Assembly (NCBI RefSeq): GCF_016919445.1
Contig: NZ_CP070356.1
Location: 3,302,001 to 3,366,000 of the forward strand
DNA from: Pseudomonas sp. PDNC002
GTDB taxonomy: Bacteria; Pseudomonadota; Gammaproteobacteria; Pseudomonadales; Pseudomonadaceae
Direction of reading: 5' to 3'
DNA: 64,000 bases
Shown: in pieces, positions 1-64,000 of the stretch
Position numbering within the stretch: the stretch's first letter is position 1
Layout: each line of letters starts with the position of its first letter
Notes under the pieces: generated by a model
The model's database searches: none
Seen by the model: the letters and a program-made list of their open reading frames with translations, nothing else
Told to the model about the DNA's origin: nothing
Made by a program: the position numbers and the translations under genes

Positions 1-930
1 GAGGCGAGCCAGGTGCTGATCGTCAGCGGCTCGCAGCAGACGCTGGACCTGGCCAGCAAGCTGTTCATCGATCCGGGCACCGAGGTGCTGCTCGAAGCGC
101 CGACCTATCTCGCCGCGCTGCAGGCCTTCCAGCTGTTCGGGGCGAACTGCCTGACCGTGCCGCTGGGCGCCGAAGGCCCGGACATCGCCGCGCTGCGCCA
201 GCGCCTGGAGACCAGCAAGCCAGCCTTCGCCTACCTGATCCCGACGTTCCAGAATCCGTCCGGCGTGCGCTATACCGAGCAGCGTCGCGATGAAGTGGCC
301 GCCGTGCTGGACGAGTTCGGCGTGACCCTGATCGAGGACGAGCCCTACCGCGAGCTGGTGTTCGATGAGGGCGCCGCGACGCCGCTGGTCAGCCGCCTGA
401 AGAAAGCCAGCTGGATCTACACCGGCACCGTGTCCAAGACTTTGTTGCCGGGCCTGCGCGTGGGCTTCCTGATCGCTACGCCGGACCTGTTTCCGCACCT
501 GCTGCGCCTGAAGCAATCCGCCGACCTGCACACCAACCGCGTTGGCCAGTGGCAGGCGCTGCAGTGGTTCGGCACCGAGGCCTACCGTGGTCACCTGGCC
601 GAGCTGCGCGACTTCTATCGCATCCGCCGCGACGCCATGCAGGCGCAGCTGGAGGAACATTTCGCCGACCTGGCCGACTGGAACGTACCCCAGGGCGGTC
701 TGTTCTTCTGGCTGAAGCTCAAGCAACCGCTGGATACCCGCACGCTGCTGGACGCGGCGCTGGCGCAGAACGTGGCGTTCATGCCCGGCGAGCCCTTCTT
801 CACTCAACCCGATGCCAATCCTGGCTATTTGCGGCTTAACTTCAGTCACGTGGCGCCGGAGCGCGCGGGCGAGGGGCTGCGCCGCCTGGCCGAGGTCATC
901 CGCGACGCCCAATCGGCCAAGGCCAACTGA
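1..930 (+). CDS. PLP-dependent aminotransferase, 5'-truncated
   Basis: C-terminal part of a fold-type I aminotransferase of the 2-aminoadipate / MocR-like class; the frame is open from base 1, so the start lies outside the window. Visible landmarks are GSQQTLDL (cofactor phosphate region), the NPSG loop at the substrate and PLP side, EDEPYRE (the Asp that pairs with the pyridine nitrogen) and TVSKTLLPGLRVG, whose Lys (codon 436-438) should form the Schiff base. Near the C-terminus, YLRLNFS supplies the usual carboxylate-binding Arg. Whether an N-terminal GntR-type DNA-binding domain precedes it cannot be seen, so both a free-standing aminotransferase and a MocR regulator remain possible. The stop is nine bases before the GST start, so the two are probably cotranscribed. 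Substrate unknown. Confidence 0.9.
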   Translation, partial: EASQVLIVSGSQQTLDLASKLFIDPGTEVLLEAPTYLAALQAFQLFGANCLTVPLGAEGPDIAALRQRLETSKPAFAYLIPTFQNPSGVRYTEQRRDEVAAVLDEFGVTLIEDEPYRELVFDEGAATPLVSRLKKASWIYTGTVSKTLLPGLRVGFLIATPDLFPHLLRLKQSADLHTNRVGQWQALQWFGTEAYRGHLAELRDFYRIRRDAMQAQLEEHFADLADWNVPQGGLFFWLKLKQPLDTRTLLDAALAQNVAFMPGEPFFTQPDANPGYLRLNFSHVAPERAGEGLRRLAEVIRDAQSAKAN

Positions 931-939
931 GGAGCGAGC

Positions 940-1542
940 ATGTACACCGTCTACGGCGATCAACTCTCGGGCAACTGCTACAAGGTCAAGCTGGCCCTGC
1001 ACCTGCTGGGCCTGCCTTACCAGTGGCGCGATATCGACATCCTCAAGGGCGAGACGCAGACGCCCGAGTTCCTGGCGAAGAACCCCAACGGCAAGGTGCC
1101 GGTGCTGGAGCTGGAAGACGGCACCTGCCTGTGGGAATCCAATGCCATCCTCAACTTCCTCGCCGACGGCAGCGACCTGCTGCCAAGCGAGCCGCGCCTG
1201 CGCACCCAGGTGTTGCAGTGGCAGTTCTTCGAGCAGTACAGCCATGAGCCTTATGTGGCGGTGGCGCGCTTCATCGAGTTCTACCTCGGCCTGCCGGAGG
1301 AGCGCCGCGAAGAGTACGCGCGCTGCCAGAAGGGCGGTTACAAGGCGCTGAAAGTGATGGAAAAGCAGCTGGAGCAGACGCCCTATCTGGTGGGCGACCA
1401 GTATTCCATCGCCGATATCACCCTGTACGCCTACACCCATGTGGCGCACCAGGGTGGCTTCGACCTGTCGAACTTCCCGGCTATCAATGCCTGGCTGGCG
1501 CGGGTGGCGGACCATCCGCGGCATGTGGGGATGCAGGGCTGA
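940..1542 (+). CDS. Glutathione S-transferase family protein
   Basis: A 200-residue protein of normal GST length. The N-terminal thioredoxin-fold domain (about residues 1-80) has a possible active-site Ser or Cys in LSGNCYK, the cis-Pro strand NGKVPVLE and the glutathione-contacting ESNAIL. The remainder is the all-helical C-terminal domain, including YSIADITLYAY, the N-capping box typical of GSTs. It probably conjugates glutathione to an electrophile or acts as a thiol transferase in the cytoplasm; the substrate cannot be read from sequence. The start ATG follows GAGGAGCGAGC, which overlaps the stop of the upstream aminotransferase gene, suggesting translational coupling. A clean terminator follows. 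Confidence 0.9.
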   Translation: MYTVYGDQLSGNCYKVKLALHLLGLPYQWRDIDILKGETQTPEFLAKNPNGKVPVLELEDGTCLWESNAILNFLADGSDLLPSEPRLRTQVLQWQFFEQYSHEPYVAVARFIEFYLGLPEERREEYARCQKGGYKALKVMEKQLEQTPYLVGDQYSIADITLYAYTHVAHQGGFDLSNFPAINAWLARVADHPRHVGMQG

Positions 1543-1561
1543 TCTCCACGCCTGGCCATCG

Positions 1562-1592
1562 AAAACGCCGCTTCCCTGGAAGCGGCGTTTTT
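1562..1592 (+). terminator. Intrinsic terminator after GST gene
   Basis: Fourteen-base stem AAAACGCCGCTTCC paired with GGAAGCGGCGTTTT around a two-base loop, followed by T residues. It ends the aminotransferase-GST transcript. Confidence 0.9.
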
Positions 1593-1623
1593 CATTGTGC
1601 AGACCCAAAGTCGACCTCCACGC

Positions 1624-1699
1624 AGGAGCGGACTCCGTCCGCGATCGTTTTCCGCTCGCTCCGAGCTGGCCGGTGCCATCGCGGACGGAGTCCGCTCCT
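1624..1699. repeat. REP-like inverted pair, TAGGAGCGGA family
   Basis: Two 22-base arms (1624-1645 and 1678-1699) are exact reverse complements, separated by 32 bases. The motif AGGAGCGGACTCCGTCCGCG recurs in other intergenic gaps of the window. The rest of the 378-base gap 1543-1920 shows no gene; 1700-1920 presumably holds the bacteriohemerythrin promoter. Confidence 0.85.
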
Positions 1700-1920
1700 A
1701 CGCAAGGTTTTCCTTGTGCGCACCGAAAACCGGCAATTTGCCATCAGATGAATCCGAAAAAAACCGCTCTAAATCGCGGATTTCGAGCTGTTGGGGTTGA
1801 CCGGCATCATGGCGGCGTTTTGTCGCTCTCCCTACCCTGAATGCACTGCCATACGGACGTACCGATGTGGCCGAGTGCGAGCGGCTGGCAGTGTCGTCGC
1901 CCGGCGAATGAGGGGGAAAG

Positions 1921-2382
1921 ATGGCCTATCTGGTCTGGCAGGCGGATCTCGATACCGGGATCGGCGTGATCGACGCACAGCACAAACGCATCGTCGAGAT
2001 GATCAACCAACTGCACGAGGCCCAGGCCCATCACGATCGAGCCATGCTCGGCGGCGTGATCGAGGAACTGGTCGACTACACCATCTCGCATTTCGCCTTC
2101 GAGGAGACCCTGCTGGAGGATTCCGGCTACCAGTTCACCCGCGCGCACAAGAAGGTCCACGAACTGTTCATCAAGCGCGTGTCCGACTATCGCCAGCGCT
2201 TCGAGGCCGGTGAGGATGTCGCCGAGGAGCTCAAGGGCCTGCTCGGGCGCTGGCTGTTCAACCATATCCGCAACGATGACGCCAACTACGTGGAAGCGGT
2301 GATGGCCAGCATGCACGAGCTGACCCGCGACCAGAGCCATGGTGGATGGCTGTCGCGTTCGATGAAACGATTCTTCGGCTGA
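1921..2382 (+). CDS. Bacteriohemerythrin
   Basis: A 153-residue single-domain hemerythrin, a four-helix bundle with a non-heme di-iron site that reversibly binds O2. All seven expected ligands are present with family spacing: His21, His57, Glu61 (HFAFEE), His76, His80 (HKKVH), His115 and Asp120 (HIRNDD). It therefore looks functional as an oxygen carrier or sensor. No signal peptide or partner domain is present, so it is cytoplasmic. The ATG follows GAGGGGGAAAG. Position next to folE agrees with PA1673 of P. aeruginosa, the microoxic Mhr protein (from memory). Confidence 0.95.
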
Positions 2383-2477
2383 ATCTGCCACCCGTTTTGC
2401 GGTGTGCCGACGCGAATCTCCCACGGCTAACTATGCTTTGTGCACAACTACAAGCAATGCCACGGGGGTATTCGCGC

Positions 2478-3329
2478 ATGAAGACGCTGTTGAATTCATT
2501 GTTGCTGCTGACGTTCCTTTCTTCCTTCCCTCTTTTCGCCGCTCAGTCGGGCGCGACCAACCAGACCGAGGACGCGCGCGCCAAGGCGCTGTTGTCCAAG
2601 GCGGTGGCCGCCTACAAACACGACGGTGACAAGGCCTTTGCCGCCTTCAGCCGCCAGGGCGAGTTCGTCGATGGCGACCTCTACGTCTTCGTGGTGGACA
2701 GCCAGGGCACCATGCTCGCCAGCGGCGGGCCATCGGTGGTGCTGATCGGCCGCGATGTCTCGTCCACGCTCGATCCCTCGTTGCAGCAGCAGTTCGTCCA
2801 GGCGCTGAAATCGCCGGATACCGGCAAGGTGCAGCAGGCCGATTACCGCTGGAAGAACTGGGCGGACGGCAAGGTCGAGCGCAAGCACGTGTACTACCAG
2901 CGCGTCGGCGAGCGCTTCATCGCCGTGGGCTACTACATCCCGCGGGCATCGGCGCAGCAGGCGGCAGCCATGCTGGACAAGGCGGTGAAGGCCATCGAGA
3001 AGGACCCGGATGCAACGATCAAGCAGATCAACGCGTTGGACAAGGCATTCATCGAGGACGATCTCTACGTCTTCGTGGTCGACCTGGATACCTCGAAGTT
3101 CGTCGCCCACGGTTTCAACACGCGCATGGTCGGCACCGATTTCGAATCGCTGAAGGACCCGGGCGGCAACCCCATCGGCCACGCCATGCTGGAGCTGGTG
3201 AAGTCCAAGGGTGAGGCCGAGTTCGAGTACCAGTGGCGCAACCCGGTGACCAGCAAGGTGGAGAACAAGCACGCGTTCCTGCGCAAGGCCGGCCACTATC
3301 TGGTCGCGGTGGGTTACTACACGCGCTGA
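2478..3329 (+). CDS. Secreted double-Cache-domain protein
   Basis: A 283-residue protein with a signal peptide (MKTLLNSLLLLTFLSSFPLFAA) and then two related Cache-type sensor domains, about residues 40-160 and 175-283. Each contains a DLYVFVVD strand, a GRD/GTDF turn, a YxW(K/R)N segment and a closing VGYY motif, so the domains are an internal duplication. No transmembrane anchor, methyl-accepting, kinase or cyclase domain follows, so this is a free periplasmic ligand-binding protein rather than a receptor. The start at 2478 was chosen because it begins directly at the signal peptide; an upstream in-frame start at 2346 would overlap the previous gene and bury it. Ligand unknown. Confidence 0.85.
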   Translation: MKTLLNSLLLLTFLSSFPLFAAQSGATNQTEDARAKALLSKAVAAYKHDGDKAFAAFSRQGEFVDGDLYVFVVDSQGTMLASGGPSVVLIGRDVSSTLDPSLQQQFVQALKSPDTGKVQQADYRWKNWADGKVERKHVYYQRVGERFIAVGYYIPRASAQQAAAMLDKAVKAIEKDPDATIKQINALDKAFIEDDLYVFVVDLDTSKFVAHGFNTRMVGTDFESLKDPGGNPIGHAMLELVKSKGEAEFEYQWRNPVTSKVENKHAFLRKAGHYLVAVGYYTR

Positions 3330-3349
3330 TCGCGAAGAATCGCAGGCAC

Positions 3350-3376
3350 AAAAAAACCGGCCCGAGGGCCGGTTTT
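3350..3376. terminator. Bidirectional terminator between Cache gene and folE
   Basis: AAAAAACCGGCC pairs with GGCCGGTTTTTT around a short loop. It has T runs on both strands between two convergent genes, so it can serve both. Confidence 0.9.
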
Positions 3377-3392
3377 TTCATGGCAGCTGGCT

Positions 3393-3938
3393 TCAGCGGA
3401 TCAGGCTGAGGAACTCGCTGCGGGTGGCTGCGTTCTCGCGGAACTCGCCGAGCATCACCGAGGTGACCATGGAGGAGTTCTGCTTCTCCACGCCACGCAT
3501 CATCATGCACATGTGCTTGGCCTCGATGACCACGGCCACGCCCAGCGCGCCGGTGACCTGCTGCACGGCCTCGGCGATCTGCCGCGACATGTTTTCCTGG
3601 ATCTGCAGGCGGCGGCCGTACATGTCGACGATGCGTGCGACCTTCGACAGGCCCAGCACTTTTCCATTCGGGATGTAGGCGACGTGGGCCTTGCCGATGA
3701 AGGGCAGCAGGTGGTGTTCGCACAGCGAGTAGAGCTCGATGTCCTTGACCAGCACCATTTCACTGTTGTCGGAGCTGAACAGGGCGCCGTTGACGATCTC
3801 CTCCAGCGTCTGCTGGTAGCCGCGGCAAAGGTACTGCATGGCTTTGGCGGCCCGTTTGGGCGTGTCGACCAGGCCTTCGCGGGTGACATCCTCACCGAGC
3901 TGGCTGAGGATCGCGGAGTAGTTTTGTTCCAGGGACAT
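3393..3938 (-). CDS. folE: GTP cyclohydrolase I
   Basis: Catalyses GTP to 7,8-dihydroneopterin triphosphate, the first step of folate and pterin synthesis. The 181-residue length is normal for the zinc-dependent FolE type. Zinc ligands are Cys73 and His76 (SLCEHHLLP) and Cys144 (KHMCMMMRG); the GTP-contacting loop NGKVLGLSK and the segment GRRLQIQE are present. The position after the bacteriohemerythrin gene matches the P. aeruginosa paralogue called folE2 (PA1674, from memory), so a second folE elsewhere in the genome is likely. It is transcribed leftward toward a shared terminator. Confidence 0.97.
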
Positions 3939-4081
3939 GATCTACCTGTGGCAATGACAAAAATAAAAACCGTGGCGCAGGGTAGGGCGCTCAGCCTTGG
4001 CTGGCAAGGCCCGAGCGCCGGTTGGCGCGTTATGGCTGGTGGATTGGCGCCAGCAGTGTGGTCGGAGATCCCGAGCAGGAT

Positions 4082-4639
4082 TTACTCGTCGCGGCCTTCG
4101 AGCATGGTCCGCCGCAGCATCACGTAGATGGCGCCGGTACCGCCGTGGCGCGGCAGGCAGGAGGCGAAGCCGAGCACCTGCGGATGCTGGCGCAGCCAGG
4201 TGTTCACATGGCTCTTCATCATCGGGCTGCGGCCATCGATGCGCGCGGCCTTGCCGTGGGTGACGCGGACGCAGCGCACCTCGAAGCGAGCGGCTTCGGC
4301 GAGGAAGTCCCAGAGGGTTTCGCGGGCTTTTTCGATCTTCATGCCGTGCAGGTCGAGGCTGCCTTCGAAATCGATCTGGCCGGCCTTGAGCTTGCGCATC
4401 TGGCCTTCCTGGACACCATCGCGGGCCCAGTGGAGTTCGTCCTCGGGGCCGACGTCGATGACGAACTGGTCGGACAGGCCATCCACCCGGATGTTCTCGG
4501 TGCGCACGGTCGCGTTCTGCCGCAGCTCCTTGAGCTGCTTGCGGTCGGACTTGGGTTTGCCGGTGTCCGCCTGGTCCACGGTGATGCGCCTGACGCCGCG
4601 CATCTCGCTGGCGAATTGGGAAAAGTCGTCGTCTTGCAT
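4082..4639 (-). CDS. Smr-domain DNA/RNA endonuclease-like protein
   Basis: A 185-residue protein whose C-terminal half is a Smr domain: LDLHGM (about residue 95), THGKA (about 127) and the glycine-rich GGTGAIYVML near the end. Free-standing Smr proteins of this type (YdaL/SmrA group) have nicking or RNA-cleaving activity, but the target here is unknown. The N-terminal ~75 residues are charged and look flexible. The ATG at 4639 was chosen because GAGGAG lies six bases upstream; an in-frame GTG at 4645 touches the ribosome-binding site and is unlikely to be used. It shares strand and neighbourhood with folE. Confidence 0.88.
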   Translation of the reverse strand: MQDDDFSQFASEMRGVRRITVDQADTGKPKSDRKQLKELRQNATVRTENIRVDGLSDQFVIDVGPEDELHWARDGVQEGQMRKLKAGQIDFEGSLDLHGMKIEKARETLWDFLAEAARFEVRCVRVTHGKAARIDGRSPMMKSHVNTWLRQHPQVLGFASCLPRHGGTGAIYVMLRRTMLEGRDE

Positions 4640-4709
4640 GCGCACCTCCTCGAAGAGCCGCGCAGTTTAGCGGATCGCGGACGGCTTGCGGAATCGCGCG
4701 GGGGCGGCG

Positions 4710-5030
4710 TCAGTCGCGCTTGCGCATCAGCCGTGGCGACAGGCTCAGACCATCGCGGCCGCGTGCGCGGCGCCGGGCGGCGCGCCAGAACATCACGCCC
4801 AGCCAGAGGGCTAGCAGGCCGATGACCAGCAACACGGCGCCAGCGCCCGGTTCGATGTGCATCACGCCCACGGCCGGTTGGCGACGAAGCAGGGCGGCTA
4901 CGCCGGCCATGCTGGACAGGATGCCGAAGGTGGCGATCACCGCGGCAAGAGCGGCGGCGAAGCGCCAGCGCCAACGCCCGGGCCGCTTGGGACGCAGGGT
5001 GCGTGGGTCGAAACTATCGGACATCTTCAT
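4710..5030 (-). CDS. Two-helix membrane protein of unknown function
   Basis: A 106-residue protein with a basic, Arg/Pro-rich N-terminus, two hydrophobic segments (about residues 23-46 and 60-83) and an Arg-rich cytoplasmic tail. The charge pattern predicts both termini on the cytoplasmic side. No enzymatic motif is visible. AGGAAGGCGGG precedes the ATG at 5030. It lies in the same leftward gene row as the Smr and folE genes. Confidence 0.75.
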   Translation of the reverse strand: MKMSDSFDPRTLRPKRPGRWRWRFAAALAAVIATFGILSSMAGVAALLRRQPAVGVMHIEPGAGAVLLVIGLLALWLGVMFWRAARRRARGRDGLSLSPRLMRKRD

Positions 5031-5201
5031 CCCGCCTTCCTCATCTATTGAACGAGGCTATGACCGGCCGGGATGGGTGGGGTTCCAACCCCGGGGTCGG
5101 GAAGCGTGGCGAACCCACGATTCGTGCGGGTTCGCGGGTGCTGCGGCTAAGCTGAGCCCAGCCCTGGCCGGTTGTCGCTGCCGCCCGTCGGGACGGTTGT
5201 A

Positions 5202-5798
5202 TCAGACCAACGCCTGGGCCTGGGCCACCACGGCGGCGAAGTTGTCGCCCAGGGCGGCGATTTCGGCACGGTGCAGGTCGCGAGCGGCCAGCACGCCACC
5301 TTCCGGAGTGGGGATATCGCGGGTGGCGCAGGCGGCATCCACCAGGGTGCAACGGTAGCCATAATCCTTCGCCGCGCGGACGGTGGTGCTGATGCTCGAA
5401 TGGGTCATGAAGCCACAGACGATCAGGTCCAGGCGGCCGCCGGCCTGCAGGCGGTCATGCAGGTCGGTCCCGGCGAAGGCGTTGGGCAGGCGCTTGTCCA
5501 CCACCACTTCGCCCGGCAGCGGGGCCAGTTCCGGCAGGAAGCGGCCACGCGGGCCCTGCGGATCGAGCAGGCCGCCGACCACGCCCAGGTGGTGTACGTG
5601 GACGATCGGGGTCCCCATGGCCCGGGCCGTCTCCAGCAGCAGGCGAATCTGCGCCACCGCCGCATCCAGGTCCGGCAGCGCCAGCACGCCGCTGCGGTAC
5701 TCCTCCTGCGCGTCGATGATCAACAGAGTGCTCTGGCGCAGGGTGGCCGGCGGATATCCGCGCCCACTGATCTGCAGCATGCTGAGCGGAAGGGACAT
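5202..5798 (-). CDS. Isochorismatase-like hydrolase lacking the usual Cys
   Basis: A 198-residue protein of the isochorismatase / cysteine hydrolase fold. The catalytic Asp29 (LLIIDAQEEY) and Lys102 (VVDKRLPNAF) are in place, but at the position of the nucleophilic Cys in the usual T-H-x-C-V motif it has Ser135 (FMTHSSISTTV). Isochorismatases proper also lack the Cys, so the protein may hydrolyse an ether or act on another substrate rather than an amide. It is divergent from prmB, with 179 bases between the starts. Function unassigned; the synteny counterpart is probably PA1677 (from memory). Confidence 0.88.
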   Translation of the reverse strand: MSLPLSMLQISGRGYPPATLRQSTLLIIDAQEEYRSGVLALPDLDAAVAQIRLLLETARAMGTPIVHVHHLGVVGGLLDPQGPRGRFLPELAPLPGEVVVDKRLPNAFAGTDLHDRLQAGGRLDLIVCGFMTHSSISTTVRAAKDYGYRCTLVDAACATRDIPTPEGGVLAARDLHRAEIAALGDNFAAVVAQAQALV

Positions 5799-5977
5799 GT
5801 CTGGACTCCTGTAAATGCATGTTCACTCATTGTGGGCCGTAACGCGGCTGCTGTGAATCTTTGCGAACGCGCGCCAAAGTGGTATTGGCATTCTTCTGTG
5901 GAAAGGGCAGGAGGCGCCCCAGAACCTCCCTGTTCCGCTAGAATGCGCCCCTTTTGCGAGCTGCGAGGACTGCCGCC

Positions 5978-6892
5978 GTGACCGAATCCCGTTTGCTGAC
6001 CCTGCGTGACCACATCCGCTGGGCCGTCAGCCGCTTCCACGCCGAGGAATTGTTCTTTGGCCACGGTACCGACAACGCCTGGGACGAAGCCCGCCAACTG
6101 GTGCTGGGCGCACTGCACCTGCCCTGGGAAATGGCCGACGCCTACCTGGATTGCTGTCTCGAGGACGAGGAGCGCGAATACCTGATGCACCTGCTGCGTC
6201 GGCGTATCGAGGAGCGCGTACCGACTGCCTACCTGCTGGGCGAAGCCTGGTTCTGCGGGATGCCCTTCGTGGTGGACGAGCGCGTGCTGGTGCCGCGTTC
6301 GCCCATCGCCGAGCTGATCGAGCGTCGTTTCGAGCCCTGGCTGGCGCACGACCCGGCGCGCATTCTCGACCTGTGCACCGGCTCGGGCTGCATTGGCATC
6401 GCCTGTGCCAGTGCCTTCCCGGAATCCGAGGTGGTGCTGGGCGACCTGTCGTTCGACGCGCTGGAAGTGGCCAACATCAACATCGAGCGCCATGAGTTGG
6501 GCGAGCGCGTCTACACCGTGCAGGGCGACGGCTTCGAAGGCCTGCCGGGCCAACGTTTCGACCTGATCGTGTCGAATCCGCCCTATGTCGACGCCGAAGA
6601 CTTTGCCGACATGCCCGCCGAGTACCACCACGAGCCGGAACTGGGCCTGGCCTGCGGCAACGATGGCCTGGACCTGGTGCGGCGCATGCTGGCCGAAGCC
6701 GCGGATCACCTGACCGAGCGCGGTACGCTGGTGGTAGAAGTCGGCAACAGCCAGGTGCATGTGGCGGCGCTCTACCCGGAAGTGGACTTCACCTGGCTCG
6801 ACTTCGAGTACGGCGGCCATGGTGTATTCCTGCTCTCGGCACAGCAGTGCCGCGAGCATCAGGAGCTGTTCAGGATGCGCGTAAAGACCTGA
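5978..6892 (+). CDS. prmB: Ribosomal protein uL3 glutamine methyltransferase
   Basis: SAM-dependent enzyme that N5-methylates a glutamine of ribosomal protein L3 during 50S assembly. The 304-residue product has a helical N-terminal substrate-recognition domain, the SAM-binding [14 protein letters not shown] motif (about residue 127) and the NPPY motif (VSNPPYVD, about 202) that holds the target amide. The GTG at 5978 is preferred: GAGGA lies about eight bases upstream and the protein then begins MTESRL as in relatives. An earlier in-frame TTG at 5954 has no ribosome-binding site. Confidence 0.96.
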
Positions 6893-6918
6893 TCCACATC
6901 CACGGAAGCGATGAACCT

Positions 6919-6944
6919 GTAGGAGCGAGCAAGCTCGCTCCTAC
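6919..6944. repeat. REP-like palindrome, TAGGAGCGAGC variant
   Basis: GTAGGAGCGAGC and GCTCGCTCCTAC form a perfect 12-base stem with a two-base loop just after prmB. A variant of the same family occurs at 60325-60350. Confidence 0.85.
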
Positions 6945-6974
6945 AAAAGAACGCTTCGGCGTGGGGCTCGGCCC

Positions 6975-7042
6975 ATCGCAGACGGAGTCCGCTCCCACGC
7001 AGAGATCGGCTTTGGGTAGGAGCGGACCTTGTCCGCGATTGT
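6975..7042. repeat. REP-like pair, TAGGAGCGGA family
   Basis: Inverted copies: GACGGAGTCCGCTCCCAC near 6981 and GTAGGAGCGGACCTTGTCCG near 7017. They lie in the gap between convergent genes. Confidence 0.75.
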
Positions 7043-7093
7043 CCACCGGCAGCGCCGAACGGTCGGCGCGAGGCGTCGAAGGCACGCCACGCC

Positions 7094-7879
7094 TCAGTGC
7101 GTGGCGATCCAGATCAGCAGCCCGGCCTGGAACACCGCGAATACCGTCAGGCACGCAATGGTGAAGCGCAGGCTGGTGTCGTCGCGGCGGAAGGTTTCGA
7201 TGCGGTGCTCCAGGCGGCGGATTTCGTTGGCCTGGGTGGCGAGGTTCTGGTCGGCCTGTTCCAGCATGGCGCCGGCTTCCAGCAGCGGCACGATCTGCAC
7301 CTTGTCCTTGTGCCAGTCGTCATACAGTTCGCTGACCCGGCCGACGCTGTAGCGCGCCTTCAGCAGCCGCGAGTCGTCATAGATCACATCGAAGCCCTGG
7401 GCGCGCAGGAAGTGGTCGCGGCGCTGCCGGGCCTCTTCGTTGGGCGCGTCCTTCATCGCCAGCGCGCCGCCCTCGACACGGTAGTGCGACCACTTCTTTT
7501 TCGCCCAGGCCACTCCCTGGGCCAGCAGAAATCGCCCCAGGCCGCGGTTCAGCGGTTCGGTAGTGAAGCCCGAGTCGGCGCCGAAGCGCACTTCCTTGTT
7601 GCGGTGGTCCGCCCAGACCTCCAGCAGGTTCACTTCCTTGCGCAGCACCTGGCCGGGCACCTGAACGGTCAGGCGCAGCAGGCTCTGCTCGCCGTTGTGG
7701 CGTTCGACCCGCCCCAACTGCACGAAGCGCAGCGGCCGCGCGCCCGTGGTGCGGTCGGTGGGCAGTGGCGCCAGGCGCAGCAGGCGATAGTGTTCCGGCG
7801 CCAGCTCGGCCCAGGGATGCGGGCGGGCGGCGGCGCTGTCGTCGGCCGCGACGCCGGCGGTCTGTTCGGTTTCTGTCAT
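7094..7879 (-). CDS. Hypothetical protein with C-terminal coiled coil and membrane anchor
   Basis: A 261-residue protein. The first 35 residues are Ala/Asp-rich and probably disordered. The central part (about 40-170) has alternating strands and helices with GLGRFLLAQGVAWAKKKW followed by RRDHFLRAQGF, which is reminiscent of an acetyltransferase (GNAT) fold but lacks a clear acetyl-CoA loop. Residues about 200-235 form a heptad-like coiled coil, and the last ~22 residues are a hydrophobic helix, so it is probably tail-anchored with the bulk in the cytoplasm. GAGGTAG precedes the ATG. Synteny counterpart probably PA1679 (from memory). Function unknown. Confidence 0.8.
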   Translation of the reverse strand: MTETEQTAGVAADDSAAARPHPWAELAPEHYRLLRLAPLPTDRTTGARPLRFVQLGRVERHNGEQSLLRLTVQVPGQVLRKEVNLLEVWADHRNKEVRFGADSGFTTEPLNRGLGRFLLAQGVAWAKKKWSHYRVEGGALAMKDAPNEEARQRRDHFLRAQGFDVIYDDSRLLKARYSVGRVSELYDDWHKDKVQIVPLLEAGAMLEQADQNLATQANEIRRLEHRIETFRRDDTSLRFTIACLTVFAVFQAGLLIWIATH

Positions 7880-7927
7880 GGGGATCTACCTCGGGCCCGG
7901 TGGGCGTGACCAGGGCGTTCCCGTGGT

Positions 7928-8959
7928 TTATCGACGCACCGGCGGATTTCTTGAGACGCTCGCTCCAGATGGCGCCTCAACGGTCGCCAGCGTGCCGCCG
8001 GGCAACCCCTGCGCCTTCTGCACGAAGGCCGTGATGCGCTGCACCAGTTCGCGGGCCAGCGGCAGGTTGGGGTTGTTGTAGGAGGCGAGCTGTTGCGGAC
8101 CGCTGGTCGGGACGATGCGCAGGATATGGTTCATTCCCGCGATCAGGTGGAAGTCGCTGTCCGGCTTGGCGCGCTTGAGCGCCTCGGCGTCCTCGATGCC
8201 GACCTGGATGTCGTTGGTGCCCTGCAATATCAGGGTGGGCAGCTTTAGTTCGGCGAAGGCCTTCGCCGGGACCTGGCGGAACAGCGAGATCAGGTAGGGC
8301 TGCACACTGGGACGGAACAGCACTTTCAGCGGCTCGGGCACCTTGGGCTGCAATTGCCCGGCCTGCAGCGTGTCGATCAGCTGGTCGGCTTCGGCCAGCA
8401 ACGGCGGAGACAGCCGGCCCTGCAGCTGTTCGCGCAGCACATCACCGATGGGACGGGCGCTGCCGGCCAGGGCAACCAGCGCCTCGGCGTGGGTTTTCGG
8501 CGCGGCCAGGCTGGCGATCAGCGCGCCTTCGCTGTGGCCGACGAGAACCTGCCGGCCGAAGCGCGGGTCGTGGGCGAGCTTGTCGCTCCAGGCCACCACG
8601 TCGCTGACGTAGGCCTCGACGCTGAGTTCTTCTTCCCGGGGCGCCGCGGGCAGGCTGCGGGCCACGCCGCGCTTGTCGTAGCGCACGCTGGCGATGCCGT
8701 TTTCCGCCAGCGCCTCGGCCAGTTTGCGCAGGTAGGCGTTCTGCCCGCCTTCCGGGTTGTTGCCGTCGCGGTCGGTGGGCCCGGAGCCGGCAATCAGCAG
8801 GACGACCGGCGGAGGTGTATCGACCTGCGGCAGCAGCATCGTGCCGCGCAGCACGCCGTGGCCGGTGTCCAGATCGTACGGACGCTGCAGGATGCTGGTG
8901 GGGGCGGCCTGGGCGAGGCTGGTGAAAAGACAGAAGAGGAGCAGGGCGAGACGGCGCAT
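7928..8959 (-). CDS. Periplasmic alpha/beta hydrolase
   Basis: A 343-residue protein with a signal peptide (MRRLALLLFCLFTSLAQAA) and a serine-hydrolase fold. The oxyanion strand LLIAGSGPTDRDGN is followed by RYDKRGVARS and the nucleophile elbow GHSEGA (Ser about 167). ILQGTNDIQV carries a candidate acidic residue and GMNHILR the catalytic His. This arrangement belongs to the YqiA/S33-like exported hydrolases; the ester or peptide substrate is unknown. It is divergent from aroC with 122 bases between starts. Confidence 0.9.
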   Translation of the reverse strand: MRRLALLLFCLFTSLAQAAPTSILQRPYDLDTGHGVLRGTMLLPQVDTPPPVVLLIAGSGPTDRDGNNPEGGQNAYLRKLAEALAENGIASVRYDKRGVARSLPAAPREEELSVEAYVSDVVAWSDKLAHDPRFGRQVLVGHSEGALIASLAAPKTHAEALVALAGSARPIGDVLREQLQGRLSPPLLAEADQLIDTLQAGQLQPKVPEPLKVLFRPSVQPYLISLFRQVPAKAFAELKLPTLILQGTNDIQVGIEDAEALKRAKPDSDFHLIAGMNHILRIVPTSGPQQLASYNNPNLPLARELVQRITAFVQKAQGLPGGTLATVEAPSGASVSRNPPVRR

Positions 8960-9081
8960 CGAAAACTTCGCGATGGGGCTGATGGCGCTTTGATCCTCGC
9001 GGGCGGCGAAGGTTCGCAGGGCGGATTGACGCAGGTATACTGCTCGGCCTTTTCGATACCAGTCTTTTCGCGGAGCCTCGC

Positions 9082-10173
9082 ATGTCCGGCAACACCTACG
9101 GCAAGCTGTTCACCGTCACCACCGCTGGCGAAAGCCACGGCCCGGCGCTGGTCGCCATCGTCGACGGCTGCCCGCCCGGCCTTGAGATTTCCCTGGAAGA
9201 CCTGCAGCGCGACCTGGACCGCCGCAAGCCCGGCACCAGCCGCCACACCACCCAGCGCCAGGAAGACGACGAGGTGGAAATCCTCTCCGGCGTGTTCGAG
9301 GGCAAGACCACCGGCACCCCGATCGGCCTGCTGATCCGCAACACCGACCAGAAGTCCAAGGACTACTCGGCGATCAAGGACCTGTTCCGCCCGGCCCACG
9401 CCGACTACACCTACCACCACAAGTACGGCATCCGTGACTATCGTGGCGGCGGCCGTTCCTCGGCGCGCGAGACCGCCATGCGCGTAGCCGCTGGCGCCAT
9501 CGCCAAGAAGGTCCTGGCGAGCATGGGCATCAGCGTGCGCGGCTACATGAGCCAGCTCGGCCCCATCGAAATCCCCTTCAAAACCTGGGACAGCGTCGAA
9601 GAGAACGCCTTCTTCAGCCCCGACCCGGACAAGGTGCCGGAGCTGGAGGCCTACATGGACCAGCTGCGTCGCGACCAGGATTCGGTCGGCGCGAAGATCA
9701 CCGTGGTCGCCGAAGGCGTGCCGCCGGGCCTGGGCGAGCCGATCTTCGACCGCCTGGACGCCGAACTGGCCCACGCGCTGATGAGCATCAACGCGGTGAA
9801 GGGCGTGGAAATCGGCGCCGGCTTCGCCAGCGTCGCCCAGCGCGGTACCGAGCACCGTGACGAGCTGACTCCCGAAGGCTTCCTGTCGAACAATGCCGGC
9901 GGCATCCTCGGCGGTATTTCCAGCGGCCAGCCGATCATCGCCCACCTGGCGCTCAAGCCGACTTCCAGCATCACCACCCCCGGCCGTTCCATCGATGTCG
10001 ACGGCAACCCGGTGGAGGTGATCACCAAGGGCCGCCACGACCCGTGCGTGGGCATCCGCGCCACGCCCATCGCCGAGGCGATGATGGCCATCGTGCTGCT
10101 CGACCATCTGCTGCGCCATCGCGCGCAGAACGCCGACGTGAAGGTCGGCACTCCGGTCCTCGGCCAGCTCTGA
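9082..10173 (+). CDS. aroC: Chorismate synthase
   Basis: Converts 5-enolpyruvylshikimate-3-phosphate to chorismate using reduced FMN, the last step of the common aromatic pathway. The 363-residue length is typical. Family signatures present are GESHGPAL near the N-terminus, [26 protein letters not shown] (FMN and phosphate binding) and the C-terminal segment [22 protein letters not shown] precedes the ATG. The window also holds DAHP synthase (51.6 kb) and pabB (60.4 kb), the first enzyme of the pathway and a consumer of chorismate. Confidence 0.98.
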
Positions 10174-10183
10174 CCGACCTGAG

Positions 10184-10213
10184 CCTTCCGCGAGCCAGCC
10201 GGTTCGCGGAAGG
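10184..10213 (+). terminator. Hairpin between aroC and MFS gene
   Basis: CCTTCCGCGA and TCGCGGAAGG form a perfect 10-base stem with a ten-base loop. There is no strong T run, so it is at best a weak terminator or an RNA-processing site. Confidence 0.45.
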
Positions 10214-10228
10214 TTCGTCGCGCCGCCG

Positions 10229-11389
10229 ATGACTCAGGTTCCCTACTGGCGGCTGTCCAGTTTCTACTTCTTCTACTTCTGCCTGCTGGGCGGGACGGCG
10301 CCGTTCCTCGCGCTGTATTTCCATCACCTGGGTTTCTCCGCGCCACGCATCGGTGAGCTGGTGGCGATCCCCATGCTGATGCGCTGCGTGGCGCCGAACC
10401 TGTGGGGTTGGCTGGGCGACCGCAGCGGCCAGCGGCTGGCCATCGTGCGCTTTGGCGCGGTGTGCACGGCGCTGTGCTTCGCCGGCATCTTCCTCGGCCA
10501 CAGCTATGCGTGGCTGGCGCTGATCATGGCCGGGCACGCCTTCTTCTGGCACGCGGTGTTGCCGCAGTTCGAGGTAATCACCCTGGCGCACCTCAAGGGG
10601 CGCACGGAAACCTACAGCCGCGTGCGCCTATGGGGTTCCATCGGTTTCATCTGCACCGTGGTCGGCCTTGGCTGGCTGTTCGAGTTCGCCAGCCTGGATG
10701 CCTATCCGCTGGCGCTGCTGGCGATCATGCTCGGCATCGTCGGCGCCAGTTGGTGGGTGCCGAATGCCCAGCCACCGGCGCGACAGGATGAGGCCAGCGC
10801 GGGCGGCTTCCTGAAACAGTTGCTCAAGCCCGGTGTGCTCGCCTTCTACCTGTGCGTATGCCTGATGCAGCTGTCCCACGGCCCGTACTACACCTTCCTG
10901 ACCCTGCATCTGGAAGCGCTCGGCTACGCCCGCGGGCTGATCGGCCAGCTCTGGGCGCTGGGGGTGGTGGCCGAGGTGCTGCTGTTCCTGGTCATGCCGC
11001 GCCTGCTCAAGCGCTTCTCCCTGCGCCAGGTGCTGGCGGCGAGCTTCCTGCTGGCGGCCTTGCGCTGGCTGCTGCTGGGTACGCTGGCCGGGCACCTGCC
11101 GGTGCTGCTGTTTGCCCAGTTGCTGCACGCGGCGACCTTTGGCAGCTTCCACGCCGCCGCCATTCATTTCGTCCAGCGCAGTTTCCAGGCGCGCCAGCAA
11201 GGGCAGGGTCAGGCGCTTTACGCCGCGCTAGCCGGCACCGGTGGCGCGCTCGGTGCGCTTTACTCCGGCTACAGCTGGGGTAGCCTTGGGCCGGCCTGGA
11301 CTTTCGCCATCGCCAGCATCGCCGCGCTGGCCGCCGCCTTCATCATCTGGACCCGTCTGAACGAGGACCCGCATGAACGACACCCGTGA
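10229..11389 (+). CDS. MFS transporter (HcaT/YcaD-like)
   Basis: A 386-residue protein with about 12 hydrophobic helices. WGWLGDRSGQR between helices 2 and 3 is the MFS signature loop, and RLWGSIGF lies in the position seen in the HcaT/LacY-like (MFS_1_like) branch. It is an inner-membrane carrier; the substrate is not evident. It overlaps the mtnB start by 17 bases, so it sits in one transcription unit with the methionine-salvage genes. Export or uptake of a methylthio-sugar or keto acid of that pathway is a reasonable guess but unproven. Confidence 0.88.
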   Translation: MTQVPYWRLSSFYFFYFCLLGGTAPFLALYFHHLGFSAPRIGELVAIPMLMRCVAPNLWGWLGDRSGQRLAIVRFGAVCTALCFAGIFLGHSYAWLALIMAGHAFFWHAVLPQFEVITLAHLKGRTETYSRVRLWGSIGFICTVVGLGWLFEFASLDAYPLALLAIMLGIVGASWWVPNAQPPARQDEASAGGFLKQLLKPGVLAFYLCVCLMQLSHGPYYTFLTLHLEALGYARGLIGQLWALGVVAEVLLFLVMPRLLKRFSLRQVLAASFLLAALRWLLLGTLAGHLPVLLFAQLLHAATFGSFHAAAIHFVQRSFQARQQGQGQALYAALAGTGGALGALYSGYSWGSLGPAWTFAIASIAALAAAFIIWTRLNEDPHERHP

Positions 11390-11999
11390 ACAGCTGACCC
11401 GGCAGATCATCGACGCCGGCCGCTTCCTCTATGGCCGTGGCTGGTCGCCGGCCACCAGCAGCAACTACTCGGCGCGTCTGGCGGCCGACCGCGCGCTGCT
11501 CACCGTCTCGGGCAAGCACAAGGGCCAACTCGGCGAAGACGATGTGCTGGAAACCGACCTGGCCGGCAACAGCCTGGAGCCGGGCAAGAAGCCTTCGGCG
11601 GAGACTCTGCTGCACACCCAGCTCTACGCCTGGCGCCCGGAGATCGGCGCGGTGCTGCACACCCATTCGGTCAACGTCACGGTGCTGTCGCGCCTGACCG
11701 CTGGCGACCGCCTGGAGCTGGAAGACTACGAACTGCAGAAGGCCTTCAGCGGCGTCACCACCCACGAAGGCCGCGTCACCGTGCCGATCTTCGACAACGA
11801 CCAGGACATCGCCCGCCTGGCCGCCAAGGTGCAGCCCTGGCTGGACGCGCATCCGGACTGCCCCGGGTACCTGATCCGCGGCCACGGCCTGTACACTTGG
11901 GGGCCACGCATGGCCGATGCCCTGCGCCAGATCGAAGCCTTCGAATTCCTCTTCGAATGCGAACTGAAAGTACTGAGCCTTCGCGGCGGCACGCGCTGA
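11373..11999 (+). CDS. mtnB: Methylthioribulose-1-phosphate dehydratase
   Basis: Zinc-dependent class II aldolase-fold enzyme of methionine salvage that dehydrates 5-methylthioribulose-1-phosphate to a diketone phosphate. In the 208-residue product, VSGKHKGQL and SLEPGKKPSAETLLH give the phosphate-binding and catalytic Glu regions, AVLHTHSVNVTVLS gives two zinc His ligands, and RGHGLYTWG the third. The start overlaps the MFS gene. It is followed 47 bases later by mtnD. Confidence 0.95.
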   Translation: MNDTREQLTRQIIDAGRFLYGRGWSPATSSNYSARLAADRALLTVSGKHKGQLGEDDVLETDLAGNSLEPGKKPSAETLLHTQLYAWRPEIGAVLHTHSVNVTVLSRLTAGDRLELEDYELQKAFSGVTTHEGRVTVPIFDNDQDIARLAAKVQPWLDAHPDCPGYLIRGHGLYTWGPRMADALRQIEAFEFLFECELKVLSLRGGTR

Positions 12000-12046
12000 G
12001 CGAATCCGGCCCGCTTTTGAGAAAAAAGCCCAGAAGGATAACGACC

Positions 12047-12592
12047 ATGAGCAGCCTGACCGTCTACCACGAATCCAACCCCGAGCAGCCACTGAAGCTG
12101 CTGACCCACGCCGAGGACATCGCTTCCACCCTGGGTGAGCTGGGCGTGCGCTTCCAGCGCTGGGCGGCGAATGCCCCCATCGTCCCCGGCGCCACCCAGG
12201 AAGAAGTGATCGCCGCCTACCAGCACGAGATCCGCCGCCTGCAGGAAGAGGAGGGCTATGTCACCGTCGACGTGGTCAGCCTCACCGCCGACCATCCGCA
12301 GAAGGATGAACTGCGCGCCAAGTTCCTCGATGAACACCGCCATGGCGAGGATGAAGTGCGTTTCTTCGTCGCCGGTCGCGGCTTGTTCACCCTGCACATC
12401 GAGGATCACGTCTACGCCGTGCAGTGCGAGAAGAACGACCTGATCTCGGTGCCCGCCGGCACCCGCCACTGGTTCGACATGGGCGAACGCCCGCACTTCG
12501 TCGCCATCCGCCTGTTCAACAATGCAGAAGGCTGGGTTGCGAAATTCACGGGTGATGAGATCGCCAAGCGTTTTCCGTTGCTGGAAGACTGA
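12047..12592 (+). CDS. mtnD: Acireductone dioxygenase
   Basis: Cupin enzyme that oxidises the acireductone intermediate of methionine salvage to the 2-keto acid precursor of methionine (with Fe) or to off-pathway products (with Ni). In the 181-residue product the metal ligands are in [12 protein letters not shown] (His-x-His and Glu) and in PAGTRHWFD (fourth His). The start at 12047 was chosen because AAGGA lies eight bases upstream and the protein then starts at the family N-terminus; an earlier in-frame start lies inside mtnB. Confidence 0.95.
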
Positions 12593-12624
12593 CAGCGCTT
12601 TCAATTGCTCTTGTCCCGGCGTTT

Positions 12625-12752
12625 TGCCGGGATTCGCGGACAAGGTCCGCTCCTATGGTGGGCGTGGTGCGCTTTGTAGGAGCGGAGCTTCTCCGCGATG
12701 GGTTTGCCCCGGTGTTGCCGGGATTCGCGGACAAGGTCCGCTCCTACGAAAG
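12625..12752. repeat. Three REP-like copies between mtnD and mtnC
   Basis: A ~32-base segment beginning GCCGGGATTCGCGGACAAGG occurs twice in direct orientation (about 12625-12656 and 12718-12750). Between them an inverted copy, TGTAGGAGCGGAGCTTCTCC, begins near 12674. The repeats split the mtn gene row, adding about 180 bases between coding regions. Confidence 0.85.
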
Positions 12753-12774
12753 CCACCGTTGCACTGGAGTCCCC

Positions 12775-13458
12775 ATGCCAATCAAAGCCATCCTCACCGA
12801 CATCGAAGGCACCACCAGCGCGGTCAGCTTCGTCTTCGATGTGCTCTTCCCCTACGCCGCCGCGCACCTGCCGGACTTTGTGCGCGAGCATGCCGACGAG
12901 CCGGCCGTGGCCGAGCAACTGGCTACCGTACGCGCCGACAGCGGTGAGGCGAACGCCGACACCGAGCGCTGCATCGAAATCCTTCTCGGCTGGATCGCCG
13001 AAGACCGCAAGGCCACGCCGCTCAAGGCACTGCAAGGCATGGTCTGGGCGCAGGGCTACCGTGCCGGCCAGCTCAAGGGGCACGTCTACCCGGATGCCGT
13101 GGATGCCCTGCGTCACTGGCACGCCGAGGGCTACCGGCTGTACGTCTATTCCTCCGGCTCGATCCAGGCGCAGAAGCTGATCTTCGGCTGCTCCGAGGCG
13201 GGCGACCTGACACCGCTGTTCTCCGGCTACTTCGACACCACCAGCGGGCCCAAGCGCGAGGTCGAATCCTACCGCCGCATTGCCGCCGCCATCGGCCTGC
13301 CCGGCGAGGACATCCTCTTCCTTTCCGACATCGTCCAGGAGCTGGACGCTGCGCAGCAGGCCGGCCTGCAGACCATCGGCCTGGCCCGCGAAGGCGGCGT
13401 ACTGGAAGGCCACGACACCGTGGTAAGCTTCGCAGTGATCGATCCCGCGCGAGTCTGA
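12775..13458 (+). CDS. mtnC: Enolase-phosphatase E1
   Basis: HAD-superfamily enzyme that enolises and then dephosphorylates the diketone phosphate made by MtnB, giving the MtnD substrate. The 227-residue protein has motif I as [10 protein letters not shown] (Asp nucleophile), motif II in [11 protein letters not shown] and motif III in [14 protein letters not shown] with [12 protein letters not shown]. The ATG at 12775 is preferred; the upstream in-frame start at 12655 would translate the palindromic repeats. In P. aeruginosa the gene has been called masA. Confidence 0.95.
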
Positions 13459-13519
13459 GGAAGGCCGGGGGTTGGCAGGCTACGCTGAAGGAACCAATCC
13501 CAACCGCGAGAACCTCATC

Positions 13520-13711
13520 ATGGGCTCGACCCTGAGTGGCCTGATCAGTCTGATCATCTTCGCCCTGGATATCTGGGCCATCATCAACGTGGTCAGAAGC
13601 GTCGCCGAACTGCCGATGAAGATCATGTGGATTCTGGTGATCGTCATCCTGCCGGTGCTCGGGCTGATTATCTGGGCCATTGCCGGGCCCAGGGGCAATG
13701 TAAAGATCTGA
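13520..13711 (+). CDS. Small PLDc_N-type membrane protein
   Basis: A 63-residue protein with two hydrophobic helices (about 6-25 and 34-55) and the short motif VLPVLGLIIWAIAGPRG, typical of small phospholipase-D N-terminal-like (PLDc_N) membrane proteins. No catalytic domain is attached. The ATG at 13520 is chosen; an in-frame TTG at 13472 would add 16 polar residues. Role unknown; possibly cell-envelope related. Confidence 0.75.
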   Translation: MGSTLSGLISLIIFALDIWAIINVVRSVAELPMKIMWILVIVILPVLGLIIWAIAGPRGNVKI

Positions 13712-13759
13712 TGGAGCGGTTGCTTCCTGTCTCCTTTGGGGAGTCCGTACCAAGTATCT

Positions 13760-13972
13760 CCCTCACCCCGGCCCTCTCCCTTCGGGAGAGGGCTTTTGAA
13801 ATCGTAGAAGCAACTGTCTTTATCTGGCGCATCTGAGCTGGGCGTTCCCCTCTCCCCAACCCTGGCTGCGCGCCCCGCTCCGAAGGGAGAGGGAGCTGTT
13901 CGTGCCGACTGACACTGCGGTTTCCCCCTGTTCCGAACGGTCCCCTCTCCCGCTTGCGGGAGAGGGGACCTT
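13760..13972. repeat. REP-like cluster, CCCTCTCCC family
   Basis: Two hairpin units: CCGGCCCTCTCCC/GGGAGAGGGC at 13760-13792, and a larger pair around 13849-13972 ending in CCCTCTCCCGCTTGCGGGAG. They fill most of the 311-base gap 13712-14022 between convergent genes. No gene is seen there. Confidence 0.85.
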
Positions 13973-14022
13973 GTAGACGCGGACTCTGTCGGTGATCGCA
14001 CCCATGGCGGCGCTCCTACCCT

Positions 14023-14550
14023 TCAATCGAACCGATAGTGCATCCGCACGCACCCCGGTTCGATGACCTTGGCCGACAGCAGCGTCGGCGACACCCGCAA
14101 GCCGGTGGCGGGGAACAGCGGATAACCGCCGCCGATGATCTCCGGCATCACGTAGATCTCCAGCTCATCCAGCGCCCCGCGCTCCATGAAGGCCATCTGC
14201 AATTGGCCGCCACCGAGCATCCACACGTTGCCGTCGTCCAGCGCGCGCAGTTCCGCGATCAGCGCATCGACATCGCGGCGGGTTTCCAGCGCGCCCTTCG
14301 GGTTGTCGATAGGACGGGACGTCACCACCAGCACGCGCTTCGCGCCGTAGGGCCAGGGACTGGGATCGGCCGCGAGGAAGTCGTAGGTCGCGCGGCCCAT
14401 GACGACCGTACGAATGCCCTGGAGGAACAGGCCATAGTCGTGTTCGCCCAGTTGCAGTTGATCATGCCTGAACAGCCAGTCCAGACCGTGCTCCGGGGTG
14501 GCGATGAAGCCGTCGAGGCTGGTGGCGATGTAGCCGAGAATCCTGGCCAT
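14023..14550 (-). CDS. Dihydrofolate reductase-fold (RibD C-terminal-like) protein
   Basis: A 175-residue protein of the DHFR / RibD-C fold found in many small YyaP/YwjB-like proteins. Visible features are the first strand and SLDGFIA loop, TVVMGRATYDFL, LVVTSRPI and the nucleotide-binding VWMLGGGQLQMAF. It is probably an NADPH-dependent reductase of unknown substrate; the true folate enzyme is usually shorter and differs in the active-site loop. It is divergently transcribed from a TetR gene with a 22-base palindrome between them and is therefore a likely target of that regulator. Confidence 0.88.
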   Translation of the reverse strand: MARILGYIATSLDGFIATPEHGLDWLFRHDQLQLGEHDYGLFLQGIRTVVMGRATYDFLAADPSPWPYGAKRVLVVTSRPIDNPKGALETRRDVDALIAELRALDDGNVWMLGGGQLQMAFMERGALDELEIYVMPEIIGGGYPLFPATGLRVSPTLLSAKVIEPGCVRMHYRFD

Positions 14551-14583
14551 GTTGAGTCTCCGTGGGTAAGCTCTGTATTAATA

Positions 14584-14605
14584 TATAAATGAATGTTCAT
14601 TTATA
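14584..14605. promoter_or_regulatory. Palindromic operator for TetR-family regulator
   Basis: TATAAATGAA and TTCATTTATA are exact reverse complements around a two-base centre, in the 67-base gap between the divergent DHFR-like and TetR genes. Length, symmetry and AT content fit a TetR-family site, and TATAAA within it may double as a -10 element. Confidence 0.75.
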
Positions 14606-14617
14606 AAAGAGGATGAC

Positions 14618-15196
14618 ATGGCCCGGACCAAGACGGTGAGCGACGAAGCGATACTGGATGCCGCCATGGCGTTGATGGTGCGCGAGGGGCCGGAGGCGGT
14701 GACCTTCGCCGGCGTGGGCCGTGAGGTCGGGCTGTCCGCCGCGACGCTGGTGCAGCGGCACGCAACCAAGGCTGATTTCCTGCGTGCCGTGTTGCTGCGC
14801 GCCTGGGATCAACTGGATGAGCAGACCGCACGTCTCGACGAAAGCGCCGAGTTGAGCCCGGAGGGCGCGGTGCGGATGCTGGTGGCGATGTTCCCCGTGG
14901 GCGAGGGTGAGACCGATTACGCGGAGGGGTTGCTGATCCTGCGCGAGGACATGCGCGATCCGCTGTTGCGAGAGCGCGGCGCCCAGTGGGGCGTCGCCTT
15001 GGCAACGGCACTGGGGCGGCGCTTGAGCGACGATCCGCAACGGCAACAGGTACTTGGTCGCCTGATGGCCAGCCAGTGGCAGGGCGCGCAGCTCTGGTGG
15101 GCCTTCGAGCGCCGGGGCACCCCGGCCAGCGCTATCGGCACCGAGCTGCGACGCTGGTGCGAGGTGGTGCTGAAGGCGGAAAGAGTTGCGGGATAA
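14618..15196 (+). CDS. TetR/AcrR-family regulator
   Basis: A 192-residue repressor-like protein. The N-terminal helix-turn-helix (about residues 10-55) reads AILDAAMALMVREGPEAVTF, then VGREVGLSAATLVQRHATKADFL, the TetR signature arrangement. The C-terminal ligand-binding part is helical and has no recognised specificity. AGAGGA lies six bases before the ATG. It is followed ten bases later by an O6-alkylguanine methyltransferase gene, so the two are probably one operon and the regulator likely controls itself, that repair gene and the divergent reductase. Confidence 0.92.
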   Translation: MARTKTVSDEAILDAAMALMVREGPEAVTFAGVGREVGLSAATLVQRHATKADFLRAVLLRAWDQLDEQTARLDESAELSPEGAVRMLVAMFPVGEGETDYAEGLLILREDMRDPLLRERGAQWGVALATALGRRLSDDPQRQQVLGRLMASQWQGAQLWWAFERRGTPASAIGTELRRWCEVVLKAERVAG

Positions 15197-15205
15197 GGCT
15201 CAGGG

Positions 15206-15754
15206 ATGGAGACTCGTTCGATGCATTACTGCCTGATCGAAACAGACCTCGGCTGGTTCGGGCTCGCCTGGAGCCCGCAGGGGATCACGCGCGCCTATCT
15301 GCCGGGAGACTCCGTACACAGCGTGCGCGAGCGCTTCGACACGCTCGGCAGCGAAACCGCGCACTGGCCTGCGTTCATCGACGAGGCGCGCCAATTGATC
15401 CTCGCTTATGCGCGGGGCGAGGCGGTGTCCTTCGACAGCCTGCCGCTGGACCTGTCGGCGGTCAGCGATTTCCACCGTCGCGTCTACGACGACATCCTCC
15501 AGTTGGGTCGCGGCGAGACCACGACCTATGGCGAGATCGCCCGGCGCCTGGGCGATGTCGGCTTGTCCCGCGCGGTGGGGCAGGCGATGGGGTCCAATCC
15601 GATCCCGCTGATCATTCCCTGCCACCGTGTGCTCGCCAGCGGCGGCAAGACTGGCGGTTTCTCCGCACCGGGCGGCAGCACCTCGAAGATGCGCATGCTG
15701 GCGCTGGAAGGTTTCCAGGACCCGCAGGCCGCGCAGGCTTCCTTCGATTTCTAG
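15206..15754 (+). CDS. Methylated-DNA-protein cysteine methyltransferase (first copy)
   Basis: A 182-residue suicide repair protein that transfers the alkyl group of O6-alkylguanine to its own Cys. The C-terminal DNA-binding domain has YGEIARRLG, the Arg-finger region RAVGQAMGSNP and the acceptor motif IIPCHRVLASGG. The N-terminal domain lacks Ada-type zinc cysteines. The second ATG at 15221 (six residues shorter, GGAG upstream) is an alternative start. Its stop is nine bases from the stop of a second, convergent methyltransferase gene. The two are clearly different in sequence, so this is not a recent duplication. Confidence 0.92.
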   Translation: METRSMHYCLIETDLGWFGLAWSPQGITRAYLPGDSVHSVRERFDTLGSETAHWPAFIDEARQLILAYARGEAVSFDSLPLDLSAVSDFHRRVYDDILQLGRGETTTYGEIARRLGDVGLSRAVGQAMGSNPIPLIIPCHRVLASGGKTGGFSAPGGSTSKMRMLALEGFQDPQAAQASFDF

Positions 15755-15763
15755 GCCGGACTT

Positions 15764-16240
15764 CTAGGCGGTTTCCAGCGCGCCTTCCAGGCGCAGCAGC
15801 AATTCCTTGCGCGGCAGGCCGCCGGCGTAGCCGGTGAGGCTGCCGTTGCTGCCGATCACCCGATGGCAGGGCACGATGATGCTGATGGGATTGGCACCGT
15901 TGGCCGTGCCCACCGCACGGATCGCCCTGGGCCGACCGATGCGCCGCGCCAGTTCCGCATAGACGGTGGTGTAGCCGTAGGGAATCTCCAGCAGCGCTTG
16001 CCAGACCTGGCGCTGGAACTCGGTGCCACCGGTGTTCAGTTTCACCTCGAAACGCTGGCGCTTGCCGGCGAAATACTCGTCCAGCTGGCGCGCCACGTCG
16101 TCCAGCAGCGGGCTGCCTTCGTGCCAGTCCGGCTGCGGATAGTGGCGGGTCTCCAGGTCCATGTAGAGCATTCGCAGGCCACCTTCGTCGCCGGCCAGCA
16201 GCAGGCGGCCAGTGGGGCTGTCGTGATAGCGGTAGTGCAT
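15764..16240 (-). CDS. ogt: Methylated-DNA-protein cysteine methyltransferase (second copy)
   Basis: A 158-residue classical Ogt: an N-terminal domain beginning MHYRYHDSPTG, then FQRQVWQALLEIPYG, RAVGTANGANP and the acceptor IIVPCHRVIGSNG. It follows alkA on the minus strand: a first ATG at 16246 overlaps the alkA stop (ATGA), but GGAGG abuts that ATG, so the ATG at 16240, six bases from the ribosome-binding site, is preferred. Together with alkA it forms a compact alkylation-repair pair, direct reversal plus base excision. Confidence 0.93.
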   Translation of the reverse strand: MHYRYHDSPTGRLLLAGDEGGLRMLYMDLETRHYPQPDWHEGSPLLDDVARQLDEYFAGKRQRFEVKLNTGGTEFQRQVWQALLEIPYGYTTVYAELARRIGRPRAIRAVGTANGANPISIIVPCHRVIGSNGSLTGYAGGLPRKELLLRLEGALETA

Positions 16241-16242
16241 GG

Positions 16243-17148
16243 TCATCCTCCGGTGCGGCCGGCCTGGGAGTAGGCGTGCCAGAGATAGACGGCGGCATAG
16301 GCGCGCCAGGGGCGCCAGGCTTCGGCGCGGCGTTGCAGCTCGCGGGCGGTGATGCCTTCGCTGCCCCACACCGGCGACTTGAGCAGGCCAAGGTCGGCGG
16401 TGGGGAAGGCGTCCGGATCGCCGAAGGCGCGCAGGGCGACGTACTCGGCGGTCCAGGGGCCGATGCCGGGGAGGGCGCAGAGACGTTTCACCAGGTCTTC
16501 CGCGCCATCATCGATGTGCAGGGCCAAGGCGCCGCTGGCGCACGCGGCGGCGAAGCGTTGCAGGGTTTCCACGCGCTTGCCGGGCATGCCGATGCCAGCG
16601 AGGTCCGCGTCGGCCAAGGCCTGGGGCGTAGGGAACAGTCGGGTCGGTTGGCCTTCACAGTCGCCGGGCAACTCTTCACCCAGGCGCTGCACCAGGCGTC
16701 CGACGATGGTGACGGCGGCCTTCACCGTGACCTGCTGGCCGACGATGGCGCGCACGGCCTGCTCGAACGGATCGAAGGCCGTGGGTAGGCGCAGGCCGGG
16801 CGCTTGCAACAGAAGTGGGGCAAGCAGCGGGTCGGCCTGGAAATGCTCGGCGATATGGAGCGGATCGCTGTCCAGGTCGAACATCTTGCTCACCCGCGCC
16901 GCCAGTGCTTGTGCGTGCTGCGGTGCGAGGTGGATGTCCAGTTCGAGCTCGGCGCTGTCTTCCAGCGGGCGTACGCTGAACCAGCCGATCTCGCTGCCCA
17001 CGCGCACGCTGCGAGCGTAGCGGCGGGGCGACAGGCATTCGACGCCTGCGAGGCTGCGCAGGGCGAAGTGGTCATGGAACTGCTTCCAGTCCCAGGGCGC
17101 GCGGTAGGGCAGGCGGATGCACTGGGGCAGGGGGAGAGTGTTTTTCAT
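16243..17148 (-). CDS. alkA: DNA-3-methyladenine glycosylase II
   Basis: Base-excision glycosylase for alkylated purines. The 301-residue protein has an AlkA N-terminal domain, then the HhH-GPD fold: AIVGQQVTVKAA, the hairpin LCALPGIGPWTAEYVALRAFG and the catalytic Asp in FPTADLGL. No Ada regulatory domain or zinc-binding cysteines are attached, so unlike many Ada-AlkA fusions this is the enzyme alone. Translationally coupled to the downstream ogt gene. No strong ribosome-binding site precedes the ATG. Confidence 0.95.
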   Translation of the reverse strand: MKNTLPLPQCIRLPYRAPWDWKQFHDHFALRSLAGVECLSPRRYARSVRVGSEIGWFSVRPLEDSAELELDIHLAPQHAQALAARVSKMFDLDSDPLHIAEHFQADPLLAPLLLQAPGLRLPTAFDPFEQAVRAIVGQQVTVKAAVTIVGRLVQRLGEELPGDCEGQPTRLFPTPQALADADLAGIGMPGKRVETLQRFAAACASGALALHIDDGAEDLVKRLCALPGIGPWTAEYVALRAFGDPDAFPTADLGLLKSPVWGSEGITARELQRRAEAWRPWRAYAAVYLWHAYSQAGRTGG

Positions 17149-17328
17149 GGGGCGACATTACCTGCTGGGCGCGCGGCTGTCCTCCCGTGGCTGACTTTCA
17201 AACTGCCCTGGAGGCCTCACCGACGACATGGGTTCGACCTGTCATGTTCGGGCACGTAGAATGCGCGCCTCTTTCGGGGCGGCCCGGCCGTCCCCTCCTA
17301 GTGTCTTGTCCCGACGGGAGCCCACTGC

Positions 17329-18189
<861 letters not shown>

Positions 18190-18197
18190 TCGCTCCC

Positions 18198-18226
18198 GCG
18201 CCGCCGCCAGGGCAGGGCGGCGGCGC
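18198..18226 (+). terminator. GC-rich hairpin after speE
   Basis: GCGCCGCCGCC and GGCGGCGGCGC form an 11-base stem. Only two T residues follow, so termination may be inefficient or Rho-assisted. The rest of the 293-base gap 18190-18482 shows no gene. Confidence 0.6.
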
Positions 18227-18482
18227 TTGCCCGACATTTTCTTCACACCCCATCCGGCACTATGCCCGCCGTCAGGCGGTCCCACCTGGGCCGACGCGCA
18301 ATTGCATCATCCCGAAACGATTGCCAGGTTCAGCTTAATGTCTGCTTAAGCGGTACCGAATAGAATGCGCCGCCGCTGCTTTTGCGGTGTAATGCCGCAG
18401 CCTTTCGCGCTCGCGCGGGCAGCCGTTCTGTCCGTAAAGACGACGCACCTTAGAACCCGAACGTTCACAACGGAACCAAGAA

Positions 18483-20558
18483 ATGGGCCAATCAGAAGTC
18501 CTGACCAACCGCCAGACCGGTGCGAGCCTCACGCGGCCGACCGTGTCCAGCCACCTGGCGTTCACCGCGCTCAGCGTCGTCACGCTGATGGTGATGTACT
18601 CCCTGCTGCGCCTTGCGCTGTTCATCTATAACCGCGAACTGATCGGCAGCACGCCGGCCTCCACCTTTGTCGAGGCATTCCTCACCGGCATGCGCTTCGA
18701 CATCCGCGCCGTGGTCTACATCGTCGCGCCGCTGGTGCTCGCTATCGCCAGTGTTCGCGCCATGGGCTGGCGCTGGCTGTGGAAGGCCTGGCTGACCGTT
18801 GCCGCGAGCCTGACGCTGTTCCTCGGCGTGCTGGAGATGGACTTCTACCGCGAGTTCCATCAGCGCCTGAACAGCCTGGTCTTCCAGTACATGTCCGAAG
18901 ACCCGAAAACGGTCATGAGCATGATCTGGTACGGCTACCCGGTCGTCCGCTACCTGCTGGCCTGGGCCTTCGCCACCTGGCTGCTGTACATGCTGTTCCG
19001 CGGCATCGACCGCGCCACCCGCCCGGCCGCCAGCGGCCCGTCGGCGGCGGCCTGGTACATCCGTGTCGCCGTGCTGCTGGTGATGATCGTGCTGTGCGTC
19101 GTCGCCGCCCGCGGCACCCTGCGCCAGGGCCCGCCGCTGCGTTGGGGCGATGCCTTCACCACCGATTCGCAGTTCGCCAACCAGCTTGGCCTGAACGGCA
19201 CCCTGAGCCTGATCAAGGCCGCCGAGAGCCGCTTCTCCGAAGACCGCGACAATATCTGGAAGTCGACCCTGCCGCAGGACCAGGCCCTCGCCACGGTGCG
19301 CCAGATGCTGGTGATGCCGGACGACAAACTGGTCGATGCCGATGACGCGCCGGTACGCCGCGACTACACGCCGCCGGCCAATGGCACCCTGCCGGTTAAG
19401 AACGTCGTGGTGATCCTGATGGAAAGCTTCGCCGGCCACTACGTCGGCGCGTTGGGCGCTCCGGGCAACATCACGCCGTACTTCGACAAGCTGAGCAAGG
19501 AAGGGCTGCTGTTCACCCAGTACTTCTCCAACGGCACCCATACCCACCAGGGCATGTTCGCCACCATGGCGTGCTTCCCCAACCTGCCGGGCTTCGAGTA
19601 CCTGATGCAGACGCCCGAGGGCGGCCACAAGTTCTCCGGCCTGCCGCAGCTGCTGTCGGCGCGCAAGTTCGAGGACGTCTACGTCTACAACGGCGATTTC
19701 GCCTGGGACAACCAGTCCGGCTTCTTCGCCAACCAGGGCATGACCTCCTTCATCGGCCGCAATGACTTCGTCAATCCGGTGTTCTCCGACCCGACCTGGG
19801 GCGTCTCCGACCAGGACATGTTCGCTCGCGGCAACGAGGAGCTGGACAAGCTGGAAGCCACCGGCAAGCCGTTCTATGCGCTGCTGCAGACCCTGTCCAA
19901 CCACGTGCCCTACGCGCTGCCCAAGGACCTGCCGGTGCAGCCGGTCACCGGCTACGGCAGCCTGGACGAGCACCTGACCGCGATGCGCTACTCCGACTGG
20001 TCGCTCGGCCAGTTCTTCGAGAAGGCCAAGAAGTCGCCGTACTACAAGGACACCATCTTCGTGATCGTCGGTGACCACGGCTTCGGCACTCCCGAGCAGT
20101 TGACCGAGATGGACCTGTTCCGCTTCAACGTGCCGCTGCTGGTCATCGCTCCCGGCATCCAGGAGAAGTTCGGCGCGACCCGCGATACCGTCGGCACCCA
20201 GATCGACATCGTGCCGACCATCATGGGCCGCCTGGGCGGCGAAGCGCGCCACCAGTGCTGGGGCCGAGATCTGCTGAACCTGCCGGAAGGCGACAAGGGC
20301 TTCGGCATGATCAAGCCCTCGGGCAGTGGCCAGGACGTGGCGCTGGTCTACGGCAATCGCATCCTGATCAAGCCCAAGGAAGGCGACATCCGTGTCTACG
20401 ATTACAAGCTGGGCAAGGACTTCGGTGTTACCCGCATCGAAAACACCCCCGAGCAATCGCAGATGAAGACTCGCCTGGAGTCCTTCATTCAGACCGCCAC
20501 CCAGGCCTTGCTGGACAACAAGACCGGCGTGGTCGATGGCAAGCCTGACGTGAAGTGA
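18483..20558 (+). CDS. LTA synthase / sulfatase-family membrane enzyme
   Basis: A 691-residue inner-membrane protein with about five transmembrane helices in the first 220 residues, then a large periplasmic sulfatase-like domain (about 305-620). It begins KNVVVILMESFAGHYVG (metal-binding Glu), has a Thr-rich NGTHTHQGMFATM (candidate nucleophile Thr) and later VIVGDHGFGT (metal-binding Asp-His). This is the LtaS/OpgB/phosphoethanolamine-transferase clan. Gram-negatives lack lipoteichoic acid, so the likely reaction is phosphoglycerol or similar transfer to a periplasmic glycan; the acceptor is unknown. Synteny suggests PA1689 (from memory). Confidence 0.9.
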   Translation: MGQSEVLTNRQTGASLTRPTVSSHLAFTALSVVTLMVMYSLLRLALFIYNRELIGSTPASTFVEAFLTGMRFDIRAVVYIVAPLVLAIASVRAMGWRWLWKAWLTVAASLTLFLGVLEMDFYREFHQRLNSLVFQYMSEDPKTVMSMIWYGYPVVRYLLAWAFATWLLYMLFRGIDRATRPAASGPSAAAWYIRVAVLLVMIVLCVVAARGTLRQGPPLRWGDAFTTDSQFANQLGLNGTLSLIKAAESRFSEDRDNIWKSTLPQDQALATVRQMLVMPDDKLVDADDAPVRRDYTPPANGTLPVKNVVVILMESFAGHYVGALGAPGNITPYFDKLSKEGLLFTQYFSNGTHTHQGMFATMACFPNLPGFEYLMQTPEGGHKFSGLPQLLSARKFEDVYVYNGDFAWDNQSGFFANQGMTSFIGRNDFVNPVFSDPTWGVSDQDMFARGNEELDKLEATGKPFYALLQTLSNHVPYALPKDLPVQPVTGYGSLDEHLTAMRYSDWSLGQFFEKAKKSPYYKDTIFVIVGDHGFGTPEQLTEMDLFRFNVPLLVIAPGIQEKFGATRDTVGTQIDIVPTIMGRLGGEARHQCWGRDLLNLPEGDKGFGMIKPSGSGQDVALVYGNRILIKPKEGDIRVYDYKLGKDFGVTRIENTPEQSQMKTRLESFIQTATQALLDNKTGVVDGKPDVK

Positions 20559-20571
20559 TCGATGACTGAGT

Positions 20572-20596
20572 AAAAGGGGCCTTAGGGCCCCTTTTT
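20572..20596 (+). terminator. Intrinsic terminator after LTA-synthase-like gene
   Basis: AAAAGGGGCC pairs with GGCCCCTTTT around a four-base loop and is followed by a T run. Confidence 0.9.
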
Positions 20597-20686
20597 CTTG
20601 CCTGTCGTTCCGCCTGGAGCGCCATTCCAGATGAGACGGCGTGGAAATGGCCGATCACAGAGTCAGCAAAAGACAGTTATAAAGTA

Positions 20687-20701
20687 AGACCGCATCGGTC
20701 T
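20687..20701. promoter_or_regulatory. Inverted repeat upstream of TauE/SafE gene
   Basis: AGACCG-CAT-CGGTCT lies in an AT-rich stretch about 75 bases before the TauE/SafE start, flanked by TTATAAAG and GATTATAAG. It could be an operator; the regulator is unknown. Confidence 0.4.
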
Positions 20702-20775
20702 AATGGATTATAAGAAAAGCCAGTATCCTCCCGCGCACACCACGAGGTGATCGTTTCGCCAGTCAGGACGCGTAG

Positions 20776-21561
20776 ATGGATTTCGGCAATATCGGGTTTG
20801 TAGTCGCGGGTCTTGTCGTAGGCTTTATCGTTGGGATGACCGGTGTCGGCGGCGGTTCGCTGATGACGCCCATCCTGCTCTGGTTCGGTATCAACCCTGC
20901 CGCCGCGGTGGGCACCGACCTGCTCTATGCCGCCATCACCAAGTCCGGCGGCGTCCTGGTTCACCGCAAGAGCGACAACATCGACTGGCGCATCACCGGC
21001 TGGCTGGCCCTGGGCAGCGTCCCGGCGGCGGCGCTGACGCTGTTGTTCCTGCACAGCCTGCACACCGACACCGCGGCCATGAACGCCGTGATCAAGAACG
21101 CCCTGGGCGTCGTGCTGCTGCTCACCGCGCTGGCCGTGCTGTTCAAGAAACAGGTACTGGCCTTCGCTCAGCGCCATGCCGGTGACAGCTTCCACTTCAG
21201 CGGTCCCCGGCTGAATACCCTGACCGTGATCACCGGCGCCATCCTCGGCGGCATGGTCGCGCTGACTTCCATCGGCGCCGGCGCCCTTGGGACCGTCGCG
21301 CTGTTCATCCTCTATCCCTTCCTCGCCACCCGCCGTCTTGTCGGGACCGAGATCGCCCACGCCGTACCCCTGACCCTGGTCGCCGGCCTCGGCCACGCCA
21401 GCATGGGCAACATGGACTGGGGTCTGCTGGGCTACCTGCTGATCGGCTCGCTGCCGGGCATCTACGTCGGTAGCCACCTGGCCGGGCGTATTCCGGACGG
21501 CGTGCTGCGTCCGTGCCTGGCGCTGATGCTGGCGATGATCGGCTACAAGCTGGTCTTCTAA
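20776..21561 (+). CDS. TauE/SafE-family anion exporter
   Basis: A 261-residue inner-membrane protein with about eight hydrophobic helices arranged as two related halves. The hallmarks are VGMTGVGGGSLMTPIL near the N-terminus and the matching SIGAGALGTVALF in the second half, each followed by a G-T-(D/E)-x-x segment (VGTDLLYA, VGTEIAHA). Family members export sulfite, sulfoacetate or related organic anions. AGGA lies seven bases before the ATG. It stands alone between two terminator-like structures; no sulfur-metabolic gene is directly adjacent, although cysB and cysH lie at 56-59 kb. Confidence 0.9.
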   Translation: MDFGNIGFVVAGLVVGFIVGMTGVGGGSLMTPILLWFGINPAAAVGTDLLYAAITKSGGVLVHRKSDNIDWRITGWLALGSVPAAALTLLFLHSLHTDTAAMNAVIKNALGVVLLLTALAVLFKKQVLAFAQRHAGDSFHFSGPRLNTLTVITGAILGGMVALTSIGAGALGTVALFILYPFLATRRLVGTEIAHAVPLTLVAGLGHASMGNMDWGLLGYLLIGSLPGIYVGSHLAGRIPDGVLRPCLALMLAMIGYKLVF

Positions 21562-21701
21562 AACCTGTCTACGATCTGCTGCGCGTCGGCCGTAGGGCGT
21601 TGGAAAGCGCCCTCAGATGCTCATTTACAGAACGTAAACTCCGCTCTTCGGGCGTTTTCCGCCTACTACGGCTCTAGCTCGCAAGATCGTCAACCGGTTT
21701 T
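21560..21701. repeat. Long imperfect inverted repeat (hairpin family C)
   Basis: The 142 bases between the convergent TauE/SafE and AraC genes fold back on themselves. Matching arm segments are AAAACC/GGTTTT at the ends, ACGATCT/AGATCGT, GCCGTAG/CTACGGC and GGAAAGCGCC/GGGCGTTTTCC. The apex contains GCTCATTTACAGAACGTAAA. A structure with a similar design lies at 42300-42440. Confidence 0.7.
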
Positions 21702-22718
21702 CTAACTGCGGCGGAAACGCCCCGGCGTCACGCCTTTCCAGCGGCGGAAGGCGTGGATGAAGTTCGACACCTCGCCATAGCCGAGCCGCTCGGCAATTTC
21801 CTCCAGACGAATCGCGCCCGTGGCCAGCAACTCCTCGGCCAGCGCCTGGCGCACCTCATCCAGTAGTGCGCGATAGCTGCTGCCTTCGGTTTCCAGCCGA
21901 CGGCGCAGCGTGCGCGATGTCATGTGCAGTTCGTCCGCCAGTTGCTCCATGTCCGGCAGTCGCCCCGGCGTTCCCAGCAGCCGATCGCGGATCTGCCCGG
22001 ACAACCCGGTGCGCTCCTGACGCCGGGCGAGCAGGGCGCGGCATTGTTCCTCGCAGCGTCGCGCCACTTCCGGGTTGGCGCCCGGCAGCGGCATCTCGAG
22101 GATGTGGCTGTCGAAGACGATGCGGTTCTCCGCCTGACCGAAGAGCGGTTTCACCCCCAGTTCATCGATGTAGGGCTGCAGGTCGGCCGGCGCCTCGCGG
22201 CGGAACAGTGCCGGGCGGATCGGCGGCGGCTGGTTGGTCAGGTCGCGCTGGATGCGCAGCACGCCACCGCCGTCGCGGTCGATGAGGAAGTCACGCAGGT
22301 CTTCCGGCACGGCCGCATCGTCCAGCACCAGGTGCGCCTCGCCGTCGTGTTCCTCCAGCGTCATGCGGTGGAAGGCATAGGTCAGGTCGAGGTAGCGCAA
22401 GCCCAGGTGCGCGGCGCTGAGGAAGGTCGAGCTGCTGAGCATCGCGAAGCCCCAGATGCCGTAGGTGTTGAGGTGATAGCGCAGGCCGGCCTTGAGCCCG
22501 ATGCCGGGGCGCTGGCCAATGTGCCGGTTGATGTTGCGCACCAGCTCCAGCTCCTGGGTCGCTTCGACCTCGGCGCCGGGGTCGGCGAGCACGCCGATGT
22601 CCAGGCCGGTGCCATCCAGGCATTGCTCCAGGGCCATGCCGTGGTCGAGGGCGAACTGGGTCATGAGCTGCACGCTGATGGCGCTGCGCCGGGGTGACCA
22701 GGGTGGGGTGGCTGGCAT
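21702..22718 (-). CDS. AraC-family regulator with Arabinose_bd domain
   Basis: A 338-residue regulator. The N-terminal ~200 residues resemble the Arabinose_bd domain common in regulators of lipid, alcohol and ketone catabolism (for example GLRYHLNTYGIWGFAMLSS). The C-terminal AraC DNA-binding domain has MEQLADELHMTSRTLRRRL and then IAERLGYGEVSNFIHAFRRWKGVTPGRFR. The ATG at 22718, with AGAGGAC upstream, is preferred over an in-frame start at 22817 that would cover the promoter. It is divergent from the monooxygenase operon and is its likely activator. Confidence 0.93.
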   Translation of the reverse strand: MPATPPWSPRRSAISVQLMTQFALDHGMALEQCLDGTGLDIGVLADPGAEVEATQELELVRNINRHIGQRPGIGLKAGLRYHLNTYGIWGFAMLSSSTFLSAAHLGLRYLDLTYAFHRMTLEEHDGEAHLVLDDAAVPEDLRDFLIDRDGGGVLRIQRDLTNQPPPIRPALFRREAPADLQPYIDELGVKPLFGQAENRIVFDSHILEMPLPGANPEVARRCEEQCRALLARRQERTGLSGQIRDRLLGTPGRLPDMEQLADELHMTSRTLRRRLETEGSSYRALLDEVRQALAEELLATGAIRLEEIAERLGYGEVSNFIHAFRRWKGVTPGRFRRS

Positions 22719-22755
22719 CACGTCCTCTGAGGAAGCGGTTCTTCTGAAGAAAATT

Positions 22756-22817
22756 CGCTGACCGAAAGTCACAATTTTATGTCCGACTATGCCATAACCC
22801 GCTGACTGAAGTCGCAC
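22756..22817. promoter_or_regulatory. Direct-repeat operator candidate for the AraC-family regulator
   Basis: CGCTGACCGAAAGTCAC (22756-22772) and CGCTGACTGAAGTCGCAC (22800-22817) are same-orientation copies 44 bases apart, about four helical turns, in the 150-base gap between the divergent AraC and monooxygenase genes. Spaced direct repeats are the usual AraC-family binding pattern. Confidence 0.65.
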
Positions 22818-22868
22818 TAGGATGTTGTCATCCGCCGCTGTGCGGACATCAGAACCGGGAGCACAACA

Positions 22869-24344
22869 ATGACAACATCATCCCGTCGATCGGCCGCCCC
22901 GCGCGTGCTGATCATCGGTGCCGGCTTTGCCGGCCTGGGCCTGGCGATCCGCCTGCAGAAGGCCGGCATCACCGACTTCCTTATCCTCGAAAAGGCTGCC
23001 GAGGTGGGCGGCTGCTGGCGCGAGAACGTCTATCCGGGCGCCGCCTGCGACGTGCCTTCGCACCTGTATTCCTTCTCCTTCGAACCCAAGGCCGACTGGT
23101 CGCGCAAATTCGCGCCCCAGGCGGAAATCCTCGATTACGCCCGGCACTGCGCGGCAAAGTACGGCCTGCGCGAGCGCATCCGTTTCAACTGCGAAGTGCG
23201 TGAAGCGAACTTTGATGAAGCTGCCGGGGAATGGCGGGTGACCTGTGCCGATGGCGAAGAGCTGCACGCTCAATCGCTGGTCTGCGCACTGGGGCAGCTC
23301 AGCCGCCCGCTGATTCCGAAACTGCCGGGGATCGAGCGCTTCAAGGGCAAGGCCTTCCACTCCGCACAGTGGGACCATGAGTCGCCGCTGGACGGTAAGC
23401 GGGTAGCGGTGGTCGGTACCGGCGCCAGTGCCATCCAGTTCGTCCCGCAGATCGCACCGAAGGTGGCCGAGCTGCTGCTGTTCCAGCGCAGCGCCGCCTA
23501 CGTGATTCCCAAGCCGGATCGTCCCTACGCCGACTGGGAGCGCCGCATCAAGGCGCGCCTGCCCTGGCTGCAGCGCCTGGACCGTGGCCTGAAATACATC
23601 CAGCACGAGGCGCGGGCGCTGGCCTTCACGGTGTTCCCGCCGATGATGAAATTCATGCGGATCAGCTTCCATCTGCACATGCGCAAGAGCATCGCCGACC
23701 CGCAACTGCGTGCGCGGCTGCAGCCGGACTACCCCATGGGCTGCAAGCGCATCCTGATCAGCAATGACTACTACCCGGCGCTGGCGCGCAGCAACGTGAA
23801 GCTGGTCGATACCGGCATCCGCGAGGTCACCGAGGACGCCATCGTCACCCGCGATGGTCAGCGCCACCCGGTGGACGCGATCATCTACGGCACCGGCTTC
23901 GCCGCCACCGAGTTCCTCGCGCCGATGCGCATCACCGGGCTTGCCGGGCGCGAACTGAACCAGGCCTGGAGCGACGGCGCCGAAGCGTACAAGGGCATCA
24001 GCGTCAGCGGTTTCCCCAACTTCTTCATCCTCTACGGCCCCAACACCAACCTGGGCCACAACTCCATCATCTACATGCTGGAAAGCCAGTTCCCCTACGT
24101 GCTCGGCTGCCTGCAACGCATCCAGCGCGAGGGCCTGAAGTACCTGGACCTCAAGCCGCAGGTGCAGCAGGGTTTCAACCGCCAGTTGCAGCACGACCTG
24201 CAGCACACCATCTGGGAGCGCGGCTGCAGCAGCTGGTACAAGACCGAAAGCGGCCGCAACACCGTGAACTGGCCGGGTTTCACCTTCCGCTACCGCCAAC
24301 AGACCCGCCAGCCGGAGTTCGCCGACTATGACTGCATCCGTTGA
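22869..24344 (+). CDS. Flavin-containing Baeyer-Villiger monooxygenase
   Basis: A 491-residue class B flavoprotein monooxygenase inserting oxygen next to a carbonyl, using NADPH and FAD. The FAD Rossmann motif is LIIGAGFAGLGLAI (about 14-27), the Baeyer-Villiger fingerprint F-x-G-x-x-x-H-x-x-x-W is exact at 158-168, and the NADPH motif VVGTGASAIQF begins at about 181. GCWRENVYPGAACD is typical of ketone monooxygenases. It lacks the long N-terminal extension of cyclopentadecanone-type enzymes. Its gene overlaps the following esterase gene by 17 bases. Substrate range (linear, cyclic or aryl ketones) cannot be decided from sequence. Confidence 0.93.
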   Translation: MTTSSRRSAAPRVLIIGAGFAGLGLAIRLQKAGITDFLILEKAAEVGGCWRENVYPGAACDVPSHLYSFSFEPKADWSRKFAPQAEILDYARHCAAKYGLRERIRFNCEVREANFDEAAGEWRVTCADGEELHAQSLVCALGQLSRPLIPKLPGIERFKGKAFHSAQWDHESPLDGKRVAVVGTGASAIQFVPQIAPKVAELLLFQRSAAYVIPKPDRPYADWERRIKARLPWLQRLDRGLKYIQHEARALAFTVFPPMMKFMRISFHLHMRKSIADPQLRARLQPDYPMGCKRILISNDYYPALARSNVKLVDTGIREVTEDAIVTRDGQRHPVDAIIYGTGFAATEFLAPMRITGLAGRELNQAWSDGAEAYKGISVSGFPNFFILYGPNTNLGHNSIIYMLESQFPYVLGCLQRIQREGLKYLDLKPQVQQGFNRQLQHDLQHTIWERGCSSWYKTESGRNTVNWPGFTFRYRQQTRQPEFADYDCIR

Positions 24345-25275
24345 ACCCGTAATGCCGCTGTCGACCCAGCAAAGGATTCTCACCGCCACCCTGCGCGGCA
24401 CGCTCAACCTGCTGTTCCGCGGGCTGATGGGCCCGCAGCTGCCGGTGAAGGCGCAACGCGCATTGCTGCGCGGGCTGACGGCCGCAACGCTGACGCCCCG
24501 TGGCGTACACCGCGAGCAGACGACCCTGGGCGGCGTCCCCGCCGAAGTCTGGCGCGCCGATGGCGGCGGCGAGGGCAGGGTGATCCTCTACCTGCATGGC
24601 GGTGCGTACCTGATCGGCTCGCCGGCCACGCACCGGGCGATCACCGCCAACCTGGCGCGCCGCTGCCAGGCCGAGGTCTGGGTGATCGATTACCGCCTCG
24701 CGCCCGAGCACCGTTTCCCGGCGCAGCGCGATGATGCCGTGGCGGCCTATCGAGCGCTGCTGGACAAGGGGATTCCCGCGCAGGCCATCGCCATCGCCGG
24801 GGATTCCGCTGGCGGCCACCTGACCCTGCAACTGGCGCTGGAAGCCAGGGCGCAAGGCCTGCCGGTGCCGGGGGCGCTGGTGACCTTCTCGCCAGTGACC
24901 GATCTTTCCGCCGAACACCTGCATGCCCCGGCGGCCGGCGACCCGCTGATCACCCGCGCCTGGATGGACAGCGCCATGGAGATGTTCTGCCCGCCCGACA
25001 TTCCCCGCGCAGACGCCCAGCTGTCGCCGCTGCATGCCGATCTCACCGGCTTGCCGCCGCTGCTGATCCAGGTCGGCGAGGACGAGGTGCTGCGCAACGA
25101 CAGCCTGCGTTTTGCAGAGGCTGCGCGACGTCAGGGTGTGGAGCTACGGCTGCAACGCTTCCCCGGCTGTTGGCATGTGTTCCAGGCCCATGCCGGCCTG
25201 CTGGACGTGGCTGATCGCGCGCTGCAGGACGTCGCCGATTTTCTCGTGGGCCATCTGCAGGGAGTGCGTCGATGA
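24328..25275 (+). CDS. HSL-family alpha/beta esterase
   Basis: A 315-residue hormone-sensitive-lipase-like carboxylesterase. The oxyanion motif HGGAYL is at 90-95, the nucleophile elbow GDSAGG with Ser160, then an acidic residue in VGEDEVLRNDS and His in CWHVFQ complete the triad. There is no signal peptide, so it is cytoplasmic. Sandwiched between a Baeyer-Villiger monooxygenase and a dehydrogenase, it most likely hydrolyses the ester or lactone made by the former. A second in-frame ATG at 24352 lies just after the upstream stop and is an alternative start. Confidence 0.93.
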   Translation: MTASVEPVMPLSTQQRILTATLRGTLNLLFRGLMGPQLPVKAQRALLRGLTAATLTPRGVHREQTTLGGVPAEVWRADGGGEGRVILYLHGGAYLIGSPATHRAITANLARRCQAEVWVIDYRLAPEHRFPAQRDDAVAAYRALLDKGIPAQAIAIAGDSAGGHLTLQLALEARAQGLPVPGALVTFSPVTDLSAEHLHAPAAGDPLITRAWMDSAMEMFCPPDIPRADAQLSPLHADLTGLPPLLIQVGEDEVLRNDSLRFAEAARRQGVELRLQRFPGCWHVFQAHAGLLDVADRALQDVADFLVGHLQGVRR

Positions 25276-26030
25276 ACACCATCCTCATCAGCGGGGCCGC
25301 CTCCGGTATCGGGGCGGCGACGGCCAGGCTGTTCCATCAGCGCGGCTGGCGCGTCGGCCTGGTCGACCTCAATCCCGAGCCGCTCGCAGCGTTGGCCGCC
25401 GAGCTGGATGGCGCCTGGCATCGCGCGCTGGATGTCACCCATGCCGAGGCGGTCGGCACGGCGGTGAACGAATTTGCGCAGGAGCATGGCGGTGTACTGC
25501 GCCTGCTGTTCAACTGCGCGGGCATCCTGCGCTTCGGCCGGTTCGAGGACATCAGCCTGGCCGAGCACAACCGTATCATCGCCATCAACGTGCAGGGCGT
25601 GCTCAATTGCTGCTACGCCGCGCTGCCGTACCTCAAGCGCACGCCCGGCGCACAGGTGCTGAACATGGGCTCGGCCTCCGGGCTCTACGGCGTACCGCAG
25701 ATGGCCAGCTACTCGGCGTCGAAGTTCGCCGTGCGTGGACTGACCGAGGCGCTGGAACTGGAATGGCGCGAACTCGGTATTCGCGTCGCCGACCTGATGC
25801 CGCCTTTCGTGCGCACGCCGATGGTCGCCAGCCAGACCGTCGAACCGCCGGTACTGCGTCGACTGGGCGTGACCCTGGTGGCCGAGGACATCGCCAAGGC
25901 GGCCTGGCGCCAGGCCCAGAGCAATGGCGTGCATCGCCCCATCGGCGCGATGTTCCGCGCCATGTACTGGTCCGGCCAGCTGTCGCCGCCGGCGATCAAT
26001 CGCTGGGTGATGGCCTGGCTCAGCCGCTGA
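25272..26030 (+). CDS. Short-chain dehydrogenase/reductase
   Basis: A 252-residue classical SDR. The cofactor motif is SGAASGIG (residues 7-14), NCAG lies at 81-84, the catalytic Ser134 is in NMGSASG, and Tyr147 and Lys151 sit in YSASK. Asp at the end of the second strand (GLVDLN) favours NAD(H). Its start overlaps the esterase stop (ATGA). In this operon it would oxidise a secondary alcohol to the ketone used by the monooxygenase, or oxidise the alcohol released by the esterase. Confidence 0.92.
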   Translation: MNTILISGAASGIGAATARLFHQRGWRVGLVDLNPEPLAALAAELDGAWHRALDVTHAEAVGTAVNEFAQEHGGVLRLLFNCAGILRFGRFEDISLAEHNRIIAINVQGVLNCCYAALPYLKRTPGAQVLNMGSASGLYGVPQMASYSASKFAVRGLTEALELEWRELGIRVADLMPPFVRTPMVASQTVEPPVLRRLGVTLVAEDIAKAAWRQAQSNGVHRPIGAMFRAMYWSGQLSPPAINRWVMAWLSR

Positions 26031-26183
26031 GCCGCGGCCCGCAGCCGCTCACGCTCCTGTCCGCGCGGCGCGGGTCGATGCGCCGCGCAAACGCCAGTGC
26101 GCGTCAGTCCCTTTAGACTGTGTTGATATTTCGTCCTGGCCATCGGGTGGCCGGGGCAGCAACGCATCAGAGGGAGCCTGACT

Positions 26184-26867
26184 GTGGAGCCACTGCGTCT
26201 TTCCTGGGCAGCCGCCTGGAACAAGGCCTGGAGCGACTTGACCGACCCGTTCGACCGACTCAGCGAAGTCGCCTTCGGAGTGATCATGGCGCTGACGATC
26301 ATCTCGGTCATTCCTACCGCCGCCGGCGGCACAGGCCGGCAACAATTGGTGATGGCTGCGCTGGGGTGCAACCTGGCCTGGGGCATCGTCGATGCACTGA
26401 TGACCCTGGTGGGCATGCGGGTGGAGCGCGAGCGCCGGCATGGCGGCTTGCGTGCCTTGCGCCGGGCGAGCGATGACCAGCATTTCCGCGAGGGGCTGCG
26501 GGGTTTTCTGCCCGACCTGCTGGTGGATGACATGCGCCCCGACGACGTTCAGCGCATGCGCCACAAAATGATGGCCTCTGTCCTCGGAACGGGGGATACC
26601 CCGCGACTGGGTCGGGAACACTGGCTGGCCTGGCTGATACTTGCAGGGCACACCTTCCTGTCGACCTGGCCGATCATCCTGCCGCTGCTCCTTGTCCACG
26701 ACGATTTGTTGGCGCTACGCCTGGCACAGGGCACGGGCCTGTTGCTGATGTTCGGCCTGGGGTGGTTGCTGGCGCACTGGGCGGGTGGCCGGCCGTGGCA
26801 GGGTGCCCTGGCGTTCACCACGCTGGGCGTGGCGATGACAGGTATCTGTCTGGCCCTCGGGGGTTAG
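26184..26867 (+). CDS. VIT1/CCC1-like membrane protein
   Basis: A 227-residue inner-membrane protein. AFGVIMALTIISVI and GCNLAWGIVDALMTLVG form two N-terminal helices that resemble vacuolar-iron-transporter (VIT) family proteins; a polar middle (about 77-145) is followed by three more helices. GTG start at 26184 with GAGGGAG upstream. Transport of a divalent metal is a family-based guess; the metal-binding residues could not be verified. It is probably not part of the preceding operon (153-base gap with promoter-like TTTAGACTGTG...). Confidence 0.7.
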   Translation: MEPLRLSWAAAWNKAWSDLTDPFDRLSEVAFGVIMALTIISVIPTAAGGTGRQQLVMAALGCNLAWGIVDALMTLVGMRVERERRHGGLRALRRASDDQHFREGLRGFLPDLLVDDMRPDDVQRMRHKMMASVLGTGDTPRLGREHWLAWLILAGHTFLSTWPIILPLLLVHDDLLALRLAQGTGLLLMFGLGWLLAHWAGGRPWQGALAFTTLGVAMTGICLALGG

Positions 26868-27156
26868 CGTTGCGGGTGTGATGGTGGCGGGCGAGCTCCG
26901 GCTGCCGCCTGTCGCCGCTGTCGCCGCTGGAGCGTCAAAGTTGCGGCAGGGCGCGCCGCCAGACGCTACGCTGAGAAATGTGGCCGGGAAATTTCGTCGC
27001 GCCGATCGGCGCGTTCGACGGAGTTGGCCACCATTTCGGGGGACGTTGCGTCAAATGACGTTTCCTGGCGGCACACTGAAGTGCCCGGAATGCGCCCGTG
27101 CGGGCGCGTTCGTCGGCGGGAATACACTCTGAACGTCTCGACAGGAGGTGCATACC
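26868..27156. other. Intergenic region, no gene seen
   Basis: Open frames here are short, lack good ribosome-binding sites and show no family resemblance. A promoter for the RraB-like gene should lie in the last 100 bases. Confidence 0.5.
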
Positions 27157-27495
27157 ATGGAAAAGCCCCTCTCGGAGGATATCAGCGTCAACGTGTTGCG
27201 CCGGATGAAGGAAGGTGGCTTCGATTTCGCTCGCATTCATCCCATCGACTTTTTCGCCATCTTTTCCGATGAACAGAACGCCCGCAAAGCTGCCCGGCAG
27301 TTTCGCGGAGAATCGCTGAGAACCCAGGTCGAAGCCCGCGATGACGGCGGCTGGAGCCTGCAGATCAGCAAGGTGATGTTCGCTACCCACGCCGCCATCG
27401 GTGATTTCGAGCACGACCTGGAGGAAGTCGTGGTGCCACTGGGCGGTATTCTCGATGGTTGGGGCGTGACCCAGGAGGTCACTTCCCTGCGCTGA
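27157..27495 (+). CDS. RraB-like ribonuclease E inhibitor domain protein
   Basis: A 112-residue protein matching the RraB (regulator of ribonuclease activity B) fold: VLRRMKEGGFDFARIHPIDFF, then DGGWSLQISKVMFATHAAIGDFEHDL, and a C-terminal GGILDGWGV. RraB binds RNase E and modulates mRNA decay; whether this distant member does so is unproven. AGGAGG lies eight bases before the ATG at 27157; an in-frame GTG at 27148 touches that site and is rejected. Confidence 0.8.
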   Translation: MEKPLSEDISVNVLRRMKEGGFDFARIHPIDFFAIFSDEQNARKAARQFRGESLRTQVEARDDGGWSLQISKVMFATHAAIGDFEHDLEEVVVPLGGILDGWGVTQEVTSLR

Positions 27496-27683
27496 TCGCA
27501 ACACGTCGTTGGGCCGCCTTCGCGCGGCCGATCTTCTACCCGCAAAAACCGGAAGTGCGCCGTCGCCAGCCATGGCGGCGCGCTTCTTCGTGCGGGGAAG
27601 GGCAGTCGTGCAACGACGACCTTGCGGATACGCCAGGTTTCATCGACGCCCCCGATGCGGCAGACTGCCGCGCGGAGGTGACC

Positions 27684-28388
27684 ATGACCGATATCCTGAT
27701 CCTGACCCATGTCGATTTCTGCCCGCCCGGCCATCTGGGCGCGGTACTCGACCGCCTGCAACTGCCGTTCGACGTGCGCCGTGCCGACCTGGGCGAGCTG
27801 GAAGGCTACGACCTGGAGCGGCCCAAGGCCGTCGCCATCATGGGCGGGCCGATGAGCGTGAACGACGACCTGCAATGGCTGCGCGACGAGATCGCGGCGA
27901 TCCGCCGCTTCATCGAGCGCGACGTACCGATGATCGGCCACTGCCTGGGCGGCCAGTTGCTGGCCAAGGCGCTGGGCGCGCAGATCCATCGCCTGCCGTA
28001 CACCGAGCTGGGCTGGCAGCCGATGCGCCGCCAGGAAGGGCAGAGCCCGTGGCTGGCGCACCTGCCCGAGGAATTCCCGATCTACCAGTGGCATGGCGAC
28101 ACCTTCGATATCCCCGAAGGGGCCACCCGTCTGCTGTCCAGCCCGTGGTGCGAGAACCAGGGGTTCAGTTACGGCGAGCGCATTCTCGGCCTGCAGGGGC
28201 ATCCGGAGATGACCGAGGAACTGGTCAGCGGCTGGGTCAACGGCTTCCCGGAATACCTCGATCCCAGCCAGCCGAGCCAGGAGAGCGCCGAGGTGATGCT
28301 CGACGGCTTGCCGCAGCGGGTCGCGGCGATGAACCAGGTGGCGGAAGGGTTCTACCGCCATTGGTTGAAGCTGGCTGGGTTGGTCTGA
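27684..28388 (+). CDS. Class I glutamine amidotransferase-like protein
   Basis: A 234-residue stand-alone GATase1 domain of the GMP-synthase-like type. The triad is visible: Cys87 in GHCLGGQLLAKALG, His173 and Glu175 in LQGHPEMT. No synthetase domain is attached, so ammonia or a gamma-glutamyl bond would be handled with a partner or as a hydrolase (compare PuuD-like and YfeJ-like proteins). CGGAGGTGACC precedes the ATG. A second, different member lies at 45.6 kb. Confidence 0.88.
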   Translation: MTDILILTHVDFCPPGHLGAVLDRLQLPFDVRRADLGELEGYDLERPKAVAIMGGPMSVNDDLQWLRDEIAAIRRFIERDVPMIGHCLGGQLLAKALGAQIHRLPYTELGWQPMRRQEGQSPWLAHLPEEFPIYQWHGDTFDIPEGATRLLSSPWCENQGFSYGERILGLQGHPEMTEELVSGWVNGFPEYLDPSQPSQESAEVMLDGLPQRVAAMNQVAEGFYRHWLKLAGLV

Positions 28389-28416
28389 TCCGGCGATCTT
28401 GGGGCGGCGGTGGGAC

Positions 28417-28440
28417 ATCGCGGACGGAGTCCGCTCCTAC
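28417..28440. repeat. REP-like copy, TAGGAGCGGA family
   Basis: Single inverted copy containing ATCGCGGACGGAGTCCGCTC immediately before the tandem array. Confidence 0.8.
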
Positions 28441-28465
28441 AAAGATCAAGAGCCCCTCACCCTAA

Positions 28466-28918
28466 CCCTCTCCCAAGGGGAGAGGGGACCGTTCGGTGCA
28501 GGATGAACCCTTCGCGTCAGCCGGCACGTATGACTCCCTCTCCCAAGGGGAGGAGGGCCGTTCGGTGCAGGATGAAACCTTCGCGTCAGCCGACACGGAT
28601 GACTCCCTCTCCCAAGGGGAGAGGGGACCGTTCGGTGCAGGATGAACCCTTCGCGTCAGCCGACACGGATGACTCCCTCTCCCAAGGGGAGAGGGGACCG
28701 TTCGGTGCAGGATGAAACCTTCGCGTCAGCCGACACGGATGACTCCCTCTCCCAAGGGTAGAGGGGCCGTTCGGTGCAGGATGAAACCTTCGCGTCAGCC
28801 GACCCGGATGACTCCCTCTCCCAAGGGTAGAGGGGCCGTTCGGTGCAGGATGAAACCGCGGCATCCGCTGGCACGGACGGCTCCCTCTCCCTCTGGGAGA
28901 GGGCTGGGGTGAGGGGAA
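28466..28918. repeat. Tandem array of ~70-bp REP units, seven copies
   Basis: Copies of CCCTCTCCCAAGGGGAGAGG begin at 28466, 28536, 28605, 28675, 28745, 28814 and 28883, giving 69- or 70-base steps. Each is followed by a conserved block containing GTTCGGTGCAGGATGAA and CGCGTCAGCC. The first half of each unit is itself a hairpin. The array fills most of the 598-base gap 28389-28986; short open frames through it only translate the repeat and are not genes. Confidence 0.95.
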
Positions 28919-28986
28919 AGCTTTGGCACGGGCTTTCCGGAAAAGACAGCTGCTCTGACAGGACGTGAAGCTGGCTCCCGCGCGAT

Positions 28987-30411
28987 TCAATGCTTGAACA
29001 TGATGTGCCGCGCCACGGTGTAGTCCTCCAGGCCATACATCGACAGATCCTTGCCGTAACCGGACTGCTTGAAGCCGCCATGGGGCATTTCGCTGCACAG
29101 CATGAAATGGGTGTTCACCCACGTGCAGCCGTACTGCAGGCGCGCCGCGACCCGTGAGGCGCGGCCCACATCCTTCGTCCACACCGACGAGGCGAGGCCG
29201 TAGTCGGAATCGTTCGCCCAGCGCACCGCCTCGTCCGCATCGCTGAACGGCGTCACCGACACCACCGGGCCGAACACCTCGCGACGGACGATCTCGTCGT
29301 CCTGCTGGGCGTTGGCCACCACCGTGGGTTCGTAGAAGAAGCCCTTGCCGCTGACCATCTTACCGCCGGTGGCGATCTGGATGTGCGGGCTGGCCTTGGC
29401 CCGTTCGACGAAGCCGGAAACGCTGTCGCGCTGGGCGGCGGTGATCAGCGGCCCGAGTTCGGTATTCGGATCGTTCTGCAGCCCGGTCTTGAGGCTGGAT
29501 ACCGCGCTGGCCAGATCGGCGACGAAGTTGTCGTAGACCTTCTTGCCGGCATAGATACGGCACGCGGCGGTGCAGTCCTGCCCCGCGTTGTAGAAGCCGA
29601 AGGTGCGGATGCCGGCGATCACATCCTCCAGGTCGGCATCGTCGAAGACGATCACCGGGGCCTTGCCGCCCAGCTCCATGTGCAGGCGCTTCACGCTGTC
29701 GGCGGCGCTCTTGATGATGGCCTTGCCGGTGCCCACCGAGCCGGTCAGCGAGACCATGCGCACCAGGTCGTGGCTGACCAGCGGCGCACCCACGGTCGGG
29801 CCGCGGCCGAAGACCAGGTTGACCACGCCGGCGGGGAACAGCTCGGTAATGAATTCGGCAACGCGCAGCGCGGTCAGCGGCGTCTGCTCCGACGGCTTGA
29901 GCACCACGCAGTTGCCGGCCGCCAGTGCCGGACCAAGTTTCCAGGCAGCCATCATCAGCGGGTAGTTCCACGGCGCGATGGAGGCGACCACGCCCACCGG
30001 GTCGCGGCGGATCATCGAGGTGAAGCCGGGCAGGTACTCGCCGGCGGCGGAGCCGGGCAGCACGCGGCAAGCACCGGCGAAGAAGCGGAACACATCGGCA
30101 ATGGCTGGAATCTCGTCGTTCAGCGCGGCGGCGTAGGGCTTGCCGCAGTTGTCCGATTCCAGGTGGGCCAGTTCCTCGGCGTGTTCCTCGATGCGGTCGG
30201 CCAAGCGCAGCAGCAGAAGCGCGCGGTCCTTCGGTGTGGTCTGTGACCAGTTGTCGAAAGCGGCGTTGGCGGCGCGTACGGCGGTGTCGACCTGGGCTTC
30301 GCTGGCTTCGGCGACTTGGCCGATCACTTCGCCGGTGGAGGGGTTCAGGACGTCCAGCTTCACGCCTTCGCCGGCGACGAACTGGCCGTTGATCAGGAGT
30401 TTGGTTTGCAC
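28987..30411 (-). CDS. patD: Gamma-aminobutyraldehyde dehydrogenase
   Basis: NAD-dependent aldehyde dehydrogenase oxidising 4-aminobutanal to GABA in putrescine breakdown. The 474-residue protein has [32 protein letters not shown], the catalytic Glu in MELGGKAP and the Cys in [13 protein letters not shown]; its C-terminal third is very close to E. coli PatD (YdcW), for example [23 protein letters not shown] start at 30411 with AGGAGG upstream; a longer frame to 30528 would translate a palindromic repeat. It is the last gene of a ydcSTUV-patD-type operon and is separated from the permease gene by that repeat. Confidence 0.93.
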
Positions 30412-30436
30412 GGGGGCTCCTCCTTCAAAGGGTTTC

Positions 30437-30481
30437 CCCTCACCCCAGCCCTCTCCCGGAGGGAGAGGGCTGGGGTGAGGG
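30437..30481. repeat. Perfect REP hairpin between ydcV and patD
   Basis: CCCTCACCCCAGCCCTCTCCC pairs over 21 bases with its exact reverse complement around a three-base loop. It is a CCCTCTCCC-family member inside an operon, where it could dampen patD expression or stabilise upstream mRNA. Confidence 0.92.
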
Positions 30482-30502
30482 CGCTTGGTAATGCGCCGAA
30501 AA

Positions 30503-31324
30503 TCACTTGCCACTCCCCGCCACATCACTTGTCCCGCGCGTCAGGTAGTACGCGCCGAGAATCGGCAGCATGGTGGCGAGCATCACCAGCATGGCCACCA
30601 CATTGGTGATCGGCACATCGCGCGGGCGCGTGAGCTGGTTGAGCAGCCACAGCGGCAGGGTGCGCTCGTGGCCGGCGGTGAAGGTGGTAACGATGATCTC
30701 GTCGAACGACAGCGCGAAGGCCAGCATGCCGCCGGCCAGCAGCGCCGTGGCGATGTTCGGCAGAATGATGTAGCGGAAGGTCTGCCAGCCGTCAGCGCCC
30801 AGGTCCATGCTCGCCTCGATCAGGCTGAAGGAGGTGCGGCGGAAGCGCGCGATCACATTGTTGTAGACGATCACCACGCAGAAGGTGGCGTGGCCGATGA
30901 CGATGGTCAGGAAGCCGGGCTCGATCCCCAGCGTCTTGAACGCCGAGAGCAGGGCGATACCGGTGATGATGCCGGGCAGGGCGATGGGCAGGATCAGCAT
31001 CAGCGAGATGCTTTCCTTGCCGAAGAAATCGCGGCGATAGAGCGCGCCGGCGGCCAGGGTGCCGAGGACCATGGCGATCAGCGTCGCGACGCAGGCGATC
31101 TTCACCGACAGCCAGATGGAATCGAGTACGTCGCCGCGCTGGAAGGCGATGCTGAACCACTTCAGGGTGAAGCCCTGCAGCGGGAAGCTGTAGGCCGATT
31201 CCTCGGTGTTGAACGCGTAGAGCAGGATCACCAGGATCGGAAAGTGCAGGAACACCAGCCCGCCCCAGGCGGCCAGGCGCAGGAACCAGGAGGGGCGGTC
31301 GGTGGAATGTGCGTCAGAGCGCAT
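30503..31324 (-). CDS. ydcV: ABC transporter inner-membrane permease (YdcV-like)
   Basis: A 273-residue permease with six hydrophobic helices and the ATPase-docking EAA loop [20 protein letters not shown] near residue 180. It belongs to the PotC/YdcV group (polyamine and opine uptake). Its start overlaps the ydcU stop by 11 bases. With YdcU, YdcT and YdcS it should form an importer; gene order and the linked PatD point to putrescine or a related amine or aldehyde precursor as cargo, which remains an inference. Confidence 0.9.
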
Positions 31325-32212
31325 CGAAGGCCCCCAGCCGTTTGGCGATGGACAGGTACACGGCGATCAGCACGATGGGCACCAGGGTGAAGGCTGCCGC
31401 CAGCGGCATGTTGCCCACCGCGCCCTGCTGCACATAGACCATGGTGCCGATGAACAGCCCGCTGGGGCCCACCAGCTGCGGGATGATGAAGTCGCCCAGG
31501 GTGAGGCTGAAGGTGAAGATCGAGCCGGCCACCACGCCGGGAAAGGCCAGCGGCAGGATGACCTGGAAGAAGGTCTGTCGCGGGCGTGCGCCGAGGTCCG
31601 CCGAAGCCTGCAGCAGCGTGGGCGGCAGGCGCTCCAGGGCGGCCTGGATCGGCAGGATCATGAACGGCAGCCAGACGTAGGTGAACACCCAGAAACGCCC
31701 CAAGTGCGACGTGGACAGGGTGTTGCCGCCCACGCCGGGCACCTCCAGCAGCAGGTTCAGCAGGCCGAGCAGGTGCAGGTGTTCGATCACCCAGTAGAGG
31801 ATGCCGCCCTTGGCCAGGATCACCGTCCAGGCGTAGGCCTTGACGATGTAACTGGCCCACATCGGCAGCATCACGGCGATGTAGAAGAAGGCTTTTTCCT
31901 TGGGCCCGGCGTAGCGCGCCATGTAGTAGGCGATGGGGAAGGCGAGGATGGCGCTGGCGACCGACACGGCGATGGCCATGCTGAAGGTGCGCAGGACGAT
32001 GTCGTAGTTGGCCGGGTTGAACAGGGCCTTGTAGTTGGCCAGGGTCAGCTCCGGCGTCACCGCCATGGTGAAGTCGTCGAAGGTGTAGAAGCTCTGCCAG
32101 AGCAGGGCGAACAGCGAGCCGATGTAGATCACCCCGAACCACAGCAGCGGCGGGATCAGCAGCATCAACAGGTAGAGCGTGCTGCGCCGGTAGAGGAAGC
32201 TGGAGATCGCCC

Positions 32213-32216
<4 letters not shown>
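31314..32216 (-). CDS. ydcU: ABC transporter inner-membrane permease (YdcU-like)
   Basis: A 300-residue permease of the PotB/YdcU group with six helices and an EAA-type loop ([20 protein letters not shown], about residue 200). Long periplasmic stretch after helix 1 ([20 protein letters not shown]) is typical of the PotB half. Overlaps both neighbours: ATGA with the ATPase gene upstream and 11 bases with ydcV downstream, indicating tight coupling. Confidence 0.9.
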
Positions 32217-33232
<1,016 letters not shown>

Positions 33233-33366
33233 GCTGCGGGCTACCTGCGTGGCGGGGGCTGCATCAGAAAAGGTAGCGCATGGGGGCGGGGGTGCTTGCC
33301 GACTTGCCGGCGAGGTGGGGCATTTGTACCAGCGACAGTTTTATGGACAGGTCCTGCGCCAACGCA

Positions 33367-33486
33367 TCCCCTCACCCCAGCCCTCTCCCTTGGGGAGAGG
33401 GAGCCGTTCGTGCCGGCTGATGGCAAGGTTTCATCCTGCACCGAACGGTCCCCTCTCCCGCGTGCGGGAGAGGGTTAGGGTGAGGG
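33367..33486. repeat. REP-like unit pair between ydcS and ydcT
   Basis: CCCTCACCCCAGCCCTCTCC starts at 33369 and pairs in part with GGGAGAGGGTTAGGGTGAGG near 33465; the spacer includes the conserved CATCCTGCACCGAACGG block. It lies in the 275-base gap 33233-33507 inside the operon. Confidence 0.85.
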
Positions 33487-33507
33487 GCTTTTGATCCAGC
33501 AGGGGCA

Positions 33508-34680
33508 TCACCTCCCACCCATGATCGCAATGTAGTCCTGCGTCCAGCGGCTATACGGCACGCACTGTCCCTGAGCGCACTTGGCCTGCGGCGTCTTCCA
33601 GAAGGCAATACGGTCGAACTGGTCGTAGCCGTTGGTGGCGCAACCCTGGGCACCCAGCAATTGGCTGCCGGTGCAACCGTCGGGCGAGGCGGGCACCGAG
33701 CCGAACCAGGCGGCGACGTCACCCTGCACCTTGGGCTCCAGCGACCAGTTCAGCCACTTGTAGGCGCACACCGGGTGCTTGGCGTCGACGTGCATCATGG
33801 TGGTGTCGGCCCAGCCGGTGACGCCTTCGCCGGGGATGGTCGAGGCGATCGGCTGCTTCTCGCCCTGCAGCGCGTTCACCTGGTAGGGCCAGGAACCGGA
33901 GGCGGCGACGCCTTCGTTCTTGAAGTCGCTCATCTGCACCGTCGCGTCGTGCCAGTAGCGGTGGATCAGCTTCTGCTGTTCGCGCAGCAGCTTGAGGGCG
34001 GCGGCGTACTGTTCTTCGTTGAGCTCGTACGGGTCCTGGATGCCCAGCGCGGGCTGGGTGGCCTTCAGGTAGAGCGCCGCGTCGGCGATGTAGATCGGCC
34101 CGTCGTAGGCCTGCACACGGCCCTTGTTGCTCTTGCCGTCGGGCAGCTTCTGCTCGGTGAACACCACGCTCCAGCTATCCGGTGCCTTGGGGAAGACCTT
34201 GGTGTTGTACATCAATACGTTCGGCCCCCACTGGTACGGCGTGCCGTAGTGCTTGCCGTCCACCGTGTGCCAGGGCGCGTCCTGCAGGCGCTTGTCGACG
34301 TTTTTCCAGTTGGGCACCAGGGCGATGTTGATCGGCTGCACGCGCTTGCCGTAGACCAGCCGTAGCGATGCGTCGCCGGAGGCGGTGACCAGGTCGTAGC
34401 CGCCCTTGGCCATCAGGCTGACCATCTCGTCGGAAGTGGCGGCGGTCTTCACGTTGACCTTGCAGCCGCTGTCCTTCTCGAACTGGCTGACCCAGTCGTA
34501 GTTCTTGTCGCTTTCGCCGCGTTCGACGTAGCCGGGCCAGGCAATGATGTCGAGGGCGCCCTCTGGCTGGCCGAGTTGCTTGAGCGCCTCGGCGGCCTGC
34601 AACGAGCCACTTGAAAGCAGGCTGACGCCGGCAAAGGCCAGCGCCGCGACTTTCGCTGAAAACATTTGCACTGATGACAT
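33508..34680 (-). CDS. ydcS: Periplasmic substrate-binding protein (YdcS-like)
   Basis: A 390-residue exported binding protein, first gene of the ydcSTUV-patD-type operon. A signal peptide (MSSVQMFSAKVAALAFAGVSLLSSG, cleavage near SLQAAEA) precedes a type-2 periplasmic-binding fold (IIAWPGYVERGESDKNYDWV and YDLVTASGDASLRLVYG near the N-terminus, PVCAYKWLNWSLEPKVQ near the end). The ATG at 34680 has AGGAGT eight bases upstream; a longer in-frame start at 34782 would bury the signal peptide. The E. coli relative has been linked to polyamine uptake and also to polyhydroxybutyrate; the ligand here is uncertain. Confidence 0.92.
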   Translation of the reverse strand: MSSVQMFSAKVAALAFAGVSLLSSGSLQAAEALKQLGQPEGALDIIAWPGYVERGESDKNYDWVSQFEKDSGCKVNVKTAATSDEMVSLMAKGGYDLVTASGDASLRLVYGKRVQPINIALVPNWKNVDKRLQDAPWHTVDGKHYGTPYQWGPNVLMYNTKVFPKAPDSWSVVFTEQKLPDGKSNKGRVQAYDGPIYIADAALYLKATQPALGIQDPYELNEEQYAAALKLLREQQKLIHRYWHDATVQMSDFKNEGVAASGSWPYQVNALQGEKQPIASTIPGEGVTGWADTTMMHVDAKHPVCAYKWLNWSLEPKVQGDVAAWFGSVPASPDGCTGSQLLGAQGCATNGYDQFDRIAFWKTPQAKCAQGQCVPYSRWTQDYIAIMGGR

Positions 34681-34970
34681 GGACGGACTCCTGTTGTTCT
34701 TCGTTGTGGGAGCCACTGCGGAACCAGCGCGCAGAAAAATGGCACCTCCGTTGACCGCTGCATGTCCATAGCGAATGGGCACGCTCTTGCAGCGTAGTTC
34801 CGGCCCCAGGGGCTGACAAGAAAGCCCCCGGCGCCCCGCAAAGCCCCGTCATCTGGCGCTCGCGGCCCCAAACGGGGCGGGCCGGGGCCAACGGCCGACA
34901 AAAGCGCACCGAGCTGGTGCGAGGCGTACCGGCAGCCTTTGCAAGTCATTGAACCAACAGGAAATCGACC
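34681..34970. other. Divergent promoter region of ydcS and the Anbu operon
   Basis: The 351-base gap 34681-35031 holds no gene. It contains GC-rich inverted stretches around 34803-34890. The sigma-54 element near the right-hand gene is listed separately. Confidence 0.6.
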
Positions 34971-34972
34971 TC

Positions 34973-34987
34973 TGGCACGGGCCTTGC
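34973..34987 (+). promoter_or_regulatory. Sigma-54 (RpoN) promoter of Anbu operon
   Basis: TGGCACG-GGCC-TTGC matches the -24/-12 consensus TGGCACG-N4-TTGC at every defined base, preceded by CTC and followed by GA. The implied start site near 34999 leaves a leader of about 33 bases carrying AAGGAG before the ATG at 35032. Confidence 0.85.
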
Positions 34988-35031
34988 GATGGCCTTCCCA
35001 GCCGAGGACGAGCGGCAACAAGGAGTAGAAG

Positions 35032-36444
35032 ATGGCTCGGGTGTTCTATGACGAAATGCATGACGCCGCTGGCGCCTGCCGACCGCACTACACAGAATTT
35101 TCCCGCTGGCTGGCGGACATGCCCGGCGAGCAGCTGCAACAGCGCCGTCGCGAGGCCGACCTGCTGTTCTACCGCGCAGGCATCACCTTCACTCTCTATG
35201 GCGACGACCAGGGCACCGAGCGCCTGATCCCCTTCGACACCATCCCGCGCAGCATCCCCGCCAGCGAGTGGCGGACCATCGAGGCCGGCTGCATCCAGCG
35301 CGTACAGGCGCTCAACCTGTTTCTCGCCGACCTCTACCACGACCAGCGCATCCTCAAGGAAGGCCTTATCCCGCCCGAGCAGGTCCTGGCCAACGACCAG
35401 TACCAACTGGCGATGCAGGGCCTGGACGTGCCCGGCAATGTCTACGCGCATATCGCCGGCATCGACCTGGTGCGCGACGGCAACGGCGCCTACTACGTGC
35501 TCGAGGATAACCTGCGCACCCCCAGCGGCGTCTCCTACATGCTGGAAAACCGCAAGATGATGATGCGGCTGTTCCCCGAGCTGTTCTCCGCCCAGCGCAT
35601 CGCGCCCATCGACCACTACCCGAACCTGCTGCTGGACACCCTGCGCAACTCCAGCCCGCTGGATAACCCCAGCGTGGTGGTGCTGACGCCGGGTCGCTTC
35701 AACAGCGCCTACTTCGAGCACGCCTTCCTGGCCCGCGAGATGGGCGTGGAACTGGTGGAGGGCGCCGACCTGTTCGTCCGCGACGAGCGCGTCTACATGC
35801 GTACCACCGCTGGGCCGCAGCAGGTGGACGTGATCTACCGGCGCATCGACGACGACTTCCTCGATCCGCTGGCCTTCAACCCTGACTCCATGCTCGGCGT
35901 GCCCGGCCTGCTGGCCGCCTACCGTGCCGGCAACGTGGTGCTGGCTAATGCCATCGGCACCGGTGTGGCCGACGACAAGTCGGTCTACCCCTACGTGCCG
36001 GAGATGATCCGCTTCTACCTCGACCAGGAGCCGATCCTGCACAACGTGCCGACCTGGCAGTGCCGCCGTCCGCAGGACCTGTCCCACGTGCTGGCGCACC
36101 TCCCTGAACTCGTGGTGAAGGAAGCCCAGGGCTCCGGCGGCTACGGCATGCTGGTCGGCCCTGCGGCTACCACGGCGGAAATCGAAGCCTTCCGCGCGCG
36201 GCTGATGGCTCGCCCCGAGGCCTACATCGCGCAGCCGACGCTGAGCCTGTCGACCTGCCCGACCTTTGTCGAGAACGGCATCGCCCCGCGCCACATCGAC
36301 CTGCGGCCTTTCGTGCTGTCCGCGCCAGACAACGTGCGCCTGGTCCCCGGCGGGCTGACCCGCGTGGCGTTGCGCGAAGGTTCACTGGTCGTCAACTCGT
36401 CACAAGGTGGCGGTACCAAGGACACCTGGGTGGTGGAGGACTGA
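35032..36444 (+). CDS. Circularly permuted ATP-grasp protein
   Basis: A 470-residue protein of the circularly permuted ATP-grasp type 2 family, expected to ligate an amine to a carboxylate using ATP. Family landmarks are [32 protein letters not shown] (about residues 143-174; only key part cited), [46 protein letters not shown] and [16 protein letters not shown]. First gene of the Anbu operon, two bases from the next gene. Substrates in this family are undetermined; peptide-bond formation is the usual proposal. Confidence 0.93.
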
Positions 36445-36446
36445 TC

Positions 36447-37397
36447 ATGCTGAGCCGTACCGCTTCCGATCTCTACTGGATGTCGCGCTACCTGGAGCGT
36501 GCCGAGAACCTCGCGCGCATGCTCGACGTTTCCTACTCGTTGTCGCTGATGCCGCAGGACGGTCGCGGCGATGGCCTGGAAGAACTGGCCATGCCGCTGC
36601 TGATCACCGGCAATCTCGACGCCTATCTCGCTCGCCATGGCGAACTGCACGCCGAGCGCCTGCTGAACTTCTTCGCCCTGGATGCGCAGAACCCCACCAG
36701 CATCTATTCCTGCTTCGGCGCCGCCCGCGCCGGGGCGCACGCGGTGCGTGGGCGCATCACCACCGACATGTGGGAGAACATCAACGCCACCTGGCTGGAG
36801 ATGCGCGACATCGCCCACCAGGGCCTGCTGCGCTATGGCATCAGCCATTTCTGCGAGTGGGTGAAGGATCGTTCCCACCTGTTCCGCGGCGCCACCTTCG
36901 GCACCAGCATGCGCAACGACGCCTTCCACTTCATCCGCTTGGGCACCTACATCGAGCGCGCCGACAACACCTTGCGCCTGCTCGATGCGCGGCATCAGGT
37001 GCTGGGCGAGCATAGCGCCGGCCCGGCGGAAGGTTCCGCCCGTGGCTACTACCAGTGGACGGCACTGTTGCGCGCGCTCTCGGCCTTCGAGGGCTACACG
37101 GAGCTTTATCGCGATGCGCTGAACGCGCGGAACATCGCCGAACTCCTGCTGCTGCGCGAGGACGTCCCGCGCTCGCTGCTGGCCTGTGCCGAGGAGCTAC
37201 GCCAGATCCTCGCCAGCCTGCCGGGCGCCAACGGCCGCCCGGCCCAGCGCATGGCCGCCGAACTCGAAGCCCGGGTGCGCTACACCGGCATCGACGAGGT
37301 GCTCGGCGCCGGCCTGCACACCTGGATCACCGACCACATCGGGCTGGTGCGCCAGCTCGCCAACGCCATTCACAGCTCGTACCTGGAGGCCGCATGA
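36447..37397 (+). CDS. Alpha-E domain protein
   Basis: A 316-residue all-helical protein beginning MLSRTASDLYWMSRYLERAE, the hallmark of the alpha-E family, which is almost always encoded next to a circularly permuted ATP-grasp gene and a transglutaminase-like gene. ATWLEMRDIAHQG and HFIRLGTYIERADNTLRLLD are further conserved segments. No catalytic motif is known; it may hold substrate or bridge the two enzymes. Its stop overlaps the next start (ATGA). Confidence 0.92.
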   Translation: MLSRTASDLYWMSRYLERAENLARMLDVSYSLSLMPQDGRGDGLEELAMPLLITGNLDAYLARHGELHAERLLNFFALDAQNPTSIYSCFGAARAGAHAVRGRITTDMWENINATWLEMRDIAHQGLLRYGISHFCEWVKDRSHLFRGATFGTSMRNDAFHFIRLGTYIERADNTLRLLDARHQVLGEHSAGPAEGSARGYYQWTALLRALSAFEGYTELYRDALNARNIAELLLLREDVPRSLLACAEELRQILASLPGANGRPAQRMAAELEARVRYTGIDEVLGAGLHTWITDHIGLVRQLANAIHSSYLEAA

Positions 37398-38203
37398 AAC
37401 TCTCCATCCGCCACGACACCACCTACCGCTACGAAGACCAGGTGCGCGCGAGCATCCAGTACCTGCGCCTCACCCCGCAGGAAAGCGAGCGCCAGCACGT
37501 GCTCGACTGGCAGCTGCATCTGCCGCGCCCGGCGCATCCGCAGCGCGATGCCTACGGCAACATCCTTCATGTGCTGACCCTCGACGAGCCCCACGAGGCC
37601 ATCGCCATCGCCGCTCATGGCAACGTCGAAATCGACGTGCAGAACGAGTGCGAGCACGATCACCTGTCGCCGCTGCCGTTCCTGCGCAGCACCCGCCTGA
37701 CCCTGGCCGACGGCGCGCTGCAGGAGTTTGCCCGCGCCCAGTGCGCCGAGCGCCGCGACCGCAAGGCGATGATCCGCCTGATGCAGGCGCTGAACGAGCG
37801 CATCGCCTATGTGCCCGGTTCGACCCAGGTGGACAGCACCGCCGCCGAAGCCTTTGCCGCGGGGCAGGGCGTCTGCCAGGACCATGCCCACGCCTTCGTT
37901 GCCTGTCTGCGCTACCTCGGGGTGCCGGCGCGCTACGTCTCCGGCTACCTCTACACCGATGTCGAGGAGCATCTGGCCAGCCATGCCTGGGCCGAGGCGT
38001 GGTTGGATAACGCCTGGTACAGCTTCGACGTGACCAACGTGCTGGATCGCCCCGAACGCCACCTGAAACTGGCGGTGGGCCTGGACTACCTCGACGCCTG
38101 CCCGGTGCGCGGCATGCGCCGGGGCGGCGGCGGCGAGCAGATGCATGCCCGCGTCACCGTGGCGCCGGGGCATCTGCAGCAGGCCCAGCAGATGCAGCAG
38201 TGA
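37394..38203 (+). CDS. Transglutaminase-like cysteine protease
   Basis: A 269-residue protein. The N-terminal ~135 residues form the bacterial transglutaminase N-terminal beta domain (IRHDTTYRYEDQVRASIQYLR region); the papain-like core follows with Cys161 (GQGVCQDHAHAF), His197 (ASHAWAEAW) and Asp212 (SFDVTN), a complete triad. No signal peptide, so cytoplasmic. It should cleave or form isopeptide or amide bonds, opposing or completing the ATP-grasp ligase. Overlaps the alpha-E gene by four bases. Confidence 0.93.
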   Translation: MKLSIRHDTTYRYEDQVRASIQYLRLTPQESERQHVLDWQLHLPRPAHPQRDAYGNILHVLTLDEPHEAIAIAAHGNVEIDVQNECEHDHLSPLPFLRSTRLTLADGALQEFARAQCAERRDRKAMIRLMQALNERIAYVPGSTQVDSTAAEAFAAGQGVCQDHAHAFVACLRYLGVPARYVSGYLYTDVEEHLASHAWAEAWLDNAWYSFDVTNVLDRPERHLKLAVGLDYLDACPVRGMRRGGGGEQMHARVTVAPGHLQQAQQMQQ

Positions 38204-38281
38204 GCGGGCGTGGCGAAAGGCCGGGCACCGGCTTAAGATCGGTGCCAGCTTCCCGCTCCCTGAACCTGCCATGAGAACGTC

Positions 38282-39016
38282 ATGACCTATTGCGTCGCCA
38301 TGAACCTCGCCCAGGGCCTGGTCTTCGTTTCTGATTCGCGCACCAACGCCGGCGTCGACAACATCGCCGTGTTCCGCAAGCTGCATATCTTCGGCACACC
38401 CGGCGAGCGTCTGATCGTGGTGCAGACCGCCGGCAACCTGGCCACCTCGCAGTCTGTGATCAGCGTGCTGCGGCAGCGCATGGGCAGCGACGAACCTAAC
38501 CTGGGGAACGTCGAGAACCTGTTCGAAGCGGCCCGGCTGGTGGGGTCGACGCTGCGCGAGGTGGTCGACCACGACGAGAACATCGGCCAGAACCAGGGCG
38601 TCGACCTGGGCAGTTCGTTCCTCGTTGGCGGGCAGATCGGCACCGAGGTGCCGCGCCTGTTCAACGTCTACCCGCAGGGCAACTTCATCGAATCGACCCG
38701 CGACACGCCGTATTTCCAGATCGGCGAGAGCAAGTACGGCAAGCCGATCATCGACCGCGCCATGAGCTACGCGACGCCGCTGGAGCAGGCGCTGCGCTGC
38801 GCGCTGATCAGCTTCGACTCGACCATCCGCAGCAACCTGTCGGTGGGCATGCCGCTGGATCTGCTGGTGTACCGCGAAGGCAGCCTGGAGGTCCCGGCGG
38901 GGTACCGCATCCAGGAAGGCGATGCGTACTTCGAGGGCATTCGCGGGCAGTGGGGCGCGGGGCTGCGGCAGCTGCTCGGCGAACTGCCAGCGCCGCCGGA
39001 GGATTACTGGCACTGA
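38282..39016 (+). CDS. Anbu proteasome-like peptidase
   Basis: A 244-residue member of the Ntn-hydrolase proteasome family, Anbu type, related to HslV and the proteasome beta subunit. After removal of Met, Thr2 becomes the N-terminal nucleophile (MTYCVAMN); Asp18 (FVSDSRTN) and Lys33 (FRKLHIF) complete the proteasome-type active site. No ATPase partner is encoded nearby, unlike HslUV. The gene follows the transglutaminase by 78 bases on the same strand, and Anbu genes usually accompany exactly this set, so I place all four in one operon. Confidence 0.93.
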   Translation: MTYCVAMNLAQGLVFVSDSRTNAGVDNIAVFRKLHIFGTPGERLIVVQTAGNLATSQSVISVLRQRMGSDEPNLGNVENLFEAARLVGSTLREVVDHDENIGQNQGVDLGSSFLVGGQIGTEVPRLFNVYPQGNFIESTRDTPYFQIGESKYGKPIIDRAMSYATPLEQALRCALISFDSTIRSNLSVGMPLDLLVYREGSLEVPAGYRIQEGDAYFEGIRGQWGAGLRQLLGELPAPPEDYWH

Positions 39017-39035
39017 CGTTTCGCTGCGGGGCGGG

Positions 39036-39604
39036 TTCGCGGAGAAGCTCCGCTCCTACAGGGGAGCTGGGAGCTTGGGTTTTCGCTCTTTGTAGGAGCG
39101 GATCTTATCCGCGATGCCCGCCGGCAGCTCGGCGCGCCGATCCAGACCACTGTCCCGGCTACGCCGGGATTTCGCGGAGAAGCTCCGCTCCTACAGGGGA
39201 GCCGGAAGCTTGGAGTTTCGCTCTTTGTAGGAGCGGATCTTATCCGCGATGCTTGCCGGCAGATCGGTGCGCTGATCCAGACCACTGTCCCGGCTACGCC
39301 GGGATTTCGCGGAGAAGCTCCGCTCCTACAGGGGAGCGGGGAGCTTGGAGCTTCGCTCTTTGTAGGAGCGGATCTTATCCGCGATGCCCGCCGGCAGCTC
39401 GGCGCGCTGAGCCAGACCAGTGTCCCGGCTGCGCCGGGATTTCGCGGAGAAGCTCCGCTCCTACAGGGGAGCGGGGAGCTTGGAGTTTCGCTCTTTTGTT
39501 AGGAGCGGATCTTATCCGCGATGCCCGCCGGCAGATCGACGCGCTGAGCTAGACCACTGTCCCGGCTGCGCCGGGATTTCGCGGATAAGATCCGCTCCTA
39601 CGGG
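39036..39604. repeat. Tandem array of ~135-bp bipartite REP units
   Basis: TTCGCGGAGAAGCTCCGCTC begins at 39036, 39171, 39306 and 39441, with a variant TTCGCGGATAAGATCCGCTC at 39578; steps are 135, 135, 135 and 137 bases. Between these, opposite-facing copies of TGTAGGAGCGGATCTTATCC begin at 39091, 39226 and 39361 with a degenerate one near 39498. Units thus resemble BIMEs, two inverted REPs with two spacers. The array fills the 602-base gap 39017-39618. Confidence 0.95.
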
Positions 39605-39618
39605 GCAAGCCCTTCCGA

Positions 39619-40422
39619 TCAGCCTCCGGCTTTAGACTTCCGCCCCGCCATGTGCTTCAGGTAAGCCACGATCTCATCCAGCTCTTTGTCGCTGATCACA
39701 TCCGCCGCAAACCCCTTCATCCGCGCCTCCGGCCAGTGCCGCAGGCTCTGCGGATCGCGGATGTACTGCTTGAGATATCCCGCGGCGAAATACTCCGTCG
39801 GATTGTGCGGAATATTCAGGTCCGGCCCGAACTGCGAATCCCCCGCACCGTTCAGGCGATGACAGGCCAGGCAGTTCTTCTGGAACTGGGCGAACCCATC
39901 CTGAACCTGCTTCGACGCATTCTTCGCTGGCAACAACGCCGGGAAACGCTCAGCCAGCGGTTTCAGGTAACGAATAGTGGCAACCTGGAACGGCCATTGC
40001 TCCGGGCCGATGCCGGCGGCTTTGGGATCGGTCCAGACCAGATAGAACGGCCCGGCGGATGGCTTGCCGTCGCCCAGCTTCGGCCAGGGCTTGTCCGACT
40101 GCTCAATGGCCAGCCAGGCGCGTGAGCCTTTGTCCTCCAGCAGCGGCGCCGCCGGCAACTCGGCGGCGAACCCATCGAGCGCCACGGCCTGCAGGTGATC
40201 GCCGGGCTTCACGCTGTCCAGCAGCACAGCCAGGGGTACCGCGCGGTAGTGCATGGCGCGGTTGTAGGAGACGTCGGCGGGAATCTCGATGTCCTGCGCC
40301 TTGGGGTTGGCCAGCAACTGTTCAGTGCTGAAGTCATGCTTGCCGTCAGGCAGCTCCAGCGTGAGCGTCGCGGCGAAAGCGGTGGGGCAGAGCAGGAGCA
40401 GCGTCAGCAGCAGTGGGCGCAT
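39619..40422 (-). CDS. Periplasmic c-type cytochrome with N-terminal oxidoreductase-like domain
   Basis: A 267-residue exported protein. Signal peptide MRPLLLTLLLLCPTAFA is followed by a ~140-residue domain (LTLELPDGKHDFSTEQLLA ... YRAVPLAVLLDSV ... GPFYLVWTDP) that resembles molybdopterin-type oxidoreductase folds but carries no obvious cofactor Cys. The C-terminal ~85 residues form a class I cytochrome c with heme motif CLACH and a Met-containing segment (EARMKGF) as candidate sixth ligand. It should shuttle electrons in the periplasm; the partner is unknown. Confidence 0.85.
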   Translation of the reverse strand: MRPLLLTLLLLCPTAFAATLTLELPDGKHDFSTEQLLANPKAQDIEIPADVSYNRAMHYRAVPLAVLLDSVKPGDHLQAVALDGFAAELPAAPLLEDKGSRAWLAIEQSDKPWPKLGDGKPSAGPFYLVWTDPKAAGIGPEQWPFQVATIRYLKPLAERFPALLPAKNASKQVQDGFAQFQKNCLACHRLNGAGDSQFGPDLNIPHNPTEYFAAGYLKQYIRDPQSLRHWPEARMKGFAADVISDKELDEIVAYLKHMAGRKSKAGG

Positions 40423-40566
40423 GGCGGGTTCCGGTGGGCGAGTGGGCCGCGGAACATTAGCAGAGGTGTGGGCACTGCAGGAGGTAGGTGGCTCCCGCGC
40501 TGCGTTGACCGTGGCTCGCGGATGGCGGCACGCGGTGCGCAGCAGCGGGGAAGCCGGGTGTTGGCC

Positions 40567-40665
40567 CTAGCCGACCAGACGACTCAGATTGGGAATGATC
40601 AGAACAACGGTGGTTGCGAAGACGATCAGGCTTGCCTGACGCCATTTTCTCGATTGTTTGTCCAT
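40567..40665 (-). CDS. Small single-helix membrane protein, 32 aa
   Basis: ATG at 40665 follows GGCGGAAGGACATC, with AAGGA well placed. The product starts MDKQSRKWRQ and continues with one hydrophobic segment (ASLIVFATTVVLIIP) and a short tail NLSRLVG; the basic N-terminus suggests N-in topology. It is too short for standard gene finding and has no recognised family. The surroundings (40423-41093, 671 bases) contain no other gene that I can support. Confidence 0.5.
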   Translation of the reverse strand: MDKQSRKWRQASLIVFATTVVLIIPNLSRLVG

Positions 40666-40978
40666 GATGTCCTTCCGCCTTTCTTGTTCTTGGCACGGCT
40701 CACTCACGGCCTGTCGATAGTGGAGCGCGTACCTTGGCTTCTGGTTTTTCGAACCGCCCCGGCAAGCCCGGCAACGGCACTTTTCGCATCATCTGCAGAA
40801 TTGAGTCTAAGCCTAGTGCCGCGTGGGCTTAGACCATCTCGCAGCAAGTGATGCAGCTTCAGGCATATTCCCTCTATATGACTGGGGCGTGACAACGCCG
40901 TTCAGCTTTTCGACCGCTCGTCCGCTCCCGCCGACAATCCCTTTCCAGAGCCTTCGGCCTGATCGCCTCCGGTCGGTC

Positions 40979-41021
40979 GCTGAGCGTGGCGGTCAATTGC
41001 GCTGAGCGCTGCGGTCATTGC
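40979..41021. repeat. Short tandem direct repeat upstream of thiolase gene
   Basis: GCTGAGCGTGGCGGTCAATTGC is followed at once by GCTGAGCGCTGCGGTCATTGC. The pair ends 73 bases before the thiolase ATG and may be a regulator site. Confidence 0.5.
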
Positions 41022-41093
41022 CCCTGGCCGTTACGCCGCTAAGGTAGGCCGACACGCCACGCCTGCGTGACGACAACTCTAAGAGAGAACGCC

Positions 41094-42299
41094 ATGACCG
41101 AAGCATTCATTTACGACGCGGTGCGTACTCCCCGCGGCAAAGGCAAGAAGGACGGCGCGCTGCACAGCGTCAAGCCGGTGAACCTGATGGCCGGCGTGCT
41201 GCGCGCGCTGCAGCAGCGTAACCAACTCGACACCGCCCAGGTCGACGATATCGTCCTGGGCTGCGTGACCCCGGTGGGCGACCAGGGCTCCGACATCGCC
41301 AAGACCGCCGCGCTGGTGGCCGACTGGGACGAGCAGGTCGCCGGCGTGCAGATCAACCGCTTCTGCGCCTCGGGCCTGGAAGCGGTCAACCTGGGCGCCA
41401 TGAAAGTGCGCTCGGGCTTCGAGGACCTGGTGGTGGTCGGCGGCGTGGAATCCATGTCCCGCGTGCCCATGGGTTCCGATGGCGGCGCCTGGGCGCTGGA
41501 CCCGGAGACCAACCTGCACACCAGTTTCGTACCCCAGGGCATCGGCGCCGACCTGATCGCCACCCTGGAAGGCTTCAGCCGCGCCGACGTCGACGCCTTC
41601 GCCCTGCGCTCCCAGCAGAAGGCCGCCAAGGCCCGCGCCGAAGGGCTGTTCGCCAAATCCCTGGTGCCGGTCACCGACCAGAACGGCATCGTCCTGCTCG
41701 ACCATGACGAGTTCATCCGCGCCGACTCCACCCTCGAAGGCCTCGGCGCGCTCAAGCCCAGCTTCGAGATGATGGGGCAGATGGGCTTCGACGCCAGCGC
41801 GCTGCGCAAGTACAGCTTCGTCGAGCGCATCGAGCACGTGCATACGCCGGGCAACAGCTCCGGCATCGTCGACGGCGCCACCGCCATGCTCATCGGCTCC
41901 GAAGCCAAGGGCCGCGAGCTGGGCCTGAAGGCCCGTGGCCGCATCGTCGCCACCGCGGTGACCAGCACCGACCCGACCATCATGCTCACCGGCCCCGCGC
42001 CGGCCACCCGCAAGGCGCTGGCCAAGGCCGGCCTGAAGGCCGAGGACATCGATCTCTACGAGGTCAACGAAGCCTTCGCCTCGGTGGTGATGAAGTTCAT
42101 GAAGGACATGGGCGTGCCCGAGAGCAAGGTCAACGTCAACGGCGGCTCCATCGCCATGGGCCACCCGCTGGGCGCCACCGGCTGCATGATCCTTGGCACC
42201 CTGCTGGATGAACTGGAGCGGCGCAACCTGCGCTACGGCCTGGCCACCCTCTGCGTGGGCGGCGGCATGGGTATCGCGACGATTATCGAACGAATTTAA
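41094..42299 (+). CDS. Acetyl-CoA C-acyltransferase (thiolase)
   Basis: A 401-residue type I thiolase. The acylated Cys is in [15 protein letters not shown], the His in [15 protein letters not shown] and the second catalytic Cys in LCVGGGMG. It cleaves 3-ketoacyl-CoA in beta-oxidation. The ATG at 41094 (AGAGAGAACGCC upstream) is used. It pairs with the FadB/FadJ-like gene 161 bases downstream; in PAO1 the counterpart pair is PA1736-PA1737 (from memory), distinct from the main fadBA5 operon. The separation of the two subunit genes by a structured repeat is notable. Confidence 0.93.
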
Positions 42300-42440
42300 G
42301 GATCGATCATGGGCTACTGCGCTCGGCCAAGCTGCGTTGGAAATTCTCCGGGAATGCTCATTGGCTACAGCCAACGCCGCTTCCCGAGGAATTTCCGCCT
42401 TGCCTGACCTTCGCTCGTGACGCCCCTGAAGCGATCCCCC
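42300..42440. repeat. Imperfect inverted repeat (hairpin family C) between thiolase and FadB-like genes
   Basis: GGCTACTGCGCTCGGCCAAG with GTTGGAAATTCTCCGGGAA on the left is mirrored by TTCCCGAGGAATTTCC and CTTGCCTGACCTTCGCTCGT on the right; the apex reads GCTCATTGGCTACAGCC. Same design as 21560-21701. Confidence 0.65.
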
Positions 42441-42460
42441 AGCATGGGAAGAAAACAAAA

Positions 42461-44605
42461 ATGACTGACGCCATCCGTTATGAGAAAGGCCAGGACAACA
42501 TCGTCGTCCTGACCATGGACATGCCTGGCCAGAGCGCCAACACCATGAACGGTGTGTACCGCGAGGCCATGGCCGCCACCGTCGCGCGCCTGGAAGCCGA
42601 GAAGGACTCGATTGCCGGCGTGGTGATCACCTCGGCGAAGAAGACCTTCTTCGCCGGTGGCGACCTGAATGAACTGATCAAGGTCACCAAGGCCGACGCC
42701 CAAGCCTTCTACGAAGGCATCCTGGTGCTCAAGGGCCAGCTGCGGCGCCTGGAAACCCTCGGCAAGCCGGTAGTTGCCGCCATCAACGGCGCAGCCCTGG
42801 GCGGCGGCTGGGAAATCTGCCTGGCCTGCCACCACCGTATCGCCCTGGACGAAAGCCACGTCCAACTCGGCCTGCCGGAAGTCACCCTGGGCCTGCTGCC
42901 TGGCGGCGGCGGGGTAGTGCGCATGGTGCGCCTGCTGGGTCTGGAGAAAGCCCTGCCGTACCTGGTCGAAGGCAAGAAAGTGCGCCCGGACCAGGCGCTC
43001 AAGGCCGGCCTGATTCACCAGCTGGCCTCCAGCCGCGAAGACATGCTGGCCAAGGCCCGCGAATGGATCGCCGCCAACCCGGCCGCCAAGCAGCCGTGGG
43101 ACAGCGCCGGCTACAAGATCCCCGGCGGCACGCCGTCCAGCCCGGCCGTGGCGCAGATGCTCGCCATCGCACCGTCCGTGCTGCGCGACAAGACCAAGGG
43201 CTGCTTCCCGGCGCCGGAGAAGATCATGTGCGCCGCCGTTGAAGGCGCCCAGGTGGACTTCGATACCGCGCAGCTGATCGAGGCGCGCTACTTCACCGAG
43301 CTGACCACCGGCCAGGTGGCGAAGAACATGATCGGCACCTTCTGGTTCCAGCTCAACGAGATCAACGCCGGCAAGTCCCGCCCGCAGGGCATCCCGCCGC
43401 AGCAGACGAAGAAGGTCGGCGTCGTTGGCGCCGGCATGATGGGCGCGGGCATCGCCTACGTCTCGGCTGCTGCCGGCATCGAGGTAGTGCTCAAGGACGT
43501 GTCCATCGAAGCGGCGGAAAAGGGCAAGGCTTACTCCGCCGGCCTGTTGGACAAGAAAGTCGGCAAGGGCCAGATGACTGCCGAGAAACGCGACGCCTTC
43601 CTCGCGCGGATCAAGCCGACCGCCAGTGACGCGGATTTCGAAGGTTGCGACCTGATCATCGAAGCCGTGTTCGAGGACCGCGGCCTGAAGGCCAAGGTCA
43701 GCGCCGCCGCCGAATCCGCCGCGTTGCCGGATGCAGTGATCGCCTCCAACACCTCGACCCTGCCGATCACCGGCCTGGCCCAGGCGGTGGCGCAGCCGCA
43801 GAAGTTCATCGGCCTGCACTTCTTCAGCCCGGTGGACAAGATGCCGCTGGTGGAGATCATCCGTGGCGAGAAGACCGACGACGCCACCCTGGCCCGCGCC
43901 TTCGACTACGTCCTGCAGATCAAGAAGACCCCGATCGTCGTCCACGACAGCCGTGGCTTCTTCACCTCCCGCGTGTTCGGCACCTTCACCAATGAAGGCC
44001 TGGCCATGCTCGGCGAAGGTGTATCGGCGGCGATGATCGAGAACCAGGCGCGCCAGGCCGGCATGCCGGTGGGGCCGCTGGCGATCAGCGATGAAGTGTC
44101 GATGAGCCTGATGACTCACATCCGCGAGCAGACCCGCAAGGACCTGGAGGCCGAAGGCAAGCAATTGCCCAAGCACCCGGCCTTCGCCGTGGTGGACCTG
44201 ATGGTCAACGAGTACAAGCGTCCGGGCAAAGCCGCCGGCGCCGGTTTCTACGACTATCCCGCCAACGGCAAGAAGCACCTGTGGCCGGAGCTGAAGCAGC
44301 GCTTCGAGAAGGCAGATGCGCAGATCTCGCCGGAAGACGTGCGTGATCGCATCCTCTTCATCCAGGCCATCGAGACGGTGCGCTGCGTGGAGGAGGGCGT
44401 GCTGACCTCCACCGCCGACGCCAACATCGGCTCGATCTTCGGCATCGGCTTCGCGGCCTGGAGTGGCGGCGCGCTGCAGTTCATCAACCAATACGGCCTG
44501 AAGGACTTCGTCGCCCGTGCCCAGTACTTGGCCGAGCAGTATGGCGAACGCTTCCTGCCGCCGGCGCTGTTGCTGGAGAAGGCCGCGCGGGGCGAAAGCT
44601 TCTGA
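42461..44605 (+). CDS. Bifunctional enoyl-CoA hydratase / 3-hydroxyacyl-CoA dehydrogenase
   Basis: A 714-residue beta-oxidation multienzyme of the FadB/FadJ type. N-terminal crotonase domain (1-~190): KTFFAGGDLNEL, AAINGAALGGGWEICLACHHRI and GLPEVTLGLLPGGGG with the catalytic Glu. Dehydrogenase domain (~315-500): NAD motif VGVVGAGMMGAGIAYV, EAVFEDRGLK, ASNTSTLPI, and HFFSPVDKM with the catalytic His. Two C-terminal helical repeats follow. It is of the shorter, FadJ-like kind. A weak GGGAAG precedes the ATG. Confidence 0.95.
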   Translation: MTDAIRYEKGQDNIVVLTMDMPGQSANTMNGVYREAMAATVARLEAEKDSIAGVVITSAKKTFFAGGDLNELIKVTKADAQAFYEGILVLKGQLRRLETLGKPVVAAINGAALGGGWEICLACHHRIALDESHVQLGLPEVTLGLLPGGGGVVRMVRLLGLEKALPYLVEGKKVRPDQALKAGLIHQLASSREDMLAKAREWIAANPAAKQPWDSAGYKIPGGTPSSPAVAQMLAIAPSVLRDKTKGCFPAPEKIMCAAVEGAQVDFDTAQLIEARYFTELTTGQVAKNMIGTFWFQLNEINAGKSRPQGIPPQQTKKVGVVGAGMMGAGIAYVSAAAGIEVVLKDVSIEAAEKGKAYSAGLLDKKVGKGQMTAEKRDAFLARIKPTASDADFEGCDLIIEAVFEDRGLKAKVSAAAESAALPDAVIASNTSTLPITGLAQAVAQPQKFIGLHFFSPVDKMPLVEIIRGEKTDDATLARAFDYVLQIKKTPIVVHDSRGFFTSRVFGTFTNEGLAMLGEGVSAAMIENQARQAGMPVGPLAISDEVSMSLMTHIREQTRKDLEAEGKQLPKHPAFAVVDLMVNEYKRPGKAAGAGFYDYPANGKKHLWPELKQRFEKADAQISPEDVRDRILFIQAIETVRCVEEGVLTSTADANIGSIFGIGFAAWSGGALQFINQYGLKDFVARAQYLAEQYGERFLPPALLLEKAARGESF

Positions 44606-44621
44606 GTCGGCTCCTTCGAGA

Positions 44622-44762
44622 GCCCCTAACCCTAACCCTGGCTACGCGCCCCGCTCCTGAGGGAGAGGGGCCCGTTCGGCGCAGGGTGAAACCGAGGCAT
44701 CAGCCGGCACGATCCGCTCCCTCTCCCTCTCCCTCTCCCTCTGGGAGAGGGCTGGGGTGAGG
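44622..44762. repeat. REP-like pair, CCCTCTCCC family, with embedded hexanucleotide repeat
   Basis: CCCTAACCCTAACCCTGGCT and GGGAGAGGGCTGGGGTGAGG flank a unit. At 44717-44742 the hexamer CTCCCT is repeated four times with a partial fifth, a potential slippage site within the repeat. Confidence 0.85.
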
Positions 44763-44796
44763 GCAATCGACTGGCACGGATTTTCAACCGCTCTCT

Positions 44797-44824
44797 AAAA
44801 ACCGGCCCGCGTGGCCGGTTTTTT
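44797..44824 (+). terminator. Intrinsic terminator after FadB-like gene
   Basis: AAAAACCGGCC pairs with GGCCGGTTTTT around a five-base loop and ends in a T run. It sits just upstream of the next gene and so isolates it. Confidence 0.88.
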
Positions 44825-44877
44825 CTTGTCTGCGCAAACCTTAGGATGACGCCTTCCCACCCATCAGGACCGCACCG

Positions 44878-45432
44878 ATGACCGCTCCCGCACTGTTGAT
44901 CATCGACCAGCAAATGGGCATGCGCACCACCCCCGAACCGCGCAACAACCCGCAGGCCGAGCAGCGCATCGGCGAGCTGCTGGCGGCCTGGCGCAAGGCC
45001 GGCTGGCCAGTGGTGCACGTACGGCACATCTCGCGTACGCCGGGGTCGCCGTTCTGGCTGGGCCAGCCCGGCGCGGAATTCCAGCCAGAGCTGGCGCCGC
45101 TGGGCCACGAGCACGTGGTGGAGAAGAACGTCCCCGACGCGTTCATCAACAGCGCCCTGGAGCGCTGGCTGCGGGTGCGCGGCATCGAGTCGGTGGTGAT
45201 CTGCGGCGTCAGCACCAACAACTCGGTGGAAGCCACGGCACGCACGGCGGGCAACCTGGGCTTCGTCACGCGGGTGGTGGCGGACGCCTGCTTCGCCTTC
45301 GAAAAGCGCGATTTCAACGGCGTGCTGCGTGGTGCGGAGGAGGTTCACGCCATGTCCCTGGCCAACTTGCAAGGCGAATATGCGCAGGTGCTGGACGCGA
45401 ACTCGATCCTGCGCGAGTGGTCACTGGACTGA
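44878..45432 (+). CDS. Isochorismatase-like hydrolase with Ser at the Cys position
   Basis: A 184-residue protein of the cysteine-hydrolase fold. Asp10 (LLIIDQQMGM) and Lys83 (VVEKNVPDAF) are present; the nucleophile loop reads GVSTNNSVEATAR, putting Ser116 where Cys is expected. The N-N-S-V-E version occurs in a nicotinamidase-related subfamily of unassigned function. No signal peptide. It is distinct in sequence from the similar gene at 5.2 kb. Confidence 0.88.
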   Translation: MTAPALLIIDQQMGMRTTPEPRNNPQAEQRIGELLAAWRKAGWPVVHVRHISRTPGSPFWLGQPGAEFQPELAPLGHEHVVEKNVPDAFINSALERWLRVRGIESVVICGVSTNNSVEATARTAGNLGFVTRVVADACFAFEKRDFNGVLRGAEEVHAMSLANLQGEYAQVLDANSILREWSLD

Positions 45433-45514
45433 ATCCTTGCCAACCGGCCGTCACCCCTGTGCGCCGATGCAATTGAAGGAAGTCGGTTTTTCCGGTATTT
45501 CCCCTGAAATTCCT

Positions 45515-45543
45515 GCACAAGAATCGGCCTCGGCATCTTGTGC
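45515..45543. promoter_or_regulatory. Inverted repeat upstream of amidotransferase gene
   Basis: GCACAAGA and TCTTGTGC are exact inverted copies with a 13-base spacer, about 95 bases before the ATG at 45637. Possible operator; regulator unknown. Confidence 0.35.
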
Positions 45544-45636
45544 GGTGAAAAAATAGGGCGTAATTTTCACGCGCGTTTCATCAGTGTCAGGAAAACCATC
45601 CTTATCAGCCGCTAACCCCCCAGGAATCACCCCTGC

Positions 45637-46374
45637 ATGTCGTTGCACATCTGCATTCTGGAAACCGACATCCTCCGCCCCGAACTCATCGACCAGTACA
45701 AGGGCTATGGCTGGATGTTCCAGCAACTGTTCGCCAAGCAACCCGTTCCGGCCGAGTTCAAGGTCTACAACGTGGTGGAAGGGCATTACCCGCCCGACGA
45801 TGAGAAGTTCGACGCGTACCTGGTGACCGGCAGCAAGGCGGACTCCTTCGGCACTGATCCCTGGATCCAGACCCTCAAGGACTACGTGCTCAAGCTCTAC
45901 CAGCGCGGCGACAAGCTGCTGGGCGTTTGCTTCGGTCACCAGTTGCTGGCGCTGGTGCTCGGCGGCAAGGCCGAGCGCGCCGGTCAGGGCTGGGGCGTGG
46001 GTATCCACGACTATCGCGTCGAAGAGCAGTCGGAATGGATGAGCCCGTCACTGGGTGACGGCCTGACCCTGCTGGTCAGCCACCAGGACCAGGTTACCGA
46101 GCTGCCGCACGGCGCGCGCCGCATCGCTTCCAGTGATTTCTGCCCGAACGCCGCCTACGCCATCGGCGACCAGGTGCTGTGCTTCCAGGGCCATCCGGAG
46201 TTCCAGAGCGACTATTCCCAGGCGATCCTGGAACTGCGCAAGCACATCTTCAGTGAGCCGGTATTCCAGTCCGGTATCGACAGCCTCGCGCGCCCGCACC
46301 AGGGCGCCGTGGTGGGCGAGTGGATGATGCGCTTCGTCCAGCAAGGCCGTGACGCGAAGAAAAGCGCCGCCTGA
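45637..46374 (+). CDS. GMP-synthase-like glutamine amidotransferase
   Basis: A 245-residue stand-alone GATase1 protein. Cys98 lies in GVCFGHQLLALVLGG, and His186 and Glu188 in FQGHPEFQ complete the triad; VTGSKADSF forms the oxyanion-side loop. It resembles the YfeJ-like group rather than the 27.7-kb paralogue. A terminator follows directly. Biological substrate unknown. Confidence 0.88.
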   Translation: MSLHICILETDILRPELIDQYKGYGWMFQQLFAKQPVPAEFKVYNVVEGHYPPDDEKFDAYLVTGSKADSFGTDPWIQTLKDYVLKLYQRGDKLLGVCFGHQLLALVLGGKAERAGQGWGVGIHDYRVEEQSEWMSPSLGDGLTLLVSHQDQVTELPHGARRIASSDFCPNAAYAIGDQVLCFQGHPEFQSDYSQAILELRKHIFSEPVFQSGIDSLARPHQGAVVGEWMMRFVQQGRDAKKSAA

Positions 46375-46392
46375 TCGCTGTTGTGCTGAATG

Positions 46393-46420
46393 AAAACGCC
46401 GCTCCCTTGAGCGGCGTTTT
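46393..46420 (+). terminator. Intrinsic terminator after amidotransferase gene
   Basis: AAAACGCCGCTC pairs with GAGCGGCGTTTT around a four-base loop. Confidence 0.9.
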
Positions 46421-46474
46421 CATTTGTGTGCGTGGGGCGGCGGTCTTTGATGAAGATTGTGCGAATTGGACCCG

Positions 46475-46536
46475 ATCGCGGACGGAGTCCGCTCCTACGC
46501 TGGCCGGCGAGCGTAGGAGCGGACTCCGTCCGCGAT
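46475..46536. repeat. Perfect long REP palindrome
   Basis: Arms of 27 bases (46475-46501 and 46510-46536) are exact reverse complements with an eight-base loop GGCCGGCG. The arm includes ATCGCGGACGGAGTCCGCTC. It lies between convergent genes. Confidence 0.95.
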
Positions 46537-46556
46537 TGCCTTCCGGCGTGCACGGA

Positions 46557-47528
46557 TCACAACCAATCCGCCTGCTTGAAGCTGATGTACAGCCCGACGC
46601 ACCCCAGCGCCAGCAACCCCATGATCAGGAAATAGCCGTAGTGCCAGCGCAATTCCGGGATGTACTCGAAGTTCATCCCGTAGATGCCGGCCACGGCGGT
46701 GGGGAAGGCGAGAATGGCCGCCCAGGCGGCGAACTTGCGTTGCACCACGCTCTGTCGTGAAGACTCCAGCGCCAGCCCGACCTCGATGGTCTGGGTGGCC
46801 ACGTCGCGCAGGGTGGTGAGGTCTTCCAGCAGGCGGTTGACGTGGATCGCCACATCGCGGAAGTAGGGGCGCATCTGCTTGTCGATGAAGGGGAAGTCCA
46901 GGCGTTGCAGCTCCTGGCAGATCTCCACCATGGGCGCGGCGTAGTGCTTGAGTTTGAGCACCTCGCGGCGCAGGCCGTAGATCTTTTCGATCTGCTCCTG
47001 GGTCAGCGATTTGCGCAGCACCTGCTGCTCAACCTCCTCGATCTCTTCGCGGATCGCCTCCACCACCGGTTCGTAGTTGCTCATCACGAAGTCCAGCAGG
47101 GCGTAGAGCACGAAGTCGGTGCCATGGGCCAGCAGCAGCGGCCGTGCCTCGCAGCGCTGTCGGACTTGGGCGTAGGACTGGGAAAAACCGTGGCGCGCGC
47201 TGATGATGTAGCCGATGCCGGCGAACAGATGGGTCTCCACGAACATCAGCCGGCTATCGGCGCGGATCGGTGAATAGACGACGATGAATAGCGCGTCGCC
47301 GAAGGTTTCCAGCTTCGGTCGGCTGTGCTTTTCCAGCGCGTCGGCGACGGCCAGTTCGTGCAGGTTGAATTGCCGCTGCAGGTTGGCCATTTCCTCGGGG
47401 GTCGGTTCCTGCAGGCCGGTCCAGACGAAGTGGTCGGGCTGGCATGCCCAGCGGTAGCCATCCTCCAGCGCAATGTCGGAGACCTTGTAGCCCTTGCTAT
47501 AGACGGCGGAAGCAATGACTCGGCCCAT
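46557..47528 (-). CDS. CorA-family divalent cation channel
   Basis: A 323-residue inner-membrane protein of the CorA family, which moves Mg2+ (or Zn2+ in ZntB-like members). A large cytoplasmic N-terminal domain with long helices (IREEIEEVEQQVLRKSLTQEQI) is followed by two C-terminal transmembrane helices; the pore signature YGMNF ends the first. The usual acidic periplasmic loop appears as EYIPELRWHYG. The ATG at 47528 is used; longer in-frame starts would run into the upstream gene. Confidence 0.92.
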   Translation of the reverse strand: MGRVIASAVYSKGYKVSDIALEDGYRWACQPDHFVWTGLQEPTPEEMANLQRQFNLHELAVADALEKHSRPKLETFGDALFIVVYSPIRADSRLMFVETHLFAGIGYIISARHGFSQSYAQVRQRCEARPLLLAHGTDFVLYALLDFVMSNYEPVVEAIREEIEEVEQQVLRKSLTQEQIEKIYGLRREVLKLKHYAAPMVEICQELQRLDFPFIDKQMRPYFRDVAIHVNRLLEDLTTLRDVATQTIEVGLALESSRQSVVQRKFAAWAAILAFPTAVAGIYGMNFEYIPELRWHYGYFLIMGLLALGCVGLYISFKQADWL

Positions 47529-47616
47529 GGCGATGCCCACCCTGCAGCTGGAATTGGCGTGATGTCTGGCTGCGTTCAGTGTTGGACAGCCTGGCGCGAC
47601 GCGCCAGCCGGCGGGG

Positions 47617-47838
47617 TCAGGAGTGAGGGGCGAGGGAGTCCTGGAGGCCTTGCAGCGCGACTGGCAGCGCCTGGTTGAAGCGCTGGAACAGGCTGGTGCG
47701 GTCGACGTCATCCACGGGGGCACGGCGCGCGCCATCGAAGCCGGCGGCCAGGGCGGTGACCACGAGAATCACGATGGTGTAGAGCCCCAGGGCAGCGAGG
47801 GCGCCGTTGCGAGCGTAGCGGTGGGCTTGGCGATTCAT
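47617..47838 (-). CDS. Small membrane protein of unknown function
   Basis: A 73-residue protein with a basic N-terminus (MNRQAHRYARNG), one hydrophobic helix (ALAALGLYTIVILVVTALAAG) and a polar tail probably in the periplasm. The frame is open further upstream to 48021, but the ATG at 47838 starts just before the helix. It precedes corA on the same strand by 88 bases. No family recognised. Confidence 0.6.
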   Translation of the reverse strand: MNRQAHRYARNGALAALGLYTIVILVVTALAAGFDGARRAPVDDVDRTSLFQRFNQALPVALQGLQDSLAPHS

Positions 47839-48125
47839 GCTGGCGACCTGGGTAGGGGGGAGCGATGGCCTAGTGTTGCTGTGGTCGATTCGATTGAATA
47901 ACGATACCGAATGGTTCTGGATATCAGGCAAATTGATAGATGCGGGTGGCACGGAAACCAGGCGCAAGGGTGATGTCAGCAGAGCGCTGTCGGAGGTTTC
48001 CGGGACTGTGGCGGGCTTCATGGCTGCTTGACCCTCGTCAAGGAGAGGGAGTCCACCCGGCGTAACGTGGAAATCAGTTGGTGGCGCGAGGCCGCCAAGG
48101 ACTTCCCGGACGCAAGGAACCCCCC

Positions 48126-48632
48126 ATGATTCGATACGTTGAAGGCGACATTCTGCTGAGCAAGGCCCAGGTCATCGCGCACGGCATCGCCCCGCAGGAC
48201 CATTTCGACAGCGGGCTGGCGCTGGACCTGCGCGAACGCTGGCCGTCGATGGTGCGTGACTACCGTCATGCTTCGCACTCGCATGCGCCGAAGCCGGGTG
48301 CAATCTGGATCTGGTCGGGTGTCGACGCCGATGGCGCTACCCGTTGCATCGCCAACCTGCTCACGCAGGGCATGCAGGGGGAGGGGCGTGGGGCGAAACC
48401 GGCCGGAGCGGCCCTGGAGAACGTCAGCCACTGTCTGAAGGAATTGGCGAAGTACGTGCAAAGCGAGCACGTCGCAAGCCTGGCGTTGCCCTGCCTGGCG
48501 ACCGGGGTCGGTGGGCTGGACTGGAAAGAGGTCAAGCCGTTGGTGGAGCGGTACTTGGGCGACCTGGATATCCCGGTGGTGGTCTACGAGACCTACCGGC
48601 GGGGTGTTGCGGCAGCAGAGAAGCTGAGCTGA
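48126..48632 (+). CDS. Macro-domain protein
   Basis: A 168-residue single macro domain (ADP-ribose-binding fold) of the ALC1/TARG1-like branch: VEGDILLSKAQVIAHGIA near the N-terminus, SGLALDLRERWP as the catalytic-loop region, and LALPCLATGVGGLDWKEVKPLV in the phosphate loop. It may bind ADP-ribose or remove it from nucleic acid or protein, in the style of toxin reversal, but no DarT or other ADP-ribosyltransferase is adjacent. AAGGA precedes the ATG. Confidence 0.85.
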   Translation: MIRYVEGDILLSKAQVIAHGIAPQDHFDSGLALDLRERWPSMVRDYRHASHSHAPKPGAIWIWSGVDADGATRCIANLLTQGMQGEGRGAKPAGAALENVSHCLKELAKYVQSEHVASLALPCLATGVGGLDWKEVKPLVERYLGDLDIPVVVYETYRRGVAAAEKLS

Positions 48633-48650
48633 GGTTACGCTGGCGCCCCT

Positions 48651-48679
48651 GAAAAGCCCGGCTTCAGGCCGGGCTTTTC
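48651..48679. terminator. Terminator between macro-domain and small exported protein genes
   Basis: GAAAAGCCCGGC pairs with GCCGGGCTTTTC around a five-base loop, between convergent genes. Confidence 0.9.
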
Positions 48680-48738
48680 GCTTCGGGCTCGACTGCATGA
48701 CGTCACCTGCTGCAGGCGGCTGCTGGGGTGTGAAGGTT

Positions 48739-48930
48739 TCAGCCCTGCTTGGCGGCGGCTTCGACGTTCACCTGGCTGGCGGACTGCTCGGATTGCTGCT
48801 GCTGGATGGCAGCCTGGGTCATGTGAACCATGCGGTCCTGCATCAGCGAGGACTCTTCGGCGAAGCTGGCTTGAGCGGCAAAGGCGGTAGCGGCGGCCAG
48901 GACGCTGGCGGCGATGATGTTGAGTTTCAT
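48739..48930 (-). CDS. Small exported Gln-rich protein
   Basis: A 63-residue protein: signal peptide MKLNIIAASVLAAATAFAAQASFA, then a ~40-residue mature part rich in Gln, Ser and Ala (TQAAIQQQQSEQSASQ). GAGGTG lies eight bases before the ATG at 48930. Probably periplasmic; similar short exported proteins are common in Pseudomonas and have no known role. Confidence 0.7.
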   Translation of the reverse strand: MKLNIIAASVLAAATAFAAQASFAEESSLMQDRMVHMTQAAIQQQQSEQSASQVNVEAAAKQG

Positions 48931-49045
48931 GATGAACACCTCGGTTGGTTTGTTTGGGTTCATCTATAGGTTAATGCGTAATAATTTTTGAAAAATAGCA
49001 AACAGGCTTAATCAGTGTTGCCTTATAGGTAATAGTGGTGGCATG

Positions 49046-49074
49046 AAAAAGCCCGGCATGAGCCGGGCTTTTTT
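49046..49074 (-). terminator. Terminator after enoyl-CoA hydratase gene
   Basis: AAAAAGCCCGGC pairs with GCCGGGCTTTTT around a four-base loop; it lies 12 bases beyond the stop of the leftward hydratase gene. Confidence 0.88.
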
Positions 49075-49086
49075 ATGCCTGGGCGA

Positions 49087-49776
49087 TCAGGCCAGGTGCT
49101 GTTTGTCCAGCTCGATGGACTTGTCGAGGGTTTCCAGCAACTGCTTGCGCACCTTCAGCTTGGTATTGCGGTGGGCGGTCATGTTCAGTTTCTTCAGGTG
49201 CTGGGCGGCTTCCTGGGCGGCGGCCAGCAGCTGTTCGGCCGGCACCACCTTGTCGAGAAAGCCAGCATCCACGGCGTCGCGCGGGTTGAACATCTCGGCA
49301 TTCACCACCGAGCGGGTGAAGGCGGAGCGGCGCAGGCGATCACGGGCGAGTTCGATACCGACGTGGTGCATGGTCATGCCGATGGCCACTTCGTTCAGGC
49401 CGATCTGGAACGGGCCGTCGACGCCGATACGGTAGTCTGCCGAGAGCAGGATGAAGGCACCCTTGGCCACCGCGTGGCCGGTGCAGGCGACGATGATCGG
49501 GAACGGGTGCGCGAGCATGCGGCGCGCCAGCGTGGAACCGGCAGCGACCAGCTTCACTGCGTTTTCCGGCCCGGAAGTCATCACCTTGAGGTCGTAGCCG
49601 CCGGAGAGGATGCCCGGCTGGCCGGTCACGATGACGATCGCGCGGTCTTTCTCAGCCTGATCCAGCGCCTGGTTGAACGCGTCGATGACCGCCGGGGAGA
49701 TCGCGTTCACCTTGCCGTTGTTCAGGGTCAGGGTGGCGATGCCGTCTTCGAATTGGTAGCTGATCAGGTCACTCAT
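49087..49776 (-). CDS. Enoyl-CoA hydratase/isomerase family protein
   Basis: A 229-residue crotonase-fold protein, slightly short for the family. GILSGGYDLKVM forms the first oxyanion strand and ACTGHAVAKGAFILLSADYRIG the second. The usual catalytic Glu region reads NEVAIGMTMHHVG, so at least one acidic residue is retained. The ATG at 49776 has AGGA nine bases upstream. Synteny suggests PA1748 (from memory). The acyl-CoA substrate is unknown. Confidence 0.9.
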   Translation of the reverse strand: MSDLISYQFEDGIATLTLNNGKVNAISPAVIDAFNQALDQAEKDRAIVIVTGQPGILSGGYDLKVMTSGPENAVKLVAAGSTLARRMLAHPFPIIVACTGHAVAKGAFILLSADYRIGVDGPFQIGLNEVAIGMTMHHVGIELARDRLRRSAFTRSVVNAEMFNPRDAVDAGFLDKVVPAEQLLAAAQEAAQHLKKLNMTAHRNTKLKVRKQLLETLDKSIELDKQHLA

Positions 49777-50000
49777 GGCAGAAAATCCTGGGTTGGAAGT
49801 GGGCCAGAACATACTGACGTGGACCTTGGGCGTAAAGCGATTTGACTGACTGGTGAGTCAGCGCTGTGCCATGAATTTCCGTCCATTTCTGTGCGCTATG
49901 CACGCATTTTCAGACGCCTCTCGTGGAGGGGCGCCAGGTGTACTGTTAAGCTGCCAGTATCCCTACGCCCCGCCCCCGCACAATCCAGGATGTGCATTCC

Positions 50001-51275
50001 ATGTCGAAGATCATCAAGTGGTCCCTTCTGGCCGTCGTTGCGGTGGCCCTGATCATCAAGGCCTCGCTCTGGCTGTCGGTCCGCAGCGTGGTGAATGACG
50101 CCATCGCCCGCGTATCGCCGTTCATGGAAATCACCTATGGCGGGATTTCCTCCTCGTTCGACGGTCGCGTCGGCTTGCAGAACGTGGTGATCAACGTGCC
50201 CATGGCGCGGGACAGCCTCAAGGTTGCCCATGCCCAGCTCAAGTTCAATGGCCTGCGCGAACTGCTCAGCTTCAAGGAGCGCCTGGCCGACGGCAAGCTG
50301 CCGGAGCAGATGTCCGTTGACCTGAGCGGCGTGGAGCTGCAGATCCATGGTCCGTTCATGCAGTCGCTCTACGCACAGCCGGCGGAAAAGAGCGCCTTCA
50401 CTGCGCTGAGCGAAGTGGCTTGCGGCAACGTGCGCAACATCGGTGTGGATGAACTGCTGCAGATGGGGTATCGCACCCTGCAGTCGGACATCGAGTTCTC
50501 CTACCGCCTGCAACCGGGCGCGCAGAAGCTGACCTTCGATCTGCGCAGCGACACGCGCGACATGCTGGACATGCACACCAGCATGACGTTGATGAACGTC
50601 TCGGAGCGCCCCGGCGACATGCGCGTGAATCCACCGCGCGTGTCCCAGGTCGTCGTGGAAATGAACGACAACCAGTACCAGCGTCGGGTCAGCGAGTTCT
50701 GCCGGGGCAAGCTCGGCCTCGACCAGCAGGCTTATATGGCGTTGTCGCTGGAGCAATTCGACAAGGCACTGCGGCTGCAGCGTATTGCGCTGGACAAGCC
50801 GGTACTCGACGCCTACGGCCGCTACCTGAACGATCCGCGCTCGCTGCGTGTCGAGTTGACGCCCACTGAAGGCATGGCGTGGGACGGGCTACAATTTTTC
50901 GAGCCGAAGGATGTGATCCAGATGCTGCATCCGACCGTCCTAGTGAACCAGCAAGCGGTTTCCCCGCTGGGGTTCGCCTGGGTCGATCCACTGAAGAGAA
51001 AAATCACGCCGGAAAGCGATCTTCAAATGGTTTCGGCCCAAGAAACGGTTGAGTCGCAGGCCAGAACGCAGCAATATGAGTTCGTTAGCGTTGAAAGCCT
51101 TGCCCAGTACACCGGCAAGCGCCTGCAGTTCATCACGTTCGATGGTGCCTATTACCAGGGTGTGCTGCACAAGGTGGAGAACGGTCGAGCCTACATCACG
51201 GTCCTGATGGGGACTGGCTCGGCGCAGATGTTCCTCCGCCTGAACAAGATCAATCAGGTACGGGTCATGTTGTGA
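50001..51275 (+). CDS. Membrane-anchored protein of unknown function
   Basis: A 424-residue protein with one N-terminal hydrophobic helix (WSLLAVVAVALIIKASLWL) and a large periplasmic part. The first two thirds contain beta-rich stretches (GISSSFDGRVGLQNVVINVP, SDIEFSYRLQPGAQKLTFDL) reminiscent of AsmA/DUF2125-like lipid-transfer or envelope proteins, but I cannot assign a family with confidence. The last 60 residues (YTGKRLQFITFDGAYYQGVL) look like a small Sm-like beta domain. ATG at 50001 with AGGA upstream; an in-frame GTG at 49992 adds three residues. Confidence 0.75.
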   Translation: MSKIIKWSLLAVVAVALIIKASLWLSVRSVVNDAIARVSPFMEITYGGISSSFDGRVGLQNVVINVPMARDSLKVAHAQLKFNGLRELLSFKERLADGKLPEQMSVDLSGVELQIHGPFMQSLYAQPAEKSAFTALSEVACGNVRNIGVDELLQMGYRTLQSDIEFSYRLQPGAQKLTFDLRSDTRDMLDMHTSMTLMNVSERPGDMRVNPPRVSQVVVEMNDNQYQRRVSEFCRGKLGLDQQAYMALSLEQFDKALRLQRIALDKPVLDAYGRYLNDPRSLRVELTPTEGMAWDGLQFFEPKDVIQMLHPTVLVNQQAVSPLGFAWVDPLKRKITPESDLQMVSAQETVESQARTQQYEFVSVESLAQYTGKRLQFITFDGAYYQGVLHKVENGRAYITVLMGTGSAQMFLRLNKINQVRVML

Positions 51276-51297
51276 GGCCCGAAGAAGGAGAGAGCAA

Positions 51298-51582
51298 GTG
51301 AGTGAGTCGTTGTCCATCCAACACGATGAAACCAGCCACCAGTTCGTAACGACTGTTGATGGTCATCGCGCCTATCTGGCCTACATGGATCTGGGCAAGC
51401 AGACGCTCGACATCTATCGCACCTTCGTACCGGACAGCCTGCGCGGCCGCGGTATCGCCGCCGCCCTTACCGAACACGCGCTGCAGTATGCCGAGCGCAA
51501 GGGCTACAGCGTCATCCCGTCGTGCTCCTATGTCGAGCGCTACCTGGAACGCCGCCAGCGTCATACCGATACCGCGCTCTGA
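51298..51582 (+). CDS. Small GNAT-type N-acetyltransferase
   Basis: A 94-residue minimal acetyltransferase of the YjdJ-like type. The acetyl-CoA loop is VPDSLRGRGIAAALTEHAL, the canonical R-G-x-G-x-A motif. Preceding strands (HRAYLAYMDLGKQTLDIYRTFV) and IPSCSYVERYLE complete the compact fold. GTG start at 51298 with AAGGAGAGAGCAA upstream, 22 bases after the previous stop, so it is likely cotranscribed with it. Confidence 0.9.
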   Translation: MSESLSIQHDETSHQFVTTVDGHRAYLAYMDLGKQTLDIYRTFVPDSLRGRGIAAALTEHALQYAERKGYSVIPSCSYVERYLERRQRHTDTAL

Positions 51583-51600
51583 TCCACGCAGAGCGGACAT

Positions 51601-51630
51601 GAAAAAGCCGGGCAATTGCCCGGCTTTTTC
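51601..51630. terminator. Bidirectional terminator between GNAT and DAHP synthase genes
   Basis: GAAAAAGCCGGGC and GCCCGGCTTTTTC are exact inverted copies around AATT, between convergent genes. Confidence 0.93.
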
Positions 51631-51646
51631 GTATCTGCCTTGAGCG

Positions 51647-52723
51647 TCAGCCGCGCTGGCGGGTAGGCAGGACGTCCTTGAGCTTGGTGTGCATGCTGCG
51701 CACGGCCTTCACCGTGGTGTCCCAGTCGATGCAGGCGTCGGTGATCGAGACGCCGTACTGCAGCTGGCACAGGTCCTTCGGGATCGGCTGGCTGCCCCAG
51801 CCCAGGTGGCTTTCCACCATCAGGCCGACGATGGAGTTGTTGCCTTCGGCGATCTGGTTGGCGACGTTGTCCATCACCAGCGGCTGCAGGGCCGGGTCCT
51901 TGTTGGAGTTGGCGTGGCTGCAGTCGACCATCACGTTCAGCGGGATCTTCGCCTTGGTCAGTTCCTGCTCGCACAGGGCGACGCTGACCGAGTCGTAGTT
52001 CGGCTTGCCGTTACCGCCGCGCAGTACCACGTGGCCGTAGGCATTGCCCTTGGTGGTGACGATGGAGACGCCGCCTTCCTGGTTGATGCCGAGGAAGCGG
52101 TGCGGGCTGGAAACCGACTGCAGGGCGTTGATCGCCACGGTCAGGCTGCCATCGGTGCCGTTCTTGAAGCCGACCGCCGAGGACAGGCCGGAGGCCATCT
52201 CGCGGTGGGTCTGGGATTCGGTGGTGCGCGCGCCAATCGCCGACCAGCTGATCAGGTCCTGCAGGTACTGCGGGGAGATCGGATCGAGCGCCTCGGTGGC
52301 GGTGGGCAGGCCCATTTCGGCGAGGTCGCGCAGCAGCTGGCGGCCGATGTGCAGACCGTCCTGGATCTTGAAGGAGTCGTCCAGGTACGGGTCGTTGATC
52401 AGGCCTTTCCAGCCTACGGTGGTGCGCGGCTTTTCGAAGTACACGCGCATCACCAGGAACAGGGTGTCGGACACTTCCGCGGCCAGGACCTTCAGGCGCT
52501 CGGCGTACTCGTGGGCGGCCTTGATGTCGTGGATCGAGCAGGGGCCGATCACCACGAACAGGCGGTGGTCCTTGCCGTCGAGGATGTCGCGGACGACCTG
52601 GCGGCCGTTGGCGACGGTGCGCAGGGCGGCGTCGGTCAGGGGGATTTCGCGCTTGAGCTGCTCCGGCGTGATCAGGGTCTCGTTGGAGGCAACGTTAAGG
52701 TCGTCGATCTGTAAATCAGCCAT
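51647..52723 (-). CDS. 3-deoxy-7-phosphoheptulonate synthase (class I)
   Basis: Condenses phosphoenolpyruvate and erythrose-4-phosphate, the entry step of aromatic biosynthesis. The 358-residue protein has VIGPCSIHD (metal Cys), VYFEKPRTTVGWKGLINDP (PEP binding), ARTTESQTHREMASGLS, VDCSHANSNKD and GLMVESHLGWGSQ (metal ligands). It is an AroF/G/H-type enzyme; which amino acid feeds back on it cannot be read reliably. The ATG at 52723 gives the family N-terminus; a TTG at 52735 is a less likely start. Synteny counterpart PA1750 (from memory). Confidence 0.96.
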   Translation of the reverse strand: MADLQIDDLNVASNETLITPEQLKREIPLTDAALRTVANGRQVVRDILDGKDHRLFVVIGPCSIHDIKAAHEYAERLKVLAAEVSDTLFLVMRVYFEKPRTTVGWKGLINDPYLDDSFKIQDGLHIGRQLLRDLAEMGLPTATEALDPISPQYLQDLISWSAIGARTTESQTHREMASGLSSAVGFKNGTDGSLTVAINALQSVSSPHRFLGINQEGGVSIVTTKGNAYGHVVLRGGNGKPNYDSVSVALCEQELTKAKIPLNVMVDCSHANSNKDPALQPLVMDNVANQIAEGNNSIVGLMVESHLGWGSQPIPKDLCQLQYGVSITDACIDWDTTVKAVRSMHTKLKDVLPTRQRG

Positions 52724-52855
52724 CGTGGTACTCAATCAGGTCACGGGTGCCGGCCGCCAGGATTCCCCGTGCGATGGGGCGCAGGCAGAAGTGTCGCTAA
52801 GGGGAACCCGAACCTTAACCGTTCCGCGGCCGCCTCGACAATGGCCCGAGGCAGG

Positions 52856-52875
52856 AAAAAGCCCGAAATACGGGC
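52856..52875 (-). terminator. Terminator after PilZ gene
   Basis: On the minus strand, GCCCG-TATTT-CGGGC is followed by five T residues, just downstream of the PilZ gene stop. Confidence 0.75.
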
Positions 52876-52903
52876 ATTCGCGCGACTTTCTGCGCCGCGT
52901 CCT

Positions 52904-53323
52904 TCAGACCGCGCAAAACAATGGGAAGTCTGCGGCGTTCTGCGCGATCCACTCCAGTGCCAGGTCCCCGATCGGCAGCTCGTCACCCTCCACGAGTGCC
53001 CGCTGGCGGCGGTAGTGCTCGATCTGGCAGACCTGCTCAATCATTCGTGCACGGAACAGCGTGTCCTCGTCGATGAAGGCAATGCCCACGCGGTAGTCGC
53101 TGTTCTGTTTGCGGCTCCAGGCGACGATCCCCGCGTAACGCGCGGCGTCACCCAGCAGGGGGATGCGCAGTTCGATGGAAGTGCCGCGGCGAAAGCCCCG
53201 CGGCGAGTTGCACGCCACGCCGCCGAGGCTGATATTGTGCAACCGCTGGCGCGGCAGGAAGGTCTGCTTGCGGATGACCAGCTCGACCGGAAGGTCGCAT
53301 GGGTGACGCAGGAACTGACGCAT
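52904..53323 (-). CDS. PilZ-domain protein
   Basis: A 139-residue protein with one PilZ domain. RHPCDLPVEL near the N-terminus has only part of the R-x-x-x-R cyclic-di-GMP signature, while HNISLGGVACNSP supplies the D/N-x-S-x-x-G motif, so c-di-GMP binding is plausible but the arginine pair is weak. The ATG at 53323 has GGAG nine bases upstream. It shares a CATG with the start of the divergent thioredoxin-like gene, so the two start codons overlap on opposite strands. Confidence 0.85.
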   Translation of the reverse strand: MRQFLRHPCDLPVELVIRKQTFLPRQRLHNISLGGVACNSPRGFRRGTSIELRIPLLGDAARYAGIVAWSRKQNSDYRVGIAFIDEDTLFRARMIEQVCQIEHYRRQRALVEGDELPIGDLALEWIAQNAADFPLFCAV

Positions 53324-53708
53324 GACGGAACGCTCCGACTGCAATCTTTATAGTGTTGGCAACCTCAGTATAGTGCCGGCGCTGGAGCTGTCCGACCTGG
53401 ACGCCGACCGCCGGCTGCTGGAGCTGCCCGGCGTGTCATTGCTAATTTTCACCAGCCCCGGCTGCTCGTCCTGTCGCTGGGCGCGGCAAGCGCTGCCGGA
53501 GTTCGGCCTGCCTGTGGATCGGCTGTGCTGGGTCGATGCCGGTCACAACGGCGGCCTGGTCGAGCGCTACGAGGTTTTCCATCTGCCTTCCCTGTTCCTG
53601 GTGCGCGACGGTCATTTTCTCGGGCCCATCCATGCGCCCCTGCGCCCCGAACCCCTGATTCATGCCCTGCGCGATGGCCTGTCGCGCCCTGCTGAGGAGT
53701 TGCCTTGA
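53322..53708 (+). CDS. Thioredoxin-like protein
   Basis: A 128-residue thioredoxin-fold protein. LLIFTSPGCSSCRWARQAL contains the C-x-x-C (Cys-Ser-Ser-Cys) redox pair and YEVFHLPSLFLVRDG the cis-Pro loop. No signal peptide, so cytoplasmic. ATG at 53322 with AGGA seven bases upstream; a GTG at codon 18 is an alternative that would avoid overlap with the divergent PilZ gene. The stop overlaps the next start (TGATG), so the gene leads an operon with the reductase that follows. Confidence 0.8.
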   Translation: MTERSDCNLYSVGNLSIVPALELSDLDADRRLLELPGVSLLIFTSPGCSSCRWARQALPEFGLPVDRLCWVDAGHNGGLVERYEVFHLPSLFLVRDGHFLGPIHAPLRPEPLIHALRDGLSRPAEELP

Positions 53709-54661
53709 TGAATTTGCGAATCGGCATCATTGGAACCGGCGCCATTGGCGGTTTCTACGGCCTGATGCTGGCCCGTGCCGGGCACGATGTGCATTTCCTG
53801 CTGCGCAGCGAATATCCCGCCGTGGTGCGCAATGGCCTGCGCCTGAACAGCCAGGTGCATGGCGCACTGAGCCTGTCTCCGGTGAATGCCTATGACGACG
53901 TCGCCAACATGCCGGCCTGCGACTGGCTGCTGGTGGGCGCGAAGACCACCAGCAACGCCGATCTCGCGCCGCTGATCGAGCGTGCCGCCGCGAAGGGCGC
54001 CAAGGTCCTGCTGCTGCAGAACGGCTTGGCCGTCGAGGACGAACTGCGCGCGCTACTGCCGGATCATCTTCACCTGCTGGGCGGACTTTGCTTCATCTGT
54101 GTGCACCGCGCCGAGCCGGGTGTCATCGAGCACCAGGCGTTCGGCGGCGTGAACATCGGCTATCACTCCGGTCCTGCCGGGGAAGCCGAGGCGCGGCAAG
54201 CCATCGTGGAGGAGGGCGCCGCCCTGTTCCGCAGTGCCGGCCTGGATTCCAACGCCATGCCCAACCTGGAACAGGCGCGTTGGCAGAAACTGGTCTGGAA
54301 CATTCCCTACAACGGTCTTTCCGTTCTGCTCGATACGGGCACCCGCGCCATCATGGACAACCCCGACAGCCGCGCGCTGGTGAGCGAGTTGATGGAAGAA
54401 GTGATCGCGGGCGCGGCTGCCTGCGGGCATTCGCTGCCGCCGGGAATCGTCGGCGCGATGCTCAGCTCCACCGACGCCATGCCGGACTACCTGCCCAGCA
54501 TGTACCATGACTTCAGCCAGTGCCGGCCGCTGGAGCTGGGCGCCATTTACGCCGCGCCACTCGACGCTGCCCGCAAGGCGGGGCGCGAGTTGCCGAAGAT
54601 CGAGGCGCTCTACCGCGCGCTGCGCTTCATCGACGCACGCAACCAGGCTCGCGGAGCCTGA
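53708..54661 (+). CDS. 2-dehydropantoate 2-reductase family protein
   Basis: A 317-residue ApbA/PanE-family NADP-dependent reductase. The cofactor motif is GIIGTGAIGGFYG (residues 7-19), LLLQNGLAVED follows, and the catalytic Lys lies in EQARWQKLVWNIPYNGLS with the conserved Asn. True PanE makes pantoate for CoA synthesis; Pseudomonas genomes carry several paralogues, so I do not assign panE. GAGGAG precedes the start by nine bases. Confidence 0.88.
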   Translation: MNLRIGIIGTGAIGGFYGLMLARAGHDVHFLLRSEYPAVVRNGLRLNSQVHGALSLSPVNAYDDVANMPACDWLLVGAKTTSNADLAPLIERAAAKGAKVLLLQNGLAVEDELRALLPDHLHLLGGLCFICVHRAEPGVIEHQAFGGVNIGYHSGPAGEAEARQAIVEEGAALFRSAGLDSNAMPNLEQARWQKLVWNIPYNGLSVLLDTGTRAIMDNPDSRALVSELMEEVIAGAAACGHSLPPGIVGAMLSSTDAMPDYLPSMYHDFSQCRPLELGAIYAAPLDAARKAGRELPKIEALYRALRFIDARNQARGA

Positions 54662-54677
54662 CACCGAGGAAACACGC

Positions 54678-55589
54678 ATGGCGAAAGGGCTGGGCGACAA
54701 GCTGGTGGTGGCGATTTCGTCGCGGGCGCTGTTCGATCTGCGCGAGAGCCATCAGGTCTATGAGAGCGAGGGTGTCGAAGCCTATCGCCAGTACCAGATT
54801 GCCCGAGAAGACCAGGTGTTGCCGCCGGGAGATGCATTCGCCCTGGTGCAGAAGCTGCTGGCCCTCAATGGCGGAACCGACAGTGCGCCGGTGGAAGTCA
54901 TCCTGGTTTCGCGCAACAGCGCGGATACCGGGCTGCGGGTGTTCAATTCCATTCAGCATTACGGCCTGGGCATTTCCCGCGCTGCCTTTGTCGGCGGGCG
55001 TAGTCCCTATCCCTACCTCAAGGCCTTCAACTGCCACCTGTTCCTTTCCACCCACATCGATGACGTGCGCAACGCGCTGGAGGCCGGCTTCGCCGCGGCG
55101 ACCATCCTGTCCGGCGGCACCCGCCGGGAGGCCAACGGCGAACTGCGCTTCGCCTTCGATGGTGACGCGGTGCTGTTCTCCGACGACTCCGAGCGGGTCT
55201 ATCAGCAGGGCGGGCTGGAGGCCTTCCAGACGCACGAGCGCGAGTCCGCCCGCGAACCCTTGGGCGGCGGCCCGTTCAAGCCTTTCCTGGCGGCGTTGAA
55301 CCGGGTGCAGCAGGCCTTCCCGCAGGAGTCCTGCCCGATCCGCACAGCGCTGGTGACCGCACGTTCCGCGCCGGCCCACGAGCGGGTGATCCGCACGCTG
55401 CGCGAGTGGGACATCCGCCTGGATGAGTCGCTGTTTCTCGGTGGCCTCGACAAGGCGGCGTTCCTCGAAGCGTTCGCCGCCGACGTGTTCTTCGACGACC
55501 AGCCGGCGCACTGCGAGAAGGCGCGCGATGTAGTAGCGACGGGCCACGTTCCCCACGGTGTGAGCAACGAGCAGAAAGTCTCCGGATAG
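54678..55589 (+). CDS. 5'-nucleotidase (PF06189-type)
   Basis: A 303-residue cytoplasmic protein of the 5'-nucleotidase family related to eukaryotic NT5C1. Conserved stretches are LVVAISSRALFDLRESHQVY, the Asp-containing FDGDAVLFSDDSERVY (HAD-type catalytic Asps), TALVTARSAPAHERVIRTLR and GGLDKAAFLEAFAADVFFDDQ. It should dephosphorylate a nucleoside monophosphate. GAGGA precedes the ATG, 16 bases after the reductase stop, so the two belong to one transcription unit. Confidence 0.9.
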   Translation: MAKGLGDKLVVAISSRALFDLRESHQVYESEGVEAYRQYQIAREDQVLPPGDAFALVQKLLALNGGTDSAPVEVILVSRNSADTGLRVFNSIQHYGLGISRAAFVGGRSPYPYLKAFNCHLFLSTHIDDVRNALEAGFAAATILSGGTRREANGELRFAFDGDAVLFSDDSERVYQQGGLEAFQTHERESAREPLGGGPFKPFLAALNRVQQAFPQESCPIRTALVTARSAPAHERVIRTLREWDIRLDESLFLGGLDKAAFLEAFAADVFFDDQPAHCEKARDVVATGHVPHGVSNEQKVSG

Positions 55590-55684
55590 CCGTCCGCCCG
55601 TGACAACCGGCCATCTCGGAGGGTTTGACGTTCTCCTGCTACGCTGCTGATAGGCCCCGCCGCGCAGGCAGTCGAGGAGGCCGC

Positions 55685-56170
55685 ATGATCAGATCGATTC
55701 TTTACGCCACCGACCTTGGCCTCTACGCCCCCTACGTACTGCAGCACGCTCTCTCGCTGGCCCGCGCCTATAACGCCGAGCTCTACGTGGTGCATGCGGT
55801 CGAGCCGCTGGGATTGTTCGCCGAGTCGGTTCTGCAGACCTACCTGGATGAAGGCACGCTCAAGGAGATGCGCACCAATGGCCTGGCCAATGTCATGGGC
55901 AGCATCGAGCAGCGAGTGATGGAAGGGTTTCGCGACGAACTGGGGGAGGCGCGGCAGGATGCCGAGTTTATTCGTTCGGTGCGCGTGGTTCAGGGTGACC
56001 CACCGATGGTGATTCTGGAGGAGGCACGGCGCCTGGCCGTGGACATCATCATCGTCGGCAGCCACAGCCATGGGGAAGGGCTGAATACACCGCTGGGGCG
56101 GACGTCGGGGCGCCTGGTGCAGTTGGCCGAGGTGCCGGTCTATCTGGTGCCGATGCTGCAGCACCGCTGA
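55685..56170 (+). CDS. Universal stress protein
   Basis: A 161-residue UspA-family protein. ILYATDLG opens the first strand, and VVQGDPPMVILEEARRLAVDIIIVGSHSHGEG with a later TSGRLVQLAEVPVYLVP give the G-x-x-x-x-(S/T) nucleotide-binding loop. It is an ATP-binding Usp type. GAGGAGGCCGC precedes the ATG at 55685. Located directly upstream of cysB, as in P. aeruginosa (PA1753, from memory). Confidence 0.92.
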   Translation: MIRSILYATDLGLYAPYVLQHALSLARAYNAELYVVHAVEPLGLFAESVLQTYLDEGTLKEMRTNGLANVMGSIEQRVMEGFRDELGEARQDAEFIRSVRVVQGDPPMVILEEARRLAVDIIIVGSHSHGEGLNTPLGRTSGRLVQLAEVPVYLVPMLQHR

Positions 56171-56267
56171 AGGGTTTGTGACGATACGTCGGGCAAGCCC
56201 GGAATTTCCGTACGGCATTAGACGAATGGCATGCAGGGCGAAAAAAAACGTCTAGTTTTATTCCTTA

Positions 56268-57311
<1,044 letters not shown>

Positions 57312-57326
57312 GTCCCGCCTCGATAC

Positions 57327-57355
57327 GAAAACGCCCGGCCATGCCGGGCGTTTTC
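57327..57355. terminator. Terminator between cysB and PAP2 gene
   Basis: GAAAACGCCCGGC and GCCGGGCGTTTTC are exact inverted copies with a three-base loop, between convergent genes. Confidence 0.93.
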
Positions 57356-57364
57356 ATTGGTGCT

Positions 57365-57994
57365 TCAGGCGCGAATCCAGCCGCGTCGGATCAGCGGGGC
57401 CAGCCAGCGCCGATAGAGTTCTTGCGCTGCCGCCGTACAACGCCCGCCCCACTGGTTCCAGGCGATCCACACCAGGGTATTGCCGATGGCAGCGACGGCA
57501 CAGCCGCCCAGCAGGTCCAGCGGAAAGTGGATGCCGAGATAGACACGCGCCAATCCCACCAGCACGCCCGTCAGCGCAATGGCTGCGCCCGGCAGGTAGA
57601 TCCCATCGCAGAGCAGGCTGATGGCGGCACCAGCGAACAGGGTCATGTGGTCGCTGGGGAACGATGCATTGGCGGCGTGGGCGAGCCACGCATGACCCAA
57701 GCCCAAGGCGAACGGACGCGGCGTGGGCCAGAGCAGGCCTATGGTCTGCGCGAGGGCCAGGCTCGCGGCCATGACGCAGAGCGCCCTGAGCAGTGCGCTG
57801 CGCCGGCCGGCATCGCCACGACACCAGAGCCACAGCATGGCCAGCGGAAGCAGGAACAAGGGGGCCGTGGCGATCAGCTGGGCGAGATGAATCATCCCCG
57901 CGGAGGTGCTTGGCGCGGCGTTGATGTGCAGGAACAGTGATTGGTTGACGGCATCCAGCAGATTGCTGGGTACCGAAGGCAAGGCGCTGGACAT
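57365..57994 (-). CDS. PAP2-family membrane phosphatase
   Basis: A 209-residue integral membrane phosphatase with about five helices. The three active-site motifs are present: the Arg-Pro pair in LWPTPRPF, SFPSDH with the first catalytic His, and RVYLGIHFPLD with the nucleophilic His. This resembles BcrC-type undecaprenyl-diphosphate phosphatases, which recycle the cell-wall carrier lipid. The Lys of the first motif is not evident (Leu-Trp-Pro-Thr), so specificity is uncertain. Confidence 0.88.
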   Translation of the reverse strand: MSSALPSVPSNLLDAVNQSLFLHINAAPSTSAGMIHLAQLIATAPLFLLPLAMLWLWCRGDAGRRSALLRALCVMAASLALAQTIGLLWPTPRPFALGLGHAWLAHAANASFPSDHMTLFAGAAISLLCDGIYLPGAAIALTGVLVGLARVYLGIHFPLDLLGGCAVAAIGNTLVWIAWNQWGGRCTAAAQELYRRWLAPLIRRGWIRA

Positions 57995-58128
57995 CTGGGG
58001 CGGCCGGGCAGGTGGATGGAGGCCGTGACAGGCCGGTGCAATGGGCAGCGTAAGCCTAGCCGCAGGCCGGTGAAGGAAGCCTTAAGGCCCGGCCTGGCAG
58101 ATGCGAGGTGTGCAAGAGGGGCAGCGCG

Positions 58129-58473
58129 TCACAAACGATCGAGATCGTCCCGCTGAGCCAGCTCCGCCAATGCCTCGCGCGAATCCAGCGGCAGTTCGCC
58201 CCGGCCTTCGAGGACTTCGTGGAGGAAGCTCATGAAGACCGTGTAGACCACCTCGCGGCCGTCGTCGTGGCGCACGACGAAGAAGGGTGCGGTATCCACG
58301 CCATATTGTGCGGCGACCAGCCAGCCGGTGCTGGCAGGGTTGCGCTCGTCGGCGACCAGGGTGCGGTCGATACGGTTCAGGTAGCCGCCCTTGACCAGGC
58401 GTTCGTGGACTTCGCGGCACTTGCGGCAATCCTGGCCGTCGGCCAGGACTTTCTTCACCAGGGTAATGCGCAT
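58129..58473 (-). CDS. Thioredoxin/glutaredoxin-like protein
   Basis: A 114-residue protein with a C-x-x-C motif (DGQDCRKCREVHERL) near the N-terminus and the strand-Pro segment YGVDTAPFFVVR, the pattern of a short thioredoxin fold. No signal peptide. It lies 85 bases downstream of the cysH stop on the same strand. APS reductase (CysH) needs thioredoxin as reductant, so a role as a partner is possible; this is inference from position only. Confidence 0.8.
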   Translation of the reverse strand: MRITLVKKVLADGQDCRKCREVHERLVKGGYLNRIDRTLVADERNPASTGWLVAAQYGVDTAPFFVVRHDDGREVVYTVFMSFLHEVLEGRGELPLDSREALAELAQRDDLDRL

Positions 58474-58558
58474 GGGATCGGCTCCGCCGCAGGCATGCAG
58501 GAGTCCGATCCTGGGCTGCGGGCTGACGTGGGATTTTCCGTCAGCCGAGGTTAAGGCC

Positions 58559-59293
58559 TCAGGCCTTGCTGATCAAATTGCCGGCGTGCAGGCCGCACTC
58601 TTTCTGCGTGGCTTCTTCCCACCACCAGCGGCCTTCGCGCTCGTGCTGGTTCGGCAGCACGGGGCGGGTGCAAGGTTCGCAGCCGATGCTGATGAAGCCG
58701 CGCTCGTGCAGGCTGTTGAAGGGGATTTCCAGCATGCGGATGTAGGCCCAGACGTCTTCGCTGCTCATGTTGGCCAGCGGATTGAACTTGACCAGCGGTT
58801 TCTCCGGGGTGGAGAAGGCGCCGTCCAGTTCGACCACGGCGACCTGGCTGCGGGTGCCGGGGCTCTGGTCCTTGCGCTGGCCGGTGGCCCAGGCGGTGAC
58901 GGTGGACAGCTTGCGCTTGAGCGGCTCGATCTTGCGGATGCCGCAGCACTCGCCATGGCCATCCTTGAAGAAGCTGAACAGGCCCTTTTCCTTGACGAAC
59001 GGTTCCAGCAGGCGCGGGTCCGGGGTCATTACTTCGATGGCCATGCCGTAATGCTCGCGGACCTGTTCGATGAAGCGGTAGGTCTCCGGGTGCAGGCGGC
59101 CGGTGTCCAGGCTGAATACCTTGACGTTCTTGTTGAGCTTCCAGGCCATGTCCACCAGCACCACGTCCTCGGCGCCGCTGAAGGAAATCCACAGGTCGTC
59201 GCCGAAGTGCTCGAAGGCGAGCTTCAGGATGTCCTGCGGGGATTTGCTGGCATAGGTCGCGGCGATTTCCGCGATATCGAACGGGAGGCTCAT
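58559..59293 (-). CDS. cysH: Adenylylsulfate (APS) reductase
   Basis: Reduces adenosine 5'-phosphosulfate to sulfite, the key step of assimilatory sulfate reduction. In the 244-residue protein the four [4Fe-4S] ligands are Cys116, Cys117 (ECCGIRK), Cys205 and Cys208 (GCEPCTR), which marks it as an APS rather than PAPS reductase; Cys233 in KECGLH is the catalytic thiol. SGAEDVVL forms the nucleotide loop. The P. aeruginosa protein is annotated with about 23 extra N-terminal residues. AGGA lies nine bases before the ATG. Confidence 0.97.
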
Positions 59294-59482
59294 CAGGCGG
59301 TATTCCTAGTTTTAATGGCGCAAGGCGCTCTGTGGGCGGGATGGTAGCAAAGAGGCGAATATGCCCCTAAATAACCATCAGGAAGGTGGACTGTGGTGTT
59401 TGGGTATAAGTGCCGCGTTGCGCCGCCCCGAGCGAGCGGCTAGAGTGCCGCCTCTCAAGTCAAACCTGCGGGGAAATCGTTC

Positions 59483-60100
59483 GTGGAAATCGCCTGTCTC
59501 GACCTGGAAGGGGTTCTGGTTCCGGAAATCTGGATCGCCTTCGCTGAAAAAACCGGTATCGAAGCGCTCAAGGCGACGACTCGCGATATCCCGGATTACG
59601 ACGTGCTGATGAAGCAGCGTTTGCGCATCCTCGACGAGCACGGCCTGAAGCTGTCCGACATCCAGGAAGTGATCGCCACCCTGAAGCCCCTGGAAGGCGC
59701 GGTGGAGTTCGTCGACTGGCTGCGCGAGCGCTTCCAGGTAGTGATCCTCTCCGACACCTTCTACGAGTTCTCCCAGCCGCTGATGCGCCAGCTCGGTTTC
59801 CCGACCCTGCTGTGCCACAAGCTGATCACCGACGAGACCGATCGCGTGGTGGATTACCAACTGCGCCAGAAGGATCCGAAGCGTCAGTCGGTCATTGCTT
59901 TCAAGAGCCTGTACTACCGTGTGATCGCCGCTGGCGATTCCTACAACGACACCACCATGCTCTCCGAAGCCCACGCCGGCATCCTGTTCCACGCGCCGGA
60001 AAACGTGATTCGCGAGTTCCCGCAATTCCCGGCCGTGCACACCTATGAGGACCTGAAGAAGGAGTTCCTCAAGGCGTCCAACCGCCAGCTCAGCCTGTAA
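59483..60100 (+). CDS. thrH: Phosphoserine phosphatase / homoserine phosphotransferase
   Basis: A 205-residue HAD enzyme of the ThrH type, which dephosphorylates phosphoserine and can transfer the phosphate to homoserine, linking serine and threonine synthesis. MEIACLDLEGVLVPEIW gives motif I (Asp7), VVILSDTFYEF motif II and IAAGDSYNDTTML motif III. GTG start at 59483 with GGGGA upstream. Divergent from cysH. Confidence 0.95.
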   Translation: MEIACLDLEGVLVPEIWIAFAEKTGIEALKATTRDIPDYDVLMKQRLRILDEHGLKLSDIQEVIATLKPLEGAVEFVDWLRERFQVVILSDTFYEFSQPLMRQLGFPTLLCHKLITDETDRVVDYQLRQKDPKRQSVIAFKSLYYRVIAAGDSYNDTTMLSEAHAGILFHAPENVIREFPQFPAVHTYEDLKKEFLKASNRQLSL

Positions 60101-60113
60101 GACCGGATGTGAC

Positions 60114-60143
60114 GAAAAAGCCCCGCAGATGCGGGGCTTTTTC
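60114..60143 (+). terminator. Intrinsic terminator after thrH
   Basis: GAAAAAGCCCCGCA and TGCGGGGCTTTTTC are exact inverted copies with a two-base loop and a T run. Confidence 0.93.
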
Positions 60144-60202
60144 TTTCCGGCTTTCGGTAGGAGCAACTGTCTTTTCCTGGAAAAATCCGTGGCCTTGTTT
60201 TC

Positions 60203-60350
60203 CCCTCACCCCAGCCCTCTCCCTCAGGGAGAGGGGGCAGATCGTGCCGGCTGACGCCATAGCTTTATCCTGCACCGTACGGTCCCCTCTCCCTGAGGGA
60301 GAGGGTGAGGGGCTCTTGATCTTTGTAGGTGCGAGCTTGCTCGCTCCTAC
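60203..60350. repeat. Mixed REP-like elements between thrH and pabB
   Basis: A CCCTCTCCC-family unit (60203-60316; CCCTCACCCCAGCCCTCTCC opposed by GGGAGAGGGTGAGG, with the CCTGCACCGTACGGT block between) is followed by a GTAGGTGCGAGC/GCTCGCTCCTAC hairpin at 60325-60350, six bases from the pabB stop. Confidence 0.85.
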
Positions 60351-60355
60351 AGGGG

Positions 60356-61699
60356 CTACAGGCTTTCCAGGGTGCGCAGGAGCACGTCAACCTTGGTCAG
60401 CGACTCCTCGTATTCTTCCTGCCAGTCCGAGTCGGCAACGATGCCGCCGCCGGCCCAGCAACTCGCCTGGCCGTCCTTCACCAGCACGGTGCGGATGGCG
60501 ATCGAACTGTCCATTTCGCCGCGCACGTCGAGGTAGAGCAGGCTGCCGCAGTAGATGCTGCGTTGGGTCGGTTCCAGTTCATCGATGATCTGCATGGCGC
60601 GCACTTTCGGGGCGCCGGTGATCGATCCGCCTGGGAAGCTGCCTTCGAGCAGGTCCAGCGCATCCTTGCCGTCCGCCAACTCGCCCCGCACGCTGCTGAC
60701 CAGGTGGTGGACGTTGGGGTAGGTCTCCACCGCGAACAGCTCCGGCACCCGTACACTGCCTGGGCGGCAACTGCGCCCCAGGTCGTTGCGCAACAGGTCG
60801 ACGATCATTAGGTTCTCGGCGCGGTCCTTCTCGCTGGCCAGCAAGGCTTCGGCATTTTCCCGGTCGCTCTCGGGGGAGCTTCCGCGTGGGCGTGTGCCCT
60901 TGATCGGGCGGGTTTCGACCTGGTTGCCATGGAGCTGGATGAAGCGTTCCGGCGACAGGCTTAGGACGGCGCCTTCAGGCAATTCCAGATAGCCGGCGAA
61001 GGGTGTAGGACAGACCTCGCGCAACGCTCGGTAAGCCAGCCAGGGCGAGCCATCGCACGGCGCGCGAAAGCGCTGGGTGTAATTCACCTGGTAGCAATCG
61101 CCAGCGAGGATGTAGCCATGCACGCGTTCCAGCGCCTCGCGGTATTGCTCGCGGCTGAGGTCCGGCCGGAAGGGCGCGCCCAGGCGGAAGGGCGGCAGGG
61201 CTTCGGCGGTCGCACCGCATTCGAATAGCGCAATCAACCGCTCCTGCTCGCTAGGCGGCAAGGCAGGGTGGAACACCAACTGGCTGCTGCGTTCCTCGTG
61301 GTCGGTGACCAGCGCCCAGGCATACAGGCCCAGGCGCGCGTCGGGCAGGGCGAGGTCGTCGAGGTTCGGCTCGGGCAGGCGTTCGATGCGCCGGCCAAAG
61401 TCATATCCCAGATAGCCGATCATTCCGCCGACGAATGGCACTTTGCAATTATCGGGGGCCTGAGCGTCGCCCAGGCTCTGCAGCGCCACCCGCACCCGGG
61501 CGAAAAAGCTCTTGGCCGATTCGTCAGAAGCCGGTGCCAGTTCTGCCAATGGCTGGGCGCTCATAAGGTCATAGCGTCCACGTGTGGCAATGGGTCGACC
61601 GGCATCCAGGAGGACGGCGCCGGGTGCGCGATGGATCAGGGCGAAGCGTTCACCCGGGTCTTCCTGGTAGGGAAGCGGGTGCAGAAAACAGTCAGGCAT
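60356..61699 (-). CDS. pabB: Aminodeoxychorismate synthase component I
   Basis: Converts chorismate plus ammonia to 4-amino-4-deoxychorismate for p-aminobenzoate and folate. The 447-residue protein has GGMIGYLGYDFGRRIE, LSLSPERFI, the PabB-specific ETRPIKGTRPRG (Lys nucleophile, against an Ala in anthranilate synthase), DLLRNDLGR and GSFPGGSITGAPKVRAM. Its amidotransferase partner PabA is not in the window. It draws on the product of aroC and feeds the same vitamin as folE. Confidence 0.96.
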   Translation of the reverse strand: MPDCFLHPLPYQEDPGERFALIHRAPGAVLLDAGRPIATRGRYDLMSAQPLAELAPASDESAKSFFARVRVALQSLGDAQAPDNCKVPFVGGMIGYLGYDFGRRIERLPEPNLDDLALPDARLGLYAWALVTDHEERSSQLVFHPALPPSEQERLIALFECGATAEALPPFRLGAPFRPDLSREQYREALERVHGYILAGDCYQVNYTQRFRAPCDGSPWLAYRALREVCPTPFAGYLELPEGAVLSLSPERFIQLHGNQVETRPIKGTRPRGSSPESDRENAEALLASEKDRAENLMIVDLLRNDLGRSCRPGSVRVPELFAVETYPNVHHLVSSVRGELADGKDALDLLEGSFPGGSITGAPKVRAMQIIDELEPTQRSIYCGSLLYLDVRGEMDSSIAIRTVLVKDGQASCWAGGGIVADSDWQEEYEESLTKVDVLLRTLESL

Positions 61700-61861
61700 G
61701 GGTAGACGCGTGCAGGCAAATGAAGTGATCAGGTCGTCTGAAGGGTCGATCCTAGAGCTATTTCTTAAGTTTACGCAGGAAAGACATTCTGATAAGAATT
61801 GAAATATCCCACGCGGACTACGCTCCGTACCAACAACGATAATGACATAGGGATACAGGCC

Positions 61862-64000
61862 GTGGATGTAGTGCTCGAACCCGCAGCCGGCAGCCTTCTG
61901 CGCTCCAGATTAACACCCCCCCGGGTGCCTGCTGATTATTTGATTCGTCCCGCGGTCCAGAATGCCCTGGATCGTCATCCGTATGCCTCGATACTGCTGT
62001 TCTCCGCCCCGGCCGGTTTTGGCAAGACCACGGCCCTGGCGGCGCTGTCCGGCACCCGTGCCAGGCAGGGCGATAGCGTCGCCTGGCTCTCCCTGGAGAG
62101 CGACGACGACGATCCCGGTCGCTTCTGCCTGAAACTCATTCAGGCGCTGTCCACCGCCGTGCCGGGCACGGGCGAGGACGCGCTGGGCTACGTGCGCAAT
62201 ACCATGCGCGTGCCCGTCGTCGCGGTGATGGAAAGCCTGCTGATGGACCTTTCCCGCGACGAGCGCAAGGTTCTGCTGGTACTCGACGATCTGCATGAGA
62301 TCAACCATCCCGATGTCTTCGCCGGCCTCAATCGCCTGGTTCAATACGCGCCGCCCGGCCTGACCCTGGCCATTGGCAGTCGTTCCCAGCCGCCGCTCAA
62401 CCTCGCCACCTGGCGAGCGAAGGGCCTGCTGCTGGAAGTCGGCCAGGACGAATTGCGCCTGTCCCGCGACGAAACCCGCGAGTACCTGGCCCGCGATGGC
62501 CTGCAACTCGAAGATAGCTGCCTGCAGTCGTTGCACAACCAGACCGAAGGTTGGATGGCGGGGGTTCACCTGGTCAGCCTGTGGCTGCGCCAGCAACCCG
62601 GTGCGCCGGAAGACCTCAAACTGCTCAGCAGCGAAAAGGCGGCGGTGGGCGATTACCTGCTGCGCGCCGTGTTCGAACGCCTGCCGCGGGATATCCAGGA
62701 CGCGCTGCTGTCCCTGGGCATCGCCAACCGCATCAACGGCGATCTGGCCAATACCCTTGCCGGTCGCCAGGATGGCCAGGCGCTGCTGGAACACCTGGAC
62801 AGCATGCAGCTGTTCCTCCTGCCGCTGGACCGTGATCGCCAGTGGTACCGCTTCCACCAATTGTTCGCCGACTTCCTCCGTGCCCGCCTGCGCGAGCGCG
62901 ACCCCGAGCGTTTCAAGCAACTGCACTTCAACGCCAGCCTGTGGTTCACCAACCACCACATGCCGACGCTGGCCATCGAGCACGCCTGCCTCGCCGAGGA
63001 CCCGGAAATGCTCGCCGCGCTGGTGGACGGTTGCGGGCTGGAGCTGATCAATCGTGGCCAGCTCTACCTGATTTCGCGCTGGCGCCGGCATGTGCCGGAC
63101 GAGATCGCCGAGCGCTATCCGATCCTGGTGCTCAGCGATGTCTGGACCCGCGCCTCGGAGCTCAGCCTGCCCGAAGCCAATCGCATGATCGACGAGCTGT
63201 TGGGGCGCTGGGGCGATCACAAGGGCAGCGGCCCGATGGGCGACCAATACCTCTCGGCGCTTGCGGTGAAAGCCGTATTGGCGCTGCAGAAGGACGATCT
63301 CGAGCAATGCATCACGCTGGCTCGGCGCGTCGAGAGTCAGCTGGGGCGCAATTCCGCGTTTCTCGAAGGCGCCATCCTGCTGATCGCCGCGTTCGCCCAG
63401 GTCGTGCGCGGTCAGGCCGAACAGGCGCGGCGGCTGATGGGGTTGGCGCAGCAGCGCAATCACTTCCTCGACGGCCGCTACCTGCACATGCAGTTGTGCA
63501 CCATCGAGGTGGTGCTGGCGCTGGAGCAGGGCCAGGTCAAGCAGGCGCAGATGCTCATCGAGCGCGTGCGCGAACAGGCCATGCCGCTGTTCGACAAGCG
63601 CTCCCAGGCGCTGGCACTGCCGGCCATCGCCGAGGCGCTGACGGCCTACTACCGCACCGACCTCGATGGCCTGGAAGAACGCCTGCGCTGGGCGCTGGGC
63701 CGGGTCGACGTGGTCAACCCCATCGACCTGTACGCCCAGGGCATGCAGTGCCTGGCACGCATCCAGCGCCTGCAGGGGCGCGGCAAGGAAGCGCTGGCCA
63801 CGCTCGGGCTGATGCAGACCCTGGCCTCGCGCAACCAGTCCTGGCGCTTCTTCGCCATGGCGGTGGGCGAGGAGATCAATCTGATCCTCCAGGAGACCGC
63901 CACCGACCGCTGCAAGCGCGCCGAGCAGCGACTCAAGGCGATCGACTGGGCGAAGCTCGCCAGCCACTACAAGCAGATGCCGTTCAACCCGGTGCTCTGG
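61862..64000 (+). CDS. MalT-like LuxR-family ATPase regulator, 3'-truncated
   Basis: An open frame from a GTG at 61862 to the window end (713 codons, no stop). The N-terminal part holds a STAND-type NTPase: Walker A SAPAGFGKTTALAAL near residue 45 and Walker B VLLVLDDLHEI near 140; LLAIGSRSQPPL follows as an AAA-like sensor region. From about residue 330 it becomes helical repeats of the TPR kind, as in MalT. A C-terminal LuxR helix-turn-helix is expected beyond the window. A weak AGG precedes the GTG; GTG at 61871 is an alternative. Synteny suggests PA1759 (from memory). Ligand unknown. Confidence 0.9.
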   Translation, partial: MDVVLEPAAGSLLRSRLTPPRVPADYLIRPAVQNALDRHPYASILLFSAPAGFGKTTALAALSGTRARQGDSVAWLSLESDDDDPGRFCLKLIQALSTAVPGTGEDALGYVRNTMRVPVVAVMESLLMDLSRDERKVLLVLDDLHEINHPDVFAGLNRLVQYAPPGLTLAIGSRSQPPLNLATWRAKGLLLEVGQDELRLSRDETREYLARDGLQLEDSCLQSLHNQTEGWMAGVHLVSLWLRQQPGAPEDLKLLSSEKAAVGDYLLRAVFERLPRDIQDALLSLGIANRINGDLANTLAGRQDGQALLEHLDSMQLFLLPLDRDRQWYRFHQLFADFLRARLRERDPERFKQLHFNASLWFTNHHMPTLAIEHACLAEDPEMLAALVDGCGLELINRGQLYLISRWRRHVPDEIAERYPILVLSDVWTRASELSLPEANRMIDELLGRWGDHKGSGPMGDQYLSALAVKAVLALQKDDLEQCITLARRVESQLGRNSAFLEGAILLIAAFAQVVRGQAEQARRLMGLAQQRNHFLDGRYLHMQLCTIEVVLALEQGQVKQAQMLIERVREQAMPLFDKRSQALALPAIAEALTAYYRTDLDGLEERLRWALGRVDVVNPIDLYAQGMQCLARIQRLQGRGKEALATLGLMQTLASRNQSWRFFAMAVGEEINLILQETATDRCKRAEQRLKAIDWAKLASHYKQMPFNPVLW

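Follow-up and report, generated by a model that had tools for sequence, protein, structure and literature searches.

A putative NtrC-activated sigma-54 promoter upstream of the Anbu operon in Pseudomonas sp. PDNC002

We describe the Anbu operon of Pseudomonas sp. PDNC002, which is predicted with high likelihood to be transcribed from one NtrC-activated sigma-54 promoter. The operon lies in a window of 64,000 nucleotides (the whole stretch of DNA analysed), and it is very probably under NtrC and sigma-54 control because it is preceded by an exact -24/-12 element and a palindrome, has a composite pattern in common with glnA, and shows conservation of these features across species. What the sequence shows directly is the elements with their spacing and conservation, the intact catalytic residues, and a single locus each for ntrC and rpoN.

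The four-gene operon and its products

Four rightward genes among the open reading frames of the window, at 35032-39016, encode in order a circularly permuted ATP-grasp protein, an Alpha-E protein, a transglutaminase-like protein, and Anbu (Table 1), with intergenic distances of +2 nt, -4 nt (an overlap), and +78 nt; the start of the transglutaminase-like gene was placed internal to a longer listed ORF. These ORFs, together with Pfam and PDB matches, confirm the claim of an earlier, sequence-only reading that four adjacent genes run rightward with overlaps or short gaps. The gene order is that given in the available text of PMC6376114, and the Anbu product has the residues that mark the superfamily (a Thr nucleophile after Met, plus Asp and Lys); this is the Anbu operon in its canonical form. 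Anbu matched the Pfam Proteasome family weakly (9e-05), its top PDB match being the Anbu chain 5lox. We take the 5lox and 5nyw chains to be the Anbu proteins of P. aeruginosa and Yersinia bercovieri, and COG3484 is presumably Anbu as well.

Table 1. Features of the Anbu operon and its upstream region, in window coordinates
Feature	Position	Strand	Details
NtrC-type enhancer palindrome CGCACcgagctgGTGCG, predicted	34905-34921	+	8/10 consensus positions; centre about -86 from predicted start
sigma-54 -24/-12 element TGGCACGGGCCTTGC	34973-34987	+	exact consensus; predicted start about 34999
Circularly permuted ATP-grasp protein, 470 aa	35032-36444	+	Pfam CP_ATPgrasp_2 PF14403, E 2.6e-169; PDB 3n6x, 8.1e-214
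Alpha-E protein, 316 aa	36447-37397	+	Pfam PF04168, E 4.2e-91
Transglutaminase-like protein, 269 aa, C161/H197/D212	37394-38203	+	Bact_transglu_N PF08379, 3.9e-23; Transglut_core PF01841, 4e-22; PDB 3isr, 1e-13
Anbu, Ntn-hydrolase, proteasome superfamily, 244 aa, T2/D18/K33	38282-39016	+	PDB Anbu chains 5lox, 3.1e-99, and 5nyw, 2.1e-89

The catalytic residues of both hydrolases had been read as intact, and alignments agree: in Anbu, T2 was conserved in 199 of 200 aligned sequences and D18 and K33 in all 200, while in the transglutaminase-like protein C161, H197, and D212 were conserved in 162, 163, and 164 of 164 aligned sequences, respectively (rows with stops or below 85% length were excluded, and the sets include close relatives and duplicates). 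An NCBIfam search of all four operon proteins gave no useful match, and the Alpha-E protein had zero matches to PDB sequences up to E 1. In the genome search the operon copy was the sole Alpha-E match, with no second Alpha-E operon, and no RNA family reached its gathering score within 34600-39700. Matches to Anbu also occur in 26 plasmid records.

Promoter elements and their conservation

The -24/-12 element ends 44 nt upstream of the first ATG and has the 10 bp GG to GC spacing of sigma-54 promoters, which upholds the sequence-only placement of TGGCACG-N4-TTGC about 45 bases before that codon. This exact pattern occurs once in the window and six times in the genome (the window's copy included) vs four times for the reversed pattern, and at up to two mismatches the window contains 30 matches vs 34.4 expected by chance. 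The hexamer pair by itself was therefore rejected as proof of a promoter, the exact form being too common by this comparison; it is the adjoining palindrome and the cross-species conservation that raise the element above chance. No sigma-70-like site was found in 34650-35100, a result that is weakly informative because just 0.1 was expected.

The sequence-only reading had suggested looking upstream for an NtrC-type enhancer, for which it named no site. Such a candidate was found in the palindrome CGCACCGAGCTGGTGCG, which begins 68 nt upstream of the -24 element, fits an NtrC enhancer, and was scored against the general consensus for NtrC sites. A search of the genome (6.39 Mb) for the composite pattern GCAC-N7-GTGC, 30-60 nt, TGGC-N7-TTGC gave two hits (reversed control, 0), one before the Anbu operon and the other before glnA (Gln-synt_C 2e-138); at glnA the matched palindrome lies 8 nt farther from the -24 element, and further GCAC/GTGC half-sites, judged by eye, stand upstream of it. 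Over 25 genomes of the genus, the composite gave 33 matches vs 6 for the control, and 15 of the 33 precede an Anbu operon. One ntrC gene (803 bits) and one rpoN gene (527 bits) exceed curated cut-offs in the genome.

Among relatives, the -24/-12 element was found in 30 of 32 Pseudomonadaceae with the window counted (0.85 expected from shuffling), in 40 of the 41 remaining named loci (0.77 expected from shuffling), in 10 of 20 of a same-class sample (0.42 expected), and in 12 of 53 sampled loci of other classes (0.94 expected), these being counts of related and hence non-independent sequences. The expectation that other Pseudomonas would keep the element held for all 20 other operon-bearing genomes of the genus, several of whose operons come from the same genomes as named loci, and failed at the family level for Azomonas agilis (L059) and a metagenome-assembled genome (L061), the two element-free loci of the 32, and for one further same-family genome (L110). 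In all, the operons without a good element near their start were L059, L061, L074, and L110, 10 of the 20 in the same-class sample (including L110), and 41 of the 53 in other classes. The sigma-54 score used hand-set weights and a cut-off of 14 of 16.5 within 135 nt. The named loci numbered 80 at first; 7 of them had no ATP-grasp match in the fetched DNA (some sat at contig ends) and 1 came too close to a contig end, and without these 8 the set is 73 with the window counted. The phylum sample began as 100 regions, drawn from 99 of 161 genomes with a match, among the matches listed, and mostly one per genus; it too came to 73 once 27 regions were excluded, 24 because they lacked an ATP-grasp match and 3 because that match ran the opposite way.

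The spacing of the two elements is also conserved within the family: every one of the 30 Pseudomonadaceae positives has an NtrC-like site at -66 to -70 that matches 7 or more of the 10 positions (other 5-wide windows, mean 1.1, maximum 6), and in 21 of the 30 the match there reaches 8 or more (other windows, maximum 1). Both this offset range and the sigma-54 cut-off were picked post hoc, after earlier conservation data. As judged from these patterns, the proposed tie to sigma-54 and nitrogen gains support, and the NtrC-type site and wide conservation strengthen it.

Regulation and published nitrogen responses

In this strain we infer NtrC binding, activation, and the start site as follows: upon nitrogen shortage, phosphorylated NtrC would bind the palindrome at about -86, the bound protein would loop onto sigma-54 polymerase at the -24/-12 element, and transcription would initiate near 34999. 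The sequence-only reading regarded the sigma-54/nitrogen tie as the least described part of the system, a view that does not stand, since the P. putida link is in print (PMC5666114, PMC6376114, PMC7801951, PMC3325844, PMC8050072, as far as their available text goes) and COG3484 appears in a sigma-54 survey (PMC12316311, likewise); nitrogen control of the Anbu operon is largely known already. In P. putida KT2440, the printed functions of PP_2685-PP_2688 fit (PP_2688, cp-ATP-grasp type 2; PP_2686, transglutaminase; PP_2685, proteasome beta-like), and it is by these functions, not by promoter sequence, that the operon of this other species is likened to the one in the window. According to the accessible parts of the reports, nitrogen limitation induces all or part of PP_2685-2688 (PMC7801951, PMC3325844), and a nitrogen-responsive fragment, the 200-300 bp ahead of PP_2688, raised reporter expression 3.7-fold upon nitrogen depletion; the PP_2685 and glnK fragments were constitutive in that same assay (PMC8050072). 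The 2025 sigma-54 regulon survey includes COG3484, the same gene family, which suggests that sigma-54 control is common to both; in its available portion the entry is a group-level enrichment and gives neither NtrC site nor spacing (PMC12316311). The available text on Anbu of P. aeruginosa and Yersinia bercovieri (Fuchs 2017, PMC5666114; PMC6376114) reports the same four-gene order (per PMC6376114) and includes no promoter study. Caulobacter hvyA, a transglutaminase homologue, has an NtrC peak and rises in transcription without ntrC, no Anbu operon being named in the part available (PMC10274813). Proteasome, transglutaminase, and ATP-grasp are absent from the main texts of three further papers on nitrogen or NtrC, two of which concern P. 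stutzeri A1501.

It is very improbable that the sigma-54 promoter is real and mainly served by an enhancer-binding protein other than NtrC. The genome has 109 matches to the NtrC model, receiver-only ones included and one above the cut-off, and beyond Pseudomonadaceae the NtrC-like site has no fixed place, as the -66 to -70 range holds it in 11 of 40 there and does not stand out from other windows, which reach 14; however, the NtrC-consensus site keeps its offset in every Pseudomonadaceae positive, the layout is common to glnA, and a B. cenocepacia transglutaminase-like cluster needs both sigma-54 and NtrC (PMC5491218), although this may be a paralogous operon. A mainly constitutive operon, read from an unrecognised sigma-70 promoter with an incidental -24/-12 match, is very improbable. 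Such an arrangement would accord with the constitutive, moderate amounts of the operon proteins, steady across various conditions except nitrogen limitation (PMC5666114, available text), and with the P. putida rpoN mutant, in which the operon is still induced (PP_2686, 12.61-fold in the wild type and 14.16-fold in the mutant), as is urtA, also ascribed to NtrB/NtrC (PMC7801951, in the part available), a dataset that speaks against sigma-54 control; the constitutive reading sits poorly with the inducible P. putida promoter fragment (PMC8050072, in part) and with an element at p<=0.05 vs shuffled DNA before 92 of 146 operon starts, where about 7 were expected (by the position-bound criterion, 92 positives vs about 3). 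That the palindrome is instead a terminator hairpin of leftward transcription is most improbable, for while it appears in the minus-strand scan (a stem of 6 pairs with a short T tract; 1 such hit vs 0.5 expected in shuffles), its central 7 bases vary among relatives with half-sites and spacing to the -24 element constant, and the identified leftward gene starts at 34680, which puts the hairpin upstream of that gene, where a leftward terminator would have to act on an antisense transcript.

Possible function and significance

The function of the operon is tentatively read as salvage during nitrogen shortage: the ATP-grasp enzyme would form a bond of the amide or isopeptide type, and bonds of this kind would be remodelled or hydrolysed by the cysteine enzyme and Anbu. 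A similar make-and-break tag hypothesis is credited to Iyer et al. 2009 in the available text of PMC5666114 and PMC6376114, and the tag idea of the sequence-only reading closely resembles it. Anbu as a plain degradative protease, raising protein turnover under nitrogen starvation without tag chemistry, is rather unlikely: this role was proposed in PMC5666114 (as available) and agrees with the proteasome superfamily and the conserved T2/D18/K33, but tested Anbu proteins had no detected amidase activity on standard fluorogenic peptides (PMC6376114, available text), an AAA+ gene is absent from the operon, and the ligase and cysteine enzyme accompany Anbu in most fetched loci.

A further, very improbable reading is that the operon serves, under NtrC, to build and later reclaim a nitrogen store or conjugate held by amide links, perhaps a glutamyl-polyamine: the ATP-grasp and transglutaminase-like enzymes would couple amines to carboxyl or glutamine groups, from which Anbu would free them. 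Polyamines are amine donors of transglutaminases. The gene neighbours offer a thin lead in this direction: in the window, as in 8 close loci, YdcS-type transport genes run divergently from the operon, a spermidine-synthase-like gene lies upstream in 10 other fetched family loci, some of them Stutzerimonas (the Spermine_synth domain was verified for L061), and the nearest solved ATP-grasp structure (PDB 3n6x) is titled putative glutathionylspermidine synthase. The upstream neighbours are diverse, with GGDEF in 8, Spermine_synth, Ribonuc_L-PSP, class-I GATase, and PAS_4 in 5 each, and an ammonium transporter in 2 of the 92 scanned, which were hand-picked from 144 called by a crude ORF caller (mostly short or repeated ones were omitted, and that of L031 was trimmed to its in-frame portion); this survey serves as a lead only.

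Beyond the published nitrogen induction, the present analysis adds an explicit NtrC-type site whose spacing of 66-70 nt is nearly constant throughout Pseudomonadaceae, together with a strict composite pattern common, within this genome, only to the Anbu operon and glnA. Within the proteasome superfamily Anbu is a branch that is still poorly understood, and conserved NtrC/sigma-54 control would point to nitrogen limitation as the time to seek its substrate and would offer a clean genetic test.

Predicted promoter architecture of the Anbu operon

The four genes of the Anbu operon are separated by 2, -4, and 78 nt and are preceded by a sigma-54 promoter motif (TGGCACG-N4-TTGC). The exact -24/-12 pattern occurs six times in the 6.39-Mb genome and four times in reversed form, so the match is weak evidence by itself; it is convincing because an NtrC-type palindrome (GCAC-N7-GTGC) lies upstream and because the element is conserved across loci. 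The sequence-only reading, which had proposed the promoter and advised looking for an NtrC-type site, had missed this palindrome, whose first base lies 68 nt 5' of the -24 element and whose centre falls about 86 nt ahead of the predicted start. A composite pattern (GCAC-N7-GTGC, 30–60 nt, TGGC-N7-TTGC) was found twice in the whole genome, compared with no occurrence of its reversed control. The second composite precedes a glutamine synthetase gene, as identified by Pfam (Gln-synt_C, 2e-138; Gln-synt_N, 2.5e-31), which is a textbook NtrC target. Across 25 genus genomes there were 33 composites versus 6 control matches; 15 of these composites stood ahead of the Anbu operon, as assigned by the Anbu coordinates from the genus search. 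The genome holds one rpoN (527 bits) and one ntrC (803 bits) above the curated cut-offs. On the minus strand ahead of the divergent YdcS-type gene, no sigma-54 match with two or fewer mismatches was found.

Features in and around the Anbu operon
Feature	Coordinates	Strand	Remarks
YdcS-type solute-binding gene, ABC ATPase, two permease genes	30503-34680	minus	divergent; 764.6 bits to YdcS model
NtrC-type palindrome	34905-34921		CGCACCGAGCTGGTGCG
-24/-12 element	34973-34987		TGGCACGGGCCTTGC
Predicted transcription start	near 34999		
ATP-grasp gene	35032-36444	plus	operon ATG at 35032
Alpha-E gene	36447-37397	plus	
Transglutaminase-like gene	37394-38203	plus	
Anbu gene	38282-39016	plus	
Tandem array	39036-39605		just 3' of Anbu; 135-nt unit repeated 4.2 times (93% matches), inverted arms; presumably REP/BIME-like

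Conservation across Anbu loci

Anbu was present in 21 of the 25 genus genomes searched, our own included. In the other 20, the -24/-12 element was exact in 19 and carried one mismatch in one; each also had an NtrC-like site 66–68 nt upstream of the element, matching at 8 or 9 of 10 positions. Larger sets of Anbu loci were then scored—that is, the element was counted as present at a score of at least 14 of 16.5 and at most 135 nt from the operon start—with some genomes shared between the genus and named sets. Among the named loci and the window, 30 of 32 Pseudomonadaceae carried the element, where shuffling of the same regions predicts 0.85. So did 40 of the 41 other named loci (0.77 expected), which by record title comprise some unplaced MAGs in addition to members of the Neisseriales, Burkholderiales, Enterobacterales, and Moraxellaceae. 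Of the phylum-sample loci, 10 of 20 in the window's class had the element, where shuffling predicts 0.42, as had 12 of 53 from other classes (0.94 expected), leaving 10 and 41, respectively, with no match; L121, L124, L133, and L151 were near misses. Per-locus shuffles of the 146 operon starts gave p ≤ 0.05 in 92 and p ≤ 0.01 in 59. Judged from these motifs, sigma-54 control of the Anbu operon is widespread, not universal.

The NtrC-like site is similarly placed within the family: all 30 Pseudomonadaceae positives carried one at -66 to -70 (at least 7 of 10 positions; mean 1.1 and maximum 6 in other 5-wide windows), as did 21 of 30 at a threshold of at least 8 of 10 (maximum 1 in other windows). 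Outside the Pseudomonadaceae, 11 of 40 positives had a site there at 7 or more positions, compared with up to 14 in other windows; the spacing is thus not distinct, and for those loci the evidence supports the sigma-54 element but does not extend to the NtrC site. Conservation in relatives, on which the sequence-only reading had staked its promoter, held in all 20 genus operons and broke down in L059 (Azomonas agilis), L061 (a MAG), and L110 (another same-family genome), which keep ATP-grasp-to-Anbu genes but have no good element close to the operon start; the same holds for L074 (Vogesella).

The A. agilis operon is also without the transglutaminase-like gene. Anbu had no ATP-grasp match within the fetched stretch in L085, L091, L104, and 24 phylum-sample loci (e.g., L115, L117, L122), and ATP-grasp and Alpha-E genes adjoin it in opposite orientation in L119, L132, and L143. 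About 500 nt separates Alpha-E from the transglutaminase-like match in L070, L074, L077, L082, and L093. Ten loci (L049, L051, L053, L054, L055, L057, L059, L061, L111, and L199) have a spermidine-synthase-like gene upstream of the operon, with the family confirmed for L061. Across 92 loci, families that recurred among the upstream neighbours, none of them dominant, included Ribonuc_L-PSP (5), class-I GATase (5), and an ammonium transporter (2).

Operon proteins and their possible role

In PDB comparisons, Anbu matched solved Anbu chains (5lox, E 3.1e-99; 5nyw, 2.1e-89), the ATP-grasp protein matched 3n6x (8.1e-214), and the transglutaminase-like protein matched 3isr (1e-13); a sequence search up to E 1 returned no match for Alpha-E. 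The catalytic residues named by the sequence-only reading were correct and are conserved in alignments of Anbu (T2 in 199, D18 in 200, and K33 in 200 of 200 sequences) and the transglutaminase-like protein (C161 in 162, H197 in 163, and D212 in 164 of 164). From family knowledge, the ATP-grasp protein should presumably make an amide bond; the cysteine enzyme and Anbu would, by residue pattern, be hydrolases or transferases. One study documents that the Yersinia ATP-grasp protein releases phosphate from ATP and reports no amidase activity for the Anbu proteins tested (PMC6376114).

Under nitrogen shortage, NtrB/NtrC would be activated, phosphorylated NtrC at about -86 would activate the sigma-54 polymerase, and transcription would yield the four proteins together, a chain that we consider highly probable. 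A nitrogen-salvage role best fits this control and is tentatively suggested.

Nitrogen control in published data

The nitrogen link, which the sequence-only reading took as its main claim to novelty, has already been published for a relative, Pseudomonas putida. Anbu is upregulated under nitrogen limitation (PMC5666114 and PMC6376114, citing Hervas 2008), and the matching operon PP_2685–2688, or parts of it, is induced by nitrogen limitation (PMC7801951; PMC3325844), which is assigned to NtrB/NtrC (PMC7801951, citing Hervas 2009). A reporter circuit with 200–300 bp upstream of PP_2688 showed 3.7-fold induction on nitrogen depletion, while PP_2685 and glnK fragments were constitutive in that assay (PMC8050072). 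In a P. putida rpoN mutant the operon was still induced (PP_2686: 12.61-fold in wild type, 37.31-fold in relA/spoT, 14.16-fold in rpoN), as was urtA, also assigned to NtrB/NtrC (PMC7801951). Since urtA behaves likewise, control may not depend strictly on RpoN, or else that strain or condition may be unusual. In B. cenocepacia, a transglutaminase-like cluster, which may be a paralogous operon, depends on sigma-54 and NtrC (PMC5491218).

The terms proteasome, transglutaminase, and ATP-grasp did not turn up in searches within PMC8443478, PMC5748707, or PMC2820453. A literature search, mostly at listing level, found no description of fixed NtrC spacing across Pseudomonadaceae; Hervas 2009 may describe the NtrC site in P. 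putida. The initial observation was correct and well read; to it this analysis adds the NtrC-type site with its spacing in the family, the layout in common with glnA, and how broadly the sigma-54 element occurs.
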